From Methanomassiliicoccales archaeon (lineage in GTDB: Archaea; Thermoplasmatota; Thermoplasmata; Methanomassiliicoccales; UBA472), in NCBI GenBank assembly GCA_035527755.1, contig DATKZX010000015.1, forward strand, positions 1 through 55,323: a DNA stretch of 55,323 nt, in the 5' to 3' direction. A model generated the notes under the pieces. The model did no database searches and was not told where the DNA came from. It saw only the letters and a program-made list of their open reading frames with translations. Shown here one piece after another: positions 1-55,323 of the stretch (position 1 is its first letter; each line of letters opens with the position of its first letter). A program made the translations under genes and the position numbers.

Positions 1-1
1 T

Positions 2-1648
2 TTCAACGTTTATCGGTCCACGGACGCCAGCGGTCCGTTCGTCCTTATCGATTCGACCGTCGAACTGAACCATACCGACAGTGGACTGACCAACGGCCAG
101 ATCTACTGGTACAACATCACCGCCGTCAATAGCATCGGTGAATCGCTGCCTTCTGATACGGTCAGCGCCACACCGAACCCCTATCCAGACAGTCCTGAAC
201 TGGTAAGCGCCATCGCAGGCTACATGAGCGCCACCCTAAATTGGACCGCCCCGGCCAATAATGGCAGCGGTCCCATCACTGGCTACGGGTTATACTATGG
301 AACCGAAATGGACAGCGCCACCTGGACCTTGTTCGACACCGTCGATGACCTGGTGCTCAGCGAGACCGTGACCGGACTGGTCGGTGGAACGGAGTATTAC
401 TTCGGCGTCAAATCGATGAACGCCGATGGAAGCTCGGTCATGTCCAACCACCTGACCGCTCTGCCGTACAGCGTTCCCGGGGCTCCAACCGGTCTCATCG
501 CTGTTCCGGGCGATACTAACATCACCCTATCGTGGGAGGCGCCTGCGAACGATGGCGGTCTAGACATAGACCATTACATCGTCTACCAGGATGGCGTCGA
601 TGTCCAACATGTCAACGGCACCTCGACCGTTATCACCGGACTGACCAATGGACAAACGTACTCCTTCAAGATATCCGCACATAACGCCGAGGGATACGGA
701 CAGAACAGTTCAGAGGTCAATTCAACGCTCATGACCGTTCCTGGCTCCCCTACGCTGGTAAGCGCTACTGCGAGCGGCCTCGATGTGATCTTGACATGGA
801 CCGCACCGGCATCGGACGGTTTCAGCCCCATCACCGGTTACTATGTGTTCTACGGAACGAGCGATGTCACGACCCAGTTCGGAAACGTGATATCGGCAGG
901 GACCTTGACGGCGAACGTCACTGGCCTGACCGTCGGTACTCAATATTTCTTCGCCGTCATGGCGGTCAATGCGGTCGGTAACTCGTCTCTATCGAACATG
1001 CTCAACGCCACCCTGATCACTGTGCCTGGCGCCCCCTCCGCCTTATCGAACGTCACCACCGAAGTTCAGGTAACGCTGAGCTGGACCGCGCCGGCATCGG
1101 ACGGTTTCAGCCCCATCACCGGTTACCTAGTATATCGTGGGATTTCGGCCGATGACCTCACCCTGATCGGTAACAGCACCGTATTGACGTTCGTTGATAC
1201 CATGGTAACGTCCGGTTCCACCTATTATTACAAGGTGAGCGCCGTCAACGCCGAAGGAGAGGGAGCCTTGAGCACCGCCGCATCCATCGACGTGCCTTGG
1301 CCAGCTCTCGTTCCCGTGACCGGGAAGATAGTGGATGCGGATGGAAATGGGATCCCGGGGGTGACCGTCACCCTGGAGGACGACTCATCTGCAGAGACCG
1401 ATGCCTCGGGCAACTTCATCATCATGACCTCCCAGGGCGTTCACACCTTGACCGTAAGCGGCGATAGCATAGAGACCAGGGACATCCCCATCAACGTGGG
1501 CGGTCCTGGGCTGGAGATGGATGACATCACCACTACCGCGATAGACGATAACGGCGGGGGCAATGACCTGATGTTGATCCTATTGGTCATCATCGTCGTC
1601 GCCGCTCTACTGGTGGTCGTGGTGTTTTTCCTCCGCAGGAAGAAGTGA
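2..1648 (+). CDS. Surface-anchored fibronectin type III repeat protein (5' partial)
   Basis: The reading frame is open from the first bases of the window, so the gene begins upstream; 548 residues are visible. They contain the end of one and then four whole fibronectin type III domains, recognisable by repeated W(T/E)APA.(N/D)G...I..Y cores and TVTGL..G..Y strands. From about residue 440 there is one carboxypeptidase-regulatory-like beta domain (KIVDADGNGIPGVTVTL). A hydrophobic segment at about residues 523-542 ends in RRKK, which fits a C-terminal membrane anchor with the repeats outside the cell. Known members of such families act in adhesion or cell-surface interactions; the ligand is unknown. 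Two of the repeats are almost identical at DNA level. Confidence 0.85.
   Translation, partial: FNVYRSTDASGPFVLIDSTVELNHTDSGLTNGQIYWYNITAVNSIGESLPSDTVSATPNPYPDSPELVSAIAGYMSATLNWTAPANNGSGPITGYGLYYGTEMDSATWTLFDTVDDLVLSETVTGLVGGTEYYFGVKSMNADGSSVMSNHLTALPYSVPGAPTGLIAVPGDTNITLSWEAPANDGGLDIDHYIVYQDGVDVQHVNGTSTVITGLTNGQTYSFKISAHNAEGYGQNSSEVNSTLMTVPGSPTLVSATASGLDVILTWTAPASDGFSPITGYYVFYGTSDVTTQFGNVISAGTLTANVTGLTVGTQYFFAVMAVNAVGNSSLSNMLNATLITVPGAPSALSNVTTEVQVTLSWTAPASDGFSPITGYLVYRGISADDLTLIGNSTVLTFVDTMVTSGSTYYYKVSAVNAEGEGALSTAASIDVPWPALVPVTGKIVDADGNGIPGVTVTLEDDSSAETDASGNFIIMTSQGVHTLTVSGDSIETRDIPINVGGPGLEMDDITTTAIDDNGGGNDLMLILLVIIVVAALLVVVVFFLRRKK
797..841 (+). repeat. 45-bp near-identical repeat, copy 1 (FN3 core)
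   Basis: This encodes the WTAPASDGFSPITGY core of one fibronectin domain. It matches positions 1082-1126 with a single third-position difference, far closer than the other domains of the same protein match each other. Confidence 0.9.
1082..1126 (+). repeat. 45-bp near-identical repeat, copy 2 (FN3 core)
   Basis: Second copy of the segment at 797-841, with one base different in 45. This suggests recent duplication or gene conversion between neighbouring fibronectin domains. Confidence 0.9.
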
Positions 1649-1876
1649 GCGACAGGCGGTCCAAACCTTTTCCCGTTCCTTATTTTTCATCCGACATCGA
1701 TCGGGACCTCCGAACACCGATATATCGTTCCCTGTGCCCCGTAAATTGTAAATGAAACGCTGGAACCTGGTCAAGCCCAGGGTCGGTCGAACCCGTCAAT
1801 TACGAACGAGACTGGCGCAATAGGGCGTTCACCGCAACGATCTCGCTCAGCTGGATGGCGGTGGAAGGGAGTATAT

Positions 1877-1907
1877 TAAAAAAAAGAAAAGAGGTGGCCG
1901 AGAGGCC
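1877..1907 (-). terminator. Hairpin plus T-tract after the ABC permease gene
   Basis: On the minus strand, 20 bases past the permease stop, a short GGCC-TCTC-GGCC hairpin is followed by a long T-rich run. This fits a T-tract terminator. The rest of the gap 1649-1926 shows no convincing gene. Confidence 0.55.
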
Positions 1908-1926
1908 GTTCTGGTAAGAGGTCCCA

Positions 1927-3231
1927 TCACCTGCGACGCTTGGTGAACATCTTCTGCATCAGCGCCAATAGCGGCCACCGACTGTACTTCTCGGCGCTGG
2001 CGACCCTGCCCGTCAGCAGTATGTCCTTCTTGAACAGGGTGACGGCGATGAACATGACCACCAGAGCCATTATGGTGGAGTAGGCGATGCCTGCCAGCAC
2101 CAGGCCGTAGTCGTCGAACATCAGCAAACGCATGGCCATCATGGGATGTGAGAACGGTATGGCGAAGACCAGCGCCTTGGCCGCCAACGGCAGCGTGTCG
2201 AAGTCGGTCATCAGGGTGATGAACATGGGTATAAGTGCCAGGAACGTCACCGGCATGGTCATGGTCTGGGCGGCCTTGTAGTTCTTGGTGAATATGCCCA
2301 GTATCATGCATAATGCCAACGCGAACACCAACGCGGCGAAGAGCGATATCCCCACCAGAACGTAGTCCAGCAGGTCCAGCGTCAGACCGTATTGGGCCAG
2401 GTCAATGCTGGTCGATGCCAGCAGGGAATTGAAATAGTAGCCCATGCCCAGCATGTAGATGGCCGCCATGATCAGTCCCACCACCGCGGCCCCGAGCAAC
2501 TTGCCGAAAACTATGGAGGTACGGCTCACCGGCATGGTCAGCAGCGTCTCCAGTGTCTTGTTCTCCTTCTCCGTTCCCATGGAGGTTATGACGATGCTAC
2601 CGGCATAGATGATCATCATCACCACGATTAGCGGCATGACCAAGGACTGCTGCGAGATGACCCCGGCTATGGTCGGCGGAGATATGCCGGCCATCTCCTT
2701 GCCCTTGAATATGGTGGTCTCGTTCAGATGGGTCGGATTTAGGATGATCGAGGCGTTATCGCTCAGGTCGCCCGTTATCAGCGCGGCGGAGATGGCCTGG
2801 TCCACATTGCCCAGCAGGGCGTCCGCGGCGGACCCGGGTATGGTGTCCAGTATTCCGGCCCCACGCATGACCCAGTAGGCCTCGATGGTGCCGGTCCTAT
2901 TGGCCAATATATCAGAGGTGAAATCACTGGGTATGATGAACAATGAAACGCCCCCAGCATCGTCCAGGGCGTTCAGCGCATCCTGCACGTTGTCCCCCTC
3001 ATAGACAATGTTCGCGCTATGCTCCAGTACACCGTAGGCGACCTGAGAGAGCATCCCGTCGTCGTTGTTGATGAAGGCGATCTTTGGAGGTTCCGAAAGC
3101 TGATCGCCCACCCCACCGAAGACGTTCCCCAGGGAAGCGAACAGAACGGCCATGATGATTATCGGAACGATGGTGGTTGGGGTCAGCAGTTCCTTGACCT
3201 CTTTCTTGGCTATCTTTGAAAGACTGCTCAT
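1927..3231 (-). CDS. ABC-2 type exporter permease (NatB-like)
   Basis: A 434-residue membrane protein of the ABC-2/NatB kind. It has one N-terminal membrane segment (about residues 18-38), an outward domain of roughly 150 residues, then about six membrane segments from residue 190 on. The cytoplasmic TEKENKTLETLLTMPVSR segment between the first of these is typical of NatB permeases and is thought to contact the ATPase. Its start overlaps the stop of the ATPase gene by the four bases ATGA, so the two form one operon and one transporter. Family members export sodium, drugs or other small molecules; the substrate here cannot be read from the sequence. A T-tract terminator follows the gene. Confidence 0.85.
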   Translation of the reverse strand: MSSLSKIAKKEVKELLTPTTIVPIIIMAVLFASLGNVFGGVGDQLSEPPKIAFINNDDGMLSQVAYGVLEHSANIVYEGDNVQDALNALDDAGGVSLFIIPSDFTSDILANRTGTIEAYWVMRGAGILDTIPGSAADALLGNVDQAISAALITGDLSDNASIILNPTHLNETTIFKGKEMAGISPPTIAGVISQQSLVMPLIVVMMIIYAGSIVITSMGTEKENKTLETLLTMPVSRTSIVFGKLLGAAVVGLIMAAIYMLGMGYYFNSLLASTSIDLAQYGLTLDLLDYVLVGISLFAALVFALALCMILGIFTKNYKAAQTMTMPVTFLALIPMFITLMTDFDTLPLAAKALVFAIPFSHPMMAMRLLMFDDYGLVLAGIAYSTIMALVVMFIAVTLFKKDILLTGRVASAEKYSRWPLLALMQKMFTKRRR

Positions 3232-3947
3232 TCGCTCACCACCTTGACGAAGACCTCCTCGATGTTCTTCGCCCCATACCTTTCCTTCAGTTCGTCGGGG
3301 GTCCCCTCGGCCACGATCTCCCCGTCATTGATGAGGGCGATGCGGTCGCAGAGCAGTTCCACCTCCAACATGTTATGCGAAGAGAGCAGCATGGTGGTCC
3401 CCTGGGAAGCGTACGTTTTGACCGTCCTGCGGATCTCCTGGGCGTTTATCACGTCCAGACCTGAGGTCAGCTCGTCCAGTATGGCCAACTTAGGCTTGAT
3501 CATCAGGGCGCGGGCCACCAGCAGGCGCCTTGCCATGCCCTTGCTGTAGGTCTCCACCTTATCATCGATCCTTTCCTCCAGATGGGCTATCTCCAATCCC
3601 CGGGAGACCAGTTCCTCGGCCTTATCGCCCTCGGCGAAGAATTGAGCGATGAACTTGAGGTAGGCTCTCCCAGTCAGGTTCTTGTAAGCACCGGCATCCT
3701 CCGGCAGATAGCTGATTATGCGCCGCACCTCATCCGGTTTATGACCCAGGTCTATGCCGTAGATCTTGACCTCCCCGGCGGTTATCTCCAATAAGGTGGA
3801 TAGGATGCGCAGTGCGGTGGTCTTGCCCGCTCCGTTGGGACCGATGAGACCATAGACCTCGCCCTCCCGGACATTGAACGATATGCCTTTGACCGCCTGG
3901 AAGGAACCATAGTTCTTGACCAGGTCCTTTACTTCTACCGCGTACAT
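3228..3947 (-). CDS. ABC transporter ATP-binding protein (NatA-like)
   Basis: A 239-residue ATPase that should power the permease encoded directly downstream. The Walker A motif GPNGAGKTT lies near residue 38, the signature YSKGMARRLL near 134, the Walker B strand KLAILDELTSGLD near 155 and the H-loop SSHNM near 191. The signature has SKGMA where most members have SGGQ; this variant is common in NatA-type exporters. In the Walker B region the usual DEP is DEL, which is mildly unusual. The ATG is preceded by AGGAGAGG at a good Shine-Dalgarno distance. The next gene overlaps by four bases, so translation is probably coupled. Confidence 0.88.
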   Translation of the reverse strand: MYAVEVKDLVKNYGSFQAVKGISFNVREGEVYGLIGPNGAGKTTALRILSTLLEITAGEVKIYGIDLGHKPDEVRRIISYLPEDAGAYKNLTGRAYLKFIAQFFAEGDKAEELVSRGLEIAHLEERIDDKVETYSKGMARRLLVARALMIKPKLAILDELTSGLDVINAQEIRRTVKTYASQGTTMLLSSHNMLEVELLCDRIALINDGEIVAEGTPDELKERYGAKNIEEVFVKVVSE

Positions 3948-4054
3948 TGTTGCCTCTCCTAGGACATGGTAACTAATACCGATAAAAAAATATTATCCTA
4001 CGAATCTATTGTCCGATGATCGAACGTGGTTCTGATGGTCTTGGAGGACGGTCC

Positions 4055-4654
4055 ATGGATATGAACAAGGAAAAAATTATCATGTGGGGGGCGCTGGCGG
4101 GTATCATCGGCGCCATCGCTTTCAGCACGCTTTGGAGCCTGGCCATCATAACCGACGGGCATTGGATATTCGGTGTGGAGACCCTGAGCGAACTGGGAGG
4201 CCATCGTCCCGGGCGCTGCTTCTTCAATACCGGGTTGATCGTCATGGGACTGCTTTCAATACCTTTCGGCGCCGTCCTTTATCGCAGGTTCGAGCATACC
4301 AACCTAGGAAGGATATCCACCGCCACGTTCGTCCTCGCGGCGATCTCCCTGATCGGCATCGGGGTCTTCCCCATCAATACCGGCACTCCGCACACCTTCT
4401 TCAGCTGGGCTTTCTTCAGCACGGTCATCATCTCATTGACGATCATGCTGCGCCCTATCTGGATGTTCAAAAGGTTGGGCAGGCCGATCGTGATCGTGAC
4501 CTTAGGAACGGTCATGGTCGGCTATATCACCATCATCCTGGTGGCGACGAAGAACATGGAACTGGCCCTCAGCGAAGCGTTGGTGGTCATTTCCCTGCTC
4601 ATATGGACCATCTCCATGGGGATCTCATTACTGCATGAGATGCTCACCCGATGA
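4055..4654 (+). CDS. DUF998-type integral membrane protein
   Basis: A 199-residue protein with six predicted membrane segments, resembling the DUF998 family (the N-terminal region with ..SELGG....R.FF.TGL...G... is characteristic). No biochemical role is established for this family. I chose the ATG at 4055 because GGAGG lies seven bases before it; an in-frame ATG at 4016 would add 13 polar residues. It converges on hypD with a gap of 16 bases and is transcribed away from the ABC exporter genes. Nothing in the context explains its job. Confidence 0.75.
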   Translation: MDMNKEKIIMWGALAGIIGAIAFSTLWSLAIITDGHWIFGVETLSELGGHRPGRCFFNTGLIVMGLLSIPFGAVLYRRFEHTNLGRISTATFVLAAISLIGIGVFPINTGTPHTFFSWAFFSTVIISLTIMLRPIWMFKRLGRPIVIVTLGTVMVGYITIILVATKNMELALSEALVVISLLIWTISMGISLLHEMLTR

Positions 4655-4670
4655 TCCTCTGGAAGATGCG

Positions 4671-5744
4671 TCACTCACGATAACGATAGCTGATGTTGCA
4701 GCTGCCTTCGCGGCTGACCATGCACGGTCCCATAGGACGTTTCGGAGAACAGCCTCGGGCGAACGCCGGACATTGCTCGGAACGGATTATCCCCCGCAGC
4801 ACCTCTCCGCAGCGGCAGCCGCCCATGTCCTCCTTGACCTGAGGGGCGTCCTTCAGAACGTCTTCGTGGACCACGCGGGCGTTATGCTCCGAAAGCTCGT
4901 CGCGAACCTCCAGGGCGCTTAATGGCAGAACGGGGAAGCCGCGCCAGGCCCTGTCCTCCTCCTTGAAGGCCCTGGCCAGCATGTCCCGCGCTTTGGGATT
5001 GCCCTCCGGGCGCACCACTCGAGGATACTCGTTCTCCACATCGTTCCTCCCCTCTTTGACCTGTTTGGCCAGCATGTACACGCCCATCAACAGGTCCAGT
5101 GGCTCGAAGCCGGTGACCACCTGGGGCACGCCCTGGGGGCCGGCGAACGGGGCGAAGGGCTCCAGCCCGATGATGGTGGCCACATGCCCCGGTTGAATGA
5201 GCCCGTCTATGCGCACCTCCCCCATGGCGAAGAGCGCTTTCAGTGCCGGGGGGAGCAGACGATGGCAGCTGAGCACACTGAAGTTCTCAGGCGGGGAGTG
5301 CAGCAGAGCGTAGGCGGTGGAGGGACTGGTGGTCTCGAAACCGATGGCCATGAAGACCATGCGTTCCACGTCCTTGCACATGAGCAGGGCGTCCTCCACG
5401 GAGTACACCACGCGGACGTCCGCACCTTCGGCCTTCACATCCGCCAGCGAACCTATGGGAGTGGGAACGGCCATCATGTCGCCGAACACGGTCAACGTCA
5501 CGCCGGACCTGGCCAGGGTGATGGCCTCCACCACCTCCTTGGTGGTGGTGACGCAGACCGGACATCCTGGTCCCTGGCCGATGGTGATGCCCACGTCGGA
5601 CAGCATCTTCTCCAGCCCGAACTTGACCAGTGTGTCCTGGTGCGTCCCGCAGACGTGCATGAACCGCAGGTCCAGGTCCATGCCCTTCAGCTTGTCGATG
5701 ATCTTGACCGCCATTCCCTCGTCCCGGTATCTTAGGTCCATCAT
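4671..5744 (-). CDS. hypD: Hydrogenase maturation factor HypD
   Basis: HypD is the iron-sulfur scaffold on which, with HypC, the Fe(CN)2CO group of [NiFe]-hydrogenases is assembled. This 357-residue protein has the essential MHVCGTHQ motif (Cys32), the GPGCPVCVT motif (Cys61 and Cys64) and the cysteine-rich C-terminal region that holds the [4Fe-4S] cluster. It overlaps hypA by four bases and is translated after it. The partners hypB, hypC, hypE and hypF are not in the window, so they must lie elsewhere if the pathway is complete. Its presence implies that this organism makes a [NiFe]-hydrogenase. Confidence 0.95.
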   Translation of the reverse strand: MMDLRYRDEGMAVKIIDKLKGMDLDLRFMHVCGTHQDTLVKFGLEKMLSDVGITIGQGPGCPVCVTTTKEVVEAITLARSGVTLTVFGDMMAVPTPIGSLADVKAEGADVRVVYSVEDALLMCKDVERMVFMAIGFETTSPSTAYALLHSPPENFSVLSCHRLLPPALKALFAMGEVRIDGLIQPGHVATIIGLEPFAPFAGPQGVPQVVTGFEPLDLLMGVYMLAKQVKEGRNDVENEYPRVVRPEGNPKARDMLARAFKEEDRAWRGFPVLPLSALEVRDELSEHNARVVHEDVLKDAPQVKEDMGGCRCGEVLRGIIRSEQCPAFARGCSPKRPMGPCMVSREGSCNISYRYRE

Positions 5745-6112
5745 TCCTGCACCACCTTCATGGACGTGACCCGGCAGGACTGCCCCTTCAAGACCTTGAT
5801 CTTACCCCGGCACTTGGGGCATATCAGAGAAGGCATGGACATGTGATATTCCTCGCCCAGGTAATCGGCCTTGCCCTGATAGCCGCAGGCGGAGCAGAGC
5901 AGTTCGGTCTCCTCCGTCTCTATGGCCAGTACTGAACCTTCCAGGATGGTGTCGCGGGTGATGATCTCATAGGCGAACTGCAGCTGCTCCTCGCCGAGGA
6001 ACGTCAGTTCACCGAGCGTCAGGCACACCTCCTCCACCTTGAGCACCTCGTGCTTCTTCAGCTCCTCGAGCACGCTCTCCACGATGCCGGACATGACCGA
6101 TACTTCATGCAT
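5741..6112 (-). CDS. hypA: Hydrogenase/urease nickel chaperone HypA
   Basis: HypA delivers nickel during hydrogenase maturation. The 123-residue protein starts with the Met-His-Glu needed for nickel binding and has the structural zinc site in two pairs, CSAC (Cys73, Cys76) and CPKC (Cys98, Cys101). A TATA-like box centred 27 bp upstream of the ATG suggests a leaderless transcript. hypD follows with a 4-base overlap. A nearly perfect inverted repeat lies upstream of the promoter (6152-6173) and could be an operator, possibly nickel-related; that is inference. Confidence 0.95.
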   Translation of the reverse strand: MHEVSVMSGIVESVLEELKKHEVLKVEEVCLTLGELTFLGEEQLQFAYEIITRDTILEGSVLAIETEETELLCSACGYQGKADYLGEEYHMSMPSLICPKCRGKIKVLKGQSCRVTSMKVVQE

Positions 6113-6134
6113 CCATTAGGCCAATTCATCAACC

Positions 6135-6144
6135 AATATTAATC
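6135..6144 (-). promoter_or_regulatory. TATA-like box of hypA-hypD
   Basis: The minus strand reads GATTAATATT, centred 27 bp before the hypA ATG, the archaeal spacing expected if transcription begins at the start codon. Confidence 0.5.
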
Positions 6145-6151
6145 ACTGCCC

Positions 6152-6173
6152 TCGTTCCATAAATATGGGACGA
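6152..6173. promoter_or_regulatory. Inverted repeat between hypA and a divergent small gene
   Basis: The arms TCGTTCCAT and ATGGGACGA are separated by AAAT and complement each other except for one G-T pair. The dyad sits just upstream of the hypA TATA-like box in a divergent intergenic region and has no T-tract, so it looks more like an operator than a terminator. Confidence 0.4.
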
Positions 6174-6233
6174 AGGAAGACTGGTATTAAGTAAGCTAGA
6201 AATACGACCAGGGAAATACGAATCTTGAAGATC

Positions 6234-6518
6234 ATGCCAGAGGAAAACTCGCGCAATGATGCCGCCATCGAGTCCATCATCGAAGGCAAGAAGATGGAGG
6301 CGTATGCGGAGCACCGGACCAAGGATATGCATCAGTGCTCCCTCTGCGGCAGCGTTGGCTACCGCAAGCGCCCCATGAGACCGATCGGAACTAAATGGAT
6401 ATGCATCGACTGCCTGCGCTCCTTGAAAGAGATGTTGGATGGACTGGACCAGTGGGAAGCGGAGATCCAGCTGGAAAAAGAGATGTCCAAGAAGATCGAC
6501 GATACCCTGAGGGTATGA
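6234..6518 (+). CDS. Small zinc-ribbon-like protein of unknown function
   Basis: A 94-residue acidic protein that I do not recognise. It has CSLC near residue 35 and CIDC near residue 60, a spacing that fits one treble-clef or zinc-ribbon metal site, followed by a charged helical tail (LEKEMSKKIDD). It is divergent from hypA and its stop codon touches the stop of the convergent endonuclease III gene, with no base between. The ATG at 6234 was preferred to a TTG nine bases earlier; no strong Shine-Dalgarno is visible. A role as a small regulator or RNA/DNA-binding adaptor is possible but unproven. Confidence 0.6.
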   Translation: MPEENSRNDAAIESIIEGKKMEAYAEHRTKDMHQCSLCGSVGYRKRPMRPIGTKWICIDCLRSLKEMLDGLDQWEAEIQLEKEMSKKIDDTLRV

Positions 6519-7175
6519 TCATTTTTCATCGGCGGGCATCTTCTCGTAATGGGCGCAGACCTTACGCACCGGGCACGTGGCACAACGTGGGTTGCGGGGC
6601 AGGCATACCTTCTGACCGAAGCGGACCATGGTGGCGTTGATGTCGCACCAAAGCGCCTTGGGAAATATCTTCCGCAAGGCCATTTCGGTCTCGTCCGCCG
6701 TACGGCTTTCAACCAGTCCCAAACGGTTGCTGATGCGATGAACGTGCGTGTCGACGCATATCGCCGGTTCTTTGAAAGCGTAGGCCATCACGCAGTTGGC
6801 CGTCTTGCGTCCCACCATCGGCCATTTGACCATGGCGTCGATGTCCTTGGGCACGATGTCACCGTCCATATGCACCGATCTGGCTATCTCCTTAAGCGCC
6901 TTGGCCTTGGCCCGGTAGAACCCCACGGAGCGTATGAGGGCCTCCAGCTCCTCCAGGGGGGCGTCGGCCATCTCCTCGGGCGTATAGAACCGACGGAACA
7001 GGTCTGACGACGCCCGGTGGGTGTTCAGGTCCCTGGTCCTCTGCGAGAGCACCGTGGCCACCAGGACGTGGAAGGGATCGCGCTCCCACCATATGTCCCC
7101 CTCATCGATGAGACCGGGGAAGGCCATCCCCTTTATCGACTCCCTCATGCTCGTCAGCAGCCACCTAAGGTCCAT
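6519..7175 (-). CDS. nth: Endonuclease III (DNA glycosylase/AP lyase)
   Basis: Base-excision repair enzyme that removes oxidised pyrimidines and nicks abasic sites. The 218 residues hold the helix-hairpin-helix segment MVGRKTANCV with the catalytic lysine, the catalytic aspartate in CVDTHVHR, and the C-terminal [4Fe-4S] loop with spacing C-x6-C-x2-C-x5-C. The start ATG lies inside the end of folC (11-base overlap) and is preceded by GGGAGGTAAG, a strong ribosome site. It is the last gene of the asparagine-synthase-like/folC/nth run. Confidence 0.93.
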   Translation of the reverse strand: MDLRWLLTSMRESIKGMAFPGLIDEGDIWWERDPFHVLVATVLSQRTRDLNTHRASSDLFRRFYTPEEMADAPLEELEALIRSVGFYRAKAKALKEIARSVHMDGDIVPKDIDAMVKWPMVGRKTANCVMAYAFKEPAICVDTHVHRISNRLGLVESRTADETEMALRKIFPKALWCDINATMVRFGQKVCLPRNPRCATCPVRKVCAHYEKMPADEK

Positions 7176-8454
7176 TCTTACCTCCCAGGAACTGAATGGC
7201 CTCTCCGACGGTGTAGAGCGATCCGCAGACCATGACGAACCCGCTTTCGCCGGCCACGCTCAGAGCGGTCTCCAGGGCCGCGTCCACCCCTTCCACCGTT
7301 CGGACCTGAGGGAGGGTGCGCCCACACGCCTCGGCCATCTGCTGCGGGGTGAGCGCGCGCGGGGTGTTGGCCCCGGTGCATATCACCTGATCGAAATGGG
7401 GGCCCAGGGCGGCCATGGCCCCCTTGGCGTCCTTGTCCTTCAGCATGCCCACCACCAACACCCGCGGGGACCCCGGGAACATGGCTAGTTCCGAGGCCAC
7501 GGTCCTTGCTCCTTCGGGGGTATGGGTGACGTCCAATACGGTCAGGGGATGCCTGCCGACGACCTCCAGGCGACCAGGCCATCTTGCCTTGGACAATCCG
7601 ACCACGATGCTCTCCCCGGTGATCTCGATATTTTTGGCCAACGTCATAGCGCATTCCGCGGCCACCGCGGCGTTCTCGCACTGATACCCGCCGAGCAGTC
7701 CGACGCGTACCTCCCTGTTCAGCGAAGAGAGGTGGACCTTCGAACCGTTCATATCGGAGCTTATTCGCTCCGCCGAGAAGTCGTGGCCCATGATCTTCGA
7801 AGGGGCGTTGCGGCATTGGGCCATCCACCTGATCACCCTGAGCACCTCCGGGGATTGGGGGGAGGACACCACCGGAACCCCTTCCTTGATGATCGAGGCC
7901 TTCTCATAGGCGATCTTCGCCGCGGTATCTCCCAGGTAAGCGGTGTGCTCCACGCCTATGCGGGTGATGACCGAGCAGCGGGGATGAACGACGTTGGTGG
8001 CGTCGAGCCTTCCGCCCATGCCCACCTCCACCACTGCCTCCTCGACGTTCTCATCCGCGAAGTGCAGGAAGGCCAAGGCGGTGGTTATTTCGAAAAAGGT
8101 CAACGGCCGGGGGAACGCGCCTCCGTCAACCAGCTCCCGGACCTCGGCGATCTTCTTGCGCAGACGTCCCTCGGCCATCTCTTGGCCGTCGACGGTGATG
8201 CGCTCAGTGAACCTGACCAGATGGGGCGAGGTATAGAGGCCGGTGCGATGGCCGGCCGACCGCAGTATCGAGGCGGTCATGGCCGATACGGAGCCTTTGC
8301 CGTTCGAACCGGCGACGTGTACCGACCCGAACCTCTCATGAGGATCGCCCAAGGCCTTCAGCAGCGCCCTTTCGTTGGACAGCCCCAACTTGATGCCCAT
8401 GTTCTCCAGCGAGTACAGCCAGCGAAGGTCGTCGTTCAGGGTGTCCCCCATCAT
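7165..8454 (-). CDS. folC: Folylpolyglutamate/dihydrofolate synthase family ligase
   Basis: A Mur-ligase-fold enzyme that adds glutamate to a pterin or folate in an ATP-dependent reaction. The 429 residues include the P-loop GSNGKGSV near residue 45, an ERI(T)VDGQ segment, the HTAYLGDT region and the C-terminal VLDVTHTPEGA core. The frame stays open 78 codons upstream, but that part overlaps the neighbouring gene; the ATG at 8454 gives a 4-base ATGA overlap and the normal FolC beginning (L.WLYSLE..GIKLGL). Whether the substrate is folate or tetrahydromethanopterin cannot be told. It is co-transcribed with the asparagine-synthase-like gene upstream and nth downstream. Confidence 0.88.
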   Translation of the reverse strand: MMGDTLNDDLRWLYSLENMGIKLGLSNERALLKALGDPHERFGSVHVAGSNGKGSVSAMTASILRSAGHRTGLYTSPHLVRFTERITVDGQEMAEGRLRKKIAEVRELVDGGAFPRPLTFFEITTALAFLHFADENVEEAVVEVGMGGRLDATNVVHPRCSVITRIGVEHTAYLGDTAAKIAYEKASIIKEGVPVVSSPQSPEVLRVIRWMAQCRNAPSKIMGHDFSAERISSDMNGSKVHLSSLNREVRVGLLGGYQCENAAVAAECAMTLAKNIEITGESIVVGLSKARWPGRLEVVGRHPLTVLDVTHTPEGARTVASELAMFPGSPRVLVVGMLKDKDAKGAMAALGPHFDQVICTGANTPRALTPQQMAEACGRTLPQVRTVEGVDAALETALSVAGESGFVMVCGSLYTVGEAIQFLGGKNGP

Positions 8455-9209
8455 TCGACCTCCGCGACCCAACTTCTCAGTTCCTTTCCTTCTCGGGACG
8501 AACATTTTTTCATGGCCGACATGATCCCTGAGCCGTACTGCGCCGCCTTCTTGGGCGAATTCGCCGCAGAAAGTCCCAGAGCGGCCGCCAATCTTCGCAG
8601 GGGAAGCTTGTTGCCCTCGGGACCGATCATCTCCCCAGGGGAGAAGGTGCGTGCCACCCTTACGACGTCGGGGCAGAGATAGGGGCATACCAATCTCTTA
8701 TCGAACATTCGGACGAGGTCCGCTTCGCGAGGTCCGCCTTCGGCCAGCAATCGCTCCTGATCGCCCAAGAGAGCTTTTTCCAGCTCATCCGCCGCCAGAG
8801 AGCGGTACCGGTCATAGCCGGCGAAGAGCTCGTCCGCCCCCTGCCCGCTGACCAATATGCTCTCCTTTGCCTGAGAGCAGACGAAGTATAGCGGAAGCTC
8901 GAACGATATCACCAGGGGATCGCTAAGCCCCAACCGGTCGCGCAGGAAGCGCACGCCCTTTCGCAGCTCATCGTCGTTCAGTATTACGGCCTTCCAGGGA
9001 AGGTCCAGCTCCTGCGCCCCCTTTTCCCCGGCCTTCAGGTCGTGGCTGTTCGGATAGCCTACGGTATAGAGGACCGGTCGACAGTGCTCTCGGGAAAGAG
9101 CGGTCAGCACTGCACTGTCCAGACCGCCGGAGAAGAGCACCCCGACCTCACCTTGAAGTTCCTGTTGGATACACTTGGTGAGCGGCGAACGAAGTTCGGA
9201 GAGGTCCAT
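8451..9209 (-). CDS. Asparagine-synthase-like ATP pyrophosphatase without glutaminase domain
   Basis: A 252-residue protein equivalent only to the synthetase half of asparagine synthase B. It has the PP-loop FSGGLDSAV near residue 28 and the second signature GQGADELFAGYDRY near residue 130, which in asparagine synthase bind ATP and the acyl-adenylate. The N-terminal glutamine-hydrolysing domain is absent, so ammonia or another amine would be the donor. I chose the ATG at 9209 because a TATA-like box at 9240-9248 puts transcription start near 9217, below an in-frame GTG at 9230. It overlaps folC by four bases. It may amidate or ligate something other than aspartate. Confidence 0.75.
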   Translation of the reverse strand: MDLSELRSPLTKCIQQELQGEVGVLFSGGLDSAVLTALSREHCRPVLYTVGYPNSHDLKAGEKGAQELDLPWKAVILNDDELRKGVRFLRDRLGLSDPLVISFELPLYFVCSQAKESILVSGQGADELFAGYDRYRSLAADELEKALLGDQERLLAEGGPREADLVRMFDKRLVCPYLCPDVVRVARTFSPGEMIGPEGNKLPLRRLAAALGLSAANSPKKAAQYGSGIMSAMKKCSSREGKELRSWVAEVE

Positions 9210-9265
9210 GTCATCATCCGGTATGACCACCGTCCTGATAATTTTATCTTGGGTGTCAGAATAGC

Positions 9266-9286
9266 ATTATTAATGATTAGAATAAT
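9266..9286. promoter_or_regulatory. Inverted repeat overlapping the nikR promoter
   Basis: ATTATT and AATAAT flank a nine-base spacer at about 16-36 bp before the nikR ATG, overlapping its TATA-like region. NikR proteins often repress their own or neighbouring genes, so this is a candidate autoregulatory operator. The arms are AT-only and short, so chance is a real alternative. Confidence 0.35.
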
Positions 9287-9301
9287 ATCAAGTCGAGTAC
9301 C

Positions 9302-9751
9302 ATGGACAATGTCACCAGGATAGGTGTATCCCTTGAACCGGAGCTTCTAGAGGATTTCGATAAGCTCATCGACCGCAAAGGGTACATCACCCGGTCCGAG
9401 GCCATCAGAGATCTCATAAGGAGCGCTTTGGCCAAGGAGATCCTCAAGGAGGACGAGAACGCGGTGATCTTCGGTACCATCACACTTTTCTACAGTCATC
9501 ACAAGGGTGGGGTCAAGGATAGACTGATGGACATACAGCACGAGCATCATCAGAAGATACTGTCCTCGATACACGTACATCTTGATATCGAGCAGTGCCT
9601 AGAGGTGCTCATAGTGCACGGGTCGGTCAAAGAGGTCCGACAATTGTCTGACGAACTTGGCAGCGTCAAAGGCGTCACCCATCGCACCCTGCACCGAACG
9701 CCAGTGACCACCAGCGATGATCACGGCAGACCGCATGTGCACGAGCATTAA
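9302..9751 (+). CDS. nikR: Nickel-responsive transcriptional regulator NikR
   Basis: A nickel-sensing repressor/activator of 149 residues. Residues 1-48 form a ribbon-helix-helix DNA-binding domain (RIGVSLEPELLEDFD...YITRSEAIRDLIR). The rest is the ACT-like metal domain. The four square-planar nickel ligands are all present as His80, His91, His93 and Cys99, with exactly the spacing of E. coli NikR (11, 2 and 6 residues). The C-terminus is histidine-rich (DDHGRPHVHEH), perhaps an extra metal site. It is transcribed divergently from the asparagine-synthase-like/folC/nth run. hypA-hypD and cooS-cooC in the same window are natural candidate targets, though this is inference. Confidence 0.94.
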   Translation: MDNVTRIGVSLEPELLEDFDKLIDRKGYITRSEAIRDLIRSALAKEILKEDENAVIFGTITLFYSHHKGGVKDRLMDIQHEHHQKILSSIHVHLDIEQCLEVLIVHGSVKEVRQLSDELGSVKGVTHRTLHRTPVTTSDDHGRPHVHEH

Positions 9752-9780
9752 GACTGCCGTAAGCCGGAACTTGGTGGATA

Positions 9781-9789
9781 ACTTATTTA
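9781..9789 (+). promoter_or_regulatory. TATA-like box of topA
   Basis: ACTTATTTA centred about 30 bp upstream of the ATG at 9815. It lies only a few bases before the alternative ATG at 9791, which therefore cannot be on the same transcript. Confidence 0.5.
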
Positions 9790-9814
9790 GATGGTCACTC
9801 TTGATACCCCACCG

Positions 9815-12307
9815 ATGAGAAGGCTGGTCATCTCGGAGAAGTCCAACGCCGCTGCGCGTGTCGCCACCATACTTTCCGATGGAGGCTCGCGCCGGAAGAG
9901 CGTTCGGGGAGTTCAGGTCTTTCAGTTCAACAGAGGGGACGATGAGTTCTCCGTGGTGGGGCTGCGAGGCCACATCATAGAGCTCGATTATCCCCCAGAG
10001 TTAAACGACTGGTCCAAGGTGGACCCCTTGGAACTGGTGAAGACCAATCCCACCAAGCGCGTGACCGCCCTGAACATCCTGGCGACCCTGAGCGAGCTGG
10101 CCATGGATTGCGATGAGGTCATCATCGCCACTGACTTTGACCGTGAAGGAGAGCTCATAGGCCTGGAGACCGTCTCCCTGATGGAGAACCAGCCCAGGTC
10201 CGTCAAGAGAGCCAAGTTCAGCGCCCTGACCAAGTACGAGATCGAGCGCGCTTTCAACGAACTTACCGCCCCGGACCACCGCCTGGCGGAATCTGCCGAG
10301 ACCAGACAGGTCATCGACCTGGCATGGGGTGCGGTCCTCACCCGCTTCATATCATTGGCCAGCGGACAGATGGGAAACAATTTCCTTTCAGTAGGGAGGG
10401 TGCAGAGCCCTACCTTGACATTGATCGTCGACCGGCATAAGGAGATATCCGAGTTCGTTCCCGAATCCTATTGGACCGTCGGCGCCAAATTGGAGAAGGG
10501 ACAGGATTTCCTTGGCGACCATCTTTCCAACCCTTTCAAGGACGAGAAGCTGGCCGAGGAATCCAGGAAGAAGGCGGATTGCGGCGTGGGGAACGTCATT
10601 TCCATGGAGCGCAAGGAGAAGGACGATTATCCTCCCCCGCCCTTCAACACCACCAGCATGCTGAGCGAGGCCAACAAGCTCGGCCTATCACCGTCCATGG
10701 CCATGAAGGTGGCCGAGGACCTCTACACCTCCGGTTACATATCCTATCCAAGAACGGACAACACCGTCTACCCCCGCTCGCTGAGCCTCAAGAACATTCT
10801 GGAAAAGTTGAGGAAATCCGATCTGGGAAAAGAGGCGGAAGAGATCCTGGCCCAAGAACGCATCCGACCGTCCCGAGGCAGGATGGAGACCACCGACCAT
10901 CCACCTATCTACCCCACGGAAGCGGCCACCAAGAAGGAGCTGAAAGGTACGAAATGGACGATGTACGAACTGGTCACCCGTCGTTTCCTGGCCACTCTGG
11001 CCCCGTCGGCCCGTTCCGAATCGGCCAAGTGCGTGCTGGACCTGGGAGGCGAGCCCTTCCATGCCGATGGCTACCGGGTGCTGTACCCCGGCTGGAGGAA
11101 GTACTATCCCTATTGGAGGGTCACCGAGGTCCTTCTCCCCGAGCTTAAGGAAGGGGACCAGGTGCAGGTGAAGGAGGTGGGCTGTGAACGCAAGGAGACC
11201 AGACCTCCCTCCCGCTACTCCCAGGGAACGCTGCTCCAGGAGATGGAGAAGCTGGGACTGGGCACCAAGAGCACCAGGCATGACATCATCCAGAAACTTT
11301 ACGATCGGAAGTACGTCGATGGCAACGACCTCGTTCCCACGCTCAGCGGCATGGCGGTGGTCAACGCGCTGCAGAAGCACGCCAAGATCGTGACCGAGAG
11401 CCGCATGACCGCTCAGCTGGAAAAGGACATGGACGCCATCGCCAACGGCGAATCGACCCTGGCCGCGGTCGTCGAGGAGTCCCAGGCGATGCTCCTGGAC
11501 ATCGTGGCCTTCATGACCAAGAACCGCAAGGAGATCGGCGACGAGATCCGCGGGGCGCTGAATGAGCAGCGCTTCATCGGAGAATGTCCCCAGTGCAAAA
11601 AGGACCTGCATATCATTCGCACCCGCAAGGGCAGCGAGTTCATCGGCTGCACCGGTTATCCGGACTGCACCGTCACCTTCCCCAAGCCCGGCGGCGCATT
11701 GGTGCAGCCGACGGAAGAGAAGTGCGAGACCTGCGGCCTGCCCATGTTAAAGGTCATTCGTCGGGGCTCACCGGTCAAGATACAATGCATAGATCCCGAT
11801 TGCGAGAGCAACAAGGGCAAGGAGAGCGTGGGCGAGTGCCCGGAGTGCGGCAAGGAACTGCGCATCCTCTATTCACGCGCCGGCAAGCGATTCATCGGTT
11901 GTTCCGGTTATCCGGAATGCAAGCGGACCTATCCGCTGCCGCAATACGGAGTGCTGCAGGTGGCCGGCGATAAGTGCCCGGAATGCGGAGCCCCCATCAT
12001 GAGGGTCAAGGGCAAGGGCGGCTGGCAGTTCTGCGCCAACATGCAATGTCCTACCAGCAAGAAGGGGAAGACGGAGCCGGCCGGGGAAGGAGAGAAGCCT
12101 AAGGCCAAGAAGACGGCGAAGAAAGCTCCGGTCAAAAAGACCGCCGCCAAGAAACCCGCGGCCAAGGCGGAGGGGGAGGTTGAGACCCCTAAGAAGAAGA
12201 CCGCTGCCAAGAAGGTGGTGAAGAAGGCCGAGAGCGCCGATGGGACCGTACCTAAGAAGGCCCCGGCCAAAAGGACGGTAAAGAAGAAGGTCAACCCAGC
12301 CGAATGA
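9815..12307 (+). CDS. topA: DNA topoisomerase I (type IA) with zinc fingers and a lysine/alanine tail
   Basis: Relaxes negative supercoils by transient single-strand breakage. The 830-residue protein begins MRRLVISEKS, the Toprim strand, with the acidic triad region ATDFDREGE near residue 107. The catalytic tyrosine is Tyr311 in YISYPRTDN. Four cysteine-rich topoisomerase zinc fingers follow (about residues 590-745). The last 70 or so residues are a repetitive KKTAAKKPA-type tail like histone H1, probably a DNA-binding extension. The start at 9815 rests on the TATA position and the usual archaeal N-terminus. Its 3' end overlaps the convergent gene by 17 bases. Confidence 0.95.
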   Translation: MRRLVISEKSNAAARVATILSDGGSRRKSVRGVQVFQFNRGDDEFSVVGLRGHIIELDYPPELNDWSKVDPLELVKTNPTKRVTALNILATLSELAMDCDEVIIATDFDREGELIGLETVSLMENQPRSVKRAKFSALTKYEIERAFNELTAPDHRLAESAETRQVIDLAWGAVLTRFISLASGQMGNNFLSVGRVQSPTLTLIVDRHKEISEFVPESYWTVGAKLEKGQDFLGDHLSNPFKDEKLAEESRKKADCGVGNVISMERKEKDDYPPPPFNTTSMLSEANKLGLSPSMAMKVAEDLYTSGYISYPRTDNTVYPRSLSLKNILEKLRKSDLGKEAEEILAQERIRPSRGRMETTDHPPIYPTEAATKKELKGTKWTMYELVTRRFLATLAPSARSESAKCVLDLGGEPFHADGYRVLYPGWRKYYPYWRVTEVLLPELKEGDQVQVKEVGCERKETRPPSRYSQGTLLQEMEKLGLGTKSTRHDIIQKLYDRKYVDGNDLVPTLSGMAVVNALQKHAKIVTESRMTAQLEKDMDAIANGESTLAAVVEESQAMLLDIVAFMTKNRKEIGDEIRGALNEQRFIGECPQCKKDLHIIRTRKGSEFIGCTGYPDCTVTFPKPGGALVQPTEEKCETCGLPMLKVIRRGSPVKIQCIDPDCESNKGKESVGECPECGKELRILYSRAGKRFIGCSGYPECKRTYPLPQYGVLQVAGDKCPECGAPIMRVKGKGGWQFCANMQCPTSKKGKTEPAGEGEKPKAKKTAKKAPVKKTAAKKPAAKAEGEVETPKKKTAAKKVVKKAESADGTVPKKAPAKRTVKKKVNPAE

Positions 12308-12704
12308 GGTCCTTCTCCTCTATCTCCAGGTCCTCGATGCCGATGGAGATGGTGCCGGTGAAGTTGCGGTTGCTGCCACCTTCGACGATGCGGACCAGGT
12401 CTTTCTTTGCCAGACCGTACTGAAGAACGTTGATGATCACGTCCACGTTGGTCTGCGCCGTCTCGAAGCGCCCCCGGCAACGTACCTTGGCGTCATGATC
12501 TGTCACGCTGCAGGCGATGAGCTTTTCGTCGCTCTCCACAACGCTCTTGATGTGCCCGATGAGCCTTGTCCCCGCCTCCAAACAGTCCATGGCCACACCG
12601 TTCATGAAGGATTCTAGCATTTCCTGCATCCTTTCCGGAGCTGTCGGTGCGGCGAATCTCACTCGCACCCGTGCAGCATAGGCTGCGAAATCCTCGGTGA
12701 TCAT
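12291..12704 (-). CDS. Conserved-looking protein of unknown function paired with a G3E GTPase
   Basis: A 137-residue mixed alpha/beta protein that I do not recognise. It has no membrane segment; two cysteines (in MDCLEAG and IACSV) are too far apart to suggest a zinc ribbon. Its ATG overlaps the stop of the upstream G3E GTPase by ATGA, so the two are translated together and probably act together. The end overlaps the last 17 bases of convergent topA. Sequence such as VDVIINVLQYGLAKKDLVRIVEGG is well ordered, arguing for a real protein. A function as partner or target of a metal-delivery GTPase is inference only. Confidence 0.7.
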   Translation of the reverse strand: MITEDFAAYAARVRVRFAAPTAPERMQEMLESFMNGVAMDCLEAGTRLIGHIKSVVESDEKLIACSVTDHDAKVRCRGRFETAQTNVDVIINVLQYGLAKKDLVRIVEGGSNRNFTGTISIGIEDLEIEEKDLIRLG

Positions 12705-13300
12705 GCTCCCATTAATCTTTCAACGAATACATCCAAATTGTGCCCGTTGGTGCTCGAAATTGGAATTATCGGCTTATCGCCTACCAACTCGCGCACATAT
12801 TTCTCAACCTCTTCGAGTCGCGAAGCGTCCACTTCGTCGGCCTTGCTCATGAGGACGATGTCAGCCGCCCGCAATTGCAGCTTGAGCGGGGTTTTCATGG
12901 CCTGGATGAGTATGGGGAAGCGCACCGTGTCCAGCAGGATGACCACCTTGATGTATCCCAGAGGAGGTCCGCGGTAGTGCTCCATGGTGGCCAGGATCGC
13001 ATCCGGGTCGGCGATGCCTGACGGCTCCACCAGTATCAGGTCCGGTTGGTACTTGTCGTTGATGGTCCTCACCGTGTCCAGGAAGCTCGGTCCCAACGTG
13101 CAGCAGATGCATCCCCGGGGAAGCTCCTGGACCTTCAGTCCGAACTTCTCCATCACCTTTCCGTCGATGCCTAAGTTACCGAAATCGTTGACGATGACGG
13201 CGATCTTACCACCAGTGCGCTCGGATATCATTCCAACAGTGTTCATGATGAGCGTGGTCTTTCCACTGCCCAGGAAGCCGGAGATTATGATCATGTCCAT
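12701..13300 (-). CDS. G3E-family GTPase, probable metal chaperone (CobW/HypB-like)
   Basis: A 199-residue P-loop GTPase of the group that includes HypB, UreG and CobW. It has GFLGSGKTT at residues 8-16, the metal-binding GCICC motif (Cys64, Cys66, Cys67) typical of COG0523 proteins, the EPSGIADPDAI switch region and a SKAD base-recognition motif. It lacks the C-terminal CobW domain, so it is a short form. Members insert nickel, zinc or cobalt into target proteins using GTP hydrolysis. With hypA, hypD, nikR and cooS in the same window a nickel role is attractive, but metal specificity cannot be read from sequence. The 137-residue partner gene overlaps by four bases. Confidence 0.85.
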   Translation of the reverse strand: MDMIIISGFLGSGKTTLIMNTVGMISERTGGKIAVIVNDFGNLGIDGKVMEKFGLKVQELPRGCICCTLGPSFLDTVRTINDKYQPDLILVEPSGIADPDAILATMEHYRGPPLGYIKVVILLDTVRFPILIQAMKTPLKLQLRAADIVLMSKADEVDASRLEEVEKYVRELVGDKPIIPISSTNGHNLDVFVERLMGA

Positions 13301-13383
13301 TTAAAAACCTCAATAGATGCAAAAATCAATTCAGGGGGATGTATAAGAAGATTTTTTCTAAAGACCGCGAAAGAACGGTGACG

Positions 13384-13402
13384 GAGGGGGTTATTCCCCC
13401 TC
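13384..13402 (-). terminator. Hairpin at the stop codon of the 108-residue zinc protein gene
   Basis: Perfect 7-bp arms GAGGGGG and CCCCCTC flank TTATT, which contains the complement of the stop codon. A strong GC hairpin ending the gene suggests a terminator or mRNA 3'-end structure; no T-tract follows directly. Confidence 0.45.
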
Positions 13403-13717
13403 GCGATCGTAAAACTCATTGTCCAGGTCCTCCCGCTCCGCGGCGATGCGCCGGTTCCGGCATTGATGGCATTCAACAGGCTTGCCCATGTACCTTTTGC
13501 GCATGACCATCGATTGGTCCAAACGTACCAAGGAGCCACAGGTGCATAGCACGGTGAAGCCCCGCCAATCGCCGAACATCGAAAGACCATTGGAACGGTT
13601 CTCGGACATCAGATCGGGCAGGACCACAAGCCGCCCTCTATTGACGACCTCCATGCGGGGTTTGAACGCTTCCCCTTCGGATCTGAGCATAGCTTGCGCT
13701 ATTTGACCGTTATGCAA
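13391..13717 (-). CDS. Small CxC/CxxC zinc-binding protein of unknown function
   Basis: A protein of up to 108 residues that I do not recognise. The second half has CTC near residue 58 and CHQC near residue 83, which could bind one zinc, followed by a charged tail RRIAAEREDLDNEFYDREG. The start is uncertain: TTG at 13717 is preceded by GGAGTGG at a suitable distance, while ATG at 13690 has no ribosome site. It sits alone between the GTPase pair and a quiet AT-rich gap. The gene could encode a ribosome- or nucleic-acid-associated adaptor, but nothing proves it. Confidence 0.6.
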   Translation of the reverse strand: MHNGQIAQAMLRSEGEAFKPRMEVVNRGRLVVLPDLMSENRSNGLSMFGDWRGFTVLCTCGSLVRLDQSMVMRKRYMGKPVECHQCRNRRIAAEREDLDNEFYDREGE

Positions 13718-13907
13718 TAAACCACTCCATATTCAGATCTAGCCACCCTCTGACCAGCAGCCCACAAGTTACTGGCCGGAGAGTTCGACCCCTTGGCACT
13801 TATCTGAACAAAAATGCCTAACGCCCTGAGGTATTTTAAAGATTTCCTTAACATCCCATACGATTTTTTATATTATCCAGTACGATAAAGAGCACTATCC
13901 GTTTCAT

Positions 13908-13942
13908 ATAAAAAAGAAAGCGGTCGTTACCTGATTTTCAGG
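13908..13942 (-). terminator. Hairpin and T-tract downstream of the Lrp regulator
   Basis: On the minus strand a CCTGA-AAA-TCAGG hairpin is followed after about 15 bases by TTTCTTTTTT. The gap 13718-14006 is AT-rich and otherwise shows no gene. Confidence 0.4.
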
Positions 13943-14006
13943 CATCTACTCATATTTAGTTAACAATTGATTTTAAATATTATGCCGAATCCCCCCGGAG
14001 GAAGGA

Positions 14007-14447
14007 TCACTCGTCCTTGACCGTGGCGAAGCAGGTGCAGGTCAGAGTGCGGCCCACTCCCTCCATCTGCCGTATCTTGTCTATCACCAGGTCCCCGATG
14101 CGCTCCATGGATGCCCCTCGAACCTTCAGCAGAATGTCATGTTCGCCAGATATAAGGTGCACCTCATGCACTCCGCTCAGACGACCGATCATATCAGCCA
14201 GCTCCCTTTGGGACATGTTGTTGTTCGGCAGGAACGATACCAAAATGAAAGCGGTGACCGGCTCACCGAGCTTTCCGAAGTCCGGCACTACCGTGAAGCC
14301 TTTGATGACACCCCTCTCGGTCATGCGCCGGATGCGCTCGTGAACCGTGGCCCGGGGGATGTTGAGGTCTTTGGCGATGGATTTAGTGCTACGCCTAGAG
14401 TCCCTCTCCAGCTCAGTAAGTATGGCCCGGTCCTTCTCATCGAGCAT
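14007..14447 (-). CDS. Lrp/AsnC family transcriptional regulator
   Basis: A 146-residue regulator. Residues 1-60 form the winged-helix DNA-binding domain (AILTELERDSRRSTKSIAKDL, then PRATVHERIRRM) and residues 65-140 the RAM ligand-binding domain (GVHEVHLISGEHDILLKV). Family members respond to amino acids or related metabolites and form octamers. A TATA-like box CTAAAATAGG (14471-14480) centred 28 bp before the ATG points to a leaderless transcript. The targets are unknown; the adjacent osmC/nicotinate phosphoribosyltransferase/enolase row is in the same direction upstream. Confidence 0.9.
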   Translation of the reverse strand: MLDEKDRAILTELERDSRRSTKSIAKDLNIPRATVHERIRRMTERGVIKGFTVVPDFGKLGEPVTAFILVSFLPNNNMSQRELADMIGRLSGVHEVHLISGEHDILLKVRGASMERIGDLVIDKIRQMEGVGRTLTCTCFATVKDE

Positions 14448-14489
14448 AGGAGTTGGAAATGCCCCACCTTCTAAAATAGGTTATGCCCA

Positions 14490-14918
14490 TCATTTTTTCG
14501 GAGGTTCGACCAAGACCTCGATATCTATGCCCTCTCTGACCGCGGCGCTGACGGTGCAGAAGTCCTGGAAGAGAGGAAGGCAACGCTCCAGCTTCGCCTG
14601 GTCATCCACTTCCGGGAATATCCTCACCTGCATCCCCTGCACCCTAAGACGGCCCTTCTCGTTCCGGCCCAGTGTCGTCCGGACCACGGCCTTGATGGAT
14701 ATCGGTTCTGTCCTGGTCTTACGCAGGCAGAAGGCCAAGGAGGCACAGAGGCAGTTACCCACCGCCGCGGCCAGGAAACGGGTGGCGTTGGGATGCTCGC
14801 CCTTCCCCAACGGTAAAGGCTCGTCGGTCATGATGTCCGCCAGACCCTTGTCGTCGAAACTAATTCGAAATTGATAGTCCTGGACCATCTCCAGTTCCGT
14901 CAGCCACTCCTCTTGCAT
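14490..14918 (-). CDS. OsmC family peroxiredoxin-like protein
   Basis: OsmC/Ohr proteins reduce organic hydroperoxides with a reactive cysteine pair. This 142-residue protein has NCLCAS (Cys56, Cys58) on the central helix and Cys121 in FCTVSAAV, the positions expected for the peroxidatic and resolving cysteines. It starts nine bases after the nicotinate phosphoribosyltransferase stop, behind an ideal GAGGTGATG ribosome site, so the two are likely one operon. An oxidative-stress role agrees with the flavodiiron and desulforedoxin genes elsewhere in the window. The exact peroxide substrate is unknown. Confidence 0.85.
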   Translation of the reverse strand: MQEEWLTELEMVQDYQFRISFDDKGLADIMTDEPLPLGKGEHPNATRFLAAAVGNCLCASLAFCLRKTRTEPISIKAVVRTTLGRNEKGRLRVQGMQVRIFPEVDDQAKLERCLPLFQDFCTVSAAVREGIDIEVLVEPPKK

Positions 14919-14927
14919 CCCATCACC

Positions 14928-16112
14928 TCACAGCAAAGCGATCTCCAATTGGCGCAGCACCCTGTTCCGTATGGTCTCGGCGGGCTCCTCGGGAACCAGG
15001 CGTCGACCGTTCTCCAACAGCTTCACCTCGGCCCAGACCATCTCCTTGCCGCAGGAGCAGACCGGAGGGCGTTCCTTTTCCAAGGACACTTCGAACTCCA
15101 GGCAGTCCGGGCAGCGGAAGACGAACTTGCGCCCACCGAACTTACCCCTCTTGGATATCGGCCTTCCATCCTTCTCCACAATGTCCAAGGCGAAGTCCAC
15201 CGTGGGCGCGTTGCTTATGGCCGTACCGACGCCGAAGCCGTTGACACCAGCGGTGACCAGCTCCCTTATCTTTCCCTCGTCCAGACCGCCGGACACGAAC
15301 ACGCCGACGTCAGGATATCCGTGGAGGTCCAGTTCCCAGCGCACCTCGCGCACGATATCGACCATGGAACCACGACGCGATCCCGGCGTGTCCAGGCGGA
15401 CCGCCTGCAATCCGGGCATCTCCTCCGCGGCCATGATGGCCTCGGTCTTCTCGTCCCAGAAGGTATCGGTCAACGCCACCCTTGGAACGGTGGGATCGAT
15501 TATCTCCCCATAGGCTTTGAAGGCCGCCCTCTGATCGCCCATCATGATGACCAGTGCATGGGGCATGGTGCCGCTTGCCGGGCGACCGACCAGCTCCGCC
15601 CCTTTCAGGGAGGACACGCCGTCGCATCCCCCGATGAAGGAAGAACGGTCGATGACCGGGGCCATGGCCGGATGCATGCGGCGCACGCCGAACGAAAGTA
15701 CCGATCTACCGGCCGCGGCCAGCTTGCAGCGGGCGGACATGGTGGCCACACCCGAAGCGTAGCAGATGAACCCCAATGAAGGCGTCTCCAGAGAGCAGTA
15801 TTGGCCATAGGGGCCTTCGATGCGCGCCACCGGCAGCTTGATGCCTTTCTTGGAACGGGGAGTGAACAGCGTCCCCTCGGGGAGCGCGTACAGGTCGACG
15901 TTCCGCCCTTCGAAGATGCGGACCATCTCCTCGTTGCCGCACAGCACCGCCCAGGGCCATCCCTCAGGAAGGGAAGAGACGGTGAACTCCGCACGGGTAT
16001 GCGTGTCCAGCAGACCCTTGCTGCGCAGTATTTCCTCCGTACGCTGGAAGTAAACGTCCGTCGTCAACCCTTTGCGGATGTCCTCGTCATCGGCCGAGAA
16101 GAATTTGCTCAT
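14928..16112 (-). CDS. Nicotinate phosphoribosyltransferase (archaeal type with zinc knuckle)
   Basis: Joins nicotinate to phosphoribosyl pyrophosphate in the NAD salvage pathway. The 394 residues contain the type II phosphoribosyltransferase core: RRMHPAMAPVID with the putative catalytic histidine, ALTDTFWDEK, and FVSGGLDEGKI for phosphate binding. A four-cysteine knuckle near the C-terminus (CPDC ... CSCG) matches the zinc-bearing subfamily represented by the Thermoplasma enzyme. GAGTGATG precedes the ATG. It lies 49 bases after enolase on the same strand and just before osmC. Confidence 0.9.
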   Translation of the reverse strand: MSKFFSADDEDIRKGLTTDVYFQRTEEILRSKGLLDTHTRAEFTVSSLPEGWPWAVLCGNEEMVRIFEGRNVDLYALPEGTLFTPRSKKGIKLPVARIEGPYGQYCSLETPSLGFICYASGVATMSARCKLAAAGRSVLSFGVRRMHPAMAPVIDRSSFIGGCDGVSSLKGAELVGRPASGTMPHALVIMMGDQRAAFKAYGEIIDPTVPRVALTDTFWDEKTEAIMAAEEMPGLQAVRLDTPGSRRGSMVDIVREVRWELDLHGYPDVGVFVSGGLDEGKIRELVTAGVNGFGVGTAISNAPTVDFALDIVEKDGRPISKRGKFGGRKFVFRCPDCLEFEVSLEKERPPVCSCGKEMVWAEVKLLENGRRLVPEEPAETIRNRVLRQLEIALL

Positions 16113-16161
16113 GTCATCACTCGATCGGCTGGCAATGTCCCTGCGCTCTATTCAATATTAT

Positions 16162-17433
16162 TCAGAAGAAGGCGTCCCGACCCATGAACTTGGCCTTGGG
16201 TCCCAGCTCCTCCTCGATACGCAGAAGGCGGTTGTACTTGGCGGTCCGTTCCGTTCTTGCCGGCGCTCCGCTCTTGATCTGTCCGCATTCCAAGGCCACG
16301 GCGATATCGGCCATGGTGGTGTCCTCGGATTCTCCGGAACGGTGGCTGACCATGACGTTGTAACCATGGTCGAAGGAGATCTTGGCCGCCTGCATGGCCT
16401 CGGTGATCGTGCCTATCTGATTGACCTTTAACAGCAAGGCGTTCCCCGCGCCCATCTCGATGCCCTTTCGCAGACGCACCGGATTGGTCACGAACAGGTC
16501 GTCCCCCAACAGCTGCAACTTGCTGCCGATCTTCTTAGTAAGTTCGGCCATGAGCTCGAAGGAGTTCTCTTCCACCGGGTCCTCCAGGCTTATGAGCGGG
16601 TATTCTTGACTTAGAGCAACATAGAAGTCCACCATCTCCCCGGGGGACATCTTCTTTCCGTCCAGCTCGTAAACGCCGTTGGAATAGAACTCGCTGGCCG
16701 CGGCGTCCATGGCCAGGTATACGTCCTTCCCCGGAACGTAGCCGGCGTTCTCGATGGCCTTCAGCAGCGTGTCCATGGCCTGGCGGCTGGTGTCGAACGG
16801 GGGAGCGAAACCGCCCTCATCCCCCACATTGATGGCCAGGGGACCCCACTCCTTCTTCAGGACCTGCTTCAAGGAATGATAGACCTCGGTGCCGACCCTC
16901 AGCGCTTCGGAGTAGGTGCTCGGACCGCAGGGGGCGATCATGAACTCTTGGATCTTCAGATTGCTGCCGGCGTGCTTTCCGCCGTTGATGACGTTCATCG
17001 TCGGTACCGGCAGCACCCTGCTCCCGGGACCCAGGTGCTCGTACGGTTCTACGTTCTTCGCCAGCGCCCCGGCCTTGGCCACGGCGTAGGACACCGCGGT
17101 GGTGGCGTTCCCGCCCAGGAGGCCCATGTTGCTGGTGCCGTCCAGCTCCTTCATAGCCAGATCTATGGCCTTCAGGTCGGTGACGTCCATGCCCTTGAGC
17201 CGGGGGGAGATGAGGTCCCTGATGTTCCTCACCGCCTTGGTGACCCCCTTTCCCGCGTACCGGGTGCCGCCGTCCCTCAGCTCCAGCGCCTCGAACGTTC
17301 CGGTGGACGCCCCCGAGGGCGCTATGGCCGTAACCTTCAGGACAGAGGTCTCGACCTGCGCCTCCACAGTAGGGTTCCCCCTCGAGTCCAATACCTCTCT
17401 GCTCCAAACCCTGGTGATATTATGATCCGACAT
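16162..17433 (-). CDS. eno: Enolase
   Basis: Converts 2-phosphoglycerate to phosphoenolpyruvate in glycolysis and gluconeogenesis. The 423 residues are standard length and carry the N-terminal SREVLDSRGNPT loop, the three magnesium ligands in LAMDAAASEF, SLEDPVEE and LLGDDLFVTN, the catalytic lysine in LLLKVNQIG, and SHRSGESEDT near the C-terminus. It begins 21 bases after the response-regulator gene and may share its transcript. A second route is an own ribosome site, AGAGGCG, before the ATG. Confidence 0.97.
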   Translation of the reverse strand: MSDHNITRVWSREVLDSRGNPTVEAQVETSVLKVTAIAPSGASTGTFEALELRDGGTRYAGKGVTKAVRNIRDLISPRLKGMDVTDLKAIDLAMKELDGTSNMGLLGGNATTAVSYAVAKAGALAKNVEPYEHLGPGSRVLPVPTMNVINGGKHAGSNLKIQEFMIAPCGPSTYSEALRVGTEVYHSLKQVLKKEWGPLAINVGDEGGFAPPFDTSRQAMDTLLKAIENAGYVPGKDVYLAMDAAASEFYSNGVYELDGKKMSPGEMVDFYVALSQEYPLISLEDPVEENSFELMAELTKKIGSKLQLLGDDLFVTNPVRLRKGIEMGAGNALLLKVNQIGTITEAMQAAKISFDHGYNVMVSHRSGESEDTTMADIAVALECGQIKSGAPARTERTAKYNRLLRIEEELGPKAKFMGRDAFF

Positions 17434-17454
17434 GATGTTCGCCTCTGAACGAAA

Positions 17455-18408
17455 CTATCGCTGCTTGGTCTCTACCGGTTCCACCTCGATGATCTCCATG
17501 TTGCGCTCCAGAAGCGCCAGCTCCCTGATCTCCAGAGTGCGGGGGTCCACCGAGACTATCAGTCGCGAACGGTTCTCCATGACCGCCTCGGTGATATGGT
17601 GTATCATTCTCAGCACCTTCTCGAAGTCGTTGTTCACGATGAGGAACTCCACGCCATCGATGATCACCACACTGTCCCCGCTCTTCTCCACGAAGCGTAT
17701 GATGGTATCGCTGAGGATGCCGATGTTAGATGGATTGACATAGACCTTGCCCAGCTGGTTGCTGAGCCATATGATGGGCGTCTTCTCCAGCCCCCATTCC
17801 TTGCGCATGATGTTGGGGTGCTGCCTGGTGACGCACAGACCTTGAATGTTGTGAGTGACCTGGTCCACGAATATCTCGAAGGACTTGTGAGGCTTGCTCT
17901 CCTTGACCAGGTAGGTGAAGCCTTGGCGCAGGTCGTATTCCTTGGCGCTGATCCGAGCTTCTTCCATTCCGACGGGGTCCTCTTTCTTCCGGCCCTTGAA
18001 GCCGAACAGGCCCTTGCGCTCCTTCTCGACCTTGACCCCCTCCTTCAATGAAGGCTGGTCCCCCAGCACCTCTCTGAGCCGGACACCGAGCTCGTCATTG
18101 TTGAACGGCTTCCGGATGTAACCTGACACCACGTCCTGCAGTCCGAAGATGTCGGTGCCGATATCGGTGGTGGCCGTGAGCATCATGATCTTGAGGCCTT
18201 CGGTGAGACCTCTCTCTTTGAGGGTGCGCAGGACAAGCCAACCGTCCATGTCCGGCATGTTGATGTCCAGGAGAACAAGGTCTGGCTTATCCTTAGATAT
18301 CTTTTCCAGGCAGTCCTTTCCGCCGGAAGCGGTCATTGGTTGATATCCAGCTGCGGATATTAGCTCAGAAACAATCTCTAAGATGGCTGAGTTATCATCC
18401 ACGACCAT
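17455..18408 (-). CDS. Response regulator with C-terminal DUF835 domain
   Basis: A 317-residue signalling protein. Residues 1-115 form a receiver domain with the acidic pair VVDD, the phospho-acceptor Asp48 in LLDINMPDMDGW, LTATT and the conserved lysine in IRKPF. Residues of about 155-315 match DUF835, a domain frequent in archaea and often joined to sensor or regulator modules; its output is not known. A short charged linker (KVEKERKGLFGFKGRKKED) joins them. No histidine kinase is near, so the partner is elsewhere. Upstream in-frame codons encode GGISIKKI, so the true N-terminus might be slightly longer with an unusual start. Confidence 0.85.
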   Translation of the reverse strand: MVVDDNSAILEIVSELISAAGYQPMTASGGKDCLEKISKDKPDLVLLDINMPDMDGWLVLRTLKERGLTEGLKIMMLTATTDIGTDIFGLQDVVSGYIRKPFNNDELGVRLREVLGDQPSLKEGVKVEKERKGLFGFKGRKKEDPVGMEEARISAKEYDLRQGFTYLVKESKPHKSFEIFVDQVTHNIQGLCVTRQHPNIMRKEWGLEKTPIIWLSNQLGKVYVNPSNIGILSDTIIRFVEKSGDSVVIIDGVEFLIVNNDFEKVLRMIHHITEAVMENRSRLIVSVDPRTLEIRELALLERNMEIIEVEPVETKQR

Positions 18409-18466
18409 TATTTTCTTTATTGATATTCCCCCAAAGCTTAGAGACGATGGGTCATATACGAACTAA

Positions 18467-18497
18467 ATTAAAAATCCTATCCCATGAATTATGGGAT
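18467..18497 (-). terminator. Hairpin and T-tract after rpl40e
   Basis: On the minus strand perfect arms ATCCCAT and ATGGGAT around a five-base loop are followed by AGGATTTTTAATTT. This sits between rpl40e and the response regulator, both read leftward, and should end the rpl40e transcript. Confidence 0.55.
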
Positions 18498-18533
18498 GGA
18501 TAATTTTTATAAGAAGGGGTTTCGGTGGTTTGT

Positions 18534-18683
18534 TTAAGCCTTACGGCTCTCTTTAGCCTTCAAGCGCAGCTGGGTGTACCCGCACTTGCGGCACCTGGTG
18601 GCCTTGATGGCATTACGTGCATAGCAGCTCAGGCAGATCTTCTTGTTTAACAGCCTGTCATCAGCTTCTTTGAAACGCGCCAT
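18534..18683 (-). CDS. rpl40e: Large-subunit ribosomal protein L40e
   Basis: A 49-residue basic zinc-ribbon protein translated from the minus strand: [11 protein letters not shown] at the start, then CLSC (Cys17, Cys20) and CRKC (Cys31, Cys34), ending KAKESRKA. This matches archaeal and eukaryotic L40e, a component of the 50S subunit, in length and cysteine spacing. It is too short for many gene-finding length cut-offs and is easily missed. It stands alone between the clamp-loader gene and the response regulator; a hairpin terminator follows. Confidence 0.93.
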
Positions 18684-18735
18684 TTACATTCTCCGGCCTT
18701 GAAATAAGAAGCCGGTATAAATATGTTGGCTATCT

Positions 18736-19689
18736 TTAATCCTTACCTACCAGGGCCAGGTAGGCGAGGAGCGCCTCCAGCTGAATGCGCTCGTTGCTCC
18801 CCTCCACGATACGGAACTCGATCTCGCCTGTGCGGTCGATCAACTTGATCTTGTCCCGGTCGGGTATGCTCAGGTCGTAGAAGGAGCGGTGGATCTGCTT
18901 GATGATGTCCTGTCCGCTCAGCCCGTAGGTGATCATCATCTCGTCCAGCTTCGCGCGGGAACCGATGAAGTCACCCGACAATGCGGTCTCCACCATGTCC
19001 ACTACCTCCTCCGGACGGGCATTGCCTGTGGCCTGGTAGACCACATCGATGGTGATATCCTTGCCGATGGTGGCCGCGACCTGCAATGAATTGATCGATT
19101 TGCGCATGTCCCCTTGGCCCACGTGGACTATGGCGTCCAAAGCGATATCGTCTATGTTCACTTCCTCGCGTTCGGCGATGGTCTGAAGGCAGAGCCTGAT
19201 ATCCTCGCTCCTCAGGGGCCGGAATCGGAAGATGGCGCAGCGGGATTGAATGGGCTCGATGATCTTGGACGAGTAGTTGCACGACAGCACGAAACGGCAG
19301 TTGCGGCTATACCTCTCCATGGTCCGCCTCAAGGCGGCCTGGGCGTCCGAGGTCAGCGCATCCGCCTCGTCCAGGAAGATTATTTTGAAGTCGGCACCGC
19401 CCAGGGGTGCCGTACGGGCGAACTCCTTGATCTTGCCCCGTACCACGTCTATCCCCCTCTCGTCGGAGGCGTTGAGCTCGATGAAGTTGTCCCGCCACGA
19501 TTCACCGTACATCTCCTTGGCCATAGCCAGGGCCGATGTGGTCTTGCCAGTTCCGGCAGGACCGGCGAACATTAGATGCGGGAGGTTGCCAGAGCGTACA
19601 TAGGAGGCTAACCTCTCAATGATGTCCTTCTGACCCACGATGTCCGAAAGCTTTCGCGGGCGGTACTTCTCGGTCCAAATCTCCTGCAT
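18736..19689 (-). CDS. rfcS: Replication factor C small subunit
   Basis: ATPase subunit of the clamp loader that opens and places PCNA on primed DNA. The 317 residues begin MQEIWTEKYRPRKLSDIVGQ, the family hallmark, then the Walker A GPAGTGKTT at residues 43-51, the DEAD-type Walker B FLDEADAL, sensor 1 SCNYSSKI and the SRC arginine-finger motif QSRCAIF. The frame is open far upstream, but a TATA-like box at 19721-19730 places transcription start near 19697, which favours the ATG at 19689. No intein interrupts the Walker A site. It is divergent from ncsA. Confidence 0.96.
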   Translation of the reverse strand: MQEIWTEKYRPRKLSDIVGQKDIIERLASYVRSGNLPHLMFAGPAGTGKTTSALAMAKEMYGESWRDNFIELNASDERGIDVVRGKIKEFARTAPLGGADFKIIFLDEADALTSDAQAALRRTMERYSRNCRFVLSCNYSSKIIEPIQSRCAIFRFRPLRSEDIRLCLQTIAEREEVNIDDIALDAIVHVGQGDMRKSINSLQVAATIGKDITIDVVYQATGNARPEEVVDMVETALSGDFIGSRAKLDEMMITYGLSGQDIIKQIHRSFYDLSIPDRDKIKLIDRTGEIEFRIVEGSNERIQLEALLAYLALVGKD

Positions 19690-19720
19690 GGTCTCCGGCC
19701 ACATCAAGGCCGTACCGTAG

Positions 19721-19730
19721 TTAAAAGGTT
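19721..19730 (-). promoter_or_regulatory. TATA-like box of rfcS
   Basis: The minus strand reads AACCTTTTAA, centred about 35 bp before the ATG at 19689, and so supports a short-leader transcript starting downstream of the longer open frame. Confidence 0.4.
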
Positions 19731-19760
19731 TCCTGGGGAACGGTAAAAATGACGGCAAAC

Positions 19761-19770
19761 CTTTTTTATC
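19761..19770 (+). promoter_or_regulatory. TATA-like box of ncsA
   Basis: CTTTTTTATC centred about 26 bp before the ATG at 19792. It lies in the short divergent region shared with rfcS. Confidence 0.5.
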
Positions 19771-19791
19771 CCGGCGGGCGTGAACGGAGCG

Positions 19792-20700
19792 ATGCGCTGC
19801 TCCAAGTGCTCTGCTCCGGCCGTAACCTTCATCAGGTACAATGGCTCCCATCTCTGCCAAGGCCACTTCCTGGAATACGTGGAGAAGAGGGTGAAGCGCG
19901 AGGTCCGATCGCAGTTGCAGATAAACGGAGAGGTTCACATCGGGGTCGGGGCCTCCGGGGGCAAGGACAGTCAAGCGGCCCTGTACCTGCTCCATCGCAT
20001 CCTGGGCTGTCGCCAAGGGGTTCGCATCACCGCCATCACCGTGGACGAGGGCATCGAGGGATATCGCCAAGAGACCATACCGAAGGTCCGCGAGCTCTGC
20101 TCCTCGCTGGGGCTGGATCACGTGGTCACCTCCTTTGAAGATGTAACCAAGATGTCATTGGACAGCATGGTGGGAAGGACCGGCGAGAAAGAGGCCTGCA
20201 CCTACTGCGGGGTCTTCCGCCGGCGCTGCCTGAACCTCGCCGCCAAGGAGCTGGGAGTGAACGTGCTGGCATTGGGGCACAACCTGGACGACATGGCCCA
20301 GTCCATCCTGATGAACTTCACGCGGGGCGACGTGGAGAGACTTGCCCGATTGGGACCGCATGAACGGGTCCAACCGGGTCTGGTGCCGCGCATGCAGCCG
20401 GTACGTTCGATACCGGAGAAGGAAACCTACCTTTACGCCCTGCTGACCGGACTGCCTTTCTCCGACGCCGAATGCCCATACGCCGTCCACGCCTTGAGGA
20501 ACGAGTACCGGGACATCGTCGACAGCATGGAGCACCGGCACCCTGGCACCCGCCATTCCATTCTCGGAAGCTTCGACCGGCTGAGACCGCTGATGAGGGA
20601 GGGCTTTCCTCAGGCCTCCCTGTCCACCTGTGGCTGCGGGGAACCGACCCTCAACGAACGGTGCATGGCCTGCGAGATGCTCTTAAAATTGGGAAAATGA
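19792..20700 (+). CDS. ncsA: tRNA 2-thiolation enzyme NcsA/Ctu1 family
   Basis: PP-loop enzyme of the TtcA/NcsA group that thiolates uridine 34 in certain tRNAs after adenylating it. The 302 residues start with a zinc ribbon (CSKC ... HLCQGHF), followed by the ATP-binding SGGKDSQAA, the CTYCGVFRR motif that helps hold an iron-sulfur cluster, GHNLDDMAQS and a second zinc ribbon at the C-terminus (CGCGEP ... CMAC). The ATG at 19792 was chosen over GTG at 19780 from the TATA-box distance. It is convergent with glyA, 31 bases away. Confidence 0.9.
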   Translation: MRCSKCSAPAVTFIRYNGSHLCQGHFLEYVEKRVKREVRSQLQINGEVHIGVGASGGKDSQAALYLLHRILGCRQGVRITAITVDEGIEGYRQETIPKVRELCSSLGLDHVVTSFEDVTKMSLDSMVGRTGEKEACTYCGVFRRRCLNLAAKELGVNVLALGHNLDDMAQSILMNFTRGDVERLARLGPHERVQPGLVPRMQPVRSIPEKETYLYALLTGLPFSDAECPYAVHALRNEYRDIVDSMEHRHPGTRHSILGSFDRLRPLMREGFPQASLSTCGCGEPTLNERCMACEMLLKLGK

Positions 20701-20731
20701 GCTCCATTAAGAGGTTTTAGGGAAAGGGGTT

Positions 20732-22009
20732 TCAGACCAGCTTGTGGTAGGCGTAGGCTTCCTCGCCCTCGTTCAGGCAGTAGCGCACCTTGGTGAAGTT
20801 GCGCTTCAGGGCCATGACGTCCTTCTTGACGGCCTCTGGCGATTCCTTCTTGACCACCACACGATGGATGAGGACGGCGACCTCCTTCATCTCGCTCTCC
20901 TTCATCCCCACCCGGGTGAGCTCCTGGGACCCGAGCCTGATGCCCGATGGATTCATGGCGCTCTTGTCTCCAGGGATCATGTTCTTGTTGGCGATGATGT
21001 TGGCCCGTTCCATTAGATTGGCCGCCTCCGCTCCGCCGCCGTGCGCCGCCACGTTCACGGCGATGGTGTGGCTCTCGGTGAACCCTTTGTGCGAGCAGAG
21101 GACCTCTATCCCCAGTTCGTGCAACGCCTGCCCGAGCGCCTTGGCGTTCTTGCATACCTGGGCGGCGTATTTCTCACCGTATATCTCCCACTCGGCCATG
21201 GTGATCGCCAGGGCGGCCATGGCATGCAGGTGGTGGCTGGAGGTGACGCCGGGGAACACCGCGGAGTTGAGCTTCTTGCCCAGTTCCTCGTTCAGATTGT
21301 GTCCCAGCACGATCCCGTGATTGGGACCGGGGAAGGTCTTGTGAGTGGATGCCGTCAGCACGTGGGCGCCCTCGTGCAGGGGGTCCTGGAATCTGCCGCC
21401 GGCTATGAGCCCGAGGACATGCGCCCCGTCGTACCAGACGGTGCAGCCGACCTCGTTGAAAACGTCTTTCAGCTCCTTCAGGGGAGCGGGGAACAGGAAA
21501 ACGGAAAGACCGAACTGCGCCACCTTCGGCTTTACCTCGCGTATCAGCTTGGCCGCGCCGTCCACGTCGATCACCATGTCATGGGTGTCGAACGGATAGG
21601 TGACGGTGTTCACCCCGCGGAACCCTACCGCCCCGAACTTGGCGGTGGAGATGTGCGCCCCGTGGTCCAGCGAGGTGCAGGTGATGGTCTCGCCCGGTTT
21701 CGTCAGGGCCATCAGCGCGGCCATGTTGGCCACGGTGCCGGATATCGGCCGTACGTCGGCGAACTGACATTTGAATATGCGTTGGGCCAGCTCGATGCAC
21801 TTCAGCTCGACCTTGTCCACGTAGATGTTACCGTTGTAGTAACGCTTGCCGGGAAGTCCCTCGGCGTAGCGGTCGTGAAAGTCAGAGATCATCATCTCTT
21901 TGGCCAATGGGCTCATCAGGTTCTCGGAGGCTATCATAGGCAACGACTCTTCGAACCACTTGTTGTGCTTCTGCACCTGGTCCCGGATCCAGTACGCGTC
22001 CTCTTTCAT
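20732..22009 (-). CDS. glyA: Serine/glycine hydroxymethyltransferase
   Basis: Pyridoxal-phosphate enzyme exchanging a one-carbon unit between serine and tetrahydrofolate or tetrahydromethanopterin. The 425 residues include LPMIASENLMSP, GLPGKRYYNGN, DGAHVLGLIAGG and the cofactor lysine in TASTHKTFPGP. It belongs to the archaeal-type branch judging from its sequence, which differs from bacterial GlyA around the substrate loop; this is my reading. The ATG at 22009 follows AGGTGACC, a suitable ribosome site; a longer open frame upstream runs into the divergent helicase gene region. With folC it suggests pterin-based one-carbon metabolism. Confidence 0.93.
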   Translation of the reverse strand: MKEDAYWIRDQVQKHNKWFEESLPMIASENLMSPLAKEMMISDFHDRYAEGLPGKRYYNGNIYVDKVELKCIELAQRIFKCQFADVRPISGTVANMAALMALTKPGETITCTSLDHGAHISTAKFGAVGFRGVNTVTYPFDTHDMVIDVDGAAKLIREVKPKVAQFGLSVFLFPAPLKELKDVFNEVGCTVWYDGAHVLGLIAGGRFQDPLHEGAHVLTASTHKTFPGPNHGIVLGHNLNEELGKKLNSAVFPGVTSSHHLHAMAALAITMAEWEIYGEKYAAQVCKNAKALGQALHELGIEVLCSHKGFTESHTIAVNVAAHGGGAEAANLMERANIIANKNMIPGDKSAMNPSGIRLGSQELTRVGMKESEMKEVAVLIHRVVVKKESPEAVKKDVMALKRNFTKVRYCLNEGEEAYAYHKLV

Positions 22010-22132
22010 AAGGTCACCTGGACCCTCATTAAGAGGAGGGGTTAAAAATGTTGGCGTCCCCCCATATTTCGCCTGTTGATCATGCTGTCCAATCATTTAT
22101 TAGACCACAGACCTTGCGGAAGGCGGAGAGAG

Positions 22133-25100
22133 ATGACAGAGGCTGAGCGACTGGTGGCCAAGAAGGTCGAGCAATGGAAGAACAAACTGCTGGACGTTTC
22201 CAATCGGAACCCTCTCATCAGGTTCCACAAGCGCAAGGCATCTACCCTGACCATAGCGATGCCCGATCCCGCCGTTCTTTATCGGGAGCTCGATCAGGGA
22301 AAGCAGTTCACCGTGATCACCGACCCTGACGCCCGATCGGAGATCACCGGCGCCAGCATACTGGTTACGACCCACGCACCGGAGCAGCCCATCGAAAAGG
22401 TGCTGTACAACCTGAGGACCAGGTCCCGGACGTACCGCTCCGATCACGGGGTGAACATCCTGTTCGTCTCCATCGGCTCCCTCCTGTGGAAGGAGGACGC
22501 GAGCAGTGAGGAGTTCAACGAATCGCCGCTGTTCCTTTTGCCGGTCAGCCTGGAAAGGCCGAACTCCTTCTCCCCTTACCGCCTGGTACCCATTGACGAG
22601 GACGCGGTGTTCAATCCCAGCCTGCGCAAGAGGCTGGAGATGGACTTTCACCTGAGATTGCCCGACTTCGATATGGACAACGGCTTCGACCTGCGCTCCG
22701 TTCTGGAGCAATTGCGGTCCTCATTACCGGCCAACGCTGGCTGGCAGGTCACCACCACCTCGTATCTGGCACTTTTCCATTTCTCCAAGCTGCTCATGTA
22801 CGCCGACCTGGAGACCGGAGGAGTCGCTCTGACGGCCTCCCCGGTCATCAGGGCGTTGTCCGGAGATCCTTCAGCGTTGCCGCCTGAGCCTCAGGGGGCG
22901 CTCTCCCCCGGCGACTACGATTCCCGTTTACACCCGGAGGACTCCTTTCAGGTGCTGGACGCCGATTCCAGCCAGCAGGAGGCCATCCAGGCAGCGTTGG
23001 CCGGGGTCAGCTTCGTGCTGCAGGGCCCCCCGGGAACGGGCAAGAGCCAGACCATCACGAACATGATGGCCGAGCTGATGGTCCAGGGCAAGACGATACT
23101 TTTCGTCTCCCAGAAGATGGCCGCATTGGACGTGGTGCGCGGAAATATGGAGAAGTGTGGATTGGGCGACCGTTGCCTGGAACTGCACGATCCTAAGCGC
23201 AACCGGATGGACATCGTGAAGGATATCGCCACCAGTCTGGATGTCGTTGAAAGCATCGGGCGTACGGTGCCGGAGGTCCGGGAGCTCGTGACCGTGCGAA
23301 AGGAACTGGCCGACTACGTGAGAGCGCTGCACGCCCCCCGGGGGCGGTTGCAGGGGATTAGCGCCTTCAGCATGATCGGCCTGTATTCCGCGCTGCCCGA
23401 CGCGCCGGACCTCCAGTTCAAGCTCTCTGGCCTTCTGAATGTGGACGATGAACGGCTGGGCAATTTGGAAGCGGCGGTGAACCGCCTCTCGCAGATGGCC
23501 CCGGCGTTCTACGATGGGTCGCATCCCTGGTCGGGGGCTACCGGGACGGAGTGGAGCGATGGGCTTCAGGCCATGGTGCAGGAGGAGCTGCTGTCGGTCA
23601 TCGAGGCGCGCGATAAGCTCTTCGACGGACTGTCATCGGCCGCCCGGATGCTCGGCCTGACATACCCGGAATCATTGCCCGAGGTACGACGATGGCGCCA
23701 GTTGTTCAAGGACCTGGCCGGGCGACCGTCCATCCGCAAGGAATGGCTGGAGGGCGATCTGGAACTGCTGCTCGGAATGGCCGAGGAAGGCCTGGCCTTG
23801 TATCGGGAGATGGTGGGTCTGGAGAAGTCCCTTCTGGACACGGGTTCCCCGGACATACTGCATCTGGACGGGAAGACCTTCAAGCACCGTTTCGAGGTGG
23901 ATTACTCGGGCGGGATGCGCGTTCTGAAAGGCGGCTTTCGCCTGGACATGAAGATCCTGAAGGCCATCTCCGGCCATGAGATGACCTATCTTCAGGCCCT
24001 GACCATGGTGGGCAACGTGGAGCGCTACCAGCGGTCTCTGGAGGAATGGAAGGTCAAGCGTGATGAGCTGATGACCTCGCTACGAGGTTCGTTCTCCGGA
24101 GAGGGGAACGAGCTTCAGGGATTGGTCGACCGTCTCGATTGGACCAGGCACTTCCGCATCACCCACGCCGTCCTGATGAACGACGCGGTGCTGAACGCCC
24201 TGACCTCGGAGAACGTGCCGCTGGAGATCAAGGACACGGCGGTGGACCTGGAACGATACCTGGAACGCTTCGATCCCGCGTTGAACATTCTGGCAGGGCG
24301 GTTCATTTCCGAACATAGGCTGAACGGGCGGCCTCTGCGCGACGCTCACCTGGAGGACCTGAGGTCCTGGACCGACAGGGCCTGGGAGGAAAGGTTCCGT
24401 TACCAGGAATGGCTGGACCTGAGGTCCCTGGTCCAGAGGATGGAGTCGTTGGGTCTCTCTGATATGATGAGGGAGGTTCGGGAAGGCCGCATCCCGGCCC
24501 AGAACATTCTGCCCGCTTTCCAGAAGAGGTTCCGCCGATCGTGGACCGAGGAGGCGTTGGCCTCTGACCCTTTGCTGCATGGCTTCCGAAGGGAACGTCA
24601 GATGGGCCTCATCTGGCAGTTCAACGATCTGGACAGGCAGTACATCGAAAGCAGCAGGCGCCGGGTCCGGATCAGGATAGAGGAGAACCTGAACAAGCGG
24701 AAGGAGGGGGCGGACCAGGTCTCGCTGCAGAAGCAGAGGATGGAGATCGCCCGCCTGGCCAAACTGAAGCGGCAGAGGAAGGCGGTGCGGACCATGATGA
24801 GCGAGTGCTGGGACCTCATCGGGCTGGTTAAACCATGCATGCTCATGAGCCCCCTCTCCGTCAGCCAGTTCCTGGACCGGGAACGGACCATGTTCGACGT
24901 GGTGATCTTCGACGAGGCCTCGCAGATATGCCCGGAGGACGCCATCGGGTCCATCGCCAGAGGGAAACAGGTGATCGTGGTGGGCGACAGCAAACAGATG
25001 CCCCCCACCTCCTTCTTCACCATCTCCGAGGACGAGGAGGTCGAGGAGCCGGACCTGGAAAGCATACTCGACGAATGCGAGACCTGCGGCATGTCCCGCC

Positions 25101-26116
25101 GCATGCTCATGTGGCATTACCGGTCCCGGGACGAATCGCTGATCGCCTTCTCCAATCTCCAGTTCTACGGCGGAAGGTTGAACACCTTCCCCAGCCCCCT
25201 GTTCGGCAGGGAGGGGTTCGGGGTGCATCACGTGCTCGTTCCCCAAGGTGTCTTCGACCGCGGAAGGAGCAGGACGAACCGGGAGGAGGCCAAGGTCGTG
25301 GCCAGGATGATCAAGGAGCATTACGCCCTTCAGGACGGCAGGTCCCTGGGGGTCATCGCCTTCTCCGAAGCTCAGATGGAAGCGATCGACCAGTCGCTCA
25401 TGGAACTGCGCCAGGGCGACAAGGGATTGGACGAGAGACTTAGCTCGGAGGAAGGAGAGCCCTTCCTGCTCTATAATCTGGAGAACGTACAGGGTCACGA
25501 ACGTGACCGTGTCATCCTCAGCGTCGGATACGGGAAGGACGAGAACGGCAAGTTCCTTCTGAACCTGGGACCGCTGAACAAGGACGGCGGTGAACGGAGG
25601 TTGAACGTAGCTATCACCAGGGCGAGGCAGTGTTTGGACATCGTTTCCTCCATAGGTTCCGACGACATCGACCTGGGAGGGTCCAAGAGCGCGGGGACGC
25701 GCCTTCTGAAACAGTATCTGGCCTTCGCCGAGGCCGCGGGGGACCGCCGGGCGCTGCCATTGCCCGCCGGGCGCTCCTGGGAGGAGGGTTCGCCCTTCGA
25801 AGAGCAATTGGGAAAAGCGCTGGAGGCTCGCGGTCATCGCATCAAGAAGGACGTGGGCACCTCGGACTACCGGATAGATCTGGCCGTCGAGGACCCGGAG
25901 GAACCCGGCCGGTTCCTATTAGGGATCGAGTGCGACGGGGCGCATTACCTTTCCGGAAGGACGGTCAGGGACAGGGACCGCATACGCCAGACGCAGCTGG
26001 AGAGATTGGGATGGAAACTGCACCGGACCTGGAGCACGGATTGGTTCCGCAATCCCCAGGGTGAGCTGGACAGGATAGAGGAAGCATTGCGCAAGGAAAA
26101 GAACGGAAAGGCCTAG
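22133..26116 (+). CDS. DUF4011 superfamily-1 helicase with C-terminal MTES_1575/Vsr-like nuclease
   Basis: A 1327-residue multidomain protein. The N-terminus has the DUF4011 signature KNKLLDVSNRNPLIRFH. A superfamily-1 (Upf1-like) helicase follows, with GPPGTGKSQTITN near residue 298, FDEASQICPEDA near 926, VVGDSKQMPPTSFF, HYRSRDESLIAFSN and the RRLNVAITRAR motif VI. The C-terminus (about residues 1220-1325) matches the MTES_1575 PD-(D/E)XK/Vsr-like nuclease (DYRIDLAV, GIECDGAHY, RDRDRIRQTQLERLGW, RTWSTDWF). The same order is found in single-gene phage-defence proteins called Hhe. Start chosen at 22133 after GGAGAGAG. Its TAG stop shares the bases CTAG with the stop of the convergent isomerase gene. 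Confidence 0.9.
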   Translation: MTEAERLVAKKVEQWKNKLLDVSNRNPLIRFHKRKASTLTIAMPDPAVLYRELDQGKQFTVITDPDARSEITGASILVTTHAPEQPIEKVLYNLRTRSRTYRSDHGVNILFVSIGSLLWKEDASSEEFNESPLFLLPVSLERPNSFSPYRLVPIDEDAVFNPSLRKRLEMDFHLRLPDFDMDNGFDLRSVLEQLRSSLPANAGWQVTTTSYLALFHFSKLLMYADLETGGVALTASPVIRALSGDPSALPPEPQGALSPGDYDSRLHPEDSFQVLDADSSQQEAIQAALAGVSFVLQGPPGTGKSQTITNMMAELMVQGKTILFVSQKMAALDVVRGNMEKCGLGDRCLELHDPKRNRMDIVKDIATSLDVVESIGRTVPEVRELVTVRKELADYVRALHAPRGRLQGISAFSMIGLYSALPDAPDLQFKLSGLLNVDDERLGNLEAAVNRLSQMAPAFYDGSHPWSGATGTEWSDGLQAMVQEELLSVIEARDKLFDGLSSAARMLGLTYPESLPEVRRWRQLFKDLAGRPSIRKEWLEGDLELLLGMAEEGLALYREMVGLEKSLLDTGSPDILHLDGKTFKHRFEVDYSGGMRVLKGGFRLDMKILKAISGHEMTYLQALTMVGNVERYQRSLEEWKVKRDELMTSLRGSFSGEGNELQGLVDRLDWTRHFRITHAVLMNDAVLNALTSENVPLEIKDTAVDLERYLERFDPALNILAGRFISEHRLNGRPLRDAHLEDLRSWTDRAWEERFRYQEWLDLRSLVQRMESLGLSDMMREVREGRIPAQNILPAFQKRFRRSWTEEALASDPLLHGFRRERQMGLIWQFNDLDRQYIESSRRRVRIRIEENLNKRKEGADQVSLQKQRMEIARLAKLKRQRKAVRTMMSECWDLIGLVKPCMLMSPLSVSQFLDRERTMFDVVIFDEASQICPEDAIGSIARGKQVIVVGDSKQMPPTSFFTISEDEEVEEPDLESILDECETCGMSRRMLMWHYRSRDESLIAFSNLQFYGGRLNTFPSPLFGREGFGVHHVLVPQGVFDRGRSRTNREEAKVVARMIKEHYALQDGRSLGVIAFSEAQMEAIDQSLMELRQGDKGLDERLSSEEGEPFLLYNLENVQGHERDRVILSVGYGKDENGKFLLNLGPLNKDGGERRLNVAITRARQCLDIVSSIGSDDIDLGGSKSAGTRLLKQYLAFAEAAGDRRALPLPAGRSWEEGSPFEEQLGKALEARGHRIKKDVGTSDYRIDLAVEDPEEPGRFLLGIECDGAHYLSGRTVRDRDRIRQTQLERLGWKLHRTWSTDWFRNPQGELDRIEEALRKEKNGKA

Positions 26117-27153
26117 TGGCAGATGCGTTCCTTGAACTCCTTGATGGCCGCCACCGGCGCCGGGTCCACGCCCTTCAGGACCGCCATATAGTAGCTGACC
26201 ATGTCCCCCAGGACGATCCCCTGTAGGACGTTGTCGATCAGGCCGTTGCCGGGCAGGGTGGCCATCACCGGGTCCAGACCCCGTTCGTTGAACATCTGCA
26301 GAGTGACCTCGGTCATCTTCTGCACCGTGGGGTGAGAATCAGTGGGCAATAGGAAGACCGGGCGGCAGGAGCAGCCCTTTCCACCCTCCAGCCAACCGAC
26401 CAGTTGATTATGGTTCATCTCCGGTATCTCCCCGGAGAAGGCCACCGCCTTGGCGTTCTCATTGATCTGGTTCTGCCAGCGAAGGGCCACCGACCGGATG
26501 TTCCTGGGCGAGTAGATGACCGCCACGCCGTCCCGTAGGGCGAAGGCGATCTTCTTGGCCTGATTGCTTTTGGCCGGTATCTCGGCCAATATGCTTTGAA
26601 CGTAAGAACGGAGGCGAGGAACGGCCTCGATCATGTCGCGATGCGGCTGGCATAATCCGGATCTCTGCAGAGCTAGGGCCGCCGCGCCCAGCAAATAACC
26701 GAGCGAGGCCCGGGGCTGATTTCCCGCCGGCACCTTCAGCAAAGGCTGCGAGTTCTTCAGCGCCAGTTTCTCCAGCTCCCCGCCGGAGGTTATGACCACG
26801 ATCTGGCACCCTCGGCGCATGGCATCGTGGTAGAGGTTCAGGCTCTCCGCGGTGTTCCCGGAATAACTGATGATCAGCGCCAATGTGTCCGTGGAAGCGA
26901 AACCGGGCATGATGACGTTGCGGGAGGTGATTATGGCGCTTTTACAGGTCGGCGTCAATAGGTCGGTGATCACGTCACCCGCGATGGCCGAACCGCCCAC
27001 GCCGCATATCACCACATTATTGATGCCCGCGATGTCTGCCAGATGCAGACCCTGGGACCATCCCAGCTGATCAGGGAATGCCGCCATCTGAGATAATATG
27101 TTAGAGGGATCGGCGGCCTTCATGCCCGCCACGTCGTCCAGTCTTTTGACCAT
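26113..27153 (-). CDS. Bifunctional phosphoglucose/phosphomannose isomerase
   Basis: Interconverts glucose-6-phosphate or mannose-6-phosphate with fructose-6-phosphate. The 346 residues form two SIS sugar-isomerase domains: GVGGSAIAGDVITD and SYSGNTAESL in the first, and MNHNQLVGW with the catalytic-region histidine and glutamate in the second, as in the crenarchaeal and Thermoplasma PGI/PMI family. A TATA-like box at 27175-27184 lies 27 bp before this ATG, which excludes an upstream in-frame start that would add 23 residues. It is divergent from ribB and tail-to-tail with the helicase-nuclease gene. Confidence 0.9.
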   Translation of the reverse strand: MVKRLDDVAGMKAADPSNILSQMAAFPDQLGWSQGLHLADIAGINNVVICGVGGSAIAGDVITDLLTPTCKSAIITSRNVIMPGFASTDTLALIISYSGNTAESLNLYHDAMRRGCQIVVITSGGELEKLALKNSQPLLKVPAGNQPRASLGYLLGAAALALQRSGLCQPHRDMIEAVPRLRSYVQSILAEIPAKSNQAKKIAFALRDGVAVIYSPRNIRSVALRWQNQINENAKAVAFSGEIPEMNHNQLVGWLEGGKGCSCRPVFLLPTDSHPTVQKMTEVTLQMFNERGLDPVMATLPGNGLIDNVLQGIVLGDMVSYYMAVLKGVDPAPVAAIKEFKERICH

Positions 27154-27174
27154 CGTTACGAGTAATCGATTCCG

Positions 27175-27184
27175 AATATAAGTT
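27175..27184 (-). promoter_or_regulatory. TATA-like box of the phosphoglucose/phosphomannose isomerase gene
   Basis: The minus strand reads AACTTATATT, centred 27 bp before the ATG at 27153, the spacing of a leaderless archaeal gene. Confidence 0.55.
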
Positions 27185-27277
27185 TTTGACCTCTTGGATA
27201 TCTGGATATGATCGTTTACCAATGAATTTGTAGTAACGCAATAAATAATATGCTACCCTTTGTTTCAAGAAGCCATC

Positions 27278-27984
27278 ATGAGCGACGATGATATGAAGAG
27301 AGCGTTGGACTCCATCAGCCGTGGGAAGATGGTATTGATATTCGATGCTGATGACCGGGAGAAGGAGACGGACATGACCATCGCCTCTCAGTTCGTTACC
27401 CCCGCCTCCATCAGAGAGATGCGCAAGAACGCCGGGGGGTTGATCTGCACCACCGCGCACAACGATATCTGCCGTAAGCTGGACATGCCATTTCTGGCCG
27501 ATGTGCTGGCCGCCAATCACGACAAGCACCCTGTCCTGCAGAACCTTACACCGAACGACATTCCCTACGATACCAAGTCGGCCTTCTCCATCACCATCAA
27601 TCATCGCCGGACCTTCACCGGCATCACCGATAATGATCGGGCGCTCACCGTTTCCGAGTTCGCCAAATTGGCGAAGGGATCCTATTCCATGAACGAGGAG
27701 GAGGCCCAGGTGGAGTTCGGGAAGCAATTCCGCTCCCCGGGGCACATCCACCTTCTGAACTCCACTCCCCAGCTGCTGAGCAAGCGCAAGGGGCACACCG
27801 AACTGGCCACGGCCATGATGGTGATGGCGGGGGTCACACCAAGCGCCACCATCTGCGAGATGATGGGGGACGATGGCAACGCCCTCAGCAAAGAAAAGGC
27901 TAAAAGGTATGCGGATCGATTTGACCTTTGCTTCCTGGAGGGAAAGGATATAATCGACTTCTGGAAGAGAGGCGGTAATAAGAA

Positions 27985-27988
<4 letters not shown>
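27278..27988 (+). CDS. ribB: 3,4-dihydroxy-2-butanone-4-phosphate synthase
   Basis: Makes the four-carbon precursor of riboflavin from ribulose-5-phosphate. The 236 residues show the acidic metal-binding loop DADDREKETDMTIAS near residue 30 and the C-terminal signature SPGHIHLLNSTPQLLSKRKG followed by HTELA. The ATG at 27278 is about 30 bp after the TATA-like run ATAAATAATA and is preferred to a TTG 18 bases earlier. It is the first of four tightly packed riboflavin/FAD genes; ribL overlaps its stop by four bases. Confidence 0.94.
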
Positions 27989-29308
<1,320 letters not shown>

Positions 29309-29327
29309 AACCTTTTTCCTTTTTTTC
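29309..29327 (+). terminator. T-tract terminator of the riboflavin operon
   Basis: Immediately after the ribH stop the plus strand reads CCTTTTTCCTTTTTTTC, a typical archaeal T-tract terminator without a clear hairpin. Confidence 0.5.
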
Positions 29328-29429
29328 ATTTACAGATCCAACCATAGGGAAGAGTTGGAACGCACACTGTTGGTCGCCTAAGTGATCTCATTGGCAATAC
29401 TTTGCCTAGGCATGCCCATACAAGTGGAT

Positions 29430-29460
29430 AAAAAATGGAAATGAGGAGGCATACCCTCCT
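29430..29460 (-). terminator. Hairpin and T-tract after the aminotransferase gene
   Basis: On the minus strand AGGAGG and CCTCCT form a perfect six-pair stem with a five-base loop, followed by T-rich sequence ending in TTTTTT. Confidence 0.55.
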
Positions 29461-29474
29461 TGAAAGTTCTTTTT

Positions 29475-30665
29475 TCAGGCGTTCTTCCTCATGAACGATT
29501 CGATGGAGTCGAAGGCCTTTCCCAAGATATCGATGTTCGGCAGGAACACCATGCGGAAGTGGTCCTTGCCGTACTCGGGGCAGAACCCGGACCCGGGAAC
29601 GACCAGGACGTGGCAGTTGTGCAGAACGTCCAGCACGAACTCCTTGTCGGTCTTCCAGTGGTCGGACTCGATCTTAGGGAACATGTAGAAGGCCGCCTGA
29701 GGCATGGTGCAGCTCAGCCCGGGGATCTCGTTGATCCTCTTGTAAGCGAACTCGCCGCGTTCCTTGAGCTTCTGGCGCATCCCCTCCAGGTGGTCCTTGG
29801 GGTGGTTCAGCGCCTCGATGACCGCCATCTGGCAGGGGGCGTTGGCGCTCAATCGGAGGCGCAACTGCTTCTGCACCGCCTCCTTGATCTCGTTCAATCG
29901 TCCGTTCTGATCGTGGAAGACCGAATATCCCAGACGCCATCCCGGAAGCAGGTCCACCTTGGAGAAACCGTTCACCAGGATGACCGGCACGTCCTTGGCC
30001 AATGTAGCGGGGGAATGGTGCTCCCCCTCGAAGGTCATCAGATCGTATATCTCGTCGGAGATGAGGAACAGATCGTATTCACCGGCGAGATCGGCTATCT
30101 GCTTCAGCATCTTCGGGGAGTACACCGCCCCGGTGGGATTGTTGGGATTGATCACCGCGATGAACTTGGTGCGGGGGGTGATCTTCCTCCTGAGATCGTC
30201 GATGTCCGGCTGCCAACCCTCCTCTTCGATGGTACGGTATGTGACCGCTTTACCGCCGAAGAACTTGGGGAACTCCAAATAGGATGAGTAGCTGGGACCG
30301 GGGACCAGGGCCTCGTCGCCAGCATCAATGGTGGCGGCGCATATCATCTGAATGCTCTCAGTGACGCCGTTGGTGATTATCACGTCGTCCAGACCAACGT
30401 GCAGATCGTTCTGGACCCTCTCCTTCTCGATGAGGGCCTTCCTCAGCTCGACGTTGCCCTCGGACTCCTCATACCCGTTGTCGCACTTCTCCACTGCTGC
30501 GCAGAGGGCGTCCCTTACATGCTTCGGCGTCTCGAAGTCAAACTTGTTGGGGTCCCCGATATGCAGCTTTATGATCTCGTGGCCTTGCTTCTCCAGCTCC
30601 CTGGCCGGCAGCAGCATGTCCCGGATCGCATAGCTGATACCCATCGTGCGCTTGGTGGCTTTCAT
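29475..30665 (-). CDS. Class I aminotransferase (alanine/aspartate aminotransferase-like)
   Basis: A 396-residue pyridoxal-phosphate enzyme of fold type I. It has GDPNKFDFETP near residue 38, NGVTESIQ, the VINPNNPTGAVYS motif, SDEIYDLM, and the cofactor lysine in GFSKVDLLPGWRLGY, then RMVFLP near the C-terminus for the substrate carboxylate. The closest familiar group is archaeal alanine aminotransferase, but aspartate or other amino donors are possible. A TATA-like CAAATAG stretch lies about 28 bp before the ATG. It is divergent from the PUA/PAPS-reductase gene. Confidence 0.88.
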   Translation of the reverse strand: MKATKRTMGISYAIRDMLLPARELEKQGHEIIKLHIGDPNKFDFETPKHVRDALCAAVEKCDNGYEESEGNVELRKALIEKERVQNDLHVGLDDVIITNGVTESIQMICAATIDAGDEALVPGPSYSSYLEFPKFFGGKAVTYRTIEEEGWQPDIDDLRRKITPRTKFIAVINPNNPTGAVYSPKMLKQIADLAGEYDLFLISDEIYDLMTFEGEHHSPATLAKDVPVILVNGFSKVDLLPGWRLGYSVFHDQNGRLNEIKEAVQKQLRLRLSANAPCQMAVIEALNHPKDHLEGMRQKLKERGEFAYKRINEIPGLSCTMPQAAFYMFPKIESDHWKTDKEFVLDVLHNCHVLVVPGSGFCPEYGKDHFRMVFLPNIDILGKAFDSIESFMRKNA

Positions 30666-30775
30666 GGTATCGAGCGGGATGATGAAATTACTGCTATTTG
30701 AGGATTCGACGTTCCATCATCGTTTCGGCCGGGACGCTCACCTATGACGTGGTCATCCGAAGGATGCAGGAGAGC

Positions 30776-30782
30776 TTTAATA
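30776..30782 (+). promoter_or_regulatory. TATA-like box of the PUA/PAPS-reductase fusion gene
   Basis: TTTAATA centred 27 bp before the ATG at 30806. It lies inside the longer open frame, so the codons before it are unlikely to be translated. Confidence 0.55.
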
Positions 30783-30805
30783 GGGAATCCTGCACTTGCC
30801 GCAAC

Positions 30806-32725
30806 ATGGCCTTGGTCCGTCTCGGTAAGATGCATCTGCGTTGGTGCCAGGAATGCAACGTCCCAGTACTGGAAGAGGAGGTCTGCGGACGATGCGGCGG
30901 ACGGACCGAAGCGGTCAACATGACCCCGCCCGGGGACGCCAGGCCCGGTTTCGAATATAATCTCGATCTGGTGAGGGGTCTGCTCGACCAGCAGTTCGGA
31001 CCGGGGTCCGGGGAGGCATTGCTGCCCCACGACCAGGTCTTCGTCATGAGCAAGGTCCCGGGACTGGACCGGTTGGACGAGATCATTTCCAACGGAGCGG
31101 TGGTGGCCACCCTCCGTTACGATCTGGGGATCGGCTGGAGGGTCCTTCTCCGCGTCAAGGGAGCGGCCCATATCCTGAAGAAGGCCAGCAAGAACCTGGT
31201 GGTGGCCGACATCGGGGCGGTCGAGCCCATACTCGGATCGCAGAATCTGATGGCACCGGGAGTGGGAAAGGTCGTCGGTGATTTTTCCAAGGGCGAGGAG
31301 GTCATCGTACTGGACCCGGAGCAACGGGCCCTGGCCACCGGCGTGGCCCGCATGAGCTCGGATGAGATGCGCTCGGCGGAAAGGGGCGTGGCGGTCAAGG
31401 TGCGATGGTCGGAGAGGCCCGCGGACCCTGAGCCTAGAAATACCGCGGATTGGCCGAAGGCATTGGAGGCCAACGCCAAGGTCATGAGCCGACGGGTCTA
31501 TGACGGAAGGGACTTCGTCCTTCGACTGGTGGAACAGTACAAGGACATACCGCAGGTGGTATCCTTCTCCGGCGGAAAGGACAGTCTGGCCTGCCTGCTG
31601 CTGACCCGCGAGGCGGGCCTGGACCTGCCGATCTTCTTCATAGACACCGGACTGGAGTTCCCGGAGACGGTGGAGTACGTGCACCAGCTGAAGCAGGAGC
31701 TGGATCTCAACCTGGTCATCGGAAAGGCGGACGAGGAGGCCTTCTTCGGCAATCTGGAGTTCTTCGGCCCTCCGGGCAAGGACTATCGCTGGTGCTGCAA
31801 GACCAATAAGCTCGGTCCTACCGTCAAGGCCATAGTCGAGCATTATCCTGATGGGGTCCTATCGTTCATCGGGCAGCGCCGCTACGAATCGGAACAGCGC
31901 GCTAACAAACCAAGGGTATGGCAGAATCCCTGGACACCGGGGCAGATAGGCGCCTCGCCCATACAGGATTGGACCTCGCTGCACGTTTGGCTGTACATAT
32001 TCCAGAGCGGGGTCAGTTACAATCCCTGGTACGAGCGGGGGCTGGACCGCATAGGCTGCTTCCTATGCCCGGCATCGGACATGGCCGAGCTGAGCCTGGT
32101 GCACAGCAGCCCCTCCTTCGAACGGTGGGAAAGCTTCCTGAAAAGCTATGCCGAACGCAAGGGACTGGGACCGGAATGGGTGGAGCATGGACTGTGGCGG
32201 TGGAAGAAGGTCCCGCCGTCGGTGATCGAGGAGCTGAAGCGCAACATACCCGGCTTCGAGATCACCAGGAACGAAGGGCCGCGCACCGGTGAGGGCAACC
32301 TGCGCCTCAGGATGCAGGAGGGTTTCTCCCCCTGCACCTTGGGGTTCAGCATAGAGGGGGCGTTCTCCCGCGATCTGGACCTGGAACAGGTCTCCAACGT
32401 GCTCAACATGGTCGGGGAGGTAGATATCGGGGCGAACGAGGGCTGGTGCGCTGTCGGCAACGTGACCGTTTTCCGTGAGGGAGCGGTCATCGCCAAGGGA
32501 GCGGACCAAGAAAAAATAAGAAGGGATTTGGAAAAGGTTCGCCGTGCGGTGGTTAAGGCCGAGGAATGCGTCGGATGCGGAGTTTGTATCGCCAGATGCA
32601 AAGAGGGTGCACTTGTGCTGACACAGGGAAGGATACGCGTTGAGGCGAATAGATGCACCCATTGCAGTGGGTGCATGGAACCTTGCCCGGCGATCAGCTT
32701 TGGCGACGCCGCCTTTGACTTTTAG
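30806..32725 (+). CDS. PUA / PAPS-reductase-like / two-cluster ferredoxin fusion protein
   Basis: A 639-residue protein with four modules. Residues 14-30 are a zinc ribbon (CQEC ... CGRC). Residues of about 100-215 contain a PUA-type RNA-binding domain. Residues 245-430 are a PAPS-reductase-like PP-loop domain with SFSGGKDSL, and with Cys330-Cys331 and Cys418-x2-Cys421, the pattern that holds a [4Fe-4S] cluster in APS reductases. The C-terminus has two ferredoxin motifs (CVGCGVCIARC and CTHCSGCMEPC). Methanogens have similar proteins of unresolved role. The PUA domain suggests RNA sulfur chemistry rather than sulfate assimilation; this is inference. Confidence 0.88.
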   Translation: MALVRLGKMHLRWCQECNVPVLEEEVCGRCGGRTEAVNMTPPGDARPGFEYNLDLVRGLLDQQFGPGSGEALLPHDQVFVMSKVPGLDRLDEIISNGAVVATLRYDLGIGWRVLLRVKGAAHILKKASKNLVVADIGAVEPILGSQNLMAPGVGKVVGDFSKGEEVIVLDPEQRALATGVARMSSDEMRSAERGVAVKVRWSERPADPEPRNTADWPKALEANAKVMSRRVYDGRDFVLRLVEQYKDIPQVVSFSGGKDSLACLLLTREAGLDLPIFFIDTGLEFPETVEYVHQLKQELDLNLVIGKADEEAFFGNLEFFGPPGKDYRWCCKTNKLGPTVKAIVEHYPDGVLSFIGQRRYESEQRANKPRVWQNPWTPGQIGASPIQDWTSLHVWLYIFQSGVSYNPWYERGLDRIGCFLCPASDMAELSLVHSSPSFERWESFLKSYAERKGLGPEWVEHGLWRWKKVPPSVIEELKRNIPGFEITRNEGPRTGEGNLRLRMQEGFSPCTLGFSIEGAFSRDLDLEQVSNVLNMVGEVDIGANEGWCAVGNVTVFREGAVIAKGADQEKIRRDLEKVRRAVVKAEECVGCGVCIARCKEGALVLTQGRIRVEANRCTHCSGCMEPCPAISFGDAAFDF

Positions 32726-32726
32726 A

Positions 32727-32757
32727 GGCCACCGTCAACATCAAGTGGACGGTGGCC
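32727..32757. terminator. Perfect 10-bp stem between two convergent genes
   Basis: GGCCACCGTC and GACGGTGGCC, perfectly complementary, flank an 11-base loop two bases after the fusion gene's stop and 36 bases before the ftsZ stop. A GC-rich stem here probably ends or protects transcripts from both sides. Confidence 0.5.
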
Positions 32758-32793
32758 GGTCAGCCGGCTCAACCCTCGTTGACCCCCTCCGCA

Positions 32794-34050
32794 TCAGTTC
32801 ACGAAGTCGATGTCCTCGTCCCGGCCTCTCGGCCTTTGCTGTTGCTGCTGGTACTGCTGCTGCGGCTGATATTGCTGCTGTTGCTGCTGGTACTGCTGCG
32901 GGTAGCCTCCCTGGTTGCTGCGGTTCATCTCCATGGGACCGCCGCGGCTGCCTATGATGTACTTGGACTTCGCACCGGTGACGATCAACAGGACCTTGAC
33001 CACGCCTTCCAGCTCGGGGTCGATGGAGCATCCCCATATGATGCGTGCCCTCGGGCTCACGCTGTTGGTCACCAGCTCGGCGACCCTCTGAGCCTCGCCC
33101 ACGGTCATGTCCGGACCGCCTACGACCCGGATCAAGGCGCCCTTGGCCTCCTTCATCTCGATCTCGCCCAGCATGGGGGATGTCAGTGCCTCGTGGACTG
33201 CCGACTTCACGCGGTCGTCCTCGTCGCTGTTCCCTTCTCCGATGCCCACGAAGGCCACTCCGCCCTCGTTCATGACGGTCATGATATCGGCGTAGTCCAG
33301 ATTGACCAGGCCGGGCTTGGTGATGATCTCTGTGAGCCCCTTTATGGTCTGCATGAGCACCTCGTCAGCCACCTTGAAGGCGGCATCGACCGGCAGCTTG
33401 GGCACCAGCTCCAGCAGCTTGTCGTTGGGTATGACGATGGTGGTATCGCAGATCATCCTCATCTTGTTCAGACCGTCCAGGGCGTTCTCCATGCGTACAG
33501 TGCCTTCAGCCTTGAAGGGCAGGGTGACCACACCGATGGTCAGCGCGCGCACCTGCTCCTTGGCGATGCGGGCTACGTAGTGGGCGGAACCGGTACCGGT
33601 GCCGCCTCCCATCCCTGCGGTCACGAATACGATGTTGGAGCCGTTCAGGAACTCCCTGATGTCACTGTCGTTCTCACGGGCGGCAGCCTCTCCCATCTCC
33701 GGCTTGGCCCCGGCACCCATACCGCGGGTGGCGGTCCTGCCGATGAGGATCTTGCGCGGAGCCTTGACGGTCAGCAGGTGCTTGGCATCGGTGTTGATGG
33801 CGCACAGCTGAGCTCCGTCGATGTTCGCTTCCCAGCAGCGGTTGATGGTGTTGCATCCACCGCCACCGCAGCCGATGATCTTGATGCAGACATCAAGTTG
33901 GGCGGCGATCTTCTCCAGCTCCTCATCTATGTTAGACTTGGGGGCTGGCTGGGACGGAGCGGGTTCCGGTTTGACCGGGGCTTCCGACTTGCCGTTGGCG
34001 TTCTCATACTTAGTGTTCGCTAAAGCGTTCTTAACCAAAGAACTGGTCAT
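32794..34050 (-). CDS. ftsZ: Cell-division GTPase FtsZ with glutamine-rich C-terminal linker
   Basis: Tubulin-like GTPase that forms the division ring at mid-cell. The 418 residues hold IIGCGGGGCNTINR, the tubulin signature GGGTGTGSA, the T7-region NLDYADI and the core up to about residue 370. The final 45 residues are a linker very rich in glutamine and tyrosine-flanked glutamine runs, then the charged end RGRDEDIDFVN, which could be the membrane-anchor docking peptide. Archaea often have two FtsZ proteins; which type this is needs a tree. GAGGGATG lies before the ATG and a TATA-like box near 34088. No other division gene is adjacent. Confidence 0.95.
   Translation of the reverse strand: MTSSLVKNALANTKYENANGKSEAPVKPEPAPSQPAPKSNIDEELEKIAAQLDVCIKIIGCGGGGCNTINRCWEANIDGAQLCAINTDAKHLLTVKAPRKILIGRTATRGMGAGAKPEMGEAAARENDSDIREFLNGSNIVFVTAGMGGGTGTGSAHYVARIAKEQVRALTIGVVTLPFKAEGTVRMENALDGLNKMRMICDTTIVIPNDKLLELVPKLPVDAAFKVADEVLMQTIKGLTEIITKPGLVNLDYADIMTVMNEGGVAFVGIGEGNSDEDDRVKSAVHEALTSPMLGEIEMKEAKGALIRVVGGPDMTVGEAQRVAELVTNSVSPRARIIWGCSIDPELEGVVKVLLIVTGAKSKYIIGSRGGPMEMNRSNQGGYPQQYQQQQQQYQPQQQYQQQQQRPRGRDEDIDFVN
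32829..32912 (-). repeat. CAG/CAA-rich repetitive tract in ftsZ
   Basis: Read on the minus strand this is a run of glutamine codons broken by TAC/TAT. It forms an imperfect trinucleotide repeat that encodes the FtsZ linker and could change length by slippage. Confidence 0.75.
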
Positions 34051-34160
34051 AAGTGCATCCCTCTAACAAAGATAACGAAAAACGCAAATATAAATTTTAC
34101 GGAATTTGAAAACCCTGGACATGGGATGACGGATGTCAGACGTGATACCCGTGCTCAGGG

Positions 34161-35303
34161 TCAAATAACGTTCGTTGGCCAGGAGACGGCTTTTATGCTC
34201 GGGGACTCTTCCAGGTCCCGGAAGTACGCCAGGTACAGCTCCTCGGCCACCTTGGGCAGAGGTTCCGAGATCAGTTTTAAGCAGGTCAACCCCACGGTGT
34301 AGATGGTGAAGAATATCGAGGGGTCCTCTTCCGCCAAACGATCCTGGGCCTGTTCCAACAGGTAGGGGGAGAACTCATCGTTCAGAAAATTACGGATGAG
34401 CCCGATGGCCTCGTCCTTGTGCCCGGTGACGCTGAACGACGAACATTCCCTGACCAGTTCCTTGAGGCGGGTGAAGGCCCAGATGTCCACGCCGCTCATG
34501 TCCTTCAACGACATGTGCGGAAGCTCCGTGATCTGCTCCTTCACCATCGATCCCAAGGCGCGCAGATGGTCGATCGTTTCGACCTCCCTCAAGCGATCGT
34601 CGATCAGGTCGTCGGTGTAATCAAAGCTGCGCTGTTTGTTGGCCCTCATCGCGGTGCGCAGTGATTCCTCGATACGACCGCTCATCATGCCAAGCTTCGA
34701 TAGTTCGGGGGTGATCCTGAGCATCTCCGCCAGGTAGTTCTTCATCGTTTCGACCGATCGGTAGCGATGCTTCAGCAGACCCACGATGAGCACCGAGTCC
34801 TCCACGGCCCGCTCCATGTCCCCTTCCAGGAAGGTGACCTTGGAAAGCTCGACCAGTGTGATTATGTCGTCCACGAAAATATCCCGACTTCTGGCCAGAT
34901 TGGTGAGGAATATGGTCTGCTCGAAATTGGTCGCGAACACCGCGGCCTTCTCCCCCCATATCTCCACCATCAGCATCCTGACCCCTTTGCGCACGTCCTG
35001 GTCCGGGTTCGAAAGCCCTTCCAGCACCGCCACTTGCCCCTCGCGGCCCTTGGTGATCGTCTTGAGCAGGCGATCGATCCCCTTGCGGGCCTTGACGTTC
35101 CTGGTGTCATAATTGCGCAGGAGCACTGTGACCATGGCCTCGGTCTCTTCCTTGGCGATCTTTAGAACGCGCGTCTCCATGCGGCTACGTTCGATGGACA
35201 AAGGAGATGCCAGCGAATCTATGAGTATCGGTTCCAACCTCTCCGCCTCGGTCCGGACCTTGGTGGATGCTGGTAGGATGTCGCGCAACGAGGTCGGTGG
35301 CAT
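34161..35303 (-). CDS. Large helical protein of unknown function (HEAT-like)
   Basis: A 380-residue protein that I do not recognise. It appears to be almost wholly alpha-helical without membrane segments; blocks such as VLLRNYDTRNVKARKGIDRLL and VLEGLSNPDQDVRKGVRMLM resemble HEAT repeats in the first third. A TATA-like box GAATTTATC on the minus strand (35326-35334) centred 27 bp before the ATG supports this start. It lies upstream of ftsZ on the same strand (110 bases apart) and is divergent from a Roadblock-domain gene. A scaffold role in division or GTPase signalling is conceivable, but it is not shown. Confidence 0.75.
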   Translation of the reverse strand: MPPTSLRDILPASTKVRTEAERLEPILIDSLASPLSIERSRMETRVLKIAKEETEAMVTVLLRNYDTRNVKARKGIDRLLKTITKGREGQVAVLEGLSNPDQDVRKGVRMLMVEIWGEKAAVFATNFEQTIFLTNLARSRDIFVDDIITLVELSKVTFLEGDMERAVEDSVLIVGLLKHRYRSVETMKNYLAEMLRITPELSKLGMMSGRIEESLRTAMRANKQRSFDYTDDLIDDRLREVETIDHLRALGSMVKEQITELPHMSLKDMSGVDIWAFTRLKELVRECSSFSVTGHKDEAIGLIRNFLNDEFSPYLLEQAQDRLAEEDPSIFFTIYTVGLTCLKLISEPLPKVAEELYLAYFRDLEESPSIKAVSWPTNVI

Positions 35304-35412
35304 ATTGGTCTTATAAGATTACGACGATAAATTCTTTTGTTTCCAGATATTTTATTCAGCAAAGGTTTTATTTGCTATAGCCATTTCCATCCCTATAGAG
35401 TGGGGTGCGGGA

Positions 35413-35754
35413 ATGGACGAAAAGGATTTTGAACGATTGCTCATTAGTGTTTCCGCTGTCGATGACGTGATATCCGCATATGTCTGCTCCCGGGCCGGAA
35501 CCTATATTGATGGCGCCACGCCAAAGATGGCCGACAGGAACATGTATTCCGCCATCACCTCCCTGGCGTTCGGCACTGCCGAGCAGGTCGGCCATGAGAT
35601 GAACGACAATCTGCAGCACGTTTCCCTCAATTTCTCTGAAAAGCGGCTGCTCATCATCTCCTTGGGATCGCGTCATCTCATGGGAATATTGGTCGACCAT
35701 AAAGCGAACGTGGACGAGCTTCTTTCCAAGGTCCGGGCACTGATCACCGAATGA
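35413..35754 (+). CDS. Roadblock/LC7-domain protein
   Basis: A 113-residue protein resembling the Roadblock/LC7 family, found in regulators of small Ras-like GTPases and in archaeal/bacterial MglB-type proteins. The visible pattern is an N-terminal helix, VDDVISAYVCSRAGTYID (the typical beta hairpin), a long central helix, and LLIISLGSRHLMGILVD, followed by a C-terminal helix. No GTPase gene is adjacent. It is divergent from the HEAT-like gene and touches the stop of the convergent PHP gene with no base between. GGGGTGCGGG precedes the ATG. Function is inferred from fold only. Confidence 0.75.
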   Translation: MDEKDFERLLISVSAVDDVISAYVCSRAGTYIDGATPKMADRNMYSAITSLAFGTAEQVGHEMNDNLQHVSLNFSEKRLLIISLGSRHLMGILVDHKANVDELLSKVRALITE

Positions 35755-36417
35755 TCACATTCTCTTGAAGCCGCGACCCATCCATTGCCTGATGCATTTT
35801 ACCCCGTAACCGACGGTTCCGGACCTTTGCCGATTGACCCCGGCGGTGCTGCCTTGACCTGAGAGCATCTCCTGGATGACGTCGTCCACGGTCAGGCAAT
35901 CTCCCCGGGTCTCGAAGTATGTCGTCCCCACCGTGGCCGGTTCGTGAGAATCGCTGCCGGCGGTGAACGGCCGGCACAGGTCTATCGCCAATCTTTCGGC
36001 CATTTCATTGCTGGAAAGGGTGGAGCGGCCGTTATGGATCTCGATGGCGTCGAACTGATTGGAGGCGGTGTTCTCTTCTCCCAGCCCCGACCAGAGGCGG
36101 TAGGGATGCGCCGCCACGGCGATCCCTCCCTGCGCGTGTATGAGATCGATGGTCTCCGCCACCGCAAGATCCCTGGGGACCAGCTCCCGGATGTTGTAGG
36201 CCAGGATATGCCCTTCGGCAGATGATATCTCCATGCCGGGGATGATGAGCAGGTCCTCCCGACACAGCGAGCGGGCGTAGAGAGATCCTTCCAAGGAGTT
36301 GTGGTCCATTATGGCCACCCCGGCCATTCCCTTTTTCACGCAGGCGTCCAGAACATCCTCCACCCTGCTGGTGGAATCGTTGGAATGGCTGGAATGCACG
36401 TGAAGGTCGAACCTCAT
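35755..36417 (-). CDS. PHP-domain metal-dependent phosphoesterase
   Basis: A 220-residue PHP hydrolase. The metal ligands are seen in FDLHVHSSHSNDS near residue 3, IMDHNSLEG, PGMEISSAEGH, VAAHPYRLW, EIHNGRS and FTAGSDSHE, so the trinuclear site looks complete. PHP proteins of this size cleave nucleoside 3',5'-bisphosphates, RNA ends or histidinol phosphate; the exact substrate cannot be told. Its ATG overlaps the metG stop by four bases, so it is co-expressed with methionyl-tRNA synthetase. A basic tail (CIRQWMGRGFKRM) might bind nucleic acid. Confidence 0.85.
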   Translation of the reverse strand: MRFDLHVHSSHSNDSTSRVEDVLDACVKKGMAGVAIMDHNSLEGSLYARSLCREDLLIIPGMEISSAEGHILAYNIRELVPRDLAVAETIDLIHAQGGIAVAAHPYRLWSGLGEENTASNQFDAIEIHNGRSTLSSNEMAERLAIDLCRPFTAGSDSHEPATVGTTYFETRGDCLTVDDVIQEMLSGQGSTAGVNRQRSGTVGYGVKCIRQWMGRGFKRM

Positions 36418-38633
36418 CTCACTTTGGCTCCGTTATCAAGTTCCCCATCGACACCGATGCTGACCTTCTTTTCGGTGAAGAGCGGCAGCGCCGTCTCCGC
36501 CCCTTCCTTGGGCAGGAAGAAGGCCGCCTGCGTGCCTTTTGTCAGTGATGAGGTGTCCGCTTTGACCGACCGACCCAGGTCCGCCTCCTGATCGTTGAGC
36601 ACGGTGCCGACGCGCAGCACGAACGTCTGGAACTCCTGGAAGGTCAGGACCTTGCTTACCGGGCTGAGGCCGCTCGTCACCCTATCACCGGGCTCGGCGG
36701 GACCGGAAGGCGTCAGCACTTTGACGAGGTCTCCCGATTCAGCTGCCAGCACCATGCCCTGGGACTCCACGCCCCGCAACTTCGCCGGCTGCAGATTGGT
36801 GATGACCACCACCTTCTTCCCGGTCAGCTGTTCCTTGGTGTAGTAGTTCTTCAACCCGGCGACCAGCTGTATCGGCCGGCCGATGTCGACCTTCAGCACC
36901 ATCAGCTTGTCGGCGTTGGGGTGATCGCTCACCTCCTCCACCAGGCCTACCCTCAGGTCCAAGGCCTCGTAGGCGGCGAAGGGCGATTCCTCGCGGTCGA
37001 TCTCCACTTTCTTGAAGAGCGGTTTGGGCTCGGGCAGCGGACGTCCGACGTTCAGGTCCTTGGTGACCCAGTCCCACGAGCCATCGCCGATGGTATCATC
37101 ATTGCCCAGTAGGCCCCAGAGACGCTGGGAGGAGAAGGGCATGAAGGGATGGCCCAGCACCGCCAATGCCTGGACGATCCGCAGGTTGAGGTTCAGAACG
37201 CCGCCGCACTTCGCCCGGTCGGTCTTCATCAGGCTCCACGGCTTCACAGCATCGAAGAAGCGGTTTCCGAACTGCGCCAGGTCCATGATGGCCTTGAGTC
37301 CCTTCTTGAACTGGCAGGCGGAGATGTAGGTCTCAACCTCCAACAAGGCTTGGGAGATGGCGCCCCGGACCTGAGCTTCCTCGGCCTCAATGCCCTCCGG
37401 GAGCGAGGGGACCTCCTGGAAGTTCTTGTGCGTGAAGCTGAGAACCCGATGGAAGTAGTTGCCCAACGTGGCCACCAGCTCGTTGTTGACCTTGGTCTCG
37501 AAGTCCTCCCAGGAGAAGTCGGCGTCCTTTCCCTCTGGCATATTGACCGTCAGGTAGTAGCGTACCAGATCGGCGTCGAAGAGCTTCAGTATGCTGGGGA
37601 TGTCGATGCTGGGCCCCTTGCTCTTGGATAACTTCTCACCCTTGAAGGTCAGGAACTCGTTGGCCGGCACGTCGTAGGGGAGATTGAGTCCTCCATACCC
37701 CATGAGAATGGACGGCCAGATGATGGTGTGGAACGGTATGTTGTCCTTGCCCAGGAAGTAATAGCTCTTGACCTCGGGGTCCATCCAGTAGTCCTTCCAG
37801 GCATCCGGTCTTCCGATGCTCTGCGCCCACTCCTTGCTTGCCGAGAGATAACCGATGACCGCCTCGAACCAGACGTAGATGACCTTGCCCTCGGTGTTGG
37901 GCAGAGGGACCGGTACTCCCCAGGACATGTCCCTGGTGATGGGCCGGTCCTTCAATCCCGATTCCAACCAGTTCTGGGTGAACAGCTGGACGTTGGAGCG
38001 CCAGTGCTCGCTTCCTTGGACGTAGGAGAGCAACGGCTCATCGAAGTCGGTGAGCTTGAAGAAGTAATGCTCGGTCTCCTTCATCTCCGGGCGGGAATGG
38101 CAGGTGATGCAGACCGGGTCGGATATCTCCCCCACCTCGAAGGTAGTGCCGCACTTGTCGCATTGGTCGCTGCGGCTGGATTCGTTCCCGCACTTGGAGC
38201 ATTTTCCCTCCACATAACGATCGGGAAGGAACTTTACGCACTTGGGGCAGTAATACTGCAGGGTCTGGCGCTGTTCCAGATGCCCTTTCTCCATCAATCT
38301 CAGGAAGACGTCATGCACCACGCTCACGTGGTTGGGCGTATGGGTCTTGGTGAACAATGAGAACTCGATGCCCAGGTCCTCGATGGCCTTCTTGTTGATG
38401 AGGTGGTAGCGTTCCGCCACCTGCTCCGGGGTCTGGTTCTCCTTTTCGGCGCGTACCGTCACCGGGGTGCCGTGCTGGTCGGAGCCGGAGACCATGAGCA
38501 CCTGGTGTCCGCGCATGCGGTGATAACGGGAGAATATGTCAGGGGGCAGCAGCGATCCGGCCACGTGCCCCAGGTGAATAGCGCTGTTTGCGTAAGGCCA
38601 GGCCACGCCTATGAATACCTTGGGTCGCTCCAT
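36414..38633 (-). CDS. metG: Methionyl-tRNA synthetase with tandem C-terminal tRNA-binding modules
   Basis: Charges tRNA with methionine. The 739 residues contain the HIGH-type motif HLGH near residue 19, a double zinc knuckle (CPKC, CSKC, CDKC, CITC), WFEAVIGY, and the KMSKS-type motif GEKLSKSKG near residue 330. An EMAP/Trbp111-type tRNA-binding domain follows from about residue 550. After it a second, shorter module begins FQEFQTFVLRVGTVL and resembles a degenerate second copy. A TATA-like box (AGTTAAATG, minus strand) centred 27 bp before the ATG at 38633 fixes the start. The PHP gene follows with a 4-base overlap. Confidence 0.96.
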   Translation of the reverse strand: MERPKVFIGVAWPYANSAIHLGHVAGSLLPPDIFSRYHRMRGHQVLMVSGSDQHGTPVTVRAEKENQTPEQVAERYHLINKKAIEDLGIEFSLFTKTHTPNHVSVVHDVFLRLMEKGHLEQRQTLQYYCPKCVKFLPDRYVEGKCSKCGNESSRSDQCDKCGTTFEVGEISDPVCITCHSRPEMKETEHYFFKLTDFDEPLLSYVQGSEHWRSNVQLFTQNWLESGLKDRPITRDMSWGVPVPLPNTEGKVIYVWFEAVIGYLSASKEWAQSIGRPDAWKDYWMDPEVKSYYFLGKDNIPFHTIIWPSILMGYGGLNLPYDVPANEFLTFKGEKLSKSKGPSIDIPSILKLFDADLVRYYLTVNMPEGKDADFSWEDFETKVNNELVATLGNYFHRVLSFTHKNFQEVPSLPEGIEAEEAQVRGAISQALLEVETYISACQFKKGLKAIMDLAQFGNRFFDAVKPWSLMKTDRAKCGGVLNLNLRIVQALAVLGHPFMPFSSQRLWGLLGNDDTIGDGSWDWVTKDLNVGRPLPEPKPLFKKVEIDREESPFAAYEALDLRVGLVEEVSDHPNADKLMVLKVDIGRPIQLVAGLKNYYTKEQLTGKKVVVITNLQPAKLRGVESQGMVLAAESGDLVKVLTPSGPAEPGDRVTSGLSPVSKVLTFQEFQTFVLRVGTVLNDQEADLGRSVKADTSSLTKGTQAAFFLPKEGAETALPLFTEKKVSIGVDGELDNGAKVR

Positions 38634-38655
38634 CGGCGGTGGAATGATTTTTCGA

Positions 38656-38664
38656 CATTTAACT
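38656..38664 (-). promoter_or_regulatory. TATA-like box of metG
   Basis: The minus strand reads AGTTAAATG, centred 27 bp before the metG ATG at 38633, and lies within a longer open frame that is therefore unlikely to be translated. Confidence 0.55.
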
Positions 38665-38753
38665 TTGCTTATCAAGGAAAATTAGGCAGGTACTTATACC
38701 CTGCAACAAAATAATTTTAGCAATCATTATTGAAAAAGTGAAGGTGGTATCAT

Positions 38754-40694
38754 ATGGCGGACGATCAGGAGATCGAGATCACATTAGTGGAGTGCATCAG
38801 AACACCTCCGGGGCACGTAACCCCGGAGCAGGTGCCTGAAAAGGTGGAGGCACGGGCCATGGACCCATCGGTCAAGGAGGTCTTGGCCAAGACCATGTTG
38901 GAGGGCGTGGAGACCGTTTGGGATAGATTTGAGAAGCAGCAGCCTCCCTGCAAGTTCTGCGACAATGGATTGTCATGTCAGAGATGCGCCATGGGGCCAT
39001 GCCGCATCATGGGCGATGGCAGGAACCGCGGGGTGTGCGGGGCTACGCCCGACCTCATCGTCTCTCGGAACCTTTTGGACCAGATCGCCACCGGGGCGGC
39101 CGCCCACTCCGACCATGGACGGGAAGTGGCCGAAACACTATTGAAGACCGCCAGGGGACAAGCTCCGAACTACAAGATCGAGGACGAGGCCAAACTGATG
39201 GTTCTGGCCAAGGAGTACGGGTTGGACACCAGTAAGCCGATGAACAAGGTAGCGGAGGATCTGGCATTGGCCATGCTTGAGGAATTCGGCACTCTGAAAG
39301 GGGAGCTGATCATGTATAATCGCATGCCTCCGGGAACCCTTGAACTGCTCAAGAAGGCCGGTCTGACGCCCAGGTCCATCGACCGGGAGATAGTGGAGGC
39401 CATGCACCGGGTGCACATGGGAGTGGGTGCGGACTACCGCAACATACTGGCGCAAGGGGTGAGAGCCTCGTTGGGAGACGGTTGGGGCGGTTCCATGATC
39501 GGCACCGAGCTCAGCGACGTGATGTTCGGGACGCCTAGCATCCAGAAGGGCAAGGTGAACCTGAGCGTTCTGAAGAAGGACCAGGTGAACATCTCGCTGC
39601 ACGGACACAACCCGGTGCTATCGGAGATGGTGGTCAAGGCAGCGGCGTTGCCGGAAATGAAGAAGAGAGCGGAAGCCGTAGGTGCCAAGGGCATCAATCT
39701 GGTCGGTCTTTGTTGCACCGGCAACGAACTATTGATGCGCAAAGGCATCCCCCAGGCCGGAAATCATCTCAGCCAGGAGCTGGTCATAACCACTGGGGCG
39801 TTGGAAGTGATGATCGTCGACTATCAGTGCATCTTCCCCTCCCTGCCCAACACCGCCGCCTGTTATCATACCAAGGTCATCACCACATCGCCCAAGGCCA
39901 AGATACCTGGTGGAAAATACATGGAGGTCACACCGGAGAACGCCTTCGAACAGGCCAAGAAGATGGTGGAACTAGCCATAGACAATTTCCAGAACCGGGA
40001 TGAGATGAGGATGCTCATACCCAGCAAGCCCATGGACGCCGTTGTCGGCTTCTCGGTGGAGGCGCTCCGCGCCGCCTTGGGCGGGACGCTGAAACCTTTG
40101 CTGGACATTATCCTAGAGGGAAAGATCAGAGGCTGCGTGGGCATCGTGGGCTGCAATAATCCCAAGATAAAGCACGACTACGGGCACATCACCCTGGCCA
40201 AGGAGCTGATCAAGCGGAACATCATCGTTGTAGAGACGGGTTGCGCCGCCATCGCCTGCGCCGAGGCGGGATTGATGAGGCCGGAGGCGGCGGACCTGGC
40301 GGGCAAGTCCTTGGGCACAGTGTGCCGTTCGTTGGGAATACCCCCGGTACTGCACATGGGCTCCTGCGTGGACAACACCAGAATACTGAACCTGGCGGCG
40401 GAACTGGCCAACTTGGCCGGAGTGCGAATAGACCAGCTGCCGGTTGGTGGAGCTGCTCCGGAATGGTACTCTCCCAAGGCGGTGTCCATCGGCGCCTACT
40501 TCGTGGGCTCGGGCATCAGCGTGGTGCTGGGCGTAATGCCCAAGATCGGCGGCAGCCCCAATGTCGTCAAGATGCTGACCGAGGACCTGGACGACGTAGT
40601 GAAGGCCAGGTTCTGGGTGGAGTCGGACCCGAAGAGGTCCGCGGCCATACTCTTCGATCACATCGAAATGAAACGGGTAGCACTGGGACTATGA
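38754..40694 (+). CDS. cooS: Anaerobic carbon-monoxide dehydrogenase, catalytic subunit CooS
   Basis: Ni-Fe-S enzyme oxidising CO to CO2. All C-cluster ligands can be placed in the 646 residues: His285 in HGHNP, Cys321 in GLCCTGNE, Cys359 in DYQCIFP, Cys467 in GCNNPK, Cys497 in ETGCAA and Cys538 in HMGSCVDN; the active-site lysine is Lys575 in PKAVSIG. B-cluster cysteines are 75, 78, 83 and 95. The D-cluster motif is Cys66-x2-Cys69, with Ser74 where the second D-cluster cysteine of [4Fe-4S] forms lies. AAGGTGG precedes the ATG. cooC follows with a 4-base overlap. No cooF ferredoxin, energy-conserving hydrogenase or acetyl-CoA synthase gene is near, so the electron acceptor is unknown. Confidence 0.97.
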   Translation: MADDQEIEITLVECIRTPPGHVTPEQVPEKVEARAMDPSVKEVLAKTMLEGVETVWDRFEKQQPPCKFCDNGLSCQRCAMGPCRIMGDGRNRGVCGATPDLIVSRNLLDQIATGAAAHSDHGREVAETLLKTARGQAPNYKIEDEAKLMVLAKEYGLDTSKPMNKVAEDLALAMLEEFGTLKGELIMYNRMPPGTLELLKKAGLTPRSIDREIVEAMHRVHMGVGADYRNILAQGVRASLGDGWGGSMIGTELSDVMFGTPSIQKGKVNLSVLKKDQVNISLHGHNPVLSEMVVKAAALPEMKKRAEAVGAKGINLVGLCCTGNELLMRKGIPQAGNHLSQELVITTGALEVMIVDYQCIFPSLPNTAACYHTKVITTSPKAKIPGGKYMEVTPENAFEQAKKMVELAIDNFQNRDEMRMLIPSKPMDAVVGFSVEALRAALGGTLKPLLDIILEGKIRGCVGIVGCNNPKIKHDYGHITLAKELIKRNIIVVETGCAAIACAEAGLMRPEAADLAGKSLGTVCRSLGIPPVLHMGSCVDNTRILNLAAELANLAGVRIDQLPVGGAAPEWYSPKAVSIGAYFVGSGISVVLGVMPKIGGSPNVVKMLTEDLDDVVKARFWVESDPKRSAAILFDHIEMKRVALGL

Positions 40695-41536
40695 GCCGGA
40701 AGGCGGCCGCGGAGCTGGTGAAAGAGCTTCGGCGGAGACCGGGAAACCAGGGCGGACAGAGAATATTGGTCGTCGGCAAGGGGGGAGTGGGAAAGACCAC
40801 GTTGTCGGCGGCGCTGTGCCTGCTGGGGGCAGCCGAGGGACGCCGAGTCCTGGCAGTTGACCAGGACGCCCAGCAGAACCTGGCCTATTCGCTCGGTTAT
40901 CCGCCGGACAAGGCCGCCTTCCTCCGCCCCATCACTCAGGAGCTCGATTATATCGAGCAGCGGGTGGGAGCCCGTCCTGGTCAGGGATGGGGCGGGTTAA
41001 TCAATCTGACACCGGACGTCTCCGATGTCACCGAACGCTTCGGGGTGCGTATAGCACCGAACCTGGACCTACTGGTCATGGGCGGGGTGGTGCAGGCGTC
41101 GACCGGCTGTCTGTGCCCGGAGAACTCGTTGTTGGGCGCATTGGTCCGCTTCCTGAATTCCAAGGAAGATGACCTTATCGTCATGGACGCGCAGGCGGGA
41201 TTGGAGCCGTTCGGCCGGACCGTCGCTGACGGCTTCGGAACCGCCCTGGTCGTTTCCGAGCCGACCTTCAACTCCCTGCAGGTGGCCGCCCGCATCGCCA
41301 AACTGTCCCGGGACATCGGAATGCGCCGGGTAGACCTGGTGCTGAACAAGTGCCAGGAGAGCTCGGACGAGGAAAAGGCCAAACGCCTGATCCCTGAGAC
41401 GGTGTTCGATAACGTTCACCCGCTGCCTTTGGACCGATCGGTGCGCGATAATGAGCCGGACGTATCGCCTTTGATCGGGAAAGGAGGACCGTACATGGAG
41501 GCCGTCAGACGATTGGCTGCCTCGCTGGCGCGTTGA
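40691..41536 (+). CDS. cooC: CO dehydrogenase nickel-insertion ATPase CooC
   Basis: ATPase that delivers nickel to the C-cluster of CooS. The 281 residues have the deviant Walker A GKGGVGKTT (residues 29-37) with the signature lysine at 30, VDQDAQQNLA as the switch I region, and Cys140-x-Cys142 (GCLCPEN), the pair that binds nickel between two subunits in CooC1. VMDAQAGLEPFGR is the Walker B/switch II region. The ATG overlaps the cooS stop by ATGA; the frame is also open upstream within cooS, but that part is a shadow. The N-terminal 22 residues are an extension before the first strand. Confidence 0.95.
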   Translation: MSRKAAAELVKELRRRPGNQGGQRILVVGKGGVGKTTLSAALCLLGAAEGRRVLAVDQDAQQNLAYSLGYPPDKAAFLRPITQELDYIEQRVGARPGQGWGGLINLTPDVSDVTERFGVRIAPNLDLLVMGGVVQASTGCLCPENSLLGALVRFLNSKEDDLIVMDAQAGLEPFGRTVADGFGTALVVSEPTFNSLQVAARIAKLSRDIGMRRVDLVLNKCQESSDEEKAKRLIPETVFDNVHPLPLDRSVRDNEPDVSPLIGKGGPYMEAVRRLAASLAR

Positions 41537-41703
41537 AATTATTTAGTAACTGTATAGGCACTTTTCCGTCGATAGGACATATGATCCGGGGTGACATGAA
41601 CCAGTTGACGAACCTGAACTGCCCAACTGCATTCATAGTGCTTGCATTTGACCCATTCCAGCTCGTTCAAGGACTGTTCGAACTACCGATGATACAGACC
41701 AAT

Positions 41704-41710
41704 CTATATT
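41704..41710 (+). promoter_or_regulatory. TATA-like box of the DUF2164 gene
   Basis: CTATATT centred 29 bp before the ATG at 41736. Confidence 0.45.
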
Positions 41711-41735
41711 GCGCATATCACTTCTGTTCCGACGG

Positions 41736-41978
41736 ATGTTGCCTATGCGCGAAAAGAGCAAGTTCAAATTAGAGAAGGAAACGAGAGAGGACATGGTCGC
41801 AGAGATCAAGACATATTTTTTAAACGAGAGGGGTGAGGAGATAGGAGATCTGGCTTCCGGATTGATCCTGGATTTCATAATTGAAAAAATTGCTTCGGAA
41901 TTCTATAACCAGGGAGTAATGGACTCGTCCCAATACATGAGCGAGCGGATAGAAGATATGCAATCATTGTTGAAGTGA
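41736..41978 (+). CDS. DUF2164-type small protein
   Basis: An 80-residue acidic helical protein. The stretch IKTYFLNERGEEIGDLASG and then LILDFIIEKIASEFYNQGV closely follows the DUF2164 pattern (YF...E.GDL.......LDF....I....YNQ.V). The family is common in bacteria and has no assigned function. The TATA distance favours the ATG at 41736; another ATG at 41745 is possible. The upstream gap 41537-41735 shows no convincing gene. Base composition appears lower in GC than around it, and with its mainly bacterial family this may be a transferred gene; composition was judged by eye. Confidence 0.75.
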   Translation: MLPMREKSKFKLEKETREDMVAEIKTYFLNERGEEIGDLASGLILDFIIEKIASEFYNQGVMDSSQYMSERIEDMQSLLK

Positions 41979-42000
41979 TCTCGTTTCCCGCATGGCGCTT

Positions 42001-42024
42001 CCGCCCTCCGTTCCTAACCGGCCC
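42001..42024. repeat. Imperfect direct repeat, left copy (next to the methyltransferase stop)
   Basis: 24 bases matching 42951-42974 at 21 positions. The two copies flank the methyltransferase gene at equal orientation; the left one lies nine bases past its stop codon. Confidence 0.65.
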
Positions 42025-42032
42025 AATCTCGA

Positions 42033-42887
42033 TCAAGGCTTCCTTGCCAGAACGCCCATCCAATGATCGTCTGCCTTGACCGGAGTCCCTCTGAGATCGC
42101 CCCGGATCTCGAGCGTCTCAAACCCATGCCTTACCATCAGAGATCGAGCACGCCTCTCATCGACGTAATTGAACCAAACGCGATAAACGACCGGATCTCT
42201 CCCTCCCTCCAGGACTATGTACTGATTGACAGAGGCAGGATGATCTGGATAATCATATCTCCTCTGGAGGACTATGTGGGGGGAGTCCCTCCAAAATCCC
42301 GTCTCCGCCGCTTGCCAAACTTCGTCGCCGAGTTCCTCGATGATATCCTTCTTCATCGTATCGAATACGAAAAGACCTTTCGGGTTGAGCCAGCCGTTCA
42401 CCTTGTCGAGAAACGCGCTCATATCATCATCGCTCAGGGCGCACAGGTCGCCGTAGATTAGTAGCACAGCATCGAAATGACGATCGAGATCGAGCTCAAG
42501 ATAGTTCGCGACCGTGTAGTCGAGTCTTTCCATCCCGTCCCGGTTCTCGTTCGCGTAGGCGATGCTGTTGCTTGAGATGTCCACGCCCAACACTTCGTAT
42601 CCCAATTCAGCCAATCGCTTTGCGTACAATCCAGGACCGCATCCCAGATCGAGAATCGTCCGCGCACCCGACTTCTTCAGATTGCCGTCGATCCATTCGA
42701 CGGATCTATCAATGTCTTCGAATCGTCTGCTAGCTGCACCGGTGGATTGATCGAGATGTGCCGACAACATCATCTTCGATATGTGAGGATGCTCCCAGAA
42801 GATGCTCTCACCCTTCTCGAACAGAGCAGGTCTCTTATCCAACTGTGCGATGGCTTGAATGTCTTCAGATAAGATAGAAGTCCTCAT
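42033..42887 (-). CDS. Class I SAM-dependent methyltransferase
   Basis: A 284-residue methyltransferase with motif I LDLGCGPGLYAKRL near residue 80, the acidic loop VLGVDISSNSI near residue 100 and VLLIYGDLCALS as the motif IV region. The C-terminal half (YDYPDHPASVNQYIVLEGG) is beta-rich and probably forms a lid. Substrate is unknown; similar proteins modify small molecules in bacteria and archaea. The gene is flanked by 24-bp imperfect direct repeats and stands alone in a stretch that seems poorer in GC than the core genes. It may have been acquired. The start is uncertain within a few codons. Confidence 0.85.
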   Translation of the reverse strand: MRTSILSEDIQAIAQLDKRPALFEKGESIFWEHPHISKMMLSAHLDQSTGAASRRFEDIDRSVEWIDGNLKKSGARTILDLGCGPGLYAKRLAELGYEVLGVDISSNSIAYANENRDGMERLDYTVANYLELDLDRHFDAVLLIYGDLCALSDDDMSAFLDKVNGWLNPKGLFVFDTMKKDIIEELGDEVWQAAETGFWRDSPHIVLQRRYDYPDHPASVNQYIVLEGGRDPVVYRVWFNYVDERRARSLMVRHGFETLEIRGDLRGTPVKADDHWMGVLARKP

Positions 42888-42949
42888 ACCGCTTCATTTA
42901 CACCTTCTTATAAAATCATTTTTAGATATTCATCTCTTAGACGGACAAT

Positions 42950-43120
42950 TCCACCCTCCGTCCCTAACCAGCCCTACCTGCAAGGCCAGATCCTCGTTGT
43001 TGCTATCCTTGATCATGATCAGGAACTCGTCGAGGTCCTGAGCGCCAAGCAGGTGTCCTTGAGCTCGTGGTCCATGTTCACCCTCGTGTGACCGTAGAAT
43101 AGCTCGATAACTTCCCCCAG
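42950..43120 (-). pseudogene. Frameshifted gene remnant of unknown origin
   Basis: On the minus strand one frame encodes GLGEVIELFYGHTRVNMDHE followed by LK, then protein-like sequence continues in another frame as LLGAQDLDEFLIMIKDSNNE and on to GLVRDGGW. Joining them needs one frame change near 43055. The second part carries the right-hand copy of the direct repeat. No intact gene covers 42888-43171, so this looks like a decayed coding region; the parent family is not recognised. Confidence 0.4.
42951..42974. repeat. Imperfect direct repeat, right copy (upstream of the methyltransferase gene)
   Basis: 24 bases matching 42001-42024 at 21 positions. In the minus-strand frame of the adjacent remnant it encodes GLVRDGG; the left copy can read GPVRNGG in the same way, hinting that both are tails of one ancestral coding sequence. 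Confidence 0.65.
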
Positions 43121-43140
43121 TCCTCGCGCAGGACAATTAC

Positions 43141-43149
43141 TTTTTTATG
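43141..43149 (+). promoter_or_regulatory. TATA-like box of abcE1
   Basis: TTTTTTATG centred 27 bp before the ATG at 43172, so the transcript should be leaderless. Confidence 0.55.
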
Positions 43150-43171
43150 CCTCCTCTCAATAGGTGGGAGC

Positions 43172-44941
43172 ATGCGCATAGCGGTGCTCCTGCGGGACCG
43201 ATGTCAATATAAGAAGTGCAATCGGGAATGCCTGAAGTACTGCCCTATAGTGCGCACGGGAGTGGAAGCGGTGGTCATAGGCGATGACGGCCGTCCGATC
43301 GTTTCCGAGGACCTGTGTACAGGATGCGGCATCTGTGTGCATAAGTGTCCATTCGAAGCCCTCAAGATCATCGGCCTGCCCGACGAACTGCGCGAGGACA
43401 TCGTTCACCAGTATGGAAAGAACGGCTTCCGCCTGTACCGCCTCCCGGTCCCCAAGGACGGCGTCGTGACCGGTATCCTCGGTCCCAACGGAATAGGGAA
43501 GAGCACCTCGTTCCGCCTGCTGTCCGGTGAAGAGATACCGAACCTCGGTAACTATGAGAACCCGCCCAGCAAGGATGAGGTGCTGGACCATTTCGCCGGC
43601 ACCGAACTTCACGATCATTTGAAACGAGTGTTCGAAAAGGAGGTGCGCACCTCCATCAAGCCGCAGTACGTGGACAAACTGCCGACCGTGTTCAAGGGCA
43701 GCGTGCGCGAGCTGCTCAAGAAGGTGGAGGGACGGATGACCATCGACGAGGCGGTTCCCTTACTAGAACTGGACGAAGCAATAAACCGCCAGATGACCGA
43801 GCTTTCCGGCGGAGAACTGCAGAGGGTCGCCATAGCCGCCACCATCATGAAGGACGCCGAGATCTACTTCTTCGACGAACCTTCCTCCTACCTTGATATC
43901 TACCAGAGGATGAGGGTCGCCCGGGTCATCGAAAAATTGGCCCGGGAAAAACAGGTGGTGGTCATCGAGCACGATCTTGCCATCTTGGATTTCCTGGCCG
44001 AGAACGTCTACCTGGTGTTCGGTTCCGAGGGAGCCTTCGGAATATTCTCCCTTCCGCGCCAAGTACGCTCGGCCATAAACATATACCTGGACGGATACGC
44101 CAAGGAGGAGAACATGCGCTTCCGCGACACGCGGATCGTCTTCGAGTCCCGCCCGCCGCGCGCCAACTGGGAGCAGTTCAACCTGATGGAGTACGACACC
44201 ATCGAATGCCAGTACCCCTCCTTCCATCTCAAGGTGGAACCGGGCGCCATCAAGATCGGGGAGACCGTCGGTATCGTGGGACCGAACGCCATCGGCAAGA
44301 CCACCTTCGTGAAGGTCATCGCCGGAGCGCTGAAGCCTACCGTGGGCAAGATCGACAGCCATTTCAAGGTCAGCTACAAGCCGCAGTACATCAGTCCTGA
44401 TTTCGACGGTACGGTGCGGGAGATGTTCAACGCCACGGTGAAGGACTTCTTCGAGTCCGGCTTCTTCCAAAGCGAGATCGCCCGGCCGCTCACCTTGAAA
44501 AATCTGCTGGAAAAGAACGTGATGACCTTATCCGGCGGAGAACTTCAGCGAGTGGCCATCGCCCTCTGCCTGTCCCGCGAGGCGGACATATATCTTCTGG
44601 ACGAACCGTCGGCCTATCTTGATTCCAATCAGAGGATGGAAGCGGCCAAGACAGTGCGGCGCACCATGGAGAAGAAGGGCCGCAGCGCCCTGGTCGTCGA
44701 TCACGATATCTACTTCCTGGACATGGTTGCCGATTCCATCATGGTGTTCGATGGCATAGCAGGGAAGGAGGGTCTGGGGCAAGGACCTCTGGACATGCGC
44801 AAGGGCATGAACCTCTTCCTCAAGAATGTGGACGTTACCTTCAGAAGGGATACCGATACCAACCGCCCGCGCATAAACAAGCCCGGGTCCCGGCTCGATC
44901 GGGAGCAGAAGGAAAGGGGCGAATACTACTATACCGGCTGA
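43172..44941 (+). CDS. abcE1: Ribosome-recycling ATPase ABCE1/Rli1
   Basis: Splits ribosomal subunits after termination, using ATP. The 589 residues begin with two [4Fe-4S] clusters (CQYKKC.. and CTGCGICVHKCP). Two ABC domains follow: the first with GPNGIGKST near residue 111, LSGGELQR and FFDEPSSYLD; the second with GPNAIGKTT near residue 370, LSGGELQR and LLDEPSAYLD. The hinge between them (RPPRANWEQFN) is present, as is the C-terminal RPRINKPGSRLDREQ tail. This family is universal in archaea and eukaryotes and absent from bacteria. Its 3' end overlaps the convergent small gene by 13 bases. Confidence 0.98.
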   Translation: MRIAVLLRDRCQYKKCNRECLKYCPIVRTGVEAVVIGDDGRPIVSEDLCTGCGICVHKCPFEALKIIGLPDELREDIVHQYGKNGFRLYRLPVPKDGVVTGILGPNGIGKSTSFRLLSGEEIPNLGNYENPPSKDEVLDHFAGTELHDHLKRVFEKEVRTSIKPQYVDKLPTVFKGSVRELLKKVEGRMTIDEAVPLLELDEAINRQMTELSGGELQRVAIAATIMKDAEIYFFDEPSSYLDIYQRMRVARVIEKLAREKQVVVIEHDLAILDFLAENVYLVFGSEGAFGIFSLPRQVRSAINIYLDGYAKEENMRFRDTRIVFESRPPRANWEQFNLMEYDTIECQYPSFHLKVEPGAIKIGETVGIVGPNAIGKTTFVKVIAGALKPTVGKIDSHFKVSYKPQYISPDFDGTVREMFNATVKDFFESGFFQSEIARPLTLKNLLEKNVMTLSGGELQRVAIALCLSREADIYLLDEPSAYLDSNQRMEAAKTVRRTMEKKGRSALVVDHDIYFLDMVADSIMVFDGIAGKEGLGQGPLDMRKGMNLFLKNVDVTFRRDTDTNRPRINKPGSRLDREQKERGEYYYTG

Positions 44942-45171
44942 TCCGGTTCTTTTTCAGACGGTTCGACCCACCACACCCAGCAAGCCTTTTCCCTGTCCAC
45001 TTCACCGCAGACCAATCCCATCTTACGAAGTTTGTTTAGCGAACGAGCGAGATCATCGGGGCAGCGGTATCCGAAGATGTCCAGCATTTCCTCCACCTCC
45101 ATGGTGGTGTACCTCTTATCGCCCATAACACCGCGAAGCGCGTCCATCACCATCCGCAGGGCCTCGTTCAT
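44929..45171 (-). CDS. Small winged-helix-like protein of unknown function
   Basis: An 80-residue protein that I cannot assign. Its order of segments, MDALRGVMGDKRYTTMEVEE then a second helix and DDLARSLNKLRKMGLVCGEV followed by a strand CWVWWVE, looks like a winged helix-turn-helix, which suggests DNA or protein binding. The 3' end runs 13 bases into convergent abcE1. The start could be the ATG at 45171 or a TTG three bases upstream. It is divergent from the flavodiiron gene, so it might regulate it, but that is speculation. Confidence 0.55.
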   Translation of the reverse strand: MNEALRMVMDALRGVMGDKRYTTMEVEEMLDIFGYRCPDDLARSLNKLRKMGLVCGEVDREKACWVWWVEPSEKEPDQPV

Positions 45172-45217
45172 CAACGGGTAATGGCACCGCTCATCTCAAA
45201 AACCTTCTGCCAAGAAT

Positions 45218-45226
45218 GTATTAATC
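45218..45226 (+). promoter_or_regulatory. TATA-like box of the flavodiiron/desulforedoxin operon
   Basis: GTATTAATC centred about 31 bp before the ATG at 45253. It lies inside a longer open frame, whose first 24 codons are therefore doubtful. Confidence 0.5.
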
Positions 45227-45252
45227 CCCAGAACAATCGTTCATACGATAAT

Positions 45253-46425
45253 ATGGAAGCGGTTCAGATATCCGACGGCATATACTGGGTGGGAGTACTG
45301 GATTGGAACGCCCGAAATTTCCACGGCTTCAGCACCCCAAGGGGAACTTCCTACAACGCCTACCTCATACTGGACGAGAAGGTCACCCTCATCGATTGCG
45401 TCAAGTTGCCTTTCATAGCGGAGATGATGTCCCGCATAGCATCGGTGATCGATCCCAAGGATATCGACCTCATCGTCTCCAATCACGCCGAGGGGGACCA
45501 CGCCAGCGGACTGCCTATGACGCAGCATCTCACCGGTGCGGAGATAGTCACCTCCAAGAAGGGGGTGGAAGCGTTGCGTTTGAACTACGGACCGATGAGG
45601 ACACGGGAGGTCAAGGACGGCGAAGAACTGTCCATCGGTAAACGCACCCTGCGCTTCATCGAGACGCCCATGCTGCATTGGCCGGAATCGATGTTCACCT
45701 ACGCGGTGGAGGACCAGGTGCTCTTCTCCATGGACGCCTTCGGTCAGCACCTCTGCAGCTCCGAACGCTTCGATGACCAGGTGGACATGTGCGTGGTGAT
45801 GGAGGAGGCTTCGACGTACTATGCCAACATCCTGATGCCTTTCGGCTCCCAGGTCAAGAAGACCTACGAGAAGGTCAAGGACCTCCCCATCAAGATCGTG
45901 GCCACCTCCCACGGGATCATGTGGCGCTCCCACATCCAGGATATCATCAGGGCCTATCTGCGGTGGGCTGGAGGAGAGACCGAGGAAAGGGCGGTCGTAA
46001 TTTACGATACCATGTGGGGCTCCACGGAGAAAATGGCCGAGGCCATCACCGAAGGCATACGCTCGCAGGGCGTCCCTGTCACACTGCTTCGCCTGACGGT
46101 CAGCGAACGTTCCACCGTCATGCGCGAAGTGCTGCGCTCCCGAGTGGTGGTCATCGGCTCCTGCACCCTGAACAACGGCATGTTCCCCACCGTGGCGGAC
46201 ATCACCACTTACATGAAGGGGCTGAGGCCCAAGGGCCGCAAGGCCGCGGTGTTCGGCTCCTACGGTTGGGGCGGGGGAGCCGTCAAGGCCATCAAAGAGA
46301 ACCTGGAGGGCGCTGGGCTGGAGTTTCCGTATCCCGACCTGGAGATCAAGTTCGCTCCCATGAAGGACGGCGTGGAGAAAAGCCACGCCTTTGGCGTGGA
46401 CATAGCGAAAAGCATTAAGACCTGA
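45253..46425 (+). CDS. fprA: Flavodiiron protein FprA (oxygen-reducing)
   Basis: Reduces O2 to water (or NO) with electrons from F420H2, rubredoxin or similar carriers, protecting anaerobes. The 390 residues have the metallo-beta-lactamase diiron domain with NHAEGDHASG (H-x-E-x-D-H), the histidine in MLHWPES, the aspartate in FSMDAFGQH and the histidine in ATSHGIMW, so all iron ligands appear present. The C-terminal 140 residues are a flavodoxin domain with the FMN loop YDTMWGSTEKMA. The electron donor cannot be told from the sequence. A desulforedoxin gene follows 29 bases later. Confidence 0.94.
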   Translation: MEAVQISDGIYWVGVLDWNARNFHGFSTPRGTSYNAYLILDEKVTLIDCVKLPFIAEMMSRIASVIDPKDIDLIVSNHAEGDHASGLPMTQHLTGAEIVTSKKGVEALRLNYGPMRTREVKDGEELSIGKRTLRFIETPMLHWPESMFTYAVEDQVLFSMDAFGQHLCSSERFDDQVDMCVVMEEASTYYANILMPFGSQVKKTYEKVKDLPIKIVATSHGIMWRSHIQDIIRAYLRWAGGETEERAVVIYDTMWGSTEKMAEAITEGIRSQGVPVTLLRLTVSERSTVMREVLRSRVVVIGSCTLNNGMFPTVADITTYMKGLRPKGRKAAVFGSYGWGGGAVKAIKENLEGAGLEFPYPDLEIKFAPMKDGVEKSHAFGVDIAKSIKT

Positions 46426-46454
46426 GGGCTGCGTTAATATCACAGGTGTTCAAA

Positions 46455-46574
46455 ATGACCAAGGTCGGTGAGGTCTACGAGTGCGAGATATGCGGGAACA
46501 AAGTGAAGTTGATCGAGTCTGGCAACGGCACCCTGGTGTGCTGCGGACAGCCTATGACCAAGGTCAGCGGCTGA
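46455..46574 (+). CDS. Desulforedoxin-like iron protein
   Basis: A 39-residue protein with CEIC near residue 10 and CC at residues 29-30 followed by GQPM, the Cys-x2-Cys / Cys-Cys pattern of desulforedoxin and of the N-terminal domain of desulfoferrodoxin; it binds one iron with four cysteines. AGGTG lies before the ATG. It begins 29 bases after fprA, so it is probably the electron donor or redox partner of the flavodiiron protein. The superoxide-reductase domain is absent. It is too short for many gene finders. Confidence 0.9.
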   Translation: MTKVGEVYECEICGNKVKLIESGNGTLVCCGQPMTKVSG

Positions 46575-46596
46575 GCCGCTCGACCACCTCTTTTTT
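46566..46596 (+). terminator. Hairpin plus T-tract at the end of the fprA operon
   Basis: Perfect arms AGCGGC and GCCGCT flank the TGA stop codon of the desulforedoxin gene, followed by a CTCTTTTTTC run. Confidence 0.65.
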
Positions 46597-46630
46597 CATT
46601 TCCAGACCTTCCCTGCAGGGGTGCGAACCT

Positions 46631-46640
46631 AATTAAACAA
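46631..46640 (+). promoter_or_regulatory. TATA-like box of the second PHP gene
   Basis: AATTAAACAA centred 26 bp before the GTG start at 46661, supporting a leaderless GTG-initiated gene. Confidence 0.5.
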
Positions 46641-46660
46641 GAACTTACGTTCCCCAAACC

Positions 46661-47575
46661 GTGTTCAGCAAGGCCGATGTCCACGTACATACCAGGTACT
46701 CTGGTCTAGGGCAGTTCGGGGCGCTCAAGTTCCCCGAATCCATATGCCGCCCTGAGGATGTTGTCGACATCGCCCGAAAGATCGGGCTTAGGGTGCTGTG
46801 CATAACCGATCACGATTCCGTCAAGGGCGGATTGCTCGCCAGAGAGTACGCCAAGCGCTACGATGATATCGAGGTCGTCGTCGGTTCTGAGATCAAGACC
46901 AACGACGGCGAGGTCATCGGCCTGTTCATCGAGGAGGACGTTCCCCGAGGGCTCTCTGCCAAAGAGGCCATCGCCAACATACGTACCCAGGGAGGCCTGG
47001 TCGTTGCGCCTCATCCCTTCAGCAGGCACGTTCCCGCGCTCGGTCCCCTGGTGGACGAACTGGACATCGATGCGCTGGAGACCTTGAACGGCGGGCATCT
47101 GGACGGCTATGCCAACGATGCCGCGGAGAAACACGCGGAGAGCGGGAAATGGGCCGTGGTGGGCGGAAGCGACGCCCACGCCCTCGGCCAGCTGGGATGC
47201 TCGCACACTGCTTTCCCCGGAGAGACCGCCGAGGACTTCCGGAAGGCCATACTGAACAAGACCACCACCGCCCAGGGAATGATATCGACCTTGGAGATGG
47301 GCGTGAAGTGGAGCATACAGGTGGTGCTGCAGGCGGACAAGCTCATGCTGAAATCGTTCTTTGGAATTCTAGAGGGGGACGATCCTGACGACCCGCTCAT
47401 CAAGAAGATCAACTCCATGCGGGGGGATAGGAAGCTGGGGGCCCTCATCTCCTCCTTCTTCTTCCTGACCCCGCCCATGCCGTTCATAACCAGCGTCACC
47501 GGTCTGAAGGTCATGAAGTTCATGAACAACCCCAAGCGTGCCGCGGCCTATCACACCTGCAACAACGATCAGTGA
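46661..47575 (+). CDS. PHP-domain phosphoesterase with C-terminal extension
   Basis: A 304-residue PHP hydrolase starting with GTG. Metal-site motifs are ADVHVHTRYSG, ITDHDSVKGG, GSEIKTNDGE, APHPFSRH, TLNGGH and GGSDAHALGQ. After about residue 215 there is an extension with a hydrophobic stretch (ISSFFFLTPPMPFITSVTG) that might touch the membrane. Substrate is not known; relatives act on nucleotides or polyprenyl/glycan phosphates. It is unlike the other PHP protein in the window (35755-36417), which is shorter and has a basic tail. It is convergent with the flavoprotein gene and the ends overlap by seven bases. Confidence 0.82.
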   Translation: MFSKADVHVHTRYSGLGQFGALKFPESICRPEDVVDIARKIGLRVLCITDHDSVKGGLLAREYAKRYDDIEVVVGSEIKTNDGEVIGLFIEEDVPRGLSAKEAIANIRTQGGLVVAPHPFSRHVPALGPLVDELDIDALETLNGGHLDGYANDAAEKHAESGKWAVVGGSDAHALGQLGCSHTAFPGETAEDFRKAILNKTTTAQGMISTLEMGVKWSIQVVLQADKLMLKSFFGILEGDDPDDPLIKKINSMRGDRKLGALISSFFFLTPPMPFITSVTGLKVMKFMNNPKRAAAYHTCNNDQ

Positions 47576-48969
47576 TGATGGTGCTCCGGGTCCACCAGGT
47601 TGGCGAAGGCGCCGGTCACCGCTTCGCTTAGGGCCGGATGAATGCACTGACTGCGGGCCATGGGCATGTATGTCTGGTCGCCGGCGTTCATCAGATACAC
47701 TACCTGCTGCACCAGTATGGCGGCGTGCGAACCGACGATGTGCGCCCCCAATATCCGCCGGCTGCTCTGATCGACGATGACCTTGACGAAACCGTCCTCC
47801 TCGCCCATGGCGTATCCCTTGGCGCAGTCCATGTATCCTTTCCTGCCTACCAGCACCTTGAGGCCTAGGCGCTTGCACTCCTCCTGCGTAAGCCCGACGC
47901 TGCCAACCTCCGGGTAGCCGAACACCGCGTGGGGGACGGCGTGCTCGTCCAGCTCTACCTTCTTAGCGCCGAACATATTGTACCATACCAGCTCGGAGTG
48001 GTAGTTGGCGGTGTGGCGGAACATGGTGCGGCCGATGATGTCCCCGATGGCGTATATCCCCGGCACGTTGGTCTCCATGAACTTGTCCACCACCACGTAG
48101 TTGTTCTTGTCCACGATTATTCCGGCGACCTGCGGGCGCAGCCAATCGGCATTGCTCTGCACCCCGGTGGTGACCAGGACCTGCTTCGCCCGTACCTCCT
48201 GCGCCTCTCCGCTGGAGCGGTCCTTGTGCACCACCACTTTCTCTCCGCCCTCCGAGCGAACTGAGGTGACCTCTTGGTTCACCCTCACGTCCATGTATTC
48301 CAGGGATCTTTTCAGCACTATCTCGCTGATCTCTGGCTCCTCGTTCTTGAGCAGCCGGGGATTATGGCCGATGATGGTGGTGCGGCAGCCGAACGACGCG
48401 AGGAACATCCCTAGCTCGCTGGCCTTGTAGCCTCCGCCGAGTATGACCATGCTCTCCGGCAGTTCGGTCATATCGAAGAAATCCTCGGAGGTGAGGAAAC
48501 CGACGTCCAGCAGACCGGGGATCTCCGGCACCTTGGTGCGCGCCCCTGCGGCGATGATGATCTTTTGCGCGGTGATCTGCTCCGACCCCGCCTGCAGCGT
48601 ATATTTGTCGGTGAAGTGGGCGGTCGTGGGATAGAAGTCCAGCTCCTTGTCCGCCTTCACCGCTTCCAGCATACCGTCCCTGTCAGGAAGTATGAGGTCC
48701 CACATGCGCTTCCGCACCAGCTGGAAATCGGTCCTCTCCACCTTGGCATGGATGCCGATGCGCTTGGCGTCGGCGATGACCCGCACGATATCCGCCGGCG
48801 TGACCATGATCTTGCTGGGAATGCAGCCCCGGTTCAAGCAGGTCCCGCCCATGGGTCCGTTCTCCACCACCGCCACCTTCATGCCCTTTTCTCTGGCCTT
48901 GGAGGCAACGTTCATGCCTGCCCCTGAACCGATGACTATCAGATCGTACTCCTTCATATGCAGACCCAT
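47569..48969 (-). CDS. Dihydrolipoamide-dehydrogenase-like flavoprotein disulfide reductase
   Basis: A 466-residue FAD/NAD(P) oxidoreductase. It has the FAD site VIGSGAGMNVASKA near residue 12, the redox disulfide TCLNRGCIPSK near residue 44, the NAD(P) site VILGGGYKASELG near 175, the FAD-contact AIGDIIGRT near 310 and the C-terminal base CIHPALSEAV. No 2-oxoacid dehydrogenase genes are near, so it may reduce another disulfide, for example a low-molecular-weight thiol. A TATA-like box (48991-49000) centred 27 bp upstream supports the ATG at 48969 over one 12 bases later. The protein ends in HHHH. It is divergent from the DGC-domain gene. Confidence 0.88.
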   Translation of the reverse strand: MGLHMKEYDLIVIGSGAGMNVASKAREKGMKVAVVENGPMGGTCLNRGCIPSKIMVTPADIVRVIADAKRIGIHAKVERTDFQLVRKRMWDLILPDRDGMLEAVKADKELDFYPTTAHFTDKYTLQAGSEQITAQKIIIAAGARTKVPEIPGLLDVGFLTSEDFFDMTELPESMVILGGGYKASELGMFLASFGCRTTIIGHNPRLLKNEEPEISEIVLKRSLEYMDVRVNQEVTSVRSEGGEKVVVHKDRSSGEAQEVRAKQVLVTTGVQSNADWLRPQVAGIIVDKNNYVVVDKFMETNVPGIYAIGDIIGRTMFRHTANYHSELVWYNMFGAKKVELDEHAVPHAVFGYPEVGSVGLTQEECKRLGLKVLVGRKGYMDCAKGYAMGEEDGFVKVIVDQSSRRILGAHIVGSHAAILVQQVVYLMNAGDQTYMPMARSQCIHPALSEAVTGAFANLVDPEHHHH

Positions 48970-48990
48970 ATCAACAAAGGGACTCCTACC

Positions 48991-49000
48991 TTAGATTATA
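48991..49000 (-). promoter_or_regulatory. TATA-like box of the flavoprotein gene
   Basis: The minus strand reads TATAATCTAA, centred 27 bp before the ATG at 48969. Confidence 0.55.
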
Positions 49001-49048
49001 CTTTCCGGACGCAAGGATTATGTCTTGGTGGCTGCCATCTTTCATTGG

Positions 49049-49432
49049 ATGACCGATACCGAGGAATGTCAATGCAGCGGACAGGACCTCATGATCTTCT
49101 CCTGTTCCGGAGGGTGCAACGTGGGACAGATAGCCAACGCCGCCGTGTTTCGTCTGGCAACGGGAGGGACGGGCAAGATGGCCTGCCTGGCGGCAGTATC
49201 CGCGGGCATGCCGGGACCGGTCACCGGGGCCAAGCAGGCCAAGATGGTGCTGGCGGTCGACGGCTGCCCGGTCAAGTGCGCGGGGAAGACCTTGGAAAAG
49301 GCGGGGATCAAGGTGACGTATCATGTTCTGGTGACCGATCTTGGTCTGAGGAAGGTCGATGACGTCCAACATGACCCCTCCGACGTGGACCGTGCGGTCA
49401 AGCTCTGCTTTGACATACTACCAAAGAACTGA
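49049..49432 (+). CDS. DGC-domain (putative zinc-binding) protein
   Basis: A 127-residue cysteine-rich protein. FSCSGGCNVGQIAN near residue 17, the central MACLAAVSAG and VDGCPVKCAGKTLEKAG near residue 72 match the DGC-domain family of putative metal-binding proteins, with a full set of conserved cysteines and the namesake DGC. Function is unproven; members often lie beside redox or metal genes. The divergent partner here is a disulfide reductase, which might keep these cysteines reduced. The ATG at 49049 was chosen over a TTG at 49025 from a TATA-like box near 49018. Confidence 0.82.
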   Translation: MTDTEECQCSGQDLMIFSCSGGCNVGQIANAAVFRLATGGTGKMACLAAVSAGMPGPVTGAKQAKMVLAVDGCPVKCAGKTLEKAGIKVTYHVLVTDLGLRKVDDVQHDPSDVDRAVKLCFDILPKN

Positions 49433-49482
49433 CCTCTCCATCATCTTTTTGCTTAGTCAGCTTCAGCCCTTTTAGATAGCCT

Positions 49483-49504
49483 ATCGGAATATTTTGATTC
49501 CGAT
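49483..49504. promoter_or_regulatory. Perfect 8-bp dyad upstream of amt-glnK
   Basis: ATCGGAAT and ATTCCGAT flank ATTTTG. It contains GGAA and TTCC spaced by eight bases, resembling NrpR-type nitrogen operators, which have six. It lies about 140 bp before the amt start. Confidence 0.5.
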
Positions 49505-49596
49505 TATCCATTTATGCACCATTATTTCATATTAGTAAACATTTGTAGCATACAGTAAGCTTTTTTTAGTAATTTATCTATCAATGTCGTCAAAGT

Positions 49597-49613
49597 ACCG
49601 TTATTAGAACGGT
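49597..49613. promoter_or_regulatory. Perfect 6-bp dyad next to the amt start
   Basis: ACCGTT and AACGGT flank ATTAG, 26 bp before the amt ATG. It lies where it could block transcription or mark the 5' leader; it differs in sequence from the distal dyad. Confidence 0.45.
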
Positions 49614-49638
49614 CAAGGACGGAAATGAGGTCACAATC

Positions 49639-50961
49639 ATGATTAAACGAATTGGAATCAAGATCGCCCTACTCTTCGCCCTGGTCCTGGTGCTGATGCC
49701 TTTGGTCGCCTCACCAGCCGCGGCGGCTGATGGCGAGATAGACAGCGGTGACACCGCCTGGCTGATGATGGCCACCGGGTTGGTGTTCTTAATGACCCCG
49801 GCGGTGGCGTTCTTCTACGGAGGCATGCTGCGCAAGGATAGCTTCCTCTCCATGCTGGGACAGAGCATAATCATAGTCGGGATCGTCACGGTGATATGGG
49901 TCGTTCTCGGTTATTCGCTCGCCTTTGGGGCAGATCACTCCGGCCTCATCGGCGATGCTGGATATCTGATGCTTAACGGCGTCGATCTCTCGCCCAACGG
50001 CATAGCGCCGACCGTCCCCCACCTGCTGTTCATGATGTATCAGGGGATGTTCGCCATAATCACCGTCGCCCTGATCATAGGCGGTGTGGCGGAACGCATG
50101 AAGCTCAGTTCCCTGGTCATCTTCCTGTCCATATGGACGGTGGCGGTCTACATTCCCGTGGCCCACTGGGTGTGGGGCGGAGGATGGATCGCCCAATTAG
50201 GTGCGCTTGATTTCGCCGGCGGTACCGTCGTACATATCACCGCCGGAGTTTCGACCTTGGCCGCGGCCCTGGTGCTGGGAAAAAGGATCACCCACACCAA
50301 TGGTAATGCCGAGCAACCGCACAACATACCCTTCGTGGTATTGGGCGGCGCTTTGCTCTGGATCGGCTGGTTCGGATTCAACGGCGGCAGCGCCTTGGCC
50401 TCGAACGGATTGGCGGCCAACGCCCTGGTGGTCACCCATATATCGGCCGCGATGGCCGCGATCATCTGGGGATTGATCAGCTGGCTGCATACCGGCAGGG
50501 TGAGCGTTCTCGGGCTCATATCCGGTGGAGTGGGTGGACTGGTGGCCATCACGCCGGCGGCCGGATACGTCAACGCCACCGGAGCTCTATTCATAGGCAT
50601 GGGAGCGGCGGCGGTCTGCTATAGCGGGATACTGCTGCGCAAGAAGTTCGGGTTCGATGATGCCCTGGACGTCTGGGGAGTGCACGGTCTGGGCGGCACG
50701 TTCGGTGCCATCGCAACAGGTCTTTTCGCCACCACGGCGGTCAACGCGGCCGGAAAGGACGGCCTGCTGTACGGAGGCGGAACGAACCTTCTGGTGGCGC
50801 AGATCATCTCCGTCGCGGTGGTGTGGGGTTTCGCCTTCTGTATCACCGTGATCATACTGAAGGTCCTGTCCAAGTTCATGCCCCTGCGTATGAACAAGAG
50901 GGAAGAACGCATAGGCGCCGATATCATACAGCACGGTGAGAGCGCCTACTACCTGAGGTGA
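49639..50961 (+). CDS. amt: Ammonium transporter Amt
   Basis: Imports ammonium across the cytoplasmic membrane as a trimer. The 440 residues begin with a signal peptide (hydrophobic residues 8-29, then AAAADGE), followed by eleven membrane segments. The recruitment aspartate is Asp191, the twin pore histidines are His199 (VVHITAGV) and the one in WGVHGLGG, and the conserved GFNGGSAL lies between. GAGGT lies eight bases before the ATG. The C-terminal tail (RIGADIIQHGESAYYL) is the region that binds GlnK. glnK follows with overlap, and two dyads lie upstream. Confidence 0.96.
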   Translation: MIKRIGIKIALLFALVLVLMPLVASPAAAADGEIDSGDTAWLMMATGLVFLMTPAVAFFYGGMLRKDSFLSMLGQSIIIVGIVTVIWVVLGYSLAFGADHSGLIGDAGYLMLNGVDLSPNGIAPTVPHLLFMMYQGMFAIITVALIIGGVAERMKLSSLVIFLSIWTVAVYIPVAHWVWGGGWIAQLGALDFAGGTVVHITAGVSTLAAALVLGKRITHTNGNAEQPHNIPFVVLGGALLWIGWFGFNGGSALASNGLAANALVVTHISAAMAAIIWGLISWLHTGRVSVLGLISGGVGGLVAITPAAGYVNATGALFIGMGAAAVCYSGILLRKKFGFDDALDVWGVHGLGGTFGAIATGLFATTAVNAAGKDGLLYGGGTNLLVAQIISVAVVWGFAFCITVIILKVLSKFMPLRMNKREERIGADIIQHGESAYYLR

Positions 50962-50966
50962 TGAAA

Positions 50967-51305
50967 ATGAAGAAGATCGAAGCGATAATCCGCGGCGAGC
51001 GGTTGGAAGCGGTCAAGGTAGGGCTGGAGAAGATCGACGTGAACGCCATGACCATCACCGATGTTCTGGGCCGAGGGGAACAGAAGGGACTGGAGTTCAC
51101 CCACCGCGCGGGCAAGTACCGAGTGGACATGCTGCCCAAGGTCAAGGTGGAGGTGGTGGTGAACGATGATCGCGCTCAGGCGGTCATCGATGCCATCGTC
51201 GAATGCGCTCGGACCGGAGAGATCGGGGACGGTAAGATATTCGTCGTTCCCGTCGAGGAGACCATCCGGATCAGGACCGGAGAGAGCAGTTCCATGAAGG
51301 GCTGA
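50967..51305 (+). CDS. glnK: PII signalling protein GlnK
   Basis: Trimeric sensor that blocks Amt and other nitrogen proteins when nitrogen is ample, by binding ADP/ATP and 2-oxoglutarate. The 112 residues align directly with E. coli GlnB: KKIEAII at the start, Gln39 in GRGEQKG, the T-loop tyrosine Tyr51 in GKYRVD, and the two nucleotide sites TGEIGDGKIFV and EETIRIRTGE. Position 46 is His where enterobacteria have Tyr. The ATG at 50967 follows GAGGTGAT at good distance; GTG 50958 and ATG 50961 lie upstream. It overlaps or abuts the amt stop and is co-transcribed. Confidence 0.95.
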   Translation: MKKIEAIIRGERLEAVKVGLEKIDVNAMTITDVLGRGEQKGLEFTHRAGKYRVDMLPKVKVEVVVNDDRAQAVIDAIVECARTGEIGDGKIFVVPVEETIRIRTGESSSMKG

Positions 51306-51322
51306 GATCTTCGGCCCTTCCT

Positions 51323-51331
51323 CTTTTTATC
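51323..51331 (+). promoter_or_regulatory. TATA-like box of the AlkD-like gene
   Basis: CTTTTTATC centred 28 bp before the ATG at 51355. Confidence 0.5.
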
Positions 51332-51354
51332 TTTTTTATCCATTATCCCTAACC

Positions 51355-52044
51355 ATGCGTCCGGACGAGGTAATGCGCCGGTTGAACGAGCTGGCCGATC
51401 CATCAAGATTGAGCGGTATGGCCCGGTACGGCATCCCTGTCGATCGTGCTTTGGGCGTAACCTTGCCGCAGATCAGATCGCTGGCCAGGGAGATCGGGCG
51501 GGACCACGCGCTCGCCGCCGCCCTATGGGCCACCGAAGTGCACGAGGCCAGGATGTTGGCCACCTTGGTGGACGAACCCGACAAGGTCAGCGAATCCCAG
51601 ATGGACGCCATGGTGGACGAGTTCGCGTCCTGGGACATCTGCGACCAATGCTGCAACAACCTGTTCCGCCTGACCCCCAACGCCTGGAAGAAAGCATTGG
51701 AGTGGAGCGAGCGCCATGGGGAGTTCCAGAAAAGAGCGGGATTCGTTCTCATGGCCGTCCTGGCCGTCCATGCCCGTGAGGCCAAGGACGACGACTTCCT
51801 GTCGTTCCTTGACGCAGTAGAGCGCCATAGCGCCGATGAACGCAATTTCGTCAAGAAGGCGGTCAACTGGGCCTTGAGGCAGGTAGGAAAGCGAAACGTG
51901 CTCTTGAACCGGAAAGCGGTGGAGACGGCCGAAAGGATCAAGATGAAGGGGGACAAGGCCTCCAAATGGGTGGCCGCGGACGCGTTGCGGGAGCTGAAGG
52001 GCGATGCGGTCCAGCAAAGATTGAATAACCGCGAGGGGGGATAG
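51355..52044 (+). CDS. AlkD-like DNA alkylation repair protein
   Basis: A 229-residue all-helical HEAT-like-repeat protein of the DNA alkylation repair (COG4912) family, whose founding member AlkD excises alkylated bases. Visible markers are SWDICDQC in the middle, with the tryptophan-aspartate pair of the active cleft, and the KKAVNWALRQVGK stretch that lines the DNA-binding groove. Catalytic activity is not certain since related proteins can be inactive on the standard lesions. The gene is just upstream of a metallo-hydrolase gene (six bases), so they likely share a transcript. Confidence 0.82.
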   Translation: MRPDEVMRRLNELADPSRLSGMARYGIPVDRALGVTLPQIRSLAREIGRDHALAAALWATEVHEARMLATLVDEPDKVSESQMDAMVDEFASWDICDQCCNNLFRLTPNAWKKALEWSERHGEFQKRAGFVLMAVLAVHAREAKDDDFLSFLDAVERHSADERNFVKKAVNWALRQVGKRNVLLNRKAVETAERIKMKGDKASKWVAADALRELKGDAVQQRLNNREGG

Positions 52045-52050
52045 ACCATC

Positions 52051-52731
52051 ATGACCGAGTTGGAATATTTGGGGCATTCCGCGTTCGTTCTGCGCCATGA
52101 GAAGGAGGTCGTGTTGATAGATCCCTTTCTTGATGGTAACCCTTCAGCACCGCCTTCGGCCAAGGACATCCGTCCCACGCTCATACTGGTGACCCACGGC
52201 CATAGCGATCACAGCGGTGACGCGGCCGAGATATCCCAGCGCTGCGGGTGCCTGGTCCTGGCCACCTTCGAGGTGGGGAACAGGCTGGAGGAGATGGGAG
52301 CTAGCATCATCTCCGGGCACATCGGCGGAGAGTTCCTCTTCCCCTTCGGAAAGGTCAAGCTATTCCCGGCGGTGCACTCCTCCTCCTTCGACGACGTGCA
52401 CAACGTGGGCGTCCCCTGCTCATTCCTGATCGAGATGGGCGGCAGGATCCTATTCCACGCCGGCGACACGGCGCTGTTCGGGGACATGGCGCTCATCGGA
52501 GAGGAGGCCGTCATAGACGTAGCGATGCTGCCCGTAGGAGGCACCTACACCATGGGTCTGAAGGATGCCGTGAGGGCCATGAGGTTGCTGGGCGCCAAGC
52601 GGCTGGTCCCCATGCACTACGGAACGTTCGAGGCCATCGCATTGGACGTGGAGGAAATACGCAAAGGTTGCGCGAACGCCCCGTTCCATTTGTCCGTCAT
52701 GCGTCCCGGTGAGCGTCTGGAAGTTCGTTGA
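52051..52731 (+). CDS. UPF0173-type metal-dependent hydrolase (metallo-beta-lactamase fold)
   Basis: A 226-residue hydrolase. The metal motif THGHSDHSGD near residue 48, AVHSSSFDD, FHAGDTALFGDM and MHYGTFEA near the C-terminus together supply the ligands expected for a binuclear site. The protein resembles the UPF0173/UlaG-like group, whose natural substrates are mostly unknown. GAGGGGGGAT precedes the ATG and the gene begins six bases after the AlkD-like gene. The context suggests no specific pathway. Confidence 0.85.
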   Translation: MTELEYLGHSAFVLRHEKEVVLIDPFLDGNPSAPPSAKDIRPTLILVTHGHSDHSGDAAEISQRCGCLVLATFEVGNRLEEMGASIISGHIGGEFLFPFGKVKLFPAVHSSSFDDVHNVGVPCSFLIEMGGRILFHAGDTALFGDMALIGEEAVIDVAMLPVGGTYTMGLKDAVRAMRLLGAKRLVPMHYGTFEAIALDVEEIRKGCANAPFHLSVMRPGERLEVR

Positions 52732-52772
52732 AGTAAACGTTTTATCCTCTGGGGGCATGAGGGAGGGTTGAC

Positions 52773-54287
52773 ATGTTACGAAGCGGGAAGGTCGTCTGGT
52801 CATTGCTGGTGGCGATGCTCATACTGGTCATCATCGGCCCGGCGCTCCAGGCGGACCCTGGCGCCGTCACGATCTATCAGGTGGACGACCAGCAAACGGT
52901 GGATGCCGGGTACGGTACCTCTTTCCAATGGGTGGTCTACAACAACGGTTCGGACCCTCAACTGATCACCGTTGAGCTGGATACGGCCTTGCCGTCACGT
53001 TTGACCTACCTGCTGGAACCGACCTATGTGGTCGTCGAGCCGGGCGAGGGTCAGGATGTGTTCCTCAACATCACCGCCAGCCGCGACATGTACACTGTCA
53101 GCCTTACGCTGCAGATGCAATTCAACGTGACCGATATGATCACTGAGCAGGTCATCGGAGAATCGCACTCCGTGGTCCTTGACGCCCATTCATTCTACGG
53201 CGATCTAGATAGGGAGAACAAGGTCCTGGGTATCTGGGATAACTTCCTGCCCGCTCCTTTGGACGGCAACTGGGGAGCGTTCTCCGTCAGCATACTCATC
53301 TGGGTGGGGATCGCATACCTGATAATGAAGGGTTTGGGACCGGCCCTGCACAGTATGACCCGAAAGACATCCTCCCAGTGGGACGATGTCATCATCGAGG
53401 TGATCAAACATCCCCTGTTCCTGCTGGTACTGGTCTTCGGTATGATCTCCTCACTGGAAATACTGGAGCTGGACCCCGGCCTGGTGGCCGACCTGGAACT
53501 GGCCTACCTGCTCACCTTGGTGGTGATAGGGGCCCTTCTGGCATATCGATTGCTGGTGAAATTGGTCGTCGGCTACGGACGCGCCCGATCCAAGAATACC
53601 AGCTCGGACCTGGACGACGCCATGGTGAACGCGGTGGAGATGATAGGGAAGATCATCATCCCTGTCGCGGCCATTTTCATCATGGCCGGAATCCTGGGAA
53701 TGGACCTGGGAGGGGCGATACTGGGTCTGGGTTTCCTTGGGATCATCATCGGGTACGCCTTGCAGCCGACCCTGGGCAACTTCTTTTCCGGCCTTCAGCT
53801 GATGATCGACCGTCCTTTCAAGGTCGGAGACCGGGTCCCCCTGGAGAACGGGCATACCGCCGAGGTGCGCAAGATCGGCATGCGGATCACAACGCTACAC
53901 GACCTGGACACGTCCGAGGATATCATCGTCCCCAACTCCCTGATAGAGAATCAGACCATCATCAACATGAACGCCCCCGATGTCCGCTACAAGGTGAACG
54001 TCAAGGTAAGGGTGGGGGACTTCGAGAACGCCGGAAGGATCGAGGAGCTGATGATGGAAGCCTCGCGCCGCACCTCGCAGATACTGCAGGGCGATAACGC
54101 CCCGGTGGTGCGCGTGTCCGAGATCAAGGACGGACGCATGCTGCTCACCATATTCATCTGGGTGGACACGGTCTTCAATCGTCACATCGCCCGCACGGAA
54201 TATCGCACCAATCTTTACAAGGTCTTTAATGAGAACGGAGTGGAGTTCGCCCTTCCCCGGAAGATGGTGTGGTTGAACCGGGAATGA
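52773..54287 (+). CDS. MscS-family mechanosensitive channel with extracytoplasmic beta domain
   Basis: Opens on membrane tension to release solutes during osmotic downshock. The 504 residues begin with a signal/anchor segment (residues 8-26), then an outward beta-rich domain of about 110 residues similar to the Ig-like NEW/CARDB type, then about five membrane segments. The pore helix region GAILGLGFLGIIIGYALQPTLGNFFSGL is followed by the MscS beta domain (FKVGDRVPLENG, VPNSLIENQTI) and the C-terminal alpha-beta domain. Extra N-terminal domains occur in larger MscS proteins; the ligand, if any, is unknown. GAGGGAGGG precedes the ATG. A palindrome lies after the stop. Confidence 0.9.
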   Translation: MLRSGKVVWSLLVAMLILVIIGPALQADPGAVTIYQVDDQQTVDAGYGTSFQWVVYNNGSDPQLITVELDTALPSRLTYLLEPTYVVVEPGEGQDVFLNITASRDMYTVSLTLQMQFNVTDMITEQVIGESHSVVLDAHSFYGDLDRENKVLGIWDNFLPAPLDGNWGAFSVSILIWVGIAYLIMKGLGPALHSMTRKTSSQWDDVIIEVIKHPLFLLVLVFGMISSLEILELDPGLVADLELAYLLTLVVIGALLAYRLLVKLVVGYGRARSKNTSSDLDDAMVNAVEMIGKIIIPVAAIFIMAGILGMDLGGAILGLGFLGIIIGYALQPTLGNFFSGLQLMIDRPFKVGDRVPLENGHTAEVRKIGMRITTLHDLDTSEDIIVPNSLIENQTIINMNAPDVRYKVNVKVRVGDFENAGRIEELMMEASRRTSQILQGDNAPVVRVSEIKDGRMLLTIFIWVDTVFNRHIARTEYRTNLYKVFNENGVEFALPRKMVWLNRE

Positions 54288-54290
54288 GGC

Positions 54291-54316
54291 CTGTCGGCCT
54301 GATATCAGGACGACAG
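54291..54316. terminator. 26-base near-perfect palindrome between the channel gene and tRNA-Arg
   Basis: The arms CTGTCGGCCTGAT and ATCAGGACGACAG match except for one pair and have no loop; the core CCTGATATCAGG is fully palindromic. It follows the channel gene stop by three bases and precedes the tRNA 3' end by 22, so it could end transcripts or bind a dimeric protein. Confidence 0.5.
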
Positions 54317-54337
54317 TATGCATTTTATGAACAGAAG

Positions 54338-54412
54338 CGGGCGGGGGGGGATTCGAACCCCCGGCCTGCAGCTTAGGAGGCTGCCGCCATATCCAGACTA
54401 GGCCACCCGCCC
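54338..54412 (-). tRNA. tRNA-Arg (anticodon CCT)
   Basis: A full cloverleaf of 75 bases can be drawn. The acceptor GGGCGGG pairs with CCCGCCC, the anticodon stem GCAGC/GCTGC closes the loop CTCCTAA with anticodon CCT (reads AGG, arginine), and the T arm GGGGG-TTCGAAT-CCCCC is perfect. The discriminator is G and no CCA is encoded. There is no intron. The D stem has three good pairs and a U-U mismatch. Confidence 0.95.
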
Positions 54413-54466
54413 ACGCGTTCCGTTGATTAGAAATAAGATATTTAAAATGTTTTAAAAAGAAGGGGT

Positions 54467-55255
54467 TTAGAGCTCCTCTGGAGCCTTCTCGTCGGTGACC
54501 TCTTCGGTTGCCTCTTCGGTAACCTCAGCGGTAGCCTCTTCGGTGGCGGACTTCTCCTCTTTCTTGAGGTACTCCTCCACCAGCTCCACGGTCACGGCGC
54601 CGAAGACCTCTCGGAGGTCGGCGACGATCTTGTACTTGGACATCAGCCACTTCTGGTCGTACTTGCAGACGTCCGGTAGGTAAAGAACTACCTTATCGCC
54701 ATCGACAACGGCCCTGAATCCCTCATTGGTGCCGTAGTCCATCTCGCAGATGGCCAAGACCTTGTTCTCGTCTCCCTCGATCTTGTCCAGAACAGTGAAG
54801 TCGTACTTCAGAACGGCACCGGCGAAGCGGCGGTTGAAATCGACGCGGACCATCCTGTTGGTCACGGTGACGACGGTACCGGTGCGGTTGTGGATGTTAA
54901 CTTCCATACCGATCTCCGGGCGTATCTCCTGTCTCAGGAACTCCCGCAAGGCGATGTTCTCCAACAGCTTGGGGTCCCTCGGACCAGCGGCCTTCTCGGG
55001 GGGGATCTCGACGGTGCTCTTCACACCGATCTCGACGCCTTCCAGCGCCTCGTCCAATCCGGGGAAGACCCTTCCGCCGCCGACCAGCAAAGGCAGGGCG
55101 CGGTAGGTCAGGTTCTCGTTATAGATATCGGCCTCCTTGGCCTTGTCCGTGCTGGTGGTGTCGAAAAGCATACCGTTCTCAACGATGTATGCGTCGTAAT
55201 CCACGCGGACAATGTCACCCTTGGAGACCTTGATGGTCATAGATTCATCAGTCAT
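54467..55255 (-). CDS. FKBP-type peptidyl-prolyl isomerase with insert domain and acidic tail
   Basis: A 262-residue folding helper. KGDIVRVDYDAYI near residue 13, LFDTT and GGGRVFPGLDEALEG define the FKBP domain, interrupted by a chaperone-like insert as in SlyD (EIGMEVNIHNRTGTVVTVTN); the AVLKYDFTVLDK strand returns to the FKBP fold. A second region of about 90 residues follows, as in long archaeal FKBPs, and the tail is very acidic with repeated TEEA/TEEVT units. GGTGA five bases before the ATG at 55255 fixes the start; a GTG nine bases earlier is possible. A TATA-like run lies near 55307. Confidence 0.9.
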   Translation of the reverse strand: MTDESMTIKVSKGDIVRVDYDAYIVENGMLFDTTSTDKAKEADIYNENLTYRALPLLVGGGRVFPGLDEALEGVEIGVKSTVEIPPEKAAGPRDPKLLENIALREFLRQEIRPEIGMEVNIHNRTGTVVTVTNRMVRVDFNRRFAGAVLKYDFTVLDKIEGDENKVLAICEMDYGTNEGFRAVVDGDKVVLYLPDVCKYDQKWLMSKYKIVADLREVFGAVTVELVEEYLKKEEKSATEEATAEVTEEATEEVTDEKAPEEL

Positions 55256-55323
55256 GAGCTTCACCAGTAAACCTGATTAAGGCGAATTGGTTGATTGTTT
55301 GCCCGTAATTATATCTTTTGGTA

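Follow-up and report, generated by a model that had tools for sequence, protein, structure and literature searches.

The window analysed here, a stretch of 55,323 nucleotides from a Methanomassiliicoccales archaeon, contains an open reading frame that begins with ATG, continues through 638 further codons to a stop and encodes a protein of 639 residues (Table 1). NCBIfam family NF010368 (PRK13795.1-3) matches residues 4-633 of this protein with 621.7 bits against a cut-off of 588. The family is an equivalog named just "hypothetical protein" and is part of the PRK13795 group (NF010366-NF010369). Upstream of the gene are riboflavin genes rather than RNA genes: ribB, a RibL-like nucleotidyltransferase gene, ribC and ribH.

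Table 1. Features of the window protein's gene and of one upstream gene, with positions in the window
Feature	Position	Strand	Basis
Whole coding sequence, 639 aa, PRK13795.1-3 family, paralogue A	30806..32725	+	Translation and NCBIfam match
N-terminal zinc ribbon, Cys 14/17...27/30	30845..30895	+	Invariant in 62 sequences
C2 (TGT_C2-like) domain, residues 56-124	30971..31177	+	Pfam TGT_C2, E 4.6e-5; archaeosine TGT in fold and profile comparisons
PUA domain, residues 132-200	31199..31405	+	Pfam PUA, 71.1 bits (cut-off 24.8), E 7.3e-20
PP-loop (PAPS_reduct) domain, residues 251-423	31556..32074	+	Pfam, 151.2 bits, E 3.8e-44; fold matches Z 17-22
ATP-type PP-loop motif SGGKDS, residues 255-260	31568..31585	+	Invariant in 62 sequences; altered in 4/4 CysH controls
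Cys330-Cys331 of the RWCCK motif, predicted [4Fe-4S] ligands	31793..31798	+	Alignment of 62 relatives and CysH columns
Cys418-x2-Cys421, predicted [4Fe-4S] ligands	32057..32068	+	Alignment of 62 relatives and CysH columns
Alpha+beta domain, residues ~495-578, weak TBP-like fold match	32288..32539	+	Structure model
Two-cluster ferredoxin tail, residues 581-629	32546..32692	+	Pfam and 62-sequence alignment
Nucleotidyltransferase-family FAD synthase candidate	27985-28431		In riboflavin operon

Architecture, paralogy and distribution

Modules and motifs can be read directly from the frame: from the N terminus, the protein consists of a zinc ribbon, a C2 domain, a PUA domain, a PP-loop domain with a cluster site, an alpha+beta domain and a two-cluster ferredoxin. 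The original prediction had described a four-module fusion, and Pfam, NCBIfam and an alignment of 62 relatives together place its zinc ribbon, PUA domain, PAPS-reductase-like domain with Cys330-331 and Cys418-421, and two-cluster ferredoxin in this single frame. Its count was too low, as the C2 domain (residues ~50-124) and the alpha+beta domain, both of which it had missed, bring the number of modules to six. The cysteines of the ribbon (14, 17, 27 and 30), the cluster site (330, 331, 418 and 421) and the ferredoxin (588, 591, 594, 598, 617, 620, 623 and 627) are invariant across the 62 aligned relatives. On its Pfam model, the C2 domain scores 24.0 bits, slightly below the cut-off of 25.3. 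The ferredoxin tail matches Fer4_21 with E 4.9e-7 and 30.2 bits against a cut-off of 35, and all eight of its cysteines are present.

An AlphaFold2 model built on the 62-relative alignment has a mean pLDDT of 89.2 and a pTM of 0.85. The alpha+beta domain of this model gave no Foldseek match at E <= 0.001, and its VIA-align Z of 8.4 against TBP is barely over the stated background, so we dropped a fold assignment for it. Cys510, in an SPC motif, was considered as a general catalytic residue and rejected, since three members of the 11-sequence alignment A1 (L005, L008 and L027) lack PC at that place.

A second paralogue, B, is encoded in the source genome. It is 33% identical to the window protein, and its best family is NF010366 (PRK13795.1-1), which it matches with 670 bits against a cut-off of 745. 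Within the window's order, every sampled genome (38/38, from 292 genomes sampled in the phylum) has a family match at E <= 2e-169, and match rows make a second copy visible in all 38 as well, split across contigs in one. Two paralogues per genome likely have two different targets. The families labelled f5, f7, f24, f25 and f33 are represented by domain-level matches alone, with a best E of 2.5e-19. Among 14 named control genomes, NF010368 at E <= 1e-80 and PRK08557 at E <= 1e-60 both find the same two, Methanocaldococcus jannaschii and Methanosarcina acetivorans; no full-length relatives were found at these limits in H. volcanii or S. acidocaldarius. We assigned family status in Thermococcus, Methanococcus and Methanosarcina from control-genome matches together with published papers. 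A link to tRNA-dependent cysteine synthesis in the phylum was tried and discarded, as SepCysS occurs in none of the 292 genomes, compared with 38 of 38 genomes of the order for the family.

Across loci, RibH lies within 4 kb upstream of the gene in 17 of 50 testable loci and an aminotransferase recurs upstream in 21 of 50; loci with less than 3.5 kb of upstream sequence were left out of these counts. The recurring riboflavin genes and aminotransferase look like ancestral gene order, and we set the neighbourhood aside as a functional clue.

Relatives of the catalytic core and of the C2-PUA unit

Family relations of the catalytic core were traced with defence-system models, profiles and motifs. 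The best PADLOC match of the window protein is BrxP, the DNA-phosphorothioation enzyme of BREX type 4, with 170.8 bits and E 9.9e-51; SspD (51.7 bits) and DndC (33 bits) follow. Two of the four CysH controls were scanned on the BrxP model and reached 77.4 and 56.8 bits. In a profile-profile comparison with six BrxP/Ssp-like proteins, the probability was 100 and E 5.7e-60 over 405 columns, starting at residue 214 and running through the alpha+beta and ferredoxin regions. BrxP and the Ssp-like proteins have in common with the window protein a PP-loop core with RWC[C/T] and CxxC, an alpha+beta domain and a two-cluster ferredoxin tail. The available part of PMC12839542 describes BrxP and some SspD proteins as having an additional alpha+beta domain, after which comes a cysteine-rich region resembling ferredoxin, the same layout as in the window protein. 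The Mog1/PsbP-like fold that this source gives for BrxP is absent from the named rows of the fold listings for the alpha+beta domain of the window protein.

SGGKDS, then R/K-W-C[C/T] and then CxxC, occurs in 22 of 22 A and B proteins, in four of four short PUA relatives and in nine of nine BrxP, Ssp, DndC and viral proteins. The two DndC controls both carry SGGKDS, RWC and CxxC. Unlike the window protein, DndC has no ferredoxin tail or PUA domain, and the window protein scores 31.1 bits on the NCBIfam DndC model against a cut-off of 290.4. Because threonine replaces the second cysteine in the DndC controls and the short PUA relatives, the second cysteine ligand may be exchangeable.

BrxP differs from the window protein in lacking the C2-PUA unit, in carrying DUF4007 and in residing in a BREX-4 locus, whereas the window protein has the C2-PUA unit and housekeeping neighbours; Pfam found no DUF4007 match in it. 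The nearest plasmid relatives belong to systems of this kind: the one in Methanosphaera adjoins a BREX-4 PglZ gene, and next to the one in Treponema are DUF4007, a helicase and a class V aminotransferase. L211, an archaeal relative of 527 residues that has no PUA, is flanked by an integrase and a DrmA-like helicase and keeps the N-terminal CxxC ribbon. From this retention, it looks as though the housekeeping form gained the C2-PUA unit as an insertion between ribbon and PP-loop, or else the defence form lost it; which way the change may have gone depends on a tree with weak support. That tree comprises 39 sequences and one CysD as root. Support is 100 for CysH monophyly, 89 for B and 79 for A, B and one 472-residue relative together, and weak elsewhere, including the branches that link the PRK13795-type family to BrxP and DndC (48-79).

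The N-terminal half of the protein has different relatives. Residues 46-201 match archaeosine TGT by profile (E 7.7e-13) and by fold (Z 15.4, 146-149 residues aligned, rmsd 2.4-2.6, including the tRNA-bound structure 1j2b), and C2 followed by PUA can be aligned to archaeosine TGT along the whole unit. The C-terminus of ArcS also matches (E 1.7e-11). The C2-PUA part is what the window protein has in common with archaeosine TGT and ArcS; it is without the transglycosylase or ArcS catalytic domain. We infer by analogy that the unit would serve as a tRNA-docking module. The original prediction had named a PUA domain lacking its RNA-contact surface as something that would refute its reading; judged by sequence, this one appears canonical and lies within an archaeosine-TGT-like C2-PUA unit. 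The short PUA relatives L202-L204, of about 430 residues, have no ferredoxin tail and carry RWCT. An aIF5B-like GTPase adjoins them on the same strand in three of three loci, one of which was covered by the domain scan. RNA is suggested as the substrate by the C2-PUA match to archaeosine TGT and by this initiation-factor-like neighbour of the short relatives. Against RNA, some proteins that have a PUA domain, glutamate 5-kinase among them, are not known to bind RNA, and the neighbours upstream of the gene in this window are riboflavin genes. The available text of PMC10853773 contains no mention of PUA.

The sulfate-reduction label

CysH enzymes bind APS or PAPS in an altered PP-loop, and the attack on this substrate comes from a cysteine in the ECG(I/L)H motif at their C terminus. 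All four CysH controls have the altered PP-loop and the ECG motif, and none of the four carries SGGKDS or RWC. The window protein and all 22 A and B proteins have the intact ATP-type SGGKDS, and ECG(I/L)H was not found after the PP-loop domain in any of them; the two ECG strings that do occur among the A and B proteins belong to CxxC motifs of Fe-S sites or zinc ribbons. The window protein reaches 63.2 bits on TIGR02055, the APS reductase model, against a cut-off of 235.3, and 84.1 bits on NF002537, the PAPS reductase model, against 154.

The genes that would supply the substrate also fail to appear, as direct searches of the genomes of the order showed. None of the 101 genomes searched has ATP sulfurylase. 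For APS kinase, 57 of the 101 give matches at E <= 0.001, all of them fragments at the P-loop end of the model that stop by position 73 of 152; a full-length APS kinase was found in none of the genomes. In the source genome, searches found neither an APS-kinase match nor a CysD-like hit, and its PAPS_reduct content is the two paralogues, one sub-threshold match and nothing else.

Given the intact SGGKDS, the missing ECG(I/L)H, the sub-cut-off scores, the absence of ATP sulfurylase and the presence of APS-kinase fragments alone, APS or PAPS reduction by the window protein is unlikely. A rival reading is an assimilatory reductase of APS or PAPS that depends on ferredoxin and whose PUA domain has a regulatory part or is a relic. 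The case for it draws on similarities to CysH: the PAPS_reduct domain itself, Cys-Cys and CxxC ligand columns identical to those of all four controls, and a PP-loop fold that matches APS and PAPS reductases with Z 17-19. It also draws on the literature, since two M. jannaschii relatives are cited, in the available portions of three papers, as APS and PAPS reductases in vitro (PMC3448663, PMC6286981, PMC10322725). These citations qualify the statement in the original prediction that related methanogen proteins have no agreed role. The window protein is nevertheless unlike CysH in its PP-loop, in its missing ECG(I/L)H motif, in its extra ferredoxin and C2-PUA modules and in a genome where APS- and PAPS-making genes were not found. 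Additionally, the part of PMC10322725 available to us names an AprAB-like enzyme, unrelated to this family, as the one that reduces PAPS in M. thermolithotrophicus. We consider an assimilatory reductase improbable. The original prediction had offered reductive sulfur transfer to RNA or an RNA-regulated sulfite/APS reductase; sequence comparisons agree with the former, and the evidence above speaks against the latter.

Proposed RNA sulfur transfer and its alternatives

We propose, with a probability of roughly 0.6, that the window protein is an ATP- and Fe-S-dependent RNA sulfurtransferase, most likely acting on tRNA. Each catalytic step is inferred from the comparisons above, and so are the identification of the substrate as RNA and of that RNA as tRNA. 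By homology to archaeosine transglycosylase, the C2-PUA unit would dock tRNA. The PP-loop domain, whose use of ATP is suggested by SGGKDS, would spend ATP to adenylate an RNA oxygen, and Cys330, Cys331, Cys418 and Cys421, by their alignment to the CysH columns, would hold a [4Fe-4S] cluster. A sulfur at the cluster site or on a nearby cysteine could then replace the adenylated oxygen, with AMP as the leaving group. Electrons from the ferredoxin tail would either turn persulfide or S0 into sulfide or maintain the cluster in its reduced state. According to the available part of PMC6286981, a cysteine desulfurase is fused to the C terminus of some methanogen and ANME homologues; such a fusion is more in keeping with sulfur transfer than with sulfate reduction. 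In the literature searched, mostly without subscription journals and bioRxiv, we found no published report of activity, RNA binding or a mutant phenotype for the family and no proposal of RNA sulfur transfer.

Known tRNA thiolases offer both a parallel and a difficulty for sulfur transfer to RNA. TtuA, NcsA and TtcA have in common with the window protein an ATP PP-loop and an Fe-S cluster, and TtuA and NcsA match it by fold with Z 13-14 over ~200 residues. Neither PF01171 nor PF02568 (ThiI) is among the 14 Pfam families that match the window protein at E <= 1, and it differs from these thiolases in its four cluster cysteines and its extra ferredoxin and C2-PUA modules. The Fe-S thiolases TtcA, archaeal ThiI and Ncs6 are described with three cysteine ligands in the available text of PMC5372739, and four ligands, as in APS reductases, argue against an RNA thiolase. 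Neither that text nor the other papers used, as far as they were available, describe a ferredoxin tail for any known tRNA thiolase, and the tail implies a redox step not described for these enzymes.

Several other chemistries have to be weighed against sulfur transfer to an RNA base. PP-loop enzymes such as TilS carry out non-sulfur chemistry on RNA, and MesJ/TilS is among the fold matches with Z 13.9. The window protein could in the same way modify RNA without sulfur, for example by amination of an adenylated base, its clusters being structural; with twelve invariant Fe-S cysteines and an architecture common to sulfurtransferases, we regard this as rather improbable. The sulfur might instead enter the RNA backbone as a phosphorothioate, as the closest named relatives modify the DNA backbone and the window protein has its RWC motif in common with DndC and BrxP. 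The family would then be an RNA-directed branch of phosphorothioation, a housekeeping enzyme that exchanges a non-bridging phosphate oxygen for sulfur in structured RNA, drawing on ATP and ferredoxin and directed to its target by C2-PUA. If true, this would be an enzymatic RNA backbone sulfur mark from which, or beside which, the DNA defence versions arose. Known archaeal RNA sulfur marks, however, sit on bases in the available portions of PMC5372739 and PMC7668247, and no partner ATPase or helicase genes are among the 10 neighbours scanned; both the backbone chemistry and the RNA-directed branch seem very improbable to us.

A role in DNA phosphorothioation or defence, of the BREX-4 kind, would account for a catalytic core that is the same as that of BrxP, and true BrxP-DUF4007 proteins do occur in the same phylum (L205, and L206 as seen by sequence). 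The distribution in all 38 genomes of the order follows a housekeeping pattern, the 10 neighbours scanned include no BREX, dnd or other defence gene, there is no DUF4007 match, and the C2-PUA unit is of the tRNA type, so that such a role is more improbable still. We give least credence to a PP-loop enzyme of flavin metabolism resembling an FMN adenylyltransferase. The PAPS domain of human FAD synthase is the best fold match of the PP-loop domain (Z 21.8), and the gene follows riboflavin genes, with RibH close upstream in 17 of 50 loci. Against this, the operon already has an FAD synthase candidate (Table 1), the other 33 loci do not show the RibH link, and neither an Fe-S cluster nor a ferredoxin nor a PUA domain is required to adenylate a flavin.

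Two things appear to be new: the combination of a phosphorothioation-type core with a tRNA-type reader, and the case against a sulfate-pathway label; the family itself is already catalogued in NCBIfam, and its individual modules are of known kinds. If RNA sulfur transfer is correct, a widely mis-annotated family of methanogen "PAPS reductases" would be a third kind of nucleic-acid sulfurtransferase, one with a phosphorothioation-type catalytic core and a tRNA-reading head. It would also weaken the genomic argument for sulfate reduction by many methanogens, suggest a common source for a defence chemistry and a translation chemistry, and bring the orphan archaeal thionucleosides s2C17 and s2U33 within reach of a gene-deletion test.

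Among specific products, 2-thiocytidine at position 17 of tRNA lends itself best to testing, and we put it forward as a tentative candidate. We singled it out as an archaeal modification without a known enzyme, the archaeal s2C enzyme being given as "to be determined" in the available part of PMC5372739. In the accessible text of PMC7668247, s2C17 is found in tRNA of M. maripaludis, P. furiosus and T. kodakarensis and not in that of S. acidocaldarius. According to the part of PMC11323500 available, s2C of T. kodakarensis is independent of the Ubl sulfur carriers that feed the two known 2-thiolases. The T. kodakarensis protein TK1315 is printed as "phosphoadenosine phosphosulfate reductase" in PMC5663688, as far as available, with residues numbered up to 581; by this printed name and numbering, its length exceeds that of a CysH and is close to that of the PRK13795-type family. 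C17 is present in 15 of 36 tRNA genes of the source genome (one of the 36 being sub-threshold), a count that does not discriminate. The lack of a known enzyme, the spread among organisms, TK1315 and the C17 tRNAs are compatible with such a role for the family without proving s2C17. The source genome additionally has a ThiI-type domain, and a PF01171-type (NcsA/TtuA-like) frame lies inside the same window; between them, these proteins may cover s4U and s2U.

The alpha+beta domain

Between the PP-loop and the ferredoxin tail of the family protein lies an alpha+beta domain (residues 495-578) that matched archaeal TBP at Z 8.4 over 73 residues (rmsd 2.5), a score near background. Its strand-helix order is that of one TBP repeat, and the domain might be an additional nucleic-acid-binding module.

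Paralogue and relatives elsewhere

The second paralogue in the same genome (L201) has a degenerate PUA domain that scored 16.9 bits, below the cut-off. It shares a GHLKGK stretch with three short relatives (L202, L203 and L204), proteins of 430-440 aa that contain the ribbon, a PUA-like region and the PP-loop, lack the ferredoxin tail and carry RWCT in place of RWCC. At all three loci the gene adjoins one for an aIF5B-like GTPase (domain scan at L203).

The locus that pairs a PUA-less relative with a DrmA-like helicase (L211) is flanked by an integrase and is possibly an undescribed combination of phosphorothioation-type and DISARM-type genes. Two BrxP-type proteins come from the same phylum.

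Other genes in the window

At 17 of the 50 testable loci, a RibH gene precedes the family gene by no more than 4 kb. The PF01171-type frame is a likely candidate for an NcsA/TtuA-like tRNA thiolase. The only tRNA gene that ARAGORN found in the window has C17.

Features of the window and of the loci of relatives
Feature	Location	Strand	Detail
Riboflavin cluster: ribB, RibL-like nucleotidyltransferase, archaeal ribC, ribH	window 27260-29308		immediately upstream of family gene
PF01171-type PP-loop match	window 19939-20340	+	49.7 bits; inside 315-residue open frame
tRNA-Arg(CCT)	window 54337-54412	-	ARAGORN
Second paralogue	L201 8435-10354, own genome, contig C8	+	639 aa
PUA-less relative, locus with DrmA-like helicase	L211 4707-6290 and 6292-9564	both +	
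BrxP-type protein	L205 4060-6435	-	993 bits, BrxP model
BrxP-type protein	L206 4217-6523	-	assigned from sequence alone
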